Shown in pieces: positions 1 through 33,672 of a stretch of 33,672 bases of DNA. The DNA is taken from the NCBI GenBank assembly GCA_012839865.1, contig DUMO01000007.1, forward strand, positions 1-33,672. Direction: 5' to 3'. Under the pieces are notes generated by a model. It was not told where the DNA came from. It saw nothing but the letters and a program-made list of their open reading frames with translations, and searched no databases. The DNA comes from Clostridiaceae bacterium. GTDB taxonomy: Bacteria; Bacillota; Clostridia; CAYPLH01; DUMO01. The position numbers and the translations under genes were made by a program. The stretch's first letter is position 1, and each line of letters opens with the position of its first letter.

Positions 1-1
1 A

Positions 2-190
2 CACACTACCCCGAATCCCGTAGATTCTCTCATCCTTGCGCAGAAAGAAATAAAAGAAGGAGCAAGGGGAGTAGTATTTGGAAGAAACGCAATTCAAAGG
101 CCGGATCCAATTGCATATCAAAAAGCCTTATGTGAGGTTGTAAAACACGGTATGGATCCAGAAGCGGCGGTTTCCAAATTCGGGTTGTAA
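2..190 (+). CDS. C-terminal end of a DhnA/DeoC-type class I aldolase (partial)
   Basis: The frame is open from the window edge for 62 codons to TAA at 188-190; the start lies outside the window. The tail contains GARGVVFGRNAIQRPDP followed by a helix with ALCEVV and ends AAVSKFGL. A G-x-VFGRN-x-IQ-x-DP segment near the C-terminus is typical of the (beta/alpha)8 phosphate-binding end of class I fructose-bisphosphate aldolase, LsrF and 2-amino-3,7-dideoxy-heptulosonate synthase relatives (family knowledge). Which substrate it uses cannot be told from 62 residues. The gene converges on ypeB and is followed directly by a strong hairpin terminator. Confidence 0.65.
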   Translation, partial: HTTPNPVDSLILAQKEIKEGARGVVFGRNAIQRPDPIAYQKALCEVVKHGMDPEAAVSKFGL

Positions 191-193
191 TTA

Positions 194-235
194 AAAAGCT
201 GCTGCAAGTTTTTAACAAGGCTTGCAGCAGCTTTT
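194..235. terminator. Intrinsic terminator after the aldolase gene
   Basis: A perfect 15-bp stem (194-208 with 221-235, core GCTGCTGCAAG) encloses a 12-nt loop and ends in TTTT. It begins 4 nt after the aldolase stop. The A-tract on the other side means it could also end leftward transcripts from ypeB, whose stop codon lies about 110 bp away. Confidence 0.85.
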
Positions 236-342
236 CTGAAAGATTTTTAACTTCGTATTGTTCTGTTCATTGCTGCTTATACGCAATCATATATATTCGG
301 TTCGTAATATCATTTGAAAGCACAAACTCATCTACCAATTAT

Positions 343-1734
343 CTACATTGTAAGTATCCCGTTAGGTGTGTCAAGAATTATCAGGATTTTTTCCTCATGG
401 CCGTTTTCAGCATTTATATAAACCAAAAATTCACGGTCATTCAGCTTTCCTTTAAATTCATGGCAGAAAATTTCCGTTTTGTAGTCTGTAGGTATTATTG
501 CAAGTCCCGTGCTTAAAACTTCCATTCGGGGTGTTATCAGTTTACGGGCTTCCTCCGGGCTGAATTTAACTTCGGGAATTTCCCTTTCCCTATGTGAATA
601 CAAATAACCTTTGCATTCAATGCCCAGCACTTCCCCATCGTCCAGAGCGACCTTGACCTTTACAAGGTCGGGATAAACTGTTACATCTCCCTGTTTGTAG
701 GCATAGTTTATGGTCGCCATGTTGTCTTCCTTTATATAGTATGTGTCAACCATGCTGCCAAAGCCGTGTTCCTCCAAAAAACGCTTTCCGGCTTCTTTTG
801 CCTCTTCCATCTTCAGGATTTCCTGGGGTACCGGGCGGTGCCGAAGGGCCCAGTATACATGGCCGCCCTTTTGGGTTATATCTATAACAGCATCTTCTTC
901 ATCAGGCCGATCCTTAAACAGGACCTGGTAGGAGAAGGTTTTGATTGCTCCATTTTCATTGGGACCTCTAAAGTTTATCTGTCTTATTTTATCAGCACCG
1001 AAAAAGTCCACTACAGATTGCTTTGCCTGCTCCGAATTCAGCATGTCGCCGGTAAGGCCCATTGGCTCAATTGTAGTAAGGTGGTCTGAAAAAGGCCCGT
1101 CATAAATCAGTGTCGGATATTCCTGGAAGGTCTTGTCAATGTCGGTAAATTGCTCTTCCGGCATTTCGGAGGATGCTTTGTTAAAGACTCCTTTACCCTT
1201 TGCGGCCAAATCGCCCCACTTTATCCTTTCGGTAGCCAGCTTGTTTTGAAGATCCGCCAGGCTTTCCTGCAAAGACAGGGCAAACCCGTGAAGCTGTTCA
1301 ATTGTTTTATATTGTTCATCTGACAATTGCTTTCCGTACATGGTCTGATTATTTAAAGCATATGAGAAATCTCCCACCTGAGATAAGAATTTGGACGTAT
1401 TTGCCAGAATGTGTTGAGGTACCGGTATCTGGCCGAGGTTCTCCTGGGCAAGATTGGCTTGGCGCCATGCTTCCTGCAAAGTTGCCGCTGTTCTTTCCTG
1501 GGTTGATGTTATCAAGGATTTCACAAGCAGTGTTTCCACATTGTTAACATATCCAAGCATATCATAAAAAGCCCTGTTGTACATGTTGTCCAGCTTCTGC
1601 TGCAGGCTTATGGCTTGTCTGTACTGGGATAAACCCCAGATTGCAACAGCGCCTATTACAACAATTACAATGCTGTACATTTTTCTGTCGGATAATCGCC
1701 TTTTAAAATCAAGCAGTTTTTCTCTGAATCCCAT
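343..1734 (-). CDS. ypeB: Germination protein YpeB
   Basis: This 463-residue protein has one N-terminal membrane anchor (about residues 20-37, YSIVIVVIGAVAIWGL) followed by a long helical region and C-terminal PepSY-like repeats, the layout of YpeB. In Bacillus and Clostridium, YpeB is made in the forespore, sits on the inner membrane side of the spore and is required for stability and localisation of the cortex-lytic enzyme SleB (family knowledge). The ATG is preceded by GGAGG at a suitable distance. It lies 24 bp downstream of sleB on the same strand, the conserved sleB-ypeB pair, so the two are almost certainly co-transcribed. Length matches the family (about 450). Confidence 0.95.
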   Translation of the reverse strand: MGFREKLLDFKRRLSDRKMYSIVIVVIGAVAIWGLSQYRQAISLQQKLDNMYNRAFYDMLGYVNNVETLLVKSLITSTQERTAATLQEAWRQANLAQENLGQIPVPQHILANTSKFLSQVGDFSYALNNQTMYGKQLSDEQYKTIEQLHGFALSLQESLADLQNKLATERIKWGDLAAKGKGVFNKASSEMPEEQFTDIDKTFQEYPTLIYDGPFSDHLTTIEPMGLTGDMLNSEQAKQSVVDFFGADKIRQINFRGPNENGAIKTFSYQVLFKDRPDEEDAVIDITQKGGHVYWALRHRPVPQEILKMEEAKEAGKRFLEEHGFGSMVDTYYIKEDNMATINYAYKQGDVTVYPDLVKVKVALDDGEVLGIECKGYLYSHREREIPEVKFSPEEARKLITPRMEVLSTGLAIIPTDYKTEIFCHEFKGKLNDREFLVYINAENGHEEKILIILDTPNGILTM

Positions 1735-1758
1735 AATTTATTTTCCTCCAGGCATTTA

Positions 1759-2442
1759 TTATATTCCAAAATTGTGCTTCCCTATTTTTGTAATTATTTT
1801 TCTGCTCCAAATCCATTTGCTTGTAGCTGTAGCCGGATTCCAGTAGTAAAGGCATCCGTTGGTGGGATCCCACCCGTTTAGAGCATCCCTTGCCGCCTTG
1901 ACCACTGTGGAGTTGGGGTCGATGGGAACATTTATCTGTCCGTCGGATACGGCGGTAAAGGCTCCTGGTTGGTAGATCACTCCTGCGATGGTATTTGGAA
2001 ATTTAGGGTCCCGGGTTCTGTTCAAAATAACAGCTCCTACCGCCACCTGGCCTTCGTAAGGTTCCCCTCTGGCTTCACCGTTTATTGCACGGGCTAAAAG
2101 CTGTTCATTGCTTATTTGAGTTCCCTGAGCATAAGCTGTACCTGCTTTTACATACTTTCTCAGACCTATAGCTGCTAAAGTGTCCGAGTCTGCTATGCCG
2201 CTGGGGTATAAACCGTAGCATTCCTGAAAACGCCTGACTGCTAAAAATGTATCCAGGTCGTAGAATCCATCAGCTGTACCGTCATAGTATTCCCAGTTTT
2301 TGAGTCTTTGCTGAAGGCTTTTTACCTCTTCACCATAGTTCCCCGGGTAAAGGGCAGGTCCGGCAACAATGAAATACCGGCTAAGTGTAAACATACTGAA
2401 TATAATGGTTAAGATAAGTATGAATTTTAATTTCCTTAACAA
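1759..2442 (-). CDS. sleB: Spore cortex-lytic enzyme SleB
   Basis: The 227-residue protein has a hydrophobic N-terminal export signal (residues 5-28), a peptidoglycan-binding domain at about 35-92 (YGEEVKSLQQRL, DTFLAVRRFQ) and a C-terminal SleB/CwlJ hydrolase domain at about 112-227. The hydrolase opens with ARAINGEARGEPYEGQVAVG, in which Glu123 is the likely catalytic acid. SleB is a lytic transglycosylase that cleaves muramic-delta-lactam cortex during germination. The gene is first in the leftward sleB-ypeB operon. Upstream is an AGGAGGA ribosome site. A CATACTC stretch about 45 bp upstream could be part of a sigma-G -10 element, but I see no convincing -35. Confidence 0.95.
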   Translation of the reverse strand: MLRKLKFILILTIIFSMFTLSRYFIVAGPALYPGNYGEEVKSLQQRLKNWEYYDGTADGFYDLDTFLAVRRFQECYGLYPSGIADSDTLAAIGLRKYVKAGTAYAQGTQISNEQLLARAINGEARGEPYEGQVAVGAVILNRTRDPKFPNTIAGVIYQPGAFTAVSDGQINVPIDPNSTVVKAARDALNGWDPTNGCLYYWNPATATSKWIWSRKIITKIGKHNFGI

Positions 2443-2955
2443 TAAAATCCTCCTCCCAGAATGTAGTTAAGGCTGATTTGAGTATGTTTGAACCCAAACC
2501 GGCAAAATGAAATTTCCCTATATATTTGGATTTTCATATCTTTTATTTTTTGTTGGTTAATGAAAAATATTCATATTAAACTGTGTTTTGACTTTTTCAC
2601 ATTTTTTGCATGCAAGTTAGTTCAAGATATTTTCCGGGTAATAATTAATACATAAACTTGTTTTTCATACAAAACCGGAGCATCTTTGCTACACCGTTGC
2701 TTCAGGGTTTTTCGGCGTAAACACAGAGATAATCATCACGTTTTTCAATAAAGGCAATGTAGAAATTGAATATTATGTAAAATTGCTGTCTATAATTATT
2801 AAAACCAGGAAACTTTTAAAAAGTGGCAGCTATGTTGACTGCATATTGAGTGGTTCAAGCAAAATGAGGAATTCCAAAAGTTAATGACCTGAAAATTCAT
2901 CCGGTTTGACGTTCCGGACAGGGTTCCAGGTTGCATTGCAAAAGGAGGTGTACCT
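2443..2955. other. Divergent intergenic region, sleB / DUF2508
   Basis: These 513 bp are AT-rich with no open frame I would defend. They must hold the leftward sleB promoter and a rightward promoter for the DUF2508 gene. A CATACAAA at about 2668-2675 resembles a sigma-E -10 box, but it is about 280 bp from the next start and the -35 match is poor. No terminator, tRNA or recognised riboswitch was found. Confidence 0.4.
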
Positions 2956-3258
2956 ATGAATGCCAATGCTGAAAAACTGCAGAAAATAAATCAAAACGGT
3001 TTTATATTAAAGCTTATGAATGTTTTTACGGAGAAAAAGGTGGAACAGGCAAGCGAAGAAGTTGAGCTTCTGAACATGATAGATGAAGCCAAGAGAGCTT
3101 TGGACTGCGCCAAAATGAACTTTGAAGAAGCAAAGGAAAAAGAAATCATTGATCACTACATATACAGCATTAAAGCCTGCGAAGCCAAGTATGAATATTT
3201 AATGCGGGAAGCAAAAAGACGCGGTCTTAGAGCCGGCATTAACAGGTTGATCAGCTGA
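2956..3258 (+). CDS. DUF2508 (YaaL-like) small coiled-coil protein
   Basis: A 100-residue, highly charged, helix-rich protein with a central segment EELLNMIDEAKRALDCAKMNFEEA-like in spacing (VELLNMIDEAKRALDCAKM) and a basic end (REAKRRGLRAGINRLIS). This matches DUF2508, called YaaL in Bacillus subtilis. A strong AAAGGAGGTG lies 6 nt before the ATG. In Bacilli yaaL sits directly upstream of bofA, and the same order is kept here, 342 bp apart. Its biochemical function is not established; context suggests a sporulation-linked role but that is inference. Confidence 0.85.
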   Translation: MNANAEKLQKINQNGFILKLMNVFTEKKVEQASEEVELLNMIDEAKRALDCAKMNFEEAKEKEIIDHYIYSIKACEAKYEYLMREAKRRGLRAGINRLIS

Positions 3259-3600
3259 TGCGTGCCATTCTGAAAAAAGGTTAAAAAAAGAGGCACTGTA
3301 ACCGGAAGGAGCTTAAAATGTCATTGGCCGCGTCTTTTTTTTGCTGAATAATATTTCCCGAAAGCAAATCAAACCGGTTCAATATGTATATATTCCGCAG
3401 GAAGTTATCTCCTGGTACCATATATTGTATGCAAAGTTCAACCTGAATACTTTTTGGGAATTCATTTGTACTAAATCCTCATAATATTATATATATTATT
3501 ATATAGTTGTATTAAAATCGGTAGCTTATGACTGGAGCAAACAAAACGCTTTATGTTTGCCTGCATTATTTGTTAATAACCTTAAGATAGGTGTGAGGAT
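3259..3600 (+). other. Intergenic region DUF2508 - bofA
   Basis: This 342-bp non-coding stretch contains, at about 3278-3350, an imperfect pairing between an A-rich AAAAAAAGAGGC and GCCGCGTCTTTTTTTT, which may serve as a weak terminator for DUF2508. The remainder is AT-rich (several TATA tracts near 3485-3505) and presumably includes the bofA promoter. No confident box could be assigned. Confidence 0.35.
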
Positions 3601-3867
3601 ATGGCTATAGAACTAAGTGTTATTGTTGCCTACGCAGTGGGTATTTTGCTTTTATTTCTGATTGGACGGGCTTTCCTTATTCCCATCAAAATATTGCTGA
3701 AACTGATATACAATGCTGTTGTTGGCGGAATTGCCATCATACTGATCAATTTAATCGGGAGCTTCTTTAATTTCAGTCTCGCATTGAATTTCGGAACAGC
3801 CCTGATAGTTGGATTTTTAGGTGTTCCCGGCGTTATCCTGCTGGTAATTCTTAAATTTATTATGTGA
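3601..3867 (+). CDS. bofA: Pro-sigma-K processing inhibitor BofA
   Basis: An 88-residue, almost entirely hydrophobic protein with membrane segments at about 4-22, 33-55 and 62-87. It has the BofA signature of a GRAFLIPIKILLKLIYNAV stretch followed by a glycine-rich hydrophobic region and GVPGVILLVIL near the end. In Bacillus, BofA holds the SpoIVFB intramembrane protease inactive in the outer forespore membrane until a forespore signal arrives (family knowledge). The size matches the family (about 87). The ribosome site is GTGAGG just before ATG. It lies between DUF2508 and a yabG-like fragment, all sporulation-associated. Confidence 0.9.
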   Translation: MAIELSVIVAYAVGILLLFLIGRAFLIPIKILLKLIYNAVVGGIAIILINLIGSFFNFSLALNFGTALIVGFLGVPGVILLVILKFIM

Positions 3868-4018
3868 GAATTTTAAACCTGGCATTATGTAAATATTTCT
3901 TTCCATTGTGCATATTATAGAGTAAGAAATAATTCTAAAATAGAATGCAAAATCCTTGTATTTTAAAGGGCTTGAGGCATGCCCGGGGATTTTGGTTCTT
4001 CATATAAAGGTGGTTGTT

Positions 4019-4249
4019 ATGTGTGATATAAAAGTAGGAGATATAGTATGCCGAAAATCGTATGGTTCTGACGTTATATTCAAGGTTGTGGCGGTTAAAG
4101 AGGAAGGCAGCCAGGTAATTGCCGATCTTAAGGGGATAAACTGCAGGTTAATGGCGGATGCTCCCCGGGAAGACCTGGAACTGCATGAGGTACATGTTGA
4201 AATGCACCGGGGACCATTGCGAAAGCTCGCCGGACGAGCCAAAAAATAA
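4019..4249 (+). CDS. Truncated YabG-like protein (N-terminal domain only)
   Basis: The ATG at 4019 is chosen because AAAGGTGG lies 6 nt upstream; an in-frame ATG at 3956 has no ribosome site. The 76-residue product starts IKVGDIVCRKSYGSDVIFKV and continues GINCRLMADAPREDLE, which matches the first 55-60 residues of the sporulation protease YabG (family pattern: GD-x-V-x-RKSY, RLIAD). Full YabG is about 290 residues with its catalytic domain downstream. That domain is absent here, and the frame ends in a basic tail RKLAGRAKK. The following 200 bp contain a dispersed repeat. Most likely a decayed yabG cut off by rearrangement; a stand-alone N-terminal domain is the alternative. Confidence 0.7.
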   Translation: MCDIKVGDIVCRKSYGSDVIFKVVAVKEEGSQVIADLKGINCRLMADAPREDLELHEVHVEMHRGPLRKLAGRAKK

Positions 4250-4260
4250 TACGGCTCAGG

Positions 4261-4425
4261 ATGAAGCAAAGGAAATGTAACCAATTTTCACAATGTGAAG
4301 CAACAAAACAACGCGGCTCAGGAAGAAATGTGCCAATACCGCCTGCAGAGCGCCTATACCTTGCCGTAAAAGCAGTATTTGAGCTGATTGTTCATGACAG
4401 GTGCCTGAACACTAACCGCCTGTAA
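4261..4425 (+). other. 54-codon frame overlapping a dispersed repeat
   Basis: An open frame from ATG 4261 to TAA 4423-4425 encodes a basic N-terminus followed by LAVKAVFELIVHDRCLNTNRL. The second half lies wholly inside dispersed repeat family 1. The reverse-strand translation of another copy (around 23490-23565) gives a similar peptide, LAIKAVLELIVHDKCLTTN. The similarity shows the repeat, not necessarily a gene: there is no ribosome site before 4261. Coding status is doubtful. Confidence 0.25.
4353..4422 (+). repeat. Dispersed repeat family 1, single copy
   Basis: About 70 bp containing TTGCCGTAAAAGCAGTATTT, GAGCTGATTGTTCATGA and GCCTGAACACTAAC. The same words recur at 23725-23816 on this strand and, reversed, at 23484-23565. 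This copy is a solo arm lying just downstream of the yabG fragment, which suggests that recombination or insertion of the element truncated yabG. Confidence 0.75.
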
Positions 4426-4454
4426 AATGTATGGAATGCTTTTATTTCATCTGA

Positions 4455-4483
4455 TTGCGTACATGAGTAAAAAAGAATATAAT
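4455..4483 (+). promoter_or_regulatory. Sigma-A-type promoter for the glycosyltransferase gene
   Basis: TTGCGT at 4455-4460 and TATAAT at 4478-4483 are separated by 17 bp. The predicted start point near 4490 gives a leader of about 35 nt before the ATG at 4525. Confidence 0.6.
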
Positions 4484-4524
4484 ATTTATTGAAATTGTGG
4501 TTAAAGTTGTTTTATGAGGCGTTT

Positions 4525-5634
4525 ATGAGGATATTATATTTGACCGTATCTGTAGGCGGAGGACACTTAAAGGCTGCAGAAGCCATAAAGGGATGTTTTG
4601 AGACCAAATATCCCGGCTCACAACATATGATAATTGATGCTTTAAAGTATGTTAATCCTGTACTTGACAAGATTGTTGTGGGCAGCTATTTGAGCACAAT
4701 TAAAACTACGCCGCAACTTTATAGAATTCTGTACAAGCGTTCAGAGACAGGTGACAATATTTATGACTTCAGCAGTAAAGTAAGTCAGTTATTGTCTTTT
4801 AAAATGATGGATTTGATTGAAGATTTCAAGCCAGATGCCATCATATGCACCCACCCGTTCTCCCTCCAGTTTATGTCACGCTTCAAAACAAAAAAAGGAA
4901 TGACCATTCCAATTATAGCCACATTAACGGATTTCAACGTACATTCCTTCTGGCTGTACGATTTTATTGATGCATATGTAGTTGCTCACGAATACATGAA
5001 GTATGATATGGTTAAAAGGGGAATTCCTGAGGGAAAAATTTTCCCGTACGGGATACCGGTATCTGATAAGTTTCTTGAAAAGAAGGAACGAAGCAAGCTT
5101 ATTGAGGAATTCAATCTGGAGGACAGGAAATATACCGCTCTTGTAATGGGGGGCAGCCTGGGTTTCGGGAAAATGATCGATTCAATCCGTTCCCTCGCAG
5201 AGAGTGACCTGGATCATCAGATAATAGTGATAACAGGGAAAAACAACCGGAAGGAAAATGAATTAAAACAGCTTGCCTCTGAAATGGGAAAACCCATAAA
5301 AATTATAAGCTATACCGATAGAGTGGCCGATTACATGGAGGTTTCCGATTTTATCATTACAAAACCCGGGGGAATGACTCTGGCGGAATCTCTGGTCAAA
5401 GTCCTTCCCATATTTATCGTTTCACCGATTCCTGGCCATGAGGAAGACAATGCCCAGTTCCTGCTCAACATGGGTTGTGCGGTGAGGATATGGAAATACA
5501 CGGATATGGATATCATAATCAAGGAAACTATTGAAAACCCCCTCAGACTGAATCAAATGAAGGAAATGGCGAAATTTCTTGCAAGACCCTATGCCGCTGA
5601 AAACACAGTGACTCTGGTGGAAAATCTCATTTAA
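4525..5634 (+). CDS. MGDG synthase/UgtP-type glycosyltransferase
   Basis: The start at 4525 (MRILYLTVSVGGGHLKAAEA) is preferred over a TTG 36 bp upstream because TGAGG precedes it and the family begins at this GGGH motif. The 369-residue protein has an N-terminal MGDG-synthase domain (GGGH near residue 10) and a C-terminal GT28 domain with MGGSLGFGKM, KPGGMTLAES and PIPGHEEDNA, the nucleotide-sugar binding set. Relatives transfer glucose or galactose from UDP-sugar to diacylglycerol at the inner face of the membrane, making glycolipid and lipoteichoic-acid anchors (family knowledge). The exact sugar is not predictable. The gene is monocistronic and converges on acpS. Confidence 0.85.
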   Translation: MRILYLTVSVGGGHLKAAEAIKGCFETKYPGSQHMIIDALKYVNPVLDKIVVGSYLSTIKTTPQLYRILYKRSETGDNIYDFSSKVSQLLSFKMMDLIEDFKPDAIICTHPFSLQFMSRFKTKKGMTIPIIATLTDFNVHSFWLYDFIDAYVVAHEYMKYDMVKRGIPEGKIFPYGIPVSDKFLEKKERSKLIEEFNLEDRKYTALVMGGSLGFGKMIDSIRSLAESDLDHQIIVITGKNNRKENELKQLASEMGKPIKIISYTDRVADYMEVSDFIITKPGGMTLAESLVKVLPIFIVSPIPGHEEDNAQFLLNMGCAVRIWKYTDMDIIIKETIENPLRLNQMKEMAKFLARPYAAENTVTLVENLI

Positions 5635-5686
5635 TACTATATCTGAACAATAACTACCAAACTGATGCTTTTTTAAAAACGCTTAT

Positions 5687-6082
5687 CTAAACCTGTTTAT
5701 CTACTGTCCTGATGATTGCAAAAGCAACCGCATAATTATCGCTATGGGACAAACTCAGGGATATACCGGCGCCACTAATGCTGTCAAACAGCTCCCGGGC
5801 TTTTCCTGAAAGCTTTACATAGGGCTTTCCCCTGTCATCATTAATTACTTCAATGTCTTTCAACGCTACACCTTCTGCAATACCCGTTCCCAAAGCCTTG
5901 GATACTGCTTCCTTTGCCGCAAAACGGGCAGCATAGCTTTTATATTTTGATTTGCTTTTGCTTTCGCAATAAAGTATTTCATTTTCAGTAAAGACTCTTG
6001 ATTTGAAAGATGAGCCGTTTCTTTCAAGGGCCTTTTCAATTCTGTTGATTTCAACAATATCTGTTCCGCAAAATATATTCAT
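5687..6082 (-). CDS. acpS: Holo-[acyl-carrier-protein] synthase AcpS
   Basis: A 131-residue protein with the two AcpS signature blocks: GTDIVEINRIEKAL at residues 6-19 and YAARFAAKEAVSKALGTGI at 50-68. Asp8 and Glu58 are the expected Mg2+ ligands. AcpS transfers 4'-phosphopantetheine from coenzyme A to a serine of apo-acyl carrier protein, activating fatty-acid synthesis in the cytoplasm. The length is normal (about 120-130). GAGGTTGCC precedes the ATG. It is last in a leftward series, 36 bp after the fapA-like gene. Confidence 0.93.
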   Translation of the reverse strand: MNIFCGTDIVEINRIEKALERNGSSFKSRVFTENEILYCESKSKSKYKSYAARFAAKEAVSKALGTGIAEGVALKDIEVINDDRGKPYVKLSGKARELFDSISGAGISLSLSHSDNYAVAFAIIRTVDKQV

Positions 6083-6118
6083 GGCAACCTCAACTTCAAT
6101 AGTTCCTGGTATGGTTTT

Positions 6119-7465
6119 TTAAAATTCTTTCAGGGTATCATCAATAATGCAATATGTTGTGGCAAGTATCTCATTCTTTAATTCTATGGCCAGGTCCTTT
6201 ATCTGTATTCTTACATTAGGGTACCCCCTGCTTTTTATGCATACCTCGCCTTCGCCTTTTGCCTTGAGGTACTTGTTTAATTGATTGCTTTTTTCCAACA
6301 ATTCGTGCAATTGCCGGTTAAGGTTCAAAATATCTTTTGGCTTCATGAAATCTGAGTTTGCAAGAGTTTTGCGCAACGAACGTATTTCCGCATCCAGATT
6401 TTCAAGCTCCGACAAAAGGGCTGCACGGCTGAATCCTTTTATAATGACAACCGTTCGTCTTTCGGTAGGCGAGCCTATTATGGGCGAAACAACTCTTATT
6501 TCCGCATTAACCTGCCCCCCTATAATCTGACCTGCCGGGGAGTCGATTATTACCTGCTTTGCAGTTATTGTGCTGTTTATGGCATATAAGCCGATATGCA
6601 CGTCCCCTTCGGAGATAATTGTTGCATCGGATACATATTTTGTATATACATCCTTTTTAGCCTTTATTACAGCCTGATTCTTGCCGGCAATGCCCCCCCT
6701 TATGTATATGCTTCCCTCATTGCTTGCTATTTCCTTTACCTGGCCAATACCGTAGGGACCCAATATTTCTATGTCTTTGCCGGCTATTACCGAAAAATTG
6801 TCTTCAACCGAACCTTTGATGGTTACGTAGCCATCAAATTTAATATTGCCAAACTTGAAACCCACATTGCCGCCTATCTCAAGATGGTTGGACACACCCA
6901 ACATATTGTCGTGGAAGTGCACCGCCCCGTCAATTGCGGCATACAAATGGGTAACCCCGTCCTTATATTCTTCAACAACGGTTTTTTTGTCATACTCAAG
7001 TGGAATTTTCCTTCCGTCCCTGGCAGGAATTTTTTTGCCTCTTACTGAAGTTCCCGGAATTCCTGAAGTAGGTTCTGTTCTCGTGGCAAGCCATTCACCC
7101 TTTTTTACCATGTTTATAAGGCTCAACTCATATTGGTCAACATTGCCGTCCTTCTTCAGCTCAGGCTTTACCTTCTTTAGTTGATACAAATCAACCTTTG
7201 AATCTTCCCCGTCAACAGGTGCAACTCCCTGGGCTGCTATGAATTTTTGATTTACAGTCAGCCTGTTGGCCAGGTCCCGATAGACACCAAAAACAACACC
7301 TTTGTCAAAAAGAGCCTGAAGTACAAGTTTTAAAAACTTGGACCTGTCGTTTTCAAGTTCAGACTCGGTTGCTGTTATGGTGACAAAAGCAGTAAGCTCG
7401 TCCTCTGATATCTCAACTGTAATATTGTCTTTTAACCGGTTTTGAATTAACGGCTCATTTTGCAT
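6119..7465 (-). CDS. FapA/DUF342 family protein
   Basis: The 448-residue protein carries the DUF342 (FapA) pattern. An N-terminal region of about 150 residues ends in RTEPTSGIPGTSVRGKKIPA. It is followed by a repetitive beta-helix of short GDV/GNV/GSV strands (IEIGGNVGFKFGNIKFDG, GSVEDNFSVIAGKDIEILG) and a C-terminal coiled segment (about 345-400, LENLDAEIRSLRKTL). No membrane segment is seen. FapA proteins have been linked to flagellar assembly and cell-surface processes; several clostridia carry them away from flagellar genes, as here, so the role is open. AGGGGTG precedes the ATG. It lies between a coiled-coil membrane protein and acpS. Confidence 0.85.
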   Translation of the reverse strand: MQNEPLIQNRLKDNITVEISEDELTAFVTITATESELENDRSKFLKLVLQALFDKGVVFGVYRDLANRLTVNQKFIAAQGVAPVDGEDSKVDLYQLKKVKPELKKDGNVDQYELSLINMVKKGEWLATRTEPTSGIPGTSVRGKKIPARDGRKIPLEYDKKTVVEEYKDGVTHLYAAIDGAVHFHDNMLGVSNHLEIGGNVGFKFGNIKFDGYVTIKGSVEDNFSVIAGKDIEILGPYGIGQVKEIASNEGSIYIRGGIAGKNQAVIKAKKDVYTKYVSDATIISEGDVHIGLYAINSTITAKQVIIDSPAGQIIGGQVNAEIRVVSPIIGSPTERRTVVIIKGFSRAALLSELENLDAEIRSLRKTLANSDFMKPKDILNLNRQLHELLEKSNQLNKYLKAKGEGEVCIKSRGYPNVRIQIKDLAIELKNEILATTYCIIDDTLKEF

Positions 7466-7526
7466 TATAACACCCCTGAAGGAAATTATATTCTAAAAAA
7501 CACACTAAAATTGCGCAAAAAAGCAT

Positions 7527-7584
7527 AAATAGAGTGCTTTCCTGCCATTATTCATCGGCGCACAAAGACATTAGCACTCTATTT
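7527..7584. terminator. Inverted repeat between the coiled-coil protein gene and fapA
   Basis: A perfect 12-bp pairing (7527-7538 with 7573-7584; AAATAGAGTGCT) has a 34-nt loop. It lies in the 133-bp gap between two leftward genes, 14 bp after the stop of the 7599-8393 gene, with T-rich flanks. It could be a partial terminator or processing site that separates expression of the PspA group from fapA-acpS. Confidence 0.5.
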
Positions 7585-7598
7585 TGTAGTCTCTCCTT

Positions 7599-8393
7599 TC
7601 AAATACGGAGACGATTTTTTTTCCTGCTTTCAAGAACGCTGTCAAGAGCCATGGCTTCGACGATTACATCGTCCAAATGGTTCAGCGTTTCACTGGACTC
7701 AATGTTTGATATGATTTGGTGTTTGAACATCCCGATGCTGCTTTCCATAAAATCTAGTTTGGTTCTTATTTTTTCCAGCTCATTTTTTTCTTCATTGACT
7801 CTTGAAATAATTTTACGGTCGAGTTCAATCATCTGGCTTATATTTTGCGCTACATCAGGGTCATTTATAAAATTAATTTTTCTTGTATTCTCGTTTAATC
7901 GGGTAATAATTTCATCAATTTTTACATGGGCAAGTTCTCTGCTTCGGATGCAAAAGTTGGTAAGCAATTTAATATATGAAACCACCAGGTTCAAAGTCTT
8001 CTCCACAATGTTCTCCTTCAACTCGCTTTGACTTCCGCGGAAAAAGGATTCAAATATTTCATTCCTGTCGTCCATGACTTTTTTCAGCTTTTTATAATAC
8101 ACGGCATTGGTATATTTTTTAGCTGTTGCAAAAAGTTTAAGACAGGTATTGTTCAGCATTTTGATAGTTTTCACCTTTTGCCTGTGCAAAAAGTTGTCTA
8201 CAAAACGCTTATCCAGTGTACTATAAATCACAAAACCTGCATATACCGCAAAACCTGCGGCATATAAGGCAGGACCGGGTGCAATTCTATCCGGAGCCAT
8301 GTTTTGAATTAAATAAACAAAAGCTTCCGAAGTAAGCAATACACCTATATTCCTTTTATCCATGAGTGCGCTCGCCAACAATTTAAACTTCAT
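7599..8393 (-). CDS. Membrane-anchored coiled-coil protein next to pspA, function unknown
   Basis: I do not recognise a named family. The 264-residue protein has a hydrophobic N-terminal third, with one clear membrane segment at about 43-62 (GPALYAAGFAVYAGFVIYST) and a weaker one at about 17-33. A long, charged, helix-forming region follows (about 65-260) with coiled-coil-like spacing, for example VNEEKNELEKIRTKLDFMES. GGGAGTAACC precedes the ATG. It begins 34 bp after pspA on the same strand, so the two are probably one operon, and its topology (short anchor, long cytoplasmic helix) would suit a membrane receptor or partner for PspA. That role is inference only. Confidence 0.75.
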   Translation of the reverse strand: MKFKLLASALMDKRNIGVLLTSEAFVYLIQNMAPDRIAPGPALYAAGFAVYAGFVIYSTLDKRFVDNFLHRQKVKTIKMLNNTCLKLFATAKKYTNAVYYKKLKKVMDDRNEIFESFFRGSQSELKENIVEKTLNLVVSYIKLLTNFCIRSRELAHVKIDEIITRLNENTRKINFINDPDVAQNISQMIELDRKIISRVNEEKNELEKIRTKLDFMESSIGMFKHQIISNIESSETLNHLDDVIVEAMALDSVLESRKKNRLRI

Positions 8394-8427
8394 GGTTACT
8401 CCCGAACTTATGTTAATAAAGCATTAA

Positions 8428-9165
8428 TCAGCTTTCCAGATTACTTGCCTTGTTATCGATTTTCTCCTTTACCTCAAAACCCTTATCTCCGCCAAGCATG
8501 GCTTCAGCCCTGGCCAGAGCCCTGTCCCTTGCAGAGTTCATATCGAGACGTTTCAGTTTCATGTCAATGTTATCACTGCTCAAAGATTCCATGGCATTTG
8601 CACGGGCTGTCTTTTTGTTTACGATTTCCCTTGCACGCTCTAAGTCTTCATTAATCCGGCTTATTTGATTTTCATGAGAAGCGAATTTGGAGTTCATCGC
8701 ATTTATATTTTCCTTGAAATTTGCAAGTTTCGCCTGGGATTTCAAGGTTCTTATTTCATTCAGCTTGGCATTCATTTCAGACTCAAAAATTTTGAAATCT
8801 TCACGGATCTTTGCAACTTCTGCCATGGCGGATTCATATGTAGCCTTATGGGCTTCATATGCCGACTGGTATTCTTCCTCTTGCATAAGCAGTTCAACAA
8901 GTTCTTCCTTCTTTCCCTGCTTTGTTGCTGATTCGATTCTGGCACGAATCGAATTTAACTTGTTTTCTGCGGTTTTCAATTCAATTTTTATCATTTCGGC
9001 ATTGGTCTGTACTTCCACAATCTGATTTTCGGCTTTTTTCCTGGCTTTCTCCAGTTGATTTTTTATATCCTCAAAAAGAATATCAGGATTTTTTTCTTCA
9101 AGCCTGCCTATGAACAAACCAAAGAAACCTCTTATTAAAGCGCCTAGTCTACTAAAAAAACCCAT
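8428..9165 (-). CDS. pspA: PspA/IM30 (ESCRT-III superfamily) protein
   Basis: The 245-residue protein starts MGFFSRLGALIRGFFGLFIG, an amphipathic helix like the membrane-binding helix 0 of PspA/Vipp1. It continues as an almost unbroken charged coiled coil (residues 30-210) with IEVQTNAEMIKIEL-type heptads (IVEVQTNAEMIKIELKTAE) and an alanine-rich helix ARDRALARAEAMLGG near the end. PspA proteins polymerise on stressed membranes and are structural homologues of ESCRT-III (family knowledge). A classical PspA is about 220 residues; this one has a short C-terminal extension. AGGAGG precedes the ATG. It follows an AAA+ ATPase gene on the same strand but has its own promoter. Confidence 0.82.
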   Translation of the reverse strand: MGFFSRLGALIRGFFGLFIGRLEEKNPDILFEDIKNQLEKARKKAENQIVEVQTNAEMIKIELKTAENKLNSIRARIESATKQGKKEELVELLMQEEEYQSAYEAHKATYESAMAEVAKIREDFKIFESEMNAKLNEIRTLKSQAKLANFKENINAMNSKFASHENQISRINEDLERAREIVNKKTARANAMESLSSDNIDMKLKRLDMNSARDRALARAEAMLGGDKGFEVKEKIDNKASNLES

Positions 9166-9361
9166 AATTTTTACCTCCTGTTATGTTTTGGAGCATTCGC
9201 TGCCCATAAGACCGTTTAAAATCAGACTTCACATCGGCCTTTTGTGTTATGATAATTGGTTTTTAAATTTCAACCTTTTGCCGCTTGCTTAAGAAAGCCG
9301 GCTAAAAACTGAACAGGTAAATATTTTCAGCAATATGTAAAATCAAGGTTTTTATACTGCT

Positions 9362-9389
9362 ATTATAACACATTGCCACTGCTGTGCAA
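9362..9389 (-). promoter_or_regulatory. Sigma-A-type promoter for the pspA operon
   Basis: Reading leftward, TTGCAC (9389-9384) and TATAAT (9367-9362) are separated by 16 bp. It lies in the 256-bp gap between the AAA+ ATPase stop and pspA, giving a leader of about 190 nt. This means pspA can be expressed apart from the ATPase. Confidence 0.6.
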
Positions 9390-9421
9390 TAAGATTGTTA
9401 ACAGGCTAAAACCCGCTTTTT

Positions 9422-11158
9422 TCATTGTTTTTCCAGACACTCAACATATTTTTCAGGCAGCAGGTCCATATCTTCACACTCTTTTAAAGCCAGCATTGTC
9501 ATTAACTCAACCTGCTGGGTGCTGGGTTTGCACCTGTTAATTGCATCAAATAGCACCCTTTCGGTTAGAACCGGGTTTTCCGGGTTGGCATCACAGGCAA
9601 TTTCATAAGCTTTTCGTACAACAGACTCTATTTCCGCACCGGTATATTTACCGGTAAGTTCGGCAAAGGGCATGAAATCTGTCACGTCTGTCAAAAACCC
9701 ATACTTATTTATTATAACCGAAAAAATCTCTGCCCTTTCCTCCTTTTCAGGAAGCAATATCGGGATTTTTTTATCAAAGCGCCCAGCTCTTTTCAAAGCC
9801 ACATCCAAAAGATCGGGCCTGTTGGTTGCTGCTATGAAAATAATTTTACCTCTATTATTTGTATTACCGGTAAACTGTAAAAATTCACTGAAAATATTCC
9901 TGCTTACACCACTGTCACCGCTTTCGCCCCTTCTGAAGGTCGTATCAATTTCATCCACAAATACTATTACAGGCTGCTGGGATTGTGCCCCCAAAAGGCA
10001 CTTCTTGAAGTTCTTTTCACTTTCGCCTACATATTGTCCCAGAATACGGGACATATCAATTTTGACACAGTTGAATCCGCTGGCTTTGGCAAGAGCATTG
10101 ACCAAAAGAGTTTTGCCGGTTCCTGAAGGTCCGCAGAGCAATATACCCATGGGCACCCGGCGGAGGTCGCCTTTCTTTACCGGTTCAACCACGTTCTTTA
10201 AAAGGTAGTTCTTCACTTTTTCCATTCCGCCAATATTTTCAAAGCCAATCTCAGGATATATGAATTCCAGGACATCTCCATACTCTTTATTAAGAATGGA
10301 TTGCTTTTTTTCCTTGATAAACTCAAAACTTACGGGCACATCTTCTGCCTCCGCCCTCAGGGCTATGTCTTTTATGGCATTCTTGGACAGTCCTGATGAC
10401 AGCTTGGCAAACTCCTGGGGTGTTACTTTGGTTTTCAAGCTGCTTTTTTCAAGCAGATAGCTAATGTATTCAAGGCGCTGATTTTCATCAGGCAGGCCTA
10501 CCAGAAGCGGCTCCACCCGGTAAGAGGATTTTAATATTTCCCTGCTTACACCTGCCAGGTTGTCCGCCATCATTACAATTACGCTTCCCGCTGATGAAAT
10601 CGTACCGTTTACCGACCATTCCGAAAGCCATATGAGGGACATGCGTTCTTCCATGCTCATGCTGCCAATATCCACCGACGGGATTATTTTCTCGATGTGG
10701 TCTATGAAAAACGCCATTTTTGTGTTTTTCAGAGCAGAATCAATAAATGGGAATATTTTGGACGGCGGAGCCATAAATAAATTGGATGCAACATTAGAGG
10801 TTATCTTGTTGAACTCACGCTGCATGCCGGGCTCCAGGAACCTCAATCCCCTTGAGATGTCATAGTATGCTACTATAGAAAAATTCCTCGGTTTTAAAAA
10901 TTCCTCGTATATAAACCGTTCAATGCCCCGGAAATTGTCCACTGAATCCCTTACGTTAAAGTGCAGCAGGAACTCATGGGTCATTCCGGATTTGTATTTG
11001 TTTGCAAAATTATCATACCAAAAACCTTCCGCCACCTGATACAGCTCCTTTTTCCATAAATTTGCGAATGGCCTTAATACTTCTACATTACATTTTTGAA
11101 TGGTTGAAGTCAAGAGCCAATCCAGCAAGTAGGACAGGAGGATGGTACCTTGCCCCAT
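9422..11158 (-). CDS. Vps4/Cdc48-like AAA+ ATPase with degenerate first ATPase domain
   Basis: Residue numbers count from the longest possible start (TTG at 11296). The C-terminal half is a complete classical AAA module: Walker A GPSGTGKT (389-396), pore-loop motif QYVGESE, Walker B VIVFVDEID, sensor-1 ATNRPD, arginine-finger region RAGRFDKK and sensor-2 YTGAEIESV. The N-terminal half (about 135-330) looks like a decayed AAA domain: a Walker B-like MAFFIDHIEKIIP is present but no P-loop. Relatives unfold or disassemble protein polymers. The first 46 codons of the longest frame come from dispersed and tandem repeats, so I use the ATG at 11158 (MGQGTILLSYLLDW); even this lies in a repeat and lacks a good ribosome site. 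The native start may have been lost. Confidence 0.8.
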   Translation of the reverse strand: MGQGTILLSYLLDWLLTSTIQKCNVEVLRPFANLWKKELYQVAEGFWYDNFANKYKSGMTHEFLLHFNVRDSVDNFRGIERFIYEEFLKPRNFSIVAYYDISRGLRFLEPGMQREFNKITSNVASNLFMAPPSKIFPFIDSALKNTKMAFFIDHIEKIIPSVDIGSMSMEERMSLIWLSEWSVNGTISSAGSVIVMMADNLAGVSREILKSSYRVEPLLVGLPDENQRLEYISYLLEKSSLKTKVTPQEFAKLSSGLSKNAIKDIALRAEAEDVPVSFEFIKEKKQSILNKEYGDVLEFIYPEIGFENIGGMEKVKNYLLKNVVEPVKKGDLRRVPMGILLCGPSGTGKTLLVNALAKASGFNCVKIDMSRILGQYVGESEKNFKKCLLGAQSQQPVIVFVDEIDTTFRRGESGDSGVSRNIFSEFLQFTGNTNNRGKIIFIAATNRPDLLDVALKRAGRFDKKIPILLPEKEERAEIFSVIINKYGFLTDVTDFMPFAELTGKYTGAEIESVVRKAYEIACDANPENPVLTERVLFDAINRCKPSTQQVELMTMLALKECEDMDLLPEKYVECLEKQ

Positions 11159-11211
11159 TTTCCGGCAGCGTGTCAATTCCCTTGCCCCATTTTCGGGCAG
11201 TGTGTCAATTC
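11148..11211. repeat. Two tandem 32-bp units at the 5' end of the ATPase gene
   Basis: Two directly adjacent 32-bp units (11148-11179 and 11180-11211) share CCTTGCCCCATTTTC, GGCAG and GTGTCAATTC and differ at two positions. A third, broken start (CCTTGAACAAC) follows. The period is not a multiple of three, so the units are read in different frames in the extended ATPase frame, which argues that this part is not native coding sequence. Confidence 0.8.
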
Positions 11212-11219
11212 CCTTGAAC

Positions 11220-11277
11220 AACTTACCATGAATGAAATGAATGCAGAACATAACAAGGCTTTTATTTTGAGAAAACC
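11220..11277 (-). repeat. Dispersed repeat family 2, copy A (reverse)
   Basis: Reading leftward, the copy contains GGTTTTCTCAAAATAAAAGC, TTGTTATGTTCTGCATTCAT and TTCATTCATGGTAAGTT. Near-identical words occur at 11388-11443 and 14449-14528. Together with copy B it forms an inverted pair around a 110-bp centre, like the ends of a miniature element. It supplies the start and the FCIHFIHG peptide of the over-extended ATPase frame. Confidence 0.8.
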
Positions 11278-11368
11278 GACGGTTCGCTGAAGTCAAAAAT
11301 GCTACCGCTTTTTACTCGCCCTCCGTGGCTCGAAAAAGCTAAAAAAACATCCTGTTTTTTTCACGCAT
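11278..11368. other. Centre between inverted repeat copies A and B
   Basis: The stretch has no open frame. It includes TCGAAAAAGCTAAAAAAACA followed by TCCTGTTTTTTTCACG, an A-run/T-run pair that can form a weak hairpin, and a CTCGCCCTCCGTGGCTCG palindrome-like segment (11319-11336). I see no gene. Confidence 0.4.
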
Positions 11369-11443
11369 TTTTGCCTTCAACTCACCTGGTTTTCTAACAA
11401 AATAAAGCCATTTGTTATTGTTCTGTATTCATTTCATTCATGG
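11369..11443 (+). repeat. Dispersed repeat family 2, copy B
   Basis: The copy runs TTTTGCCTTCAACTCACCT, GGTTTTCTAACAAAATAAAG, then TTGTTATTGTTCTGTATTCA and TTTCATTCATGG. It is the mirror partner of copy A and matches copy C at 14449-14513 over its full length. The reading frame that runs from here into the metal-binding protein (start near 11412) is an artefact of the repeat. Confidence 0.8.
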
Positions 11444-11531
11444 CAGACGTTACTTTAACTCTTGCAGCATAAAAAATTTCATAAGGGATACAATAAAAAA
11501 ACGCAAAAAAAATCAAAACGGAGGGGTTTTT

Positions 11532-11741
11532 GTGGAGACAGTCACCTTTAATATTCCTGCAGTATCATGCAAGACCTGTGCGGAGAAAATTGAAAATGCG
11601 CTTTCGAATTTGCAGGGAGTAGAAAAAGTATCGGTGGATTTGAAGGCTGAAAGCGTAAGGGTGGATTTTAAGCCGGAAAGTGTAAGTACAGAGGAAATTT
11701 CAAAGGAAATCTCAAATTTGGGTTTTGAAGCGGTGAAATGA
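11532..11741 (+). CDS. Heavy-metal-associated (HMA/CopZ-like) domain protein
   Basis: The GTG at 11532 is chosen because GGAGGGG (11520-11526) sits 5 nt upstream; codons further upstream belong to the repeat. The 69-residue product is a single ferredoxin-like HMA domain with a CxxC pair in PAVSCKTCAEKIENAL (Cys13, Cys16) and the usual GVEKVSVDL and LGFEAV strands. Such proteins bind Cu(I) or another soft metal, or act as chaperones for a P-type ATPase (family knowledge). The canonical Met before the first Cys is replaced (AVSC instead of GMTC). No transporter or regulator gene is adjacent, so its partner must lie elsewhere. Confidence 0.85.
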   Translation: METVTFNIPAVSCKTCAEKIENALSNLQGVEKVSVDLKAESVRVDFKPESVSTEEISKEISNLGFEAVK

Positions 11742-11835
11742 TTTTTTTGAAGCAGTGAAATAATTTAAGTTATTGGCATTGATTGCCCGAAAATTCCGCA
11801 AGAAGTTGAGCAATTGATAAATTTATATCTGAGCC

Positions 11836-11863
11836 GGCACTGTCCCCGGTGGTACGCAGTGCC
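11836..11863. terminator. Hairpin after the HMA gene
   Basis: GGCACTG (11836-11842) pairs with CAGTGCC (11857-11863) around a 14-nt loop. It has no T-run, so termination is uncertain. It sits between the convergent HMA and nucleotidyltransferase genes. Confidence 0.4.
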
Positions 11864-11913
11864 TGAGCCTTTGAAGCTGATTATTCTTAAAATATAAAAT
11901 TTAAAGTTATTGA

Positions 11914-12666
11914 TTAGCTTATTCTTTTTGCCAGATGCTTTTTTGCGGCCAATAAATCTGACATCTTATCCACATCATTTGCAAGCTCCGGGTATTCTGA
12001 AATTATGGCGGAGGCCCTTGCGTTCAGCATTTTTGAGAATCTCTTTTCAATTTTTTCAATTGTAAGGGTACCTGTCATCAACTGAATAAGGAGCTTGAAA
12101 CTTACTATGCGTGCCATTTTTAAAGGCCGCTTTCGTGCTTCGATCAACTCCCTGGCTATTGCCAGCCCCTTGTTTATGATACGGGGGTTTAGATAAAAAA
12201 CGTTTCCGCCTGTAAAAATGCCCTCCTTCAGTTTTGTATATGTCCTCTTCATTTCCGGGAAATATTTTTCACTGAGGGATTTTTCAACTATGGGGTAAGA
12301 CAAATCAAGATTCATGGATAAAGACCTTGATATGAAATCATCGATGGATTGTGTCGTAACAAGAGGGATATCGCTGGTGCATACCAAAATGTTCCTGTTG
12401 CTGCCCAGGTAATTTATGCCGGAAATAATATTATCCATTATTGTATTGGCGGCTTCAATAATTTCGATTTTTGTTCCTGTAAAAATTTCTGCAAGCTTCT
12501 CTTTCGGCCCGATTAATAAAATTCTTGCAATGTTATGGGATTTTAAAAGAGCTTCAACTACATATTCCACCATTGTTTTGCCATGAATACAAACCAGAGC
12601 TTTGTTTTCGGAGTAGTCGGAGTCTTTTATAGTCCCGCCGCCTGCAAGCACGATTGCATCCAGCAT
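11914..12666 (-). CDS. MobA-like NTP transferase family protein
   Basis: The start at 12666 (MLDAIVLAGGG) follows GAGGAG by about 10 nt and matches the family's N-terminal nucleotide-binding motif. A TTG that overlaps the gntR stop would add 22 residues but lacks a ribosome site. The 250-residue protein shows the GT-A-like fold signatures IVLAGGG at the N-terminus, NKALVCIHGKTMVEYV and VCTSDIPLVT (DxP metal/nucleotide motif). Relatives activate sugar phosphates, molybdopterin or other substrates with CTP, GTP or similar; the substrate here is unknown. It is the last gene of the ispE-gntR-nucleotidyltransferase group. Confidence 0.8.
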   Translation of the reverse strand: MLDAIVLAGGGTIKDSDYSENKALVCIHGKTMVEYVVEALLKSHNIARILLIGPKEKLAEIFTGTKIEIIEAANTIMDNIISGINYLGSNRNILVCTSDIPLVTTQSIDDFISRSLSMNLDLSYPIVEKSLSEKYFPEMKRTYTKLKEGIFTGGNVFYLNPRIINKGLAIARELIEARKRPLKMARIVSFKLLIQLMTGTLTIEKIEKRFSKMLNARASAIISEYPELANDVDKMSDLLAAKKHLAKRIS

Positions 12667-12728
12667 TCTTTCAGATCTCCTCACTTTTTTGTAATGTATG
12701 CGCGGATACTTATTGCTCAAAAGTTTTT

Positions 12729-13421
12729 TCAAGGAGTTTTAAATTTCTGTTCTTTATCTATGGCAGTTATTATAGCCTGCTCCTGATTTTTTATATGCTG
12801 TTCCGCCGCTTTCTGTGCATTTGCAGAATCCCTGCTTTTTATATACTCAAATATTTCAAGATGTTCCTTAATAAGGTTCTTTGCGCTTCTATAATCTTTA
12901 AGATACAATACTCTGAACCTTAAGACCTGCTCCCTTAAATTGTCAATAATCTGAATAAGCTTGTCATTTCTGGACGACTTGTATATGATATCATGAAACT
13001 CAATATCCTTTTTAATGGAACCCTGGAGATTGCCTTTTTCTATATATTCATTCAGGCATGAGGATACGGATTTTAAATGCTCCAGTTCATTGTCGGTTAT
13101 CCTTTTGGCTGCAAGAGACGCAGCCAGACCATCGAGGGAGGCACGCAATTCAAGCACATCCATGATGTTTTTCACAGTCAGTTCGGCAACATGAGCGCCT
13201 TTGCGGGGAATCATGGTTACAAAGCCTTCCAGTTCCAGTTTTCTTATTGCTTCACGTACCGGAGTTCTTGAAACACCCATTTTTTCGGCAAGATGCACTT
13301 CCATCAGCCTTTCACCCGGCTTTAACTCACCAATGATAATTGCTTCTCTCAGGGTGTTGAAAATTATATCCCTTAAAGGCTGGTAGTCATTTAAATTGAT
13401 TCTTTTAATTTTACCTGCCAT
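12729..13421 (-). CDS. GntR/FadR-family transcriptional regulator (FCD domain)
   Basis: The 230-residue protein has an N-terminal winged helix (residues 14-75; LREAIIIGELKPGERLMEV, SRTPVREAIRKLELEGFV) and a C-terminal all-helical FCD ligand domain (about 85-215) with an ELRASLDGLAA start and a late EH-containing helix. FadR-type regulators bind an organic acid or metal-bound metabolite and control neighbouring genes. AGGGAGATG precedes the ATG, which lies 3 bp after the ispE stop, so the two are translationally close. The ligand cannot be read from the sequence. Confidence 0.9.
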   Translation of the reverse strand: MAGKIKRINLNDYQPLRDIIFNTLREAIIIGELKPGERLMEVHLAEKMGVSRTPVREAIRKLELEGFVTMIPRKGAHVAELTVKNIMDVLELRASLDGLAASLAAKRITDNELEHLKSVSSCLNEYIEKGNLQGSIKKDIEFHDIIYKSSRNDKLIQIIDNLREQVLRFRVLYLKDYRSAKNLIKEHLEIFEYIKSRDSANAQKAAEQHIKNQEQAIITAIDKEQKFKTP

Positions 13422-13424
13422 TTC

Positions 13425-14288
13425 TCACATCTCCCTAACTTTGGTTCTGGTTAATATTGTTTCATAACCATATGACTTAAATTTGCTCCGTGCATTTTCC
13501 ATCAGGCTGGCATCCCGGAAAATGCCAAAGACTGTCGGTCCGCTTCCGCTCATCAAGCTTCCGAGAGCACCGTTTTCCTTGAGCTGCCTTTTTATTTCGG
13601 AAATAATACCGTATTTTTTTTCTGTCACAGTCTCAAGTACATTTTTCATATTGCGAGCAAGTCTTTCTATGTCATTCTGCATTACAGCATTAATTAACAA
13701 CTCTGTATCGGGGCGTTCTGTCACGGCATTAAGGTTTAAATTCCTGTAAACCCATGCTGTGCTGACTTCAATGCCCGGGTTTACAAGAAGGATATCCAGA
13801 GGCTTCATTGAAGCAACTTTCGCAAGCTTCTCACCAATTCCCTCGGCAAGCTGGGTGTACCCATCAACGAAAAACGGAACATCTGCTCCAACCTTAACAG
13901 ACAAATCCTGCAGTGAAACTTCACCAAGCCCGAGATTAAAAAGCTGATTCATTGATTTCAACACTGCCGCCGCATCGGAACTGCCGCCTCCAAGTCCTGC
14001 TGCCGCAGGAATCCTCTTCTCAATGGATATTTTCACGCCCTTTTGTATTTTGTATTCATCAAGAAGCAGTTTGGCTGCCCTATATGCGGTGTTTGCCTCA
14101 TCAGTCGGTATCTTCGGGTTATTGCAGCAAATTTCTATACCTTTGGAAATAATTTCAACAGTTATTATATCATGCAGTTCAACTTCCTGCATAATCATTC
14201 TGAGTTCATGATATCCATCTTCCCTTTTTCCAAGGACATCAAGGGAAAGGTTGATTTTCGCATGAGCCTTTGCCGTAATAAGGTTCAT
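13425..14288 (-). CDS. ispE: 4-diphosphocytidyl-2-C-methyl-D-erythritol kinase IspE
   Basis: The 287-residue GHMP kinase contains AHAKINLSLDVLGKREDGYH (Lys11 region), the ATP-binding glycine loop PAAAGLGGGSSDAAA (94-108), GADVPFF with the catalytic Asp136, and a C-terminal GSLMSGSGPTVFGIF motif. IspE phosphorylates CDP-methylerythritol in the non-mevalonate isoprenoid pathway. The length is normal. A GGGGGAG site lies upstream of the ATG at a slightly long distance. It is the first gene in the leftward group with gntR and the nucleotidyltransferase. Confidence 0.95.
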   Translation of the reverse strand: MNLITAKAHAKINLSLDVLGKREDGYHELRMIMQEVELHDIITVEIISKGIEICCNNPKIPTDEANTAYRAAKLLLDEYKIQKGVKISIEKRIPAAAGLGGGSSDAAAVLKSMNQLFNLGLGEVSLQDLSVKVGADVPFFVDGYTQLAEGIGEKLAKVASMKPLDILLVNPGIEVSTAWVYRNLNLNAVTERPDTELLINAVMQNDIERLARNMKNVLETVTEKKYGIISEIKRQLKENGALGSLMSGSGPTVFGIFRDASLMENARSKFKSYGYETILTRTKVREM

Positions 14289-14448
14289 AATACCGATATA
14301 ACTCCCCCGGTTGTAAATTGAAACAGAAAGTCAACTCATGACAATCTTCTAAAAGTAATTAAATTATGAACCAGAATATTCTTTAAGTCAAGCACGGGTT
14401 GTGTTTTGGTTTTGAAAGAGGGACGGGAGGATTTGGCACTTTTGCCTT

Positions 14449-14528
14449 TAAGCTAACCTGGTTTTCTGACAAAATAAAGCCAATTGTTATGTTCTGCACA
14501 CATTCCATTTATGAAATCTGGTAAGTTC
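14449..14528 (+). repeat. Dispersed repeat family 2, copy C
   Basis: The copy runs CTTTTGCCTTTAAGCTAACC, TGGTTTTCTGACAAAATAAA, TTGTTATGTTCTGCACACAT and ends in CTGGTAAGTTC, a tail shared with copy A. It is a solo copy upstream of ispE and shares about 85-90% of positions by eye with copy B. Confidence 0.75.
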
Positions 14529-14616
14529 AATAAATATAGTTGTAATATTGCAATATGTTCAGAAAAGATAATTTTGGGATAATGTACCTGTCTCATTGCC
14601 CAGGTAGAAAATATTC

Positions 14617-14682
14617 GGGCACCTTTGCAGGGCTAAAATAAGAATTTAAGGTACTGCTTCAAGCCCGTTGCAAAAGGTGCCC
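14617..14682. terminator. Long hairpin after the sipL-like gene
   Basis: GGGCACCTTTGCAGGGC (14617-14633) pairs with GCCC..GCAAAAGGTGCCC (14663-14682) with small bulges and a 29-nt loop. It starts 28 bp after the leftward stop codon at 14711. There is no strong T-run, so it may be an RNA 3'-end stabiliser instead. Confidence 0.5.
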
Positions 14683-14710
14683 AAAATGCTGCAAAAATTG
14701 ATGCTATGAG

Positions 14711-16276
14711 TTATGATGCTCTTTTTGGTATGAAAATCTGCTGCCCGGGAGCAACGTGGTCCGAATCCATGTTGTTCATGGCTTTTATTGCATCTACCGT
14801 AGTATAGTATTTCTTTGCAATATTCCAAAGGGTATCTTCCGGCTGTGCAAAATAGATTACAATGCTGGGCTGATTGGCAAGAACGCTTTCATCCACAGGG
14901 TTCTCGACAACATTATCCACCAGCGCGACCTCATTTTGTCCGAAAGCTTTCACATTTACATTTATTATAAGCCTCTGCTCAATTTCAGAGGGGGAGACAA
15001 TGCTGTAACTGTTATGGAGAACATCCAGGCGTATGCGGTAGGATGCATTTTCGTCCGCCGTATCCAGATTAATTTTCTGTGAAAAAGGTATTTCCTTTTT
15101 CATGCAGCATACAGGCTGTTCTTCATTGTCAGAAATGTACAATACATTGTTGACAACCAGCCCTTCCACACTGAGAGAATTGTTTTCTACAGCATAGTCA
15201 ATGAGCATGGGCTTGCTGAGTATGTTGAAGACTTCTTCAATATGAGGCTCGTTGTCATCAACCGATAAAATCTCCTTAATGTTTACAGGGCTGTTTTCAT
15301 CAGCCATCATATATTCATTGAGAAACTTTGATTTCTCAAAGTTGAGAATATTGCGCGGGCTGTAAGCGTCCTTGATCGTAAGGAAGCTTTGCAAATTAAA
15401 ACCTGCTATTTTTATGTTGATCCCTGCTCCAATATTGATGAATCTTAATTCACCGTCACTGTCCTCGGCTGCTTCCACGTTTGAATCCACAATTTTGCAG
15501 AACATGTCGCAATAAGAATTGTCAGTCAAACCGGGAAGTTCGATAAACTGCATGAAAGGAACCTCATGCTCCATGTGCTGTATATTTTCTTCCTCATTGT
15601 CTGCTATATACATGGTTGATATATTCAGCATGCCATTGACTGCCACTTTGTCATCGCTTACCTTATAACCTGCATTGGTGATTTTGAGGCCGGTAAGCAG
15701 TATTTCCTTCACCGGAGGTTTTCCTGCCGGAATTTCCATTGCTTCATTCACCGCAACATCCGATTCGGTTTCACCCAGGTATACATTAACCTTTACATTG
15801 TCTTCAAGAACCTGGACATCCTCCAGATTTGAAACATTGCTTACTATATGTATATTATCTTCACAGGCAGCTTTTGCGGTTATGTTTAATATGGCTTTCA
15901 CATTCAACTTCCTGCCGTTGATTATGTTGTAATCAAAATATTCAATGCCGCAATCAGCCCTGCAACTCATCCCTTCACGTACATTTACAAAATCCATGGA
16001 ATAGGAAAAGTCGGATTGTGATTCCATGCTTTTTACTCTTTTTGGTGCTTCATCGGTTAAATAAAGAATTTTATAGTTTATGGTTCCGCTAATATTAATT
16101 TTACCCTGCAAACATTCGGTATTCTTTATAAAAACATCTCCATCCAGAACCAATACATTGGCTACGTCAGGCTTTGTGTCCGGTACAATGATATCATTTT
16201 CAACAATAGTCTGCGCCGTGTTTTCACCAATAACCTGACTAACCCTTACAGTTTCCTTACCAAGTTCGACAGACAT
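14711..16276 (-). CDS. SipL-like DUF3794 (SPOCS) and LysM protein
   Basis: The 521-residue protein has three SPOCS/DUF3794 repeats, recognisable by repeated VNG-x-LNIS-x-MY-x-ADNEEENIQ and VNNVLYISDNEEQPV blocks, each followed by P(F)-x-Q-x-I. A C-terminal LysM domain (about 474-518; QPEDTLWNIAKKYYTTVDAI, PGQQIFIP) completes it. This is the architecture of Clostridioides SipL, which binds SpoIVA and encases the spore coat basement layer, the clostridial counterpart of SpoVID (family knowledge). No signal peptide is present, as expected for a mother-cell coat protein. GAGGGGGAT precedes the ATG. It stands alone between ispE and veg. Confidence 0.85.
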   Translation of the reverse strand: MSVELGKETVRVSQVIGENTAQTIVENDIIVPDTKPDVANVLVLDGDVFIKNTECLQGKINISGTINYKILYLTDEAPKRVKSMESQSDFSYSMDFVNVREGMSCRADCGIEYFDYNIINGRKLNVKAILNITAKAACEDNIHIVSNVSNLEDVQVLEDNVKVNVYLGETESDVAVNEAMEIPAGKPPVKEILLTGLKITNAGYKVSDDKVAVNGMLNISTMYIADNEEENIQHMEHEVPFMQFIELPGLTDNSYCDMFCKIVDSNVEAAEDSDGELRFINIGAGINIKIAGFNLQSFLTIKDAYSPRNILNFEKSKFLNEYMMADENSPVNIKEILSVDDNEPHIEEVFNILSKPMLIDYAVENNSLSVEGLVVNNVLYISDNEEQPVCCMKKEIPFSQKINLDTADENASYRIRLDVLHNSYSIVSPSEIEQRLIINVNVKAFGQNEVALVDNVVENPVDESVLANQPSIVIYFAQPEDTLWNIAKKYYTTVDAIKAMNNMDSDHVAPGQQIFIPKRAS

Positions 16277-16321
16277 TATATATCCCCCTCTACCAATTTG
16301 TTCATATACTAACTTTGCTTT

Positions 16322-16437
16322 GTTTTACTTAATGACGGTTGCATTTTTGGTTTCGAAAAATACTGCCAAAAAGCCAAGTTTACCAGCCACCCTATGCTTT
16401 GAATGTAAATTGTCCGGTTCAAGTGATTAAGTAAAAC
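16322..16437. repeat. Spaced inverted repeat upstream of the sipL-like gene
   Basis: GTTTTACTTAATGAC (16322-16336) and GTGATTAAGTAAAAC (16423-16437) are reverse complements with one mismatch, 86 bp apart, starting about 45 bp upstream of the sipL-like start. The wide spacing fits a pair of protein-binding sites or ends of a small element better than a terminator. Confidence 0.6.
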
Positions 16438-16662
16438 GCAGTACTAATAATATATATGGATAAGGATTTTGAATTATTACACCTAATTTGGACATAATTT
16501 ATTGATGATTTTTTGACTGCTCAAAGAAATTTTGAGGGGTAAATATATAGCAGGTGCAATGCCGTCCGGTACCCGTTCGGCAGTATTTTGATTGGAAGGC
16601 AGCTTTACTGCAATGTTTGAGAGGATTGGTCATGCAATCCCAACAACCTTAATGCAATCATA

Positions 16663-16692
16663 AAAAACTACCGAATAATTCCGGTAGTTTTT
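16663..16692. terminator. Terminator of veg
   Basis: An 11-bp stem, AAAAACTACCG (16663-16673) with CGGTAGTTTTT (16682-16692), has an 8-nt loop. Reading leftward it ends in a run of T, so it is a good intrinsic terminator about 115 bp after the veg stop. Confidence 0.8.
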
Positions 16693-16806
16693 ATTATACT
16701 CAGTATGTCCTTACCTGATGCTATTAATTTTGTGAAGGCTTTGGCTCAAATTGCTCCATCGTGAAGATTGCGAAAGCAGCAGCAAACAATTTCAACATGC
16801 AGAAGA

Positions 16807-17073
16807 CTAGGAAACCTGAATTCTCTTGTTATCTTTATATATAAAAAGTTCAACAGCCTTTGTTAATATATCTGTATAACTATAAGACACACGTCTGGTT
16901 GTTTCATAATCATTTTCGAATTTCACAATAAATATGCTTGGATATGTGTTCTCAAGAACGCCGTCTTTAATAAAGGATTTTTTTCTTCCCTTGTTTGTTT
17001 TAAGTTGAACTCTTTCCCCAACGCAGCCTTCTATATTCTTTCGGATTTGGAGCAGGTCGCTTTTCTCGGCCAT
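16807..17073 (-). CDS. veg: Veg family protein
   Basis: The ATG at 17073 (MAEKSDLLQIRKNIEGCVGE) is chosen since GAGGTG lies 6 nt upstream; a GTG three codons earlier overlaps that ribosome site. The 88-residue product has the Veg pattern: G-x-RV-x-LKTNKGRKKS, TYPSIFIVKF and RRVSYSYTDILTKAVEL. Veg is a small, highly expressed SH3-like protein conserved in Firmicutes, implicated in Bacillus in biofilm matrix expression and spore outgrowth (family knowledge). It has two strong consensus promoters, as the famous B. subtilis veg gene does, and its own terminator. Confidence 0.93.
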   Translation of the reverse strand: MAEKSDLLQIRKNIEGCVGERVQLKTNKGRKKSFIKDGVLENTYPSIFIVKFENDYETTRRVSYSYTDILTKAVELFIYKDNKRIQVS

Positions 17074-17102
17074 ACTTATCACCTCATCTTTTGTTTGTTA
17101 AT

Positions 17103-17131
17103 ATTATATCATGTTAACGTGGGCTTGTCAA
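17103..17131 (-). promoter_or_regulatory. veg promoter P1 (perfect consensus)
   Basis: Reading leftward, TTGACA (17131-17126) and TATAAT (17108-17103) are separated by 17 bp, an exact sigma-A consensus. The start point near 17096 is 23 nt from the veg ATG, so the ribosome site follows almost at once. Confidence 0.92.
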
Positions 17132-17144
17132 AAAAAATGCAGAT

Positions 17145-17174
17145 ATTATAGCAAGTGCAAATAAGCCATGTCAA
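17145..17174 (-). promoter_or_regulatory. veg promoter P2 (upstream, consensus boxes)
   Basis: A second TTGACA (17174-17169) and TATAAT (17150-17145), 18 bp apart, lies 42 bp upstream of P1 on the same strand. Both boxes are exact matches to consensus. Confidence 0.82.
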
Positions 17175-17470
17175 GCACTTTTTTATAATTATTAAAAAAA
17201 TGTGAAAAAAATAATTTTTTTCACCCAGTAACATCCTAAAAATATCAAAAAGAGGATTAATATTCCCGATGAAAAAGTATTGTATGTAAAGTGGTTGTAG
17301 TATATTATTATGTACAGATATTATAAAAATATTATTTGATTTTGAGATTTCGTGCGTTTATAATGGGAAAATAAGGCTTAAACAAAATAATATGTTATAG
17401 ATACCGGGAAACCAACAATAGCCCCTTTAAGTCTAACAACATACTTAGAAATCTTGGTGGAGTGCAGCTT
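17175..17470. other. Divergent intergenic region, veg / vanW-like
   Basis: About 300 bp of very AT-rich sequence lie beyond the veg promoters. They should carry the rightward promoter of the vanW-like gene. Several TATA-rich stretches (17290-17340) occur but no clear -35/-10 pair was found. Confidence 0.4.
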
Positions 17471-19195
17471 ATGGAATCAATGGTACATAAAAGATCAAAC
17501 GGAGCAAATATCAGAAAAATTATTGCAGGAACAATAATAGCAGTTATTTTGCTGTTCTTGGGGATATCAGCCCGGATGATATATTCGGTTTTAACTTATG
17601 ACAGAATATATTCCGGAGTATATATCAACGACATTCATGCCGGCAGCATGTTTGACAGCGAGCTTGCCGACCTTCTGATGGAAACCTACCAGCGGAAGGT
17701 TGAAAACAATGTGCTTGTATTAAGGTTGGAGGGAAAAGAAGAGTCCATTTATTTTTCGGAACTTGGAATTTCCTATAACATTAAGGATGCTGTAAGCCAG
17801 GCTTTCAGCATAGGCAGGACAGGGAACCTGTTTACGAAAATTATCGATATTTCAAGGCTTGAGCGGAACAATAAAGTCATTCACATGCCAATGGAATATG
17901 ATAAATCAAGGATAGAGGAAGTTGTTGACTCACTGGCTGCAAGAACAAATCTAAAACTTATCCGGCATGAAGCATACATTGATGGAGATGAGCTTGTGCT
18001 AAAACGCGGCCAGCCTGAAATAACTGTTCAGGAGGATCAGCTCTTTCAAGCCATCGAGAAAGTGATTGAAAATTCCAGGGCAGAAAGTATTATTGACGTG
18101 CCGATAGTCAAAACAATGCCAGACCCTTTGGATGCCGAAGAAATATTCAACAGTGTTCATGTGGATCTTATGGAGCCTTTCCTCAAACTGGAGGACGGAG
18201 TTGTTGCCGCAGTAGAAGGAAAGTCGGGAGTAACAGTGGATAAGGTCGAACTGGAGTCTGCAGTTAATGAAATAAATACAGAGGGAAGAAATGAGATAAG
18301 AATCCCCCTTATTGCCCTGGAGCCCGAAGGAAAAGCGGAAGATTTGGAATCCAAACTGTTTTGTGATGTACTCTATACCGCAAGCTCAAAGTTTGATACA
18401 TCAACTGTTAATAATGCCAACAGGGCGGAAAATATCAAACTCACAACAGAGGCGATCAACGGGTTGATTCTTATGCCCGGTGAAGTATTTTCTTTCAATG
18501 ACGTGGTGGGTGAGAGGACTGCTGAAAAAGGATATAAAGATGCCCATGTATATTATGCCGGTCAGATTGTGGACGGCACCGGAGGAGGAATCTGCCAGAC
18601 ATCGAGCACCCTGTATGTTGCTGTTTTGCATGCGGGGCTGGAGGTTGTTGAGAGAGTCAATCATATGTTCACGGTGTCTTATGTGCCCTTGGGAAGCGAT
18701 GCTACCGTGTCCTGGGGCTGGCCGGACTTCAAGTTCAAAAATTCAACCAACTGGCCTATCAAAATTGAAGGCCGCATAACCGAGGAAAATGAAGTTGTAT
18801 TTACTCTCATAGGAACCAATGAGAACCCGGGCAGAGAGATTGTTATATATTCACCTATAGTAAGGACTTATAATTTTACTACCAGATATATTGACGACCC
18901 TACACTTCCCGAAGGTTATGAGGTGGTCGAAAAGTATGGTATAACAGGGTATCTGGTGGATACTTATAAAATAGTCAAGCAGGATGGAGTGAAAGTAAGC
19001 GAGGAAAAAATATATTCCAGCTACTACCAGCCTGACGAGCAGGTTGTAAGGCGAGGAACGGCACCTGCACAGAATCCGGATGAAGCAGCTCCTCCTGATT
19101 CGGAATTGCAGCAGAATGATGTTGGCTCTTCAGACTCAGAGCAGGGTGAAGCGGACACGTCCGAATCTGCACCGGAGCAAGGTGAACAGGAATAG
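17471..19195 (+). CDS. VanW-family cell-wall protein with G5 domain
   Basis: The ATG at 17471 is preferred over the GTG at 17462 because GGTGGAG ends 9 nt before it. The 574-residue protein has a cytoplasmic basic start, one membrane segment (about 16-38), a PG_binding_4-like region (about 60-270), a VanW domain (about 300-435, with LMPGEVFSFND and GTGGGICQTSSTLY) and a G5-like region (about 440-520). An acidic, Glu/Ser/Pro-rich tail ends the protein. VanW proteins are exported wall proteins, some linked to glycopeptide resistance operons, but the biochemical function is unknown. Here no van genes are nearby, so the van name does not imply resistance. It has a strong terminator. Confidence 0.88.
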   Translation: MESMVHKRSNGANIRKIIAGTIIAVILLFLGISARMIYSVLTYDRIYSGVYINDIHAGSMFDSELADLLMETYQRKVENNVLVLRLEGKEESIYFSELGISYNIKDAVSQAFSIGRTGNLFTKIIDISRLERNNKVIHMPMEYDKSRIEEVVDSLAARTNLKLIRHEAYIDGDELVLKRGQPEITVQEDQLFQAIEKVIENSRAESIIDVPIVKTMPDPLDAEEIFNSVHVDLMEPFLKLEDGVVAAVEGKSGVTVDKVELESAVNEINTEGRNEIRIPLIALEPEGKAEDLESKLFCDVLYTASSKFDTSTVNNANRAENIKLTTEAINGLILMPGEVFSFNDVVGERTAEKGYKDAHVYYAGQIVDGTGGGICQTSSTLYVAVLHAGLEVVERVNHMFTVSYVPLGSDATVSWGWPDFKFKNSTNWPIKIEGRITEENEVVFTLIGTNENPGREIVIYSPIVRTYNFTTRYIDDPTLPEGYEVVEKYGITGYLVDTYKIVKQDGVKVSEEKIYSSYYQPDEQVVRRGTAPAQNPDEAAPPDSELQQNDVGSSDSEQGEADTSESAPEQGEQE

Positions 19196-19198
19196 CAT

Positions 19199-19232
19199 AA
19201 GCCGGATGGAGAATTCTCCACCCGGCTTTTTT
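19199..19232. terminator. Terminator of the vanW-like gene
   Basis: AAGCCGGATGGAG pairs with CTCCACCCGGCTT (19199-19228; one mismatch) and is followed by a T-run. It begins 3 bp after the stop. It lies between convergent genes and may serve the leftward stress gene also. Confidence 0.88.
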
Positions 19233-19239
19233 AACGGTT

Positions 19240-19740
19240 TTAATATGAATCGACACTGACAGCACCGTTGTTTCTTAAAATCTCCGCAACCCTGTCTATA
19301 TTGTCTTCTTCTGTTCTCATACTGAATAACACTTTGCCCGCCCGGATATCGGTTTCATACTGTTTACTCCTTTTTTCCGGTATGCCAAGGTCCACAAGCC
19401 CGCCTACTATTCCACCTGTTACTGCACCGGATAAAAGGCCTGTGATTGGGCCTGCAGCGGCAACTATACCCAGACCCGGCACAATCATGCTTCCCGCTCC
19501 TATCAGCAGTCCTGCAAGACCTCCGAGTATTCCTCCGGTTACTACACCATCGGAAATATTGTCATTTCTGGGAGTTCCCAGTTTGTTCATTGTTGCCTGG
19601 GTACCGGTATTTCCCTGTTCATCGGATTCTTTTGCAACTATTGAAATATCATCAGTTCTAAGCCCCTGTTCCTTGATTTGCCTTGCTGATTGTTCAGCGC
19701 CATGATATGAGTCAAATATGGCAACTACGGTTTTTGACAT
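19240..19740 (-). CDS. YflT-like general stress protein with glycine-zipper region
   Basis: The 166-residue protein begins VVAIFDSYHGAEQSARQIKE, the ferredoxin-like fold of the YflT/general stress protein 17M family. Its middle (about 65-125) is a glycine-rich hydrophobic stretch (GGILGGLAGLLIGAGSMIVP, GAVTGGIVGGLVDLGIP) that could form two membrane-inserting hairpins. The C-terminus repeats a small alpha/beta unit (GKVLFSMRTEEDN, AEILRNNGA). In Bacillus this family is induced by general stress; function is unknown. AGGAGG precedes the ATG. The gene is monocistronic. Confidence 0.8.
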   Translation of the reverse strand: MSKTVVAIFDSYHGAEQSARQIKEQGLRTDDISIVAKESDEQGNTGTQATMNKLGTPRNDNISDGVVTGGILGGLAGLLIGAGSMIVPGLGIVAAAGPITGLLSGAVTGGIVGGLVDLGIPEKRSKQYETDIRAGKVLFSMRTEEDNIDRVAEILRNNGAVSVDSY

Positions 19741-20174
19741 AGAAATCCTCCTTAGCTTTGTTTTTCTGATATAGTTTTTGTTTCAAAAGTTAAGTTTATT
19801 CAGCGTTAAAGAAAGATTGCACGTCGACAAAGTGAGCATCCCCATGAAATTGAATAACAAGGCTGATGAATTGAAAAAATAATGTGGTGCATTACGGCCA
19901 GGAGCTGTACCTGAAATGCTTTTTCACGAAACAATGCAAGCAGCGCCGGGGAAAAATTATGCAGGAAGTTTTACAAAAATGTAATAATTTAAAGCAATAT
20001 TATAATGTATAGTATAAGTATAATCCCGGAAAGTATTTAGAATTTCACTAGAATAAATGTCGCAGCTTTCACTGCAGTTAATGAATAAAAGGCTTATTCA
20101 AAGGTATTTTAAGCAACGGTTGTAAAATCAATATAACAATTTCTTCAATCATTAAAGCGGGGTTTTAACAAGAC
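19741..20174. other. Divergent intergenic region, stress protein / SLH protein
   Basis: The 434 bp contain no gene I can support. A short frame ending KLNNKADELKK at about 19881 looks like chance or a remnant. A TATA-rich stretch at 20000-20020 may include the rightward promoter. TGAATAA-AAGGC-TTATTCA near 20084-20101 is a small perfect palindrome about 75 bp upstream of the SLH gene. Confidence 0.4.
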
Positions 20175-20744
20175 ATGAAAAATAAGCTGTTAACCAAATT
20201 TTTCACTCTTATTTTGATTTCATTAATCACTGTAGTTACGGTAAACGCATCTCCCGGAACGGCCTTCCAGAATAAAGCAGCCAACGCCCTTGTGAAGCTT
20301 GGCATCATGAAAGGCTATGAGGATGGAAGCCTGCGTCTGGAAAATTATATTAAAAGAAGCGAGTTCATTACCCTTATTTTAAAAGCTGCATGCATTGAAG
20401 CTGAAAACAATCCGGACGGCAGGGAAATGTCGTTTAAAGACTTAAGTTCGGAGCACTGGGCTTACTATTTCATTAAAACAGCCTGGCTTAACGGCATAGT
20501 TTCAGGCTATCCGGATAATACCTTTGCCCCCGATAAAGAGGTGACTTTGCCGGAAGCGTTGCTTGCAACAATAAGGATACTCGGGTATGAACGTGAATTG
20601 ACGGGAAGCTGGCCGGATAACGTTATAAGCAAAGCAAATGAGTTGGACCTTTGCAAGAACCTGGACCTTCCAGGCAACAAGGCATTAACCCGCGGTGAAG
20701 CGGCTGTAATTATATTCAATTCTTTAACGGTTAAATTAAAATAA
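20175..20744 (+). CDS. Small secreted S-layer homology (SLH) domain protein
   Basis: The 189-residue protein has a signal peptide (about 1-25, ending VNASPGTA) and consists of SLH repeats: ALVKLGIMKGYEDGSLRLEN with KRSEFITLILKAA, then FKDLSSEHWAYYFI with NGIVSGYPDNTFAPDKEVTL, and a third, less complete unit ending LTRGEAAVIIFNSL. SLH domains bind pyruvylated secondary wall polymers and hold proteins at the cell surface. There is no other domain, so it may be a cell-surface adaptor or a short wall protein. The ribosome site is poor (AAGCGGGG, some 14 nt away). Confidence 0.85.
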   Translation: MKNKLLTKFFTLILISLITVVTVNASPGTAFQNKAANALVKLGIMKGYEDGSLRLENYIKRSEFITLILKAACIEAENNPDGREMSFKDLSSEHWAYYFIKTAWLNGIVSGYPDNTFAPDKEVTLPEALLATIRILGYERELTGSWPDNVISKANELDLCKNLDLPGNKALTRGEAAVIIFNSLTVKLK

Positions 20745-20880
20745 CAGACGCAATATAATTATTTCATTGAATCTTGTATAAGCAAGCCTTCAAAGGGATA
20801 AAATTAATATACAAAAGCTTGAATAGCAGGCTGCAAGCGACTGGTACGATGTTTGAATTTGTAAAAAATTAAAAAATTGG

Positions 20881-20909
20881 TTGACAATAGTTAGTGTAAA
20901 TGCTATAAT
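20881..20909 (+). promoter_or_regulatory. rho promoter (perfect consensus)
   Basis: TTGACA (20881-20886) and TATAAT (20904-20909) are separated by 17 bp, preceded by an A/T-rich stretch that could serve as an UP element. The transcript would carry a leader of about 135 nt before the rho ATG, long enough for regulated termination, but no clear terminator hairpin is visible there. Confidence 0.9.
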
Positions 20910-21051
20910 TCGTATGGTGTATTTGTTCACAAAACCTCCTCTATTATTTAATTCCATGAGTTGAAGGTATTGAACGGCTATTTTCTGGATGAATTAATTC
21001 CATTTAGGGTTAATAAAATTTAAATTTATATTGTATAAAAGGTGGTGCGGC

Positions 21052-22725
21052 ATGGAGGATTATGTTAATCTTGAGACCAAAAAACTGCAGGATTTGCGTT
21101 ATATAGCTAAAATAATGGGTATTAAAAGCGTAACAAAATATAGAAAAGAAGAATTGATTGATTTAATAAAAAAAGCAGCGGAAGAATCCCAGGGGGATGT
21201 TACTGAAAGAACTAAAGTTGCTGAACCGGCAGAAGCTAAAAAACGAAAACCCAGAAAGCAAAAAGAAGAAACCTTGGATGCGAATCCTGGAGAACAGGTT
21301 GAAGAAGAAACAAAAGATTTAGGTGACGAGGAGAAACCGGATGAAGATGAGGTTAAAGTAGAAACCGGGGAGATAGAAGAGGTCCGGAAAGAAAGCGAAG
21401 ATGTACTGGAAAAAACAGGTGATGCAAGCGAGGATATAGTTCAGGAAGTCAGTTCGGAAATCAAATCTGAAGATGAAAGTGACAAATCTGTTGGTACACA
21501 AGTTGAAAAGCAATATACAGACGGTGGCGAAGATGCCGGTAAACAATACTATAAACGAAATGACAGGAAAAACGGAACTTCCTTTCAAACCTTTGAAAAA
21601 ATTGAAAGCGATGAGCCCGTCGAAGGTATCCTTGAAGTTTTACCGGACGGTTACGGTTTTTTAAGAAGTGATAATTATCTTTCAGGCGCAAAGGACGTAT
21701 ATGTTTCTCCGTCCCAGATAAGAAGATTTAATTTGAAAACCGGTGATAAAATCAGAGGAAAGGGCAGGATTCCAAATGCCGGGGAAAAATTCCAGGCACT
21801 GCTTTATGTGTTGTCAGTAAACGGAGATCCACCTGAAGCTGCTGCAAAAAGAGTACCTTTTGAACAACTTACCCCGATTTTCCCGAATGAAAGAGCAAAA
21901 CTGGAAACCAACCCAAGAGAGCTTTCAACCAGATTGATAGATTTTATCGCACCTATTGGAAAAGGCCAGAGAGGAATGATTGTTTCTCCTCCAAAGGCAG
22001 GTAAGACGATTTTGCTCAAAAAGATCGCCAATGCAATAACTGAAAACCATCCGGACATGGAGCTTATCGTGTTGCTCATAGATGAGCGCCCTGAGGAAGT
22101 AACCGATATGGAAAGATCCATAAAAGGCGATGTTGTATCTTCAACTTTCGATGAACTTCCGGAACGCCATATAAAGGTGGCTGAAATGGTTCTTGAAAGG
22201 GCGAAAAGACTTGTAGAGCATAAAAAAGACGTAGTTGTGCTGCTTGACAGTATCACCAGGTTGGCAAGGGCCTACAACCTTACCATACCGCCTACGGGAA
22301 GGACATTGTCCGGAGGACTTGATCCCGGAGCCCTGCACAGCCCGAAAAGATTTTTCGGCGCAGCCAGAAACATTGAGAACGGAGGCAGCCTGACAATTAT
22401 TGCAACTGCCCTGATTGAAACAGGAAGCAGGATGGATGATGTTATTTATGAAGAATTCAAGGGAACAGGAAACATGGAAATTCATCTTGACAGAAGACTT
22501 TCTGAAAAACGAATTTTCCCTGCAATAGATATCAACAAGTCAGGTACGAGAAGAGAGGAATTGCTGCTTTCGCAGAAGGAGCTTGAAAGCGTTTACGCAA
22601 TAAGAAGAGCCATGAGCAATCTTGGAACTGCTGAAGTTACCGAAATGCTCATAAACAAGTTGATGCAAACAAAGAGCAACAAGGATTTCATCGACAGTAT
22701 AAATACGTCGTTTATGGATAAGTAG
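21052..22725 (+). CDS. rho: Transcription termination factor Rho
   Basis: ATG 21052 is chosen because AAAGGTGGTG ends 4 nt before it; the TTG seven codons upstream overlaps that site. The 557-residue protein has a Rho N-terminal helical domain (about 5-42, [20 protein letters not shown]), a long charged insertion (about 45-180), the RNA-binding cold-shock fold (about 190-260, [28 protein letters not shown]) and the RecA-type ATPase with Walker A PPKAGKT near residue 313, [14 protein letters not shown] and the Q/R-loop region [20 protein letters not shown]. Rho is a ring helicase ending RNA synthesis. It is longer than E. coli Rho (419) because of the insertion. Confidence 0.97.
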
Positions 22726-23151
22726 CAACCTTTCCAAAATCCAGGGCATGGTAAGCCATGATTCCCTGAACCAGGATTAAAGCGTAGGCAGCAGTGATCG
22801 TTTCTACTGATTTTTTACACAACTTTTTTTGGAAAACATAATGCTGCTGTTCATACGGCAACCGCAGAAGCAAGCCGGGTAAAAATAAAGCTGAAAAATA
22901 TAACTGCAAATTTATGCAATGCTTGCGTCTTTGAATTTTGTGTGTTAAAATAACTTTTGCTGTCTTTATAAAAATTATTGAGCAGCACAAAGCAATAAAC
23001 CCATAATATTAATAAATGCAGTGGATTTGGGGAGATTTGGACAGTTGCGTAAGACCCGAATTTTCTCAAGGAAGAAATTGTTGCTGTATTTGTTGCCATA
23101 ATTATAAATAAACTTTGAAATACATGACAATTTGAAAGAAGGTGAAGTGCA
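22726..23151. other. Intergenic region rho - rpmE
   Basis: The 426 bp contain no gene. A hairpin follows rho at 22742-22768 (CAGGGCATGG with CCATGATTCCCTG), without T-run. Near rpmE, TTGCTG and TATAAA with 16 bp between them (about 23082-23109) are a possible rpmE promoter of low confidence. The rest is AT-rich and unrecognised. Confidence 0.4.
22742..22768. terminator. Hairpin after rho
   Basis: CAGGGCATGG pairs with CCATGATTCCCTG (bulged) around a 4-nt loop, 17 bp after the rho stop. It lacks a T-run, so it could be a 3'-end stabiliser or a Rho-independent pause rather than a terminator. Confidence 0.45.
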
Positions 23152-23358
23152 ATGAAAGAGAAAATCCATCCTCAGTACAATAAAGCAATTGTAAAGTGTG
23201 CATGCGGAAATACATTTGAAACCGGTTCAACTAAGAAAGCTCTTAATGTTGAAATATGCTCAAATTGCCATCCGTTTTTTACAGGTAAGCAGAAGCTGGT
23301 TGATACGGGCGGACGTGTTGAGAAGTTCAAGAAGAAGTTTGGTATTGTCAACGACTAA
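23152..23358 (+). CDS. rpmE: 50S ribosomal protein L31 (zinc-type)
   Basis: The 68-residue protein [20 protein letters not shown] has the L31 pattern with zinc cysteines at CACG and [11 protein letters not shown], and ends in the usual [13 protein letters not shown]. This is the cysteine-containing (C+) form. L31 bridges the two ribosomal subunits. GAAGGTG precedes the ATG. The rho-rpmE order is conserved in Firmicutes. It has its own terminator. Confidence 0.97.
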
Positions 23359-23417
23359 AAATTGCAGAAAAAATTTAAAGTGTAAAATATTAAAGGAAAC
23401 ATTAATTGAAACTCCAG

Positions 23418-23447
23418 GGCGTCTTGAAAAGGCGCCTTATTCTTTTT
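23418..23447 (+). terminator. Terminator of rpmE
   Basis: GGCGTCT (23418-23424) pairs with AGGCGCC (23430-23436) around TGAAA, one G-U pair, followed by TTATTCTTTTT. Confidence 0.8.
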
Positions 23448-23483
23448 CCGGAAATATTCGGCGATGGCCGGGATAGGATCGTA

Positions 23484-23816
23484 GGAACAGCCATTAGTGG
23501 TCAGGCACTTATCATGAACAATCAGCTCTAATACTGCTTTTATGGCAAGGCATAGGAAAACACAGTTTAAAATACCTTGGAATTTTAGTAATGTCCGCGT
23601 GTTTGAGCGAAGCGAGTTCGCGGAATTACTTAATTGGGCTATTTGCGAAGCAAATCCAGCCAAAAGCGAGTGGGGCTCGATGCCCCCAAGCTTTTCTTGG
23701 CAAGGTATTTTAAACTGATTGTTTTCCTTGCCGAAGGCGTACTTGCAGTATTGGAGCTGATTGTTCATGAATTACGTCAATTACATCGATAACGCCTGAA
23801 CACTAACGGTTGTTCC
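23484..23816. mobile_element. 333-bp palindromic element with long imperfect terminal inverted repeats (family 1)
   Basis: The left arm (23484-23578) and right arm (23701-23816) are imperfect reverse complements. Shared blocks are GGAACARCC at the ends, TTAGTG-TCAGGC, ATGAACAATCAGCTC, AATACTGC, GGCAAGG, GGAAAACA and a perfect CAGTTTAAAATACCTTG. The right arm has about 20 extra bases. The 120-bp centre folds into three successive hairpins: GTAAT..CCGCG with CGCGG..ATTAC (23588-23629), GGCTATTTGC-GAA-GCAAATCCAGCC (23637-23661) and TGGGGC-TCGAT-GCCCC (near 23671-23688). No transposase is encoded. A solo arm is at 4353-4422. The structure fits a non-autonomous miniature element or a mobile structured RNA. 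Confidence 0.7.
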
Positions 23817-23911
23817 ACCGGTTGCCTGGTAATTTTATAATTCGTGGACAATAGCTTAAAATAATGATAAAATTTTTATTATAAACTTAAGGATAATTAA
23901 GGGATGATTGA

Positions 23912-24889
23912 ATGGGAAGTACAAATAAATACCAGTATGGGGGAGAAGCTCTTATTGAAGGAGTTATGATGAAGGGCAAAAAGAATATCGCCATTGCAGT
24001 CAGAAAAAGCAATGGAGAAATTCATTTAGAGAGCAGGCCCCTTAAGACGCTGTCTCAAAAGTATAAATTTCTAAAATGGCCTGTACTGAGAGGGGCCGTG
24101 GGAATGATTGAGACAATGGTTCTGGGTGTAAAGTCGCTTATGTATTCAGCTGAATTTTTTGAAGATGCCGGGGACGACAGTGAACCTTCAAAATTTGATA
24201 AATTTTTGGAAAAGGTTTTTGGGGAAAAACTGCAGGATGCAGTCATTTACTTTTCCGTGATTGTCGCATTGGCTGCAGGAATCGGCTTGTTTTTCCTCCT
24301 GCCGAATGTTCTCACCGAACTTTTTGGCATCAACAAGGACATGCCGGGAGGAACCCTCATTTCCAATCTTCTTGAGGGCAGTATCAGAATAATGCTCTTT
24401 TTGGGGTACATTGTACTGGTCTCAAAAATGAAGGATGTAAGAAGAGTATTTGAATATCACGGTGCAGAGCATAAATCCATACACTGCTATGAGAACAAAG
24501 AGGAACTGACAGTTGAGAACGTAAAAAAATATACAACCCGCCATCCAAGGTGCGGCACGGCCTTACTGTTTGTGGTCATGCTGATGAGCATACTTGTCTT
24601 TTCACTGGTGGGAAGATACAGCGTTCCGGTGAATATTTTATTGAGGCTCCTTCTTATTCCGTTAATCGCAGGTCTGTCTTATGAAGTGGTTAGATTTGCA
24701 GGAAAAAGCGATGCATTGTGGGTTAGAATAATCAGTGCCCCGGGGCTCGCACTGCAAAAGTTTACAACCAGGGAGCCGGATGCGGGACAGATGGAGGTTG
24801 CAATTGCAGCATTGAAGGAAGTAATTCAAAACGAGGAGAAAGGCGAAGAGATTAGCGAACCGACTGACAGGTGTTGTAATGACCATTAA
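23912..24889 (+). CDS. DUF1385 family membrane protein
   Basis: The 325-residue protein begins QYGGEALIEGVMMKGKKNIA, the DUF1385 signature, and has membrane segments at about 108-135, 165-185 and 212-260. A conserved His/Cys region, YHGAEHKSIHCYE then HPRCGTALLFVV, suggests metal binding at the membrane. Its biochemical function is unknown. In clostridia and other Firmicutes it usually lies between rpmE and prmC, as here. Its last 11 bases overlap prmC, so the two are translationally coupled. A weak GGGATGATTG precedes the ATG. Confidence 0.9.
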   Translation: MGSTNKYQYGGEALIEGVMMKGKKNIAIAVRKSNGEIHLESRPLKTLSQKYKFLKWPVLRGAVGMIETMVLGVKSLMYSAEFFEDAGDDSEPSKFDKFLEKVFGEKLQDAVIYFSVIVALAAGIGLFFLLPNVLTELFGINKDMPGGTLISNLLEGSIRIMLFLGYIVLVSKMKDVRRVFEYHGAEHKSIHCYENKEELTVENVKKYTTRHPRCGTALLFVVMLMSILVFSLVGRYSVPVNILLRLLLIPLIAGLSYEVVRFAGKSDALWVRIISAPGLALQKFTTREPDAGQMEVAIAALKEVIQNEEKGEEISEPTDRCCNDH

Positions 24890-25730
24890 GGAGCTTTTGA
24901 GAAAGGGATCGCAAATATTGAAAGATGCCAGGATTGAATCCCCGGTGAGAGATGCCGGGGTTATACTTTGTCATGTTCTCAATTGCGGCAGATTGTATCT
25001 ATATACCCATGAAGACAACGTCCCGGACGAGACATATATAAAAACATATATAAACCTGATACAGGAAAGGGCATCAGGAAAACCGCTCCAGTACATTACA
25101 GGAGTAAACGAATTTATGTCGCTTCCAATTTTGGTAACTCCGGATGTTCTTATACCAAGACCTGAAACTGAAATTCTTGTTGAAAAGGTAATTGCATATT
25201 TGAAAAAAATAAATGAGCCAAAGACAAACATACTGGATATGGGCACCGGATCCGGGTGCATTGCTGTAAGTATTGCAAGGTATGTTGAAAATTGTTTTGT
25301 TACCGCAGTGGACATTTCAAGCGATGCCCTTTCAATAGCCTATTTCAATGCAATGGATTTAGGTTTTACTGACAGGATATCTTTTATAAAAAGCAACTTG
25401 TTCGAAAAGGTGGAAAAAACACAGTATTTTGATGTGATAGTGTCCAACCCGCCGTATATTCCGTCATGTGAAATTGAATCTCTTCAAAGGGAAGTCAGGG
25501 ACTATGAACCCGAAATAGCGCTTGACGGTGGAGCAGACGGGCTTTTTTACTATAAAAGGATAATTGATGAAAGCCCGAAATTCTTGAAACCAGGAGGCAT
25601 GCTGGCTTTTGAGGTGGGCATAAACGAAGCCCTGGCGGTTGTTGACTTTATGAAAAAAATGTTTTGCAATATTGAAATAGAAAAGGATTTAGCCGGAATT
25701 GACCGTGTCGTATCAGGATTCTTAAGATAA
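24879..25730 (+). CDS. prmC: Peptide chain release factor N5-glutamine methyltransferase PrmC
   Basis: The 283-residue protein has an N-terminal helical domain, IPRPETEILVE at about 98, the SAM-binding LDMGTGSGCIA (119-129), and the catalytic NPPY at 190-193 (VSNPPYIPSCEIESLQREVR). It methylates the Gln of the GGQ loop of release factors RF1/RF2, raising termination efficiency. It overlaps the upstream DUF1385 gene by 11 bp. In many Firmicutes prfA lies beside prmC; here a hairpin and a 586-bp gap follow instead. Confidence 0.95.
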   Translation: MTIKELLRKGSQILKDARIESPVRDAGVILCHVLNCGRLYLYTHEDNVPDETYIKTYINLIQERASGKPLQYITGVNEFMSLPILVTPDVLIPRPETEILVEKVIAYLKKINEPKTNILDMGTGSGCIAVSIARYVENCFVTAVDISSDALSIAYFNAMDLGFTDRISFIKSNLFEKVEKTQYFDVIVSNPPYIPSCEIESLQREVRDYEPEIALDGGADGLFYYKRIIDESPKFLKPGGMLAFEVGINEALAVVDFMKKMFCNIEIEKDLAGIDRVVSGFLR

Positions 25731-25738
25731 GTCTTATT

Positions 25739-25761
25739 AGGGCATAGAGTTGATTATGCCC
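25739..25761 (+). terminator. Terminator after prmC
   Basis: AGGGCATA (25739-25746) pairs with TATGCCCT (25754-25761) around a 7-nt loop, then TTTC. It starts 8 bp after the prmC stop. Confidence 0.65.
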
Positions 25762-26123
25762 TTTCAACAATTACCGGCTGATGATTGAAATGACTTTGGA
25801 AAATTGATGGCAGTTTGATACATTTTGAATATCATGCTTAAGAAGCAACAGATACTTTTGTGGCATCAACCAGTATAAAAATTCAGAGAAATATTTTTAA
25901 TTTTTACCTTCCCGTAAAAATGCATTTCGTTTGTTAAATTGTATACAATGTTCAATCTACAACCCTGAAAATACAGTACTTTTAAGGCTTTGAGCCAAAT
26001 GTAGATACAATAAATTTTTATTTTTTATTTATTTTTATATCATGTTGTGTTATTATAGTTAGGGTGTCTGACATTTAATAATAATCCTACTGAAAAAAAT
26101 ATACAAAATTGTATAGGTACGGG
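25762..26123. other. Non-coding region before the rnf leader
   Basis: About 360 bp of AT-rich sequence have no frame I would call a gene. A TATTAT at about 26052 may be a -10 element for rnf, but the -35 is weak. A long T-rich stretch (26010-26040) precedes it. Confidence 0.35.
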
Positions 26124-26215
26124 CTGATGCTTAAAAAATAGAATCGTAAAAAATACGCTGTTAAACACAGTGAGTGTTGCATGAGGGAATTCACGATTTG
26201 ATTTTTAAGCACCAG
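26124..26215. ncRNA. Strong hairpin in the rnf upstream region (candidate structured RNA)
   Basis: CTGATGCTTAAAAAATAGAA (from 26124) pairs with TTTGATTTTTAAGCACCAG (to 26215), and AATCGT pairs with ACGATT, giving a stem of about 24 imperfect pairs. The top holds CTGTTAAACACAG and a purine-rich GCATGAGGGAA loop. Two further hairpins follow before rnfC. I do not recognise it as a known riboswitch. It could be a leader RNA or a small palindromic insertion. Confidence 0.4.
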
Positions 26216-26235
26216 TTTTTGTACGAAAATAAAAA

Positions 26236-26275
26236 CACTGAATGGTAATACACAACATGTTATAACCATTCAGTG
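26236..26275. repeat. Second hairpin upstream of rnfC
   Basis: CACTGAATGGT (26236-26246) and ACCATTCAGTG (26265-26275) are a perfect 11-bp inverted repeat with an 18-nt loop. No T-run follows. It may be part of the rnf leader or an operator. Confidence 0.6.
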
Positions 26276-26277
26276 CG

Positions 26278-26310
26278 TGCAAGTTTGTATTGCTCATACT
26301 TTAACTTGCA
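26278..26310. promoter_or_regulatory. Hairpin directly upstream of the rnfC ribosome site
   Basis: TGCAAGTT (26278-26285) pairs with AACTTGCA (26303-26310), with an inner GTAT/ATAC pairing, a 5-nt loop and small internal loops. It ends 13 bp before the GGAGACGAGG ribosome site of rnfC, so it could influence translation. No T-run follows, so it is not an obvious terminator. Confidence 0.5.
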
Positions 26311-26337
26311 TAAATTGTGAGAATGGAGACGAGGCGC

Positions 26338-27684
26338 ATGTTTGTAAAAAAGTCGTTTAGCGGCGGTGTGGAAGTCCCGCATTTTAAGAACACCGAAAAT
26401 ATTCAAACTGAAAAGATTGGCGTTCCTGACGAAGTTATAATTCCCATGCAACAGCATAGTGGGGCTCCTTGCAAGCCAACTGTCAAAGAAGGGGAGCCTG
26501 TAAAGGTGGGTCAGGTAATCGGGATATCCGAAAGTTTTATTTCCGCACCCATACATTCAAGTGTTTCAGGAACGGTTGCAGATATCAGTTCCATGATATT
26601 CCCGGATGGGCGTTATGTTGCAACGGTTGTCATAAAAGCCGATGGGAAACAGGACATCCATGAAGATGTAAAACCTCCGATATGCACAAATAAAGAAGAA
26701 TTTATTGAGGCTGTCAAAAACTCAGGCCTTGTGGGGCTTGGAGGAGCAGGTTTTCCTGCACATGTTAAACTTAATCCCCCCAAGGATAAAAATATTGACA
26801 CCCTTATTATAAATGCAGCGGAATGTGAACCTTTTATTACTTCCGACTACAGGGAGATCATGGAAAACTCTGCTGATATAATGGACGGAATAGATGCAGT
26901 TACCAAGTTTATCGGCGTGAGTAATGTCATTATCGGGATTGAAGACAACAAGCCGGAAGCAATTTCATTACTTAAAAAGCTGGCTGCAGGGAAGAAAGGT
27001 ATAGATGTCAAAGCCCTGAGAACCCGTTATCCCCAGGGAGCAGAGAAGATGCTCATTTATGCCCTTACCGGCAGGAAAGTGCCTCCCGGAAAGCTTCCAA
27101 TGGATGTAGGGGTTATAGTAATGAATATTACCAGTGTCGGCTTTGTTGGAAGATATTTAAAAGATGGAATGCCCCTTATCAAGAAGCGTGTCACTGTTGA
27201 TGGTTCCGCAGTCAACAGGCCTTCCAACGTGGAAGCCCTTATCGGAACAAAACTGTCGGATGTGTTTGATTTCTGTGGCGGGTTCAAAACTGAACCCTTT
27301 AAAATAATCATGGGCGGGCCAATGATGGGAATTGCCCAGTATACTCTTGATGCACCTGTTATGAAATATACAAATGCATTACTGGCTTTTGATAAAACCT
27401 TTGGCAATGTACCTCCTGAAACAGCATGCATCAGGTGCGGACGCTGCTACAGGGCATGTCCGGTGAACCTTATGCCTCTCCATATCAATAGGGCAGCGCT
27501 TGTTGAAGACATGGATGCTCTTCACAAATATCATACGATGGATTGCATAGAATGCGGCTGCTGCGCTTACAGCTGTCCTGCCAGGATACCTTTGGTTCAA
27601 TCAATCCGGCTTGGCAAGACTCTGATAAAAAAAGCACAGGCCAAGGCTAAAAAGGATGAGAGTCAAAAAGACGTTAAAAGTTAA
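26338..27684 (+). CDS. rnfC: Rnf complex subunit C (NADH-binding, Fe-S)
   Basis: ATG 26338 (MFVKKSFSGGVEVPHFKN) is used as GGAGACGAGG lies just upstream; an ATG seven codons earlier overlaps that site. The 448-residue protein has an N-terminal barrel-sandwich region (PMQQHSGAPCKPTVKEGEPV), the NADH/FMN-binding domain (GLGGAGFPAHVKL, NAAECEPFITSDYR) and two 4Fe-4S motifs at residues 364-375 (CIRCGRCYRACP) and 403-414 (CIECGCCAYSCP). RnfC is the cytoplasmic entry or exit point for NADH electrons. It is first in rnfCDGEAB; a 172-bp gap separates it from rnfD. Confidence 0.97.
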   Translation: MFVKKSFSGGVEVPHFKNTENIQTEKIGVPDEVIIPMQQHSGAPCKPTVKEGEPVKVGQVIGISESFISAPIHSSVSGTVADISSMIFPDGRYVATVVIKADGKQDIHEDVKPPICTNKEEFIEAVKNSGLVGLGGAGFPAHVKLNPPKDKNIDTLIINAAECEPFITSDYREIMENSADIMDGIDAVTKFIGVSNVIIGIEDNKPEAISLLKKLAAGKKGIDVKALRTRYPQGAEKMLIYALTGRKVPPGKLPMDVGVIVMNITSVGFVGRYLKDGMPLIKKRVTVDGSAVNRPSNVEALIGTKLSDVFDFCGGFKTEPFKIIMGGPMMGIAQYTLDAPVMKYTNALLAFDKTFGNVPPETACIRCGRCYRACPVNLMPLHINRAALVEDMDALHKYHTMDCIECGCCAYSCPARIPLVQSIRLGKTLIKKAQAKAKKDESQKDVKS

Positions 27685-27856
27685 ATGAATTAAATGAAAT
27701 AGAAGGATACCTGCAGGCAATATGTTTCCATGCCTGCCATCGCATTTAGCTGTATATGTTTTTAGTGGAGCAGGTGCCTTCAGTTACAGGTTCGCTGTTA
27801 AAGGAAATACTACCAGGCTGCTGGCAGCAGCTTCTACATAAAGGAGGAAAATCGAC
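27685..27856 (+). other. rnfC-rnfD spacer with two small hairpins
   Basis: GCAGGCA (27713-27719) pairs with TGCCTGC (27731-27737), and GCTGCTGGCAGCAGC near 27815 forms a tight hairpin just before the rnfD ribosome site. Neither has a T-run. They may adjust RNA stability or the ratio of RnfC to the membrane subunits. Confidence 0.45.
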
Positions 27857-28801
27857 TTGGAAAACAATTTGCATGTAAGTTCTTCTCCCCATATCAGGGC
27901 TGAAACCAATACCAGAGACATAATGCTGGACGTAATTATAGCATTGGTGCCGGCCTCGGTTATGGGCGTGTACTTTTTTGGATACAGAGCTTTGCTTGTT
28001 ATACTGGTTACCGTATTGGCAGCCGTATTGGCAGAATATTTGGCGGCAATTGTTCTTAAGAGGAAACAGACCATTGGTGATTTGAGCGCAGTTGTTACAG
28101 GATTGCTGCTTGCACTGAACTTTCCACCGTCAATACCTTTCTGGATAGCAATTGTTGGCGCATTTATTGCGATTATGCTGGTAAAGCAGTTGTTTGGCGG
28201 CATCGGACAGAATTTTATGAACCCTGCTCTTGCTGCCAGGGTTATACTTCTTATTTCATGGCCGGTTCAAATGACCAGATGGGTTTGGCCTGACGGTGTA
28301 TCATCTGCCACACCTTTGGTAATACTAAAACGAGGACTCATGGCCCAGGCACCCGGCTACCTTGACCTTTTCCTGGGAAATGTCGCAGGGTGCATAGGTG
28401 AAACATCGGCGGCAGCTTTGTTGATTGGCGGGATTTATCTGGTGGTAAAAAAAGTTATAGGTATGGAAACACCTTTAGCCTTTATTGGTACAGTCGGGCT
28501 GTTTACATGGATATTTGCAGGTGGCAGCCTGTTTACCGGTGATTTTCTGTATCACATTCTGGCAGGAGGTTTGATACTGGGGGCATTTTTCATGGCCACG
28601 GACTATTCGACTACTCCGGTTACAAGAAGGGGTAAAATAATTTTTGGAATCGGCTGTGGAATTTTAGCTTCGGTTATCCGCCTCTACACGGATTATCCTG
28701 AAGGTGTTTCATTTGCAATAATATTAATGAATGTAGCAACACAACTGATTGACAGATTTACTGTACCAAGAAGTTTCGGAGGTGAAAAAAATGCGGCGTG
28801 A
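27857..28801 (+). CDS. rnfD: Rnf complex subunit D (membrane, covalent FMN)
   Basis: The start is TTG at 27857, supported by AAGGAGG (27841-27847) 9 nt upstream. The 314-residue protein has about nine membrane segments and the NQR2/RnfD signature, including FMNPALAARV and DGVSSATPL, where Thr152 is the expected covalent FMN attachment site. RnfD is part of the ion-translocating membrane core. Its last 11 bases overlap rnfG, indicating coupled translation. Confidence 0.95.
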   Translation: MENNLHVSSSPHIRAETNTRDIMLDVIIALVPASVMGVYFFGYRALLVILVTVLAAVLAEYLAAIVLKRKQTIGDLSAVVTGLLLALNFPPSIPFWIAIVGAFIAIMLVKQLFGGIGQNFMNPALAARVILLISWPVQMTRWVWPDGVSSATPLVILKRGLMAQAPGYLDLFLGNVAGCIGETSAAALLIGGIYLVVKKVIGMETPLAFIGTVGLFTWIFAGGSLFTGDFLYHILAGGLILGAFFMATDYSTTPVTRRGKIIFGIGCGILASVIRLYTDYPEGVSFAIILMNVATQLIDRFTVPRSFGGEKNAA

Positions 28802-29381
28802 TATTTTAAAGCCTGCTATTTCCTTATTTTTAATTTGCCTGGTTACTGCAGCACTACTTGCGGTTACCAATTATGTAACTAAAAATATAATAAAAGACCG
28901 TGCACAGGGTGAAGCTGACAGTGCCCGCAAGCAAGTTCTGGCTGAAGCAGAAAGCTTTGAGGCTGTTGAAAATTTCAAGGCAATTTTAGGTGATGAAGAT
29001 GAATTCAGCAGAATAAACGATGTTTATAAAGCAATAAAAAACGGCAGTGTGATTGGACACGTGCTTACCATAACCGGCCAGGGCTATGGCGGGGATATGG
29101 AAGTTATTGTTGGAATAGACATGCAGGGTAAAATTACCGGATTAAAGATAGGCGAAAACAGTGAAACAGCGGGACTTGGCTCAAAGGTTACCGAAGAGGC
29201 GTTTACTTCCCAGTTTGTTAATCTTAATCCTGACGAACCCCTTACGGTGGTGAAGGTAAATAAATCAAAACCTGAGGAAATAGAGGCGGTCAGCGGGGCA
29301 ACAGTATCTTCAAGAGCTGTTACAACAGCTGTCCAGACAGCTCTGAATGCAGCTGACAAGCTTTCCGGAGAGGGGGAATAA
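28791..29381 (+). CDS. rnfG: Rnf complex subunit G (FMN-binding)
   Basis: ATG 28791 (MRRDILKPAISLFLICLVTA) lies after GGAGGTG, which is inside the end of rnfD; a start 14 codons upstream has no support. The 196-residue protein has one membrane anchor (about 8-28) and an extracytoplasmic FMN-binding domain with SGATVSSRAV, where Thr171 is the predicted covalent FMN site. It passes electrons between RnfD and the rest of the complex on the outer face of the membrane. Confidence 0.95.
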   Translation: MRRDILKPAISLFLICLVTAALLAVTNYVTKNIIKDRAQGEADSARKQVLAEAESFEAVENFKAILGDEDEFSRINDVYKAIKNGSVIGHVLTITGQGYGGDMEVIVGIDMQGKITGLKIGENSETAGLGSKVTEEAFTSQFVNLNPDEPLTVVKVNKSKPEEIEAVSGATVSSRAVTTAVQTALNAADKLSGEGE

Positions 29382-29383
29382 AT

Positions 29384-30043
29384 GTGAAGGCCTTAAAAAC
29401 AATAACAAACGGTATTTTCAAGGAGAATCCGACTTTAAGGCTGGTTCTTGGAACATGCCCGACTCTTGCCATAACCACGTCAACTACTAACGTGTTGGGC
29501 ATGGGGGTGGCAGCAACTTTTGTGCTGGTAATGTCCAATATGATTATTTCTCTTTTGAGGAAGCAGATACCTGACAAGGTCAGGATACCGGCATATATTA
29601 CCATTATTGCAGGATTTGTTTCCATCGTCGAAATGATTATGAAGGCATTTCTGCCTGAACTGGACAAAGCATTGGGTATTTATATACCTCTGATTGTTGT
29701 CAACTGTATAATTCTAGTCCGGGCGGAATTGTTTGCGAGCAAAAACAATGTGTTTTATTCAGCCCTTGACGGAATAGGAATGGGACTGGGGTTTACCCTT
29801 GCCCTTTTGCTTATAGCATCTTTTAGGGAGATACTTGGAAATGGAACCTGGTTTGGAATGAATGTCACACGAGGTGCCATAGATCCTGCCATGATAATGA
29901 TACTTCCTCCGGGAGGATTCATTGCCTTTGGAACTGTTGTAGCCATAATTAATAAATTTTCTGTGGTCAAGGTGCGAAAAACAGGTTGTGCGGCCTGCAC
30001 CATGGGATGCCCGACAAACTGCAGCAAGGAGGTTGAAGCATAA
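29384..30043 (+). CDS. rnfE: Rnf complex subunit E with Cys-rich C-terminus
   Basis: The start is GTG 29384, with GGAGAGGGGG 7 nt before; the adjacent ATG is in a frame that stops at once. The 219-residue protein has six membrane segments and NENPTLRLVLGTCPTLAITT-like text (FKENPTLRLVLGTCPTLAIT), as in RnfE/NqrD. RnfA and RnfE form the inverted pair that holds an intramembrane Fe-S cluster. The C-terminal tail, KTGCAACTMGCPTNCSKEVEA, adds four cysteines (C-x2-C-x3-C-x3-C). It ends one base into rnfA. Confidence 0.95.
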   Translation: MKALKTITNGIFKENPTLRLVLGTCPTLAITTSTTNVLGMGVAATFVLVMSNMIISLLRKQIPDKVRIPAYITIIAGFVSIVEMIMKAFLPELDKALGIYIPLIVVNCIILVRAELFASKNNVFYSALDGIGMGLGFTLALLLIASFREILGNGTWFGMNVTRGAIDPAMIMILPPGGFIAFGTVVAIINKFSVVKVRKTGCAACTMGCPTNCSKEVEA

Positions 30044-30621
30044 TGGTGGAGATAATAGTGCTGTTAATGAGTGCCATATTGGTTGAGAATTTTGTATTAA
30101 TGCAGTTTTTAGGGATATGCCCCTTCCTGGGTGTTTCAAACAAACTTTCAACTGCCATTGGCATGAGCGGTGCAGTTATATTTGTCATGACTATTGCCTC
30201 CTTTTTTACAAAGCTTGTATATGATTTGCTGCTGGTGAGGTTTGGCCTGGAATATCTTAAGACAATAGCCTTTATTCTTGTTATTGCAGCGTTGGTGCAA
30301 TTTGTTGAAATTATTCTGAAAAGGTTTATACCACCCCTTTACAAGGCACTGGGAATTTACCTGCCCATAATTACAACCAATTGCGCTGTGCTTGGTGCTG
30401 CACTTATAAATATACAGAGGGAATATTCACTTTTAAATTCAGTGGTGTACGGTTTTGGTGCAGGAGTCGGATTCATGGTTGCCATGGTTCTGTTCGCTGG
30501 TGTAAGGGAACGGCTTGAGCACTGCGATATACCCGAGTCCTTCAAGGGGCTGCCCATAACGATGATTGCAGCTGCCCTGGTTTCAATCGGATTTTTTGGA
30601 TTCAAGGGACTGGGTGGATAA
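30043..30621 (+). CDS. rnfA: Rnf complex subunit A
   Basis: The ATG shares one base with the rnfE stop (TAATG), so translation is coupled; AGGAGG in the end of rnfE serves as ribosome site. The 192-residue protein has six membrane segments, with FVLMQFLGICPFLGVSNKLS and ITTNCAVLGAALIN, the conserved cysteine-containing half-helices that ligate the RnfA-RnfE iron-sulfur cluster. Length is normal for RnfA/NqrE. Confidence 0.97.
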   Translation: MVEIIVLLMSAILVENFVLMQFLGICPFLGVSNKLSTAIGMSGAVIFVMTIASFFTKLVYDLLLVRFGLEYLKTIAFILVIAALVQFVEIILKRFIPPLYKALGIYLPIITTNCAVLGAALINIQREYSLLNSVVYGFGAGVGFMVAMVLFAGVRERLEHCDIPESFKGLPITMIAAALVSIGFFGFKGLGG

Positions 30622-30669
30622 GGTGCTGAAGCTATTTGAAAAAGTTTAAAACAAGGGGTCGATGATTAA

Positions 30670-31506
30670 ATGTTGCAGGAAATTTTAATACCCGTTGCCA
30701 TATTAGGTGGTCTTGGCCTTTTCTTCGGGCTTTGCCTTTCATATGCTTCAAAAAAGTTCGGAGTAAAAGTGGATGAAAGAATAGGAAAGGTAAGGGATGT
30801 TTTGCCCGGAGCAAATTGCGGCGCCTGCGGATTTACAGGGTGTGACGGGTATGCAGAGGCTGTAGTTTCCGGTAATGCTGATATAAACAAGTGTACTGTG
30901 GGTGGAAGGGATGTAATGGTCAGCATTGGAGAAATACTTGGAAAAGATACATCAACAAGCTCGGTGGAATGCAAGGTTGGCAGGGTCATGTGCGGAGCGG
31001 ACAACGGCAAGACCAGAACCAAGTATGATTATTCAGGAATAAAGGACTGTACCGCGGCAACAGCACTGTATGGCGGCCCGACAGCATGCATGTACGGTTG
31101 CATCGGAATGGGGGACTGCGCAAAGGCTTGTCCTTTTGGAGCAATTGTAGTGGAAAGAGGCGTTGCAAGGGTCCTGGCTGCAAAGTGCAAGGGCTGCGGG
31201 AAATGCGTTGAAGTATGCCCCAGGAACATAATAAAGATTGTGCCGAAGGAAAAACAGTACACAGTAAGGTGCAACAACCCCCAAAGGGGCAATTTTGTCA
31301 TGAAGGTTTGCAAAGTTGGCTGCATTGGCTGCAGGAAATGCTCCAAAGTTTGTGAAGCAGGTGCAATAACAAACGATGGCTTTGTGGCAAGAATAAATCC
31401 TGAACTATGCACAAATTGCGGAAAATGCATGGAAGTATGCCCGAACCATGTAATCAACAAATATCCGGTATGCTCCGATGAAGGTCCTGCGGCAGTTAAT
31501 GAATAG
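30670..31506 (+). CDS. rnfB: Rnf complex subunit B (ferredoxin-oxidising, poly-Fe-S)
   Basis: The 278-residue protein has one membrane segment (about 4-26) and an N-terminal cluster motif NCGACGFTGCDGYAEAV. A ferredoxin-rich C-terminal part follows, with CIGMGDCAKACPFGAI, CKGCGKCVEVCPRNII, CIGCRKCSKVCEAGAI and CTNCGKCMEVCPNHVI. RnfB takes electrons from reduced ferredoxin in the cytoplasm and feeds the membrane subunits. It is last in the operon, 48 bp after rnfA. Its length is close to that of other clostridial RnfB. Confidence 0.96.
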   Translation: MLQEILIPVAILGGLGLFFGLCLSYASKKFGVKVDERIGKVRDVLPGANCGACGFTGCDGYAEAVVSGNADINKCTVGGRDVMVSIGEILGKDTSTSSVECKVGRVMCGADNGKTRTKYDYSGIKDCTAATALYGGPTACMYGCIGMGDCAKACPFGAIVVERGVARVLAAKCKGCGKCVEVCPRNIIKIVPKEKQYTVRCNNPQRGNFVMKVCKVGCIGCRKCSKVCEAGAITNDGFVARINPELCTNCGKCMEVCPNHVINKYPVCSDEGPAAVNE

Positions 31507-31570
31507 ATGCCGCTGTGAAGGTTGAATAAGCTTTATAAATATAACTTTTTAACATATAGCAGCAAGAAGT

Positions 31571-31620
31571 CTCCCGCCTCTAAGCCACCTTGCTCACTTT
31601 AGTGAGAGCATAGGCGGGAA
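31571..31620. repeat. Nested hairpin after rnfB
   Basis: TCCCGCCT (31572-31579) pairs with AGGCGGGA (31612-31619), and inside it GCTCACT pairs with AGTGAG. There is no T-run, so it may stabilise the rnf RNA 3' end or act in Rho-dependent termination; it may also be a small repeat. Confidence 0.55.
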
Positions 31621-31693
31621 TACGTCACAGAATCTCATTGAAACAGTGAATTGGTTAATACCTTGTTATTCTTGGAAAGGTTGATGCCAAAAA

Positions 31694-31731
31694 GGCTTTT
31701 ATACTGCAGAAATTCCTGTAGTATAAAAGCC
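31694..31731. terminator. Bidirectional terminator between rnfB and the PP2C phosphatase gene
   Basis: GGCTTTTATACTGCAG (31694-31709) and CTGTAGTATAAAAGCC (31716-31731) pair with one mismatch around a 6-nt loop. It is about 45 bp past the end of the leftward phosphatase gene and serves the convergent pair. Confidence 0.65.
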
Positions 31732-31777
31732 CGGATTAACCTTGCTGTGCTTCTTAGAACTACATTTCGCAGATAGA

Positions 31778-32875
31778 TTAAAGCACTTCAAGTATAGCCA
31801 TTGTTATATCATCGCAAAAAGAATCATTTTCGTGATTTCCGGAAAAATCATAGATGCTTTGCAGGATTTGGTCCAGGGTTTCTTTTGAAGATGCATTTTC
31901 CTTAAGAAGCATATTAATCAGTTTTTCCTCGCTAAACTGGTGGTTTTCCTTGTCCCAGACCTCTGTGATGCCATCTGTATAAAGGAACAGCCGGTCCCCC
32001 GGAAGCAAAGTCATGCACAGGTCGGTATAATGTGGCTTGTCCGCCCACAAGCTTATAGGTATTCCGGAAGATCTTAAAATTTCAAGCCTGTTGTTTCCAT
32101 AAACTATCGGACATACGCTGTGACCCGCATTGGAGTACGTTATGGAGTGGTTTTTTGTATTATAAATTGCATAAAAAACGGTTATATAGTGATCTTCAAA
32201 ACCACTGCCTGCGTAATCATGAAACAATTCGTCAAGGGCTGCCGCAGGTGACAATATTTCTTTGTTTATTGTAGCATAAAGATATACTGTCAACATAGAG
32301 GCAGTAAGCCCGTGCCCTGAAACATCGGCAATATAAACTCCGATATGGTCATCATCTATAGTGAAGATATCCAAAAAATCCCCGCCGAGAGATTCACAGG
32401 GCTTGTAAATATAAGAGAAGTTGACCTGCGAATGTTTGAATCTGGAGGGCAAAAGCTTGGTCTGGAGCACCTTTGCAGATTCCAGGTCCCTTTTCATTTT
32501 CTGGTTTTGGAGCAATATCTGCTTTTGTAGTTTTCTTGTCTCCGTAATGTCTCTGAATACCTCAACTACAGCAAAAATTTCACCATGTTGATTCCTGACC
32601 GGAGAGCATAATACAGAAAAGTATCTGTCCCCCACAACCTCTTCTTTGATATGTGTAGCGCCTTCAAAAACTGCCTTTCTTGAAATACAGTTCTCGCAAG
32701 GAATGCATTTTCCCAGGGACCTGTAACATTTCTTTCCCACCAGATTGTTTCCCAACTCCTGAGACATCGCCCTGTTTGCAAATAAAATATTGTCATCCTT
32801 GTCTATAACCCGCACCCAGTCGCACATGCCATTAATTATATCTGTGGTTGAAAGTCTTAAAGTATCGGTCTCCAT
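31778..32875 (-). CDS. PAS domain-PP2C (SpoIIE-type) serine phosphatase
   Basis: The 365-residue protein has an N-terminal PAS domain (about 10-115; VRVIDKDDNILFANRA, EVFRDITETRK), a short coiled linker (about 115-145, QILLQNQKMKRDLESAKVLQ) and a SpoIIE/RsbU-like PP2C phosphatase (about 150-365). The metal-binding set is present: GGDFLDIF, DVSGHGLTASM, YTDGITEVWD and DDITMAIL. Such proteins dephosphorylate anti-anti-sigma factors in partner-switching circuits. Four cysteines at 50, 57, 60 and 63 lie in the PAS domain. GGGAGGGGGG precedes the ATG. No anti-sigma or antagonist gene is adjacent, so its target lies elsewhere. Confidence 0.9.
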   Translation of the reverse strand: METDTLRLSTTDIINGMCDWVRVIDKDDNILFANRAMSQELGNNLVGKKCYRSLGKCIPCENCISRKAVFEGATHIKEEVVGDRYFSVLCSPVRNQHGEIFAVVEVFRDITETRKLQKQILLQNQKMKRDLESAKVLQTKLLPSRFKHSQVNFSYIYKPCESLGGDFLDIFTIDDDHIGVYIADVSGHGLTASMLTVYLYATINKEILSPAAALDELFHDYAGSGFEDHYITVFYAIYNTKNHSITYSNAGHSVCPIVYGNNRLEILRSSGIPISLWADKPHYTDLCMTLLPGDRLFLYTDGITEVWDKENHQFSEEKLINMLLKENASSKETLDQILQSIYDFSGNHENDSFCDDITMAILEVL

Positions 32876-33248
32876 TATATATTTTCCCCCCTCCCTTGTT
32901 TTTTGTCTTCACTTTATAAATTTATATTTATCAGCTAAAATGACCTATAAAATTTACACGTTGAATTTTATATTTAAATCCCAGAACAAGCATATATAAC
33001 CTGAAACTTAAATGTGGCCCAATTTGCAAGGCGCTTCTTATTCCAGTATATATTGAATCTGAAGTTAGTTCAACTTGCTTTTTGTGATAATTATGAAGTT
33101 TTTGTGCTACAGCCATGCTGTTTATTAAACATCGACAAACTTAAAGCCGGAGTTGATAATTAAAAAACAGTAATATTTACCTGTCAACCGGTAATACTAA
33201 TATATTATGAATGCCTGATCACAGTATTACTTACCGGGGAGCAGGACT
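32876..33248. other. Divergent intergenic region, phosphatase / yyaC
   Basis: The 373 bp have no gene. An inverted repeat near yyaC (33188-33198 with 33223-33237) is the main feature; the promoters of both genes should be here. I could not place a confident sigma-A or sporulation promoter. Confidence 0.4.
33188..33237. promoter_or_regulatory. Inverted repeat just upstream of yyaC
   Basis: CCGGTAATACT (33188-33198) pairs with AGTATTACTTACCGG (33223-33237) with a 4-nt bulge. It ends 11 bp before the yyaC ATG and overlaps the ribosome site region (GGGGAGCAGG). It could be an operator or a translation-affecting hairpin. Confidence 0.5.
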
Positions 33249-33672
33249 ATGCCAGCAAGTACAGTAAAAAAACAATATTGCATTGACATAAACAATAAAG
33301 ATGCGTTCATTAAATTTTCCGATGCTTTATATAATTTGTTGACGGAAGAAATTCAGCAAGGCGAAAAGACTGAATACAAATCCCTTGTCTTTTTATGCAT
33401 TGGAACCGACAGGTCCACCGGAGACTGCTTGGGACCTCTTACAGGATATAAGCTGTCGTCCTTAAGCTCTGTTTATGAAAATGTTTTCATATACGGCACC
33501 CTTGATAATCCTGTTCATGCGAAAAATATAAACCAGGTTATGGAGAAAATAAATAAAACATATGAAAAACCCTTTGTGGTTGCAATTGATGCATGCCTTG
33601 GGCATATGAACCACGTGGGATGGATAACCGTCGGAACAGGCTCCATCAAACCGGGTTCGGGAGTAAACAAGG
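33249..33672 (+). CDS. yyaC: Spore protease YyaC family (5' part, truncated by the window end)
   Basis: The frame opens at ATG 33249 and runs past the window end (141 codons seen). It contains [33 protein letters not shown] and VVAIDACLG followed by [11 protein letters not shown]. The [10 protein letters not shown]-x-LGPL and PVHA-x-N motifs mark the YyaC family, related to the GPR/HybD-like peptidase fold and found in spore formers; its role is unclear (family knowledge). GGGGAGCAGG precedes the ATG. In Bacillus yyaC is forespore-expressed. Confidence 0.9.

Follow-up and report, generated by a model that had tools for sequence, protein, structure and literature searches.

Vps4 is the AAA motor that disassembles ESCRT-III polymers. 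Complete ESCRT systems were placed only in archaea and eukaryotes by a 2024 survey (PMC10936438), and whether an ATPase plays the role of Vps4 for the bacterial proteins PspA and Vipp1 has been described as an open question (PMC8281802). The closest precedent is given by Ravi et al. (2024; PMC11237479), whose main-text sections describe a bacterial PspA gene next to one for an ATPase with two AAA copies, of which the N-terminal is inactive (example AEY64321.1), and propose ATP-dependent remodelling like that of Snf7 and Vps4. The locus described here contains the same gene pair with the same architecture, namely PspA and an ATPase in which the first of two AAA domains is inactive. Both the association of ATPase and PspA and its ESCRT-like reading are therefore already known from those sections. 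What is new is a C-terminal tail specific to ATPase-linked PspAs; neither this motif nor the third gene of the locus is mentioned in the main-text sections of PMC11237479. A literature text search for a study of PspA in C. thermocellum returned no match.

As in the ESCRT-III/Vps4 systems of eukaryotes and archaea (CdvB/CdvC), a classical AAA motor is encoded alongside a polymer protein of the ESCRT-III superfamily, and the polymer protein carries a conserved short C-terminal motif, by analogy with the MIM. On the basis of gene order, protein families and this motif, we consider it probable (about 0.7) that the module remodels membranes as a bacterial unit of ESCRT-III type equipped with a motor of its own, and that the ATPase acts directly on PspA. 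Isolates, among them members of Acetivibrio and Ruminiclostridium, carry the module, and its small protein set and seven-residue tail make the question of a Vps4 role directly testable. The tail could also serve as a sequence tag in searches for further motor-coupled PspAs.

The gene set and its motor

The window, by which we mean the whole stretch of 33,672 nucleotides analysed, lies on one contig (G000:C26) of a 2.74 Mb genome in 89 contigs. It holds three consecutive minus-strand open reading frames, encoding an AAA ATPase (9422..11035), PspA (8428..9165) and a 264-residue protein (7599..8393), in agreement with the three leftward neighbours of the preliminary description; all features given below are likewise on the minus strand. 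The ATPase almost certainly starts at the GTG codon at 11035 and has 537 residues, which places its start 41 codons downstream of the position assigned before (11158). This is because the orthologues all begin at the 11035 position with a W(Y/F)xxF segment, matching a GTG that is preceded by a ribosome-binding site, AAGGAG (11045-11050). Co-transcription of the ATPase and PspA genes is uncertain, since they are separated by 256 nt. A separate pspA promoter, as earlier suggested, did not emerge from a consensus scan, which found no more sites than in shuffled sequences; a candidate extended -10-like element, TGTTATAAT, was spotted upstream of pspA by eye only (9370-9362).

The second half of the ATPase (9425..10246) is a complete AAA domain (PF00004, 2.5e-37) and the only part of the protein that Pfam recognises. 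Its Walker A (GPSGTGKT, 10109..10132), Walker B (VIVFVDEID, 9944..9970), sensor 1 and pore loop QYVGESE (10016..10036), the last of which had been picked out as YVGESE from the window's sequence, show no change across the 22 relatives aligned. The first half (10238..11020) matched no Pfam family. However, a profile of 41 relatives of this region matches AAA chains in the PDB (3e-5), and its AlphaFold model (pLDDT 84.6) resembles AAA ATPases (E about 1e-9, probability 1.00). These two comparisons settled its identity despite a direct hhalign comparison of the two domains that gave a probability of only 11.5 percent. Walker A is absent from all 41 sequences and the Walker B glutamate is replaced by histidine in 40 of them, such that "DE" has mostly become "DH" (FIDH in the window); the window's copy also lacks an arginine finger. 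As judged from these profiles and the predicted structure, the first domain is an AAA fold without the residues for ATP hydrolysis, and the preliminary description was right to call it decayed.

Tandem AAA domains are shared with Cdc48/VAT (p97), and the best PDB matches of the active domain are VCP-like ATPases. The window's protein differs from that group in its inactive first domain, and no Cdc48 N-domain is recognised by Pfam. Among NCBIfam models the active domain scores highest as CDC48 (164 bits), followed by proteasome-activating nucleotidase (153), the archaeal Vps4 CdvC (133) and FtsH (129). In contrast to Vps4, the motor has two AAA domains, and a Pfam scan found neither an MIT domain (PF04212) nor the Vps4_C oligomerisation domain (PF09336). 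Of the earlier assignment to a complete domain of Vps4/Cdc48 type, the completeness and the Cdc48 affinity are thus upheld, while the Vps4 part is not. One trait of Vps4 is present in the form of adjacency to an ESCRT-III-type candidate substrate, which is found in 41 of 43 contigs. On these scores and domains the motor is Cdc48/VAT-like; by membership it does not count as a Vps4, although its mode of action may well be similar.

A Cdc48-like motor could possibly have a substrate other than PspA. The ranking of CDC48 and proteasome-activating nucleotidase above CdvC, together with the VCP-like structural matches, would be compatible with an unfoldase of Cdc48/FtsH type that has a general task in membrane-protein extraction or quality control. 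PspA would then be a stress-induced scaffold that brings this unfoldase to damaged membrane, and the tail would act as a recruitment signal only. Relatives of the ATPase without a PspA neighbour point the same way: one genome (G347) lacks PspA altogether and in another (G622) the relative adjoins a DUF3150 protein, so the link of the family to PspA is not universal. We nevertheless regard this explanation as unlikely, in that the neighbours kept beside the ATPase are PspA and the 264-residue protein, with no gene for a protease, a ubiquitin-like adaptor or another substrate among them. No assignment of the ATPase to an unrelated function was obtained. An anti-phage role was considered and rejected, as IetA models matched through the general AAA domain only and the partner gene is absent.

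Conservation of the neighbourhood

A scan of public genomes recovered 45 relatives of the ATPase and one unrelated AAA protein. The relatives come from a group of cellulose degraders that includes Acetivibrio, Ruminiclostridium, Pseudobacteroides, Herbivorax and Anaerobacterium; AEY64321.1, the published example, is from a Clostridium of the Ruminiclostridium group. Of the 43 named contigs with sufficient length, 41 show the order ATPase, PspA, 264-residue protein, sometimes with a GNAT gene inserted between the last two. The two exceptions are fragmented metagenome-assembled genomes (L104, L108), which appear to be the same as G002 and G056, where PspA and the 264-residue gene sit on other contigs. 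The three-gene neighbourhood noticed in the window is thus strongly conserved in related genomes. Within the class, the 18 genomes (of 291) that have the ATPase are precisely those with the 264-residue gene, and elsewhere both are absent.

Conservation of order might be thought to reflect no more than a slowly rearranging region without a functional unit, given that ispE, gntR, fapA and acpS, which flank the set, are often kept as well. The details of the distribution make this very improbable. The flanks vary and GNAT genes insert, yet the ATPase, PspA and 264-residue genes stay together, and the first and last of these are absent jointly. In addition, another class has ATPase-PspA pairs amid different neighbours, and the PspA tail described below accompanies the ATPase.

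A divergent PspA and its C-terminal tail

The window's PspA (245 residues) matches the PspA_IM30 profile PF04012 with 37.7 bits, above the curated cut-off of 33.9, along residues 3-222, which bears out its earlier placement in the ESCRT-III superfamily over the whole protein. Its amphipathic, alpha0-like N-terminal helix (9106..9165) is conserved (hydrophobic moment 0.57). PspAs of the 291 class genomes fall into two sets, a canonical one of 87-185 bits and one of 30-47 bits; a few matches below these (about 19-22 bits) involve mostly much longer proteins and were left out of the PspA count. The 18 ATPase-bearing genomes are exactly those with the low-scoring PspA, and none of them has a canonical one. 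Although it belongs to the same PspA/IM30 family, the window's protein departs from the canonical systems (PspF-PspABC, LiaFSR-LiaH) in its divergent sequence (37.7 vs 87-185 bits), its C-terminus and its dedicated AAA ATPase, and no pspB, pspC or pspF was seen in its neighbourhood. The preliminary description had noted the lack of PspF and PspBC partners; this holds locally, but a PspC-domain protein is encoded elsewhere in the genome (G000:C81).

All 41 full-length ATPase-linked PspAs, 40 from the scan of public genomes and the window's own, carry the motif GFEV(K/R)E(K/R). It follows the last helix of the PspA core and a variable linker, and in the window reads GFEVKEK (8461..8481), a candidate recognition peptide for the ATPase. 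The codons of the tail vary (GGC, GGA, GGT and GGG; GTA, GTT, GTC and GTG; and others) while the amino acids are constant, which indicates selection on the protein sequence. At the aligned place, three genomes of another class of the phylum with adjacent ATPase and PspA genes have a second form, GRVVKE(K/R). In contrast, the tail occurs in none of 30 PspAs without an ATPase gene found beside them, comprising 23 canonical proteins of the class and seven others (five from G622 and one each from G360 and G729); in most of these 30 the C-terminus is a charged helix (DELxxLKxxLG, for example). The association of tail and ATPase represents about two independent lineages and not 44 independent events, so no simple probability can be attached to it. 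In one PspA (L100), three degenerate copies of the motif stand in a row. Short binding motifs can occur as such repeated copies.

The tail might instead bind the 264-residue protein, which would then be the real regulator of PspA, with the ATPase acting on the 264-residue protein or elsewhere. The 264-residue gene does adjoin PspA in the same cluster, and distant relatives lie beside or near PspA in two genomes where no ATPase was found (G360, G729). However, the PspAs of those two genomes have no tail, and three genomes with ATPase, PspA and tail (G627, G794, G795) have no relative of the 264-residue protein that was found beside them. This distribution indicates that the tail follows the ATPase and not the 264-residue protein, and leaves regulation by the latter improbable. 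The presence of the tail alongside the ATPase is new, sequence-level support for a direct link between ATPase and PspA. It suggests where the motor would grip, in the manner of Vps4 and the MIM but separately evolved; the tail is not known to resemble any MIM.

If the ATPase acts directly on PspA, the steps could be as follows. PspA would polymerise on the inner face of the membrane, and the ATPase would form a hexamer whose inactive first ring serves as a docking platform. The hexamer would grip the tail GFEVKEK, after which the active second ring would thread and unfold PspA subunits, so that the polymer is disassembled or turned over as ESCRT-III is by Vps4. Most likely, the module is a motor-driven system of PspA turnover with a membrane partner, for which we infer binding, threading, disassembly and an anchor role from comparisons of genes and proteins. 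With less confidence, we lean towards a fuller reading in which bacteria have a true machine for ESCRT-III disassembly. Its Cdc48-like unfoldase, a double ring, would engage PspA through a short C-terminal motif that arose independently of the Vps4 MIM, a membrane-hairpin protein would site the reaction, and the module would fill the place of Vps4 that is missing in bacteria.

The 264-residue protein

The third gene was previously described as an unrecognised protein with one membrane segment and a long helix. It does remain unmatched, with no family in profile scans and no solved fold, but the predicted topology is different. The AlphaFold model (pLDDT 89.1) has two hydrophobic helices, residues 13-32 and 40-60, predicted to form a membrane hairpin (8214..8357), and then a domain of several helices. 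Of 38 family members, 32 have two hydrophobicity peaks, with both helices strongly hydrophobic. The hairpin protein would hold PspA, or the assembly of PspA and ATPase, at chosen membrane sites. Its putative role as a membrane receptor draws on the predicted topology and on repeated adjacency to PspA. The family accompanies PspA independently of the ATPase, as would fit a role in membrane siting.

Relationships of this protein to known families were also considered. Homology to PspA was rejected by two profile comparisons, with an hhalign probability of 0.1 percent against the PspA alignment, and no ESCRT-III fold was present among the 50 Foldseek matches listed. The top Foldseek matches were designed helical bundles and BAR domains with E-values of 0.015 or worse, which we do not treat as evidence. 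Likewise, a weak PDB match to DnaI (6e-4) was set aside as a likely chance match between helical proteins. Paralogues of the 264-residue protein occur in three genomes, beside a substrate-binding/OmpA protein in two (L060, L061) and beside M50 and M23 peptidases in the third (L062). PBPB-OmpA operons with "Snf7 homologs with a TM segment" are mentioned in the main-text sections of PMC11237479.

Relatives of the ATPase and of the 264-residue protein outside the module

Relatives of the double-AAA ATPase are found in other classes, at loci L166:6589-9685 and L167:7401-9203 of genomes G622 and G347. The relative in G622 has a DUF3150 protein as its neighbor, and the one in G347 belongs to a genome that encodes no PspA. 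These two contexts indicate that the double-AAA family also occurs with other partners.

The 264-residue protein, with its predicted membrane hairpin, likewise has relatives in other settings. In two genomes, its paralogues (L060:9001-11451, L061:5484-7928) adjoin a fusion of an NMT1-type binding protein with OmpA, and in one genome a paralogue (L062:10424-13154) adjoins M50 and M23 peptidases. A further relative, in the distant genome G360 (L168:6456-9765), overlaps a PspA gene at the latter's end; ABC-transporter and FtsX-permease genes lie alongside, and the ATPase is absent at this locus.

Surroundings of the module in the window

The gene for the 264-residue protein is followed by a FapA (DUF342) gene (6119-7465), as it is in many relatives. 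Close to the PspA module, the plus strand carries a gene for a membrane-lipid enzyme resembling MGDG synthase/processive diacylglycerol glucosyltransferase (4489-5634), which in relatives is often located at the far end of the cluster.

Upstream of the ATPase gene and close to it is a MITE-like element of ~213 bp (11229-11441), which has imperfect terminal inverted repeats of ~74 bp and is present in ~40 copies genome-wide. Between this element and the ATPase start lies a ~32-bp tandem duplication (11140-11218), which reads GGAATTGACAC(A/G)CTGCC(C/G)GAAAATGGGGCAAG on the minus strand.

Expansion of the PspA tail motif

Expansion of this kind is typical for short binding motifs: in L100, a relative bearing an ATPase-linked PspA, the PspA C-terminus contains three consecutive degenerate repeats (GFEVKEKNGNFEVKEKNEALEVKERNENK) of the tail motif GFEV(K/R)E(K/R), the candidate ATPase recognition peptide.
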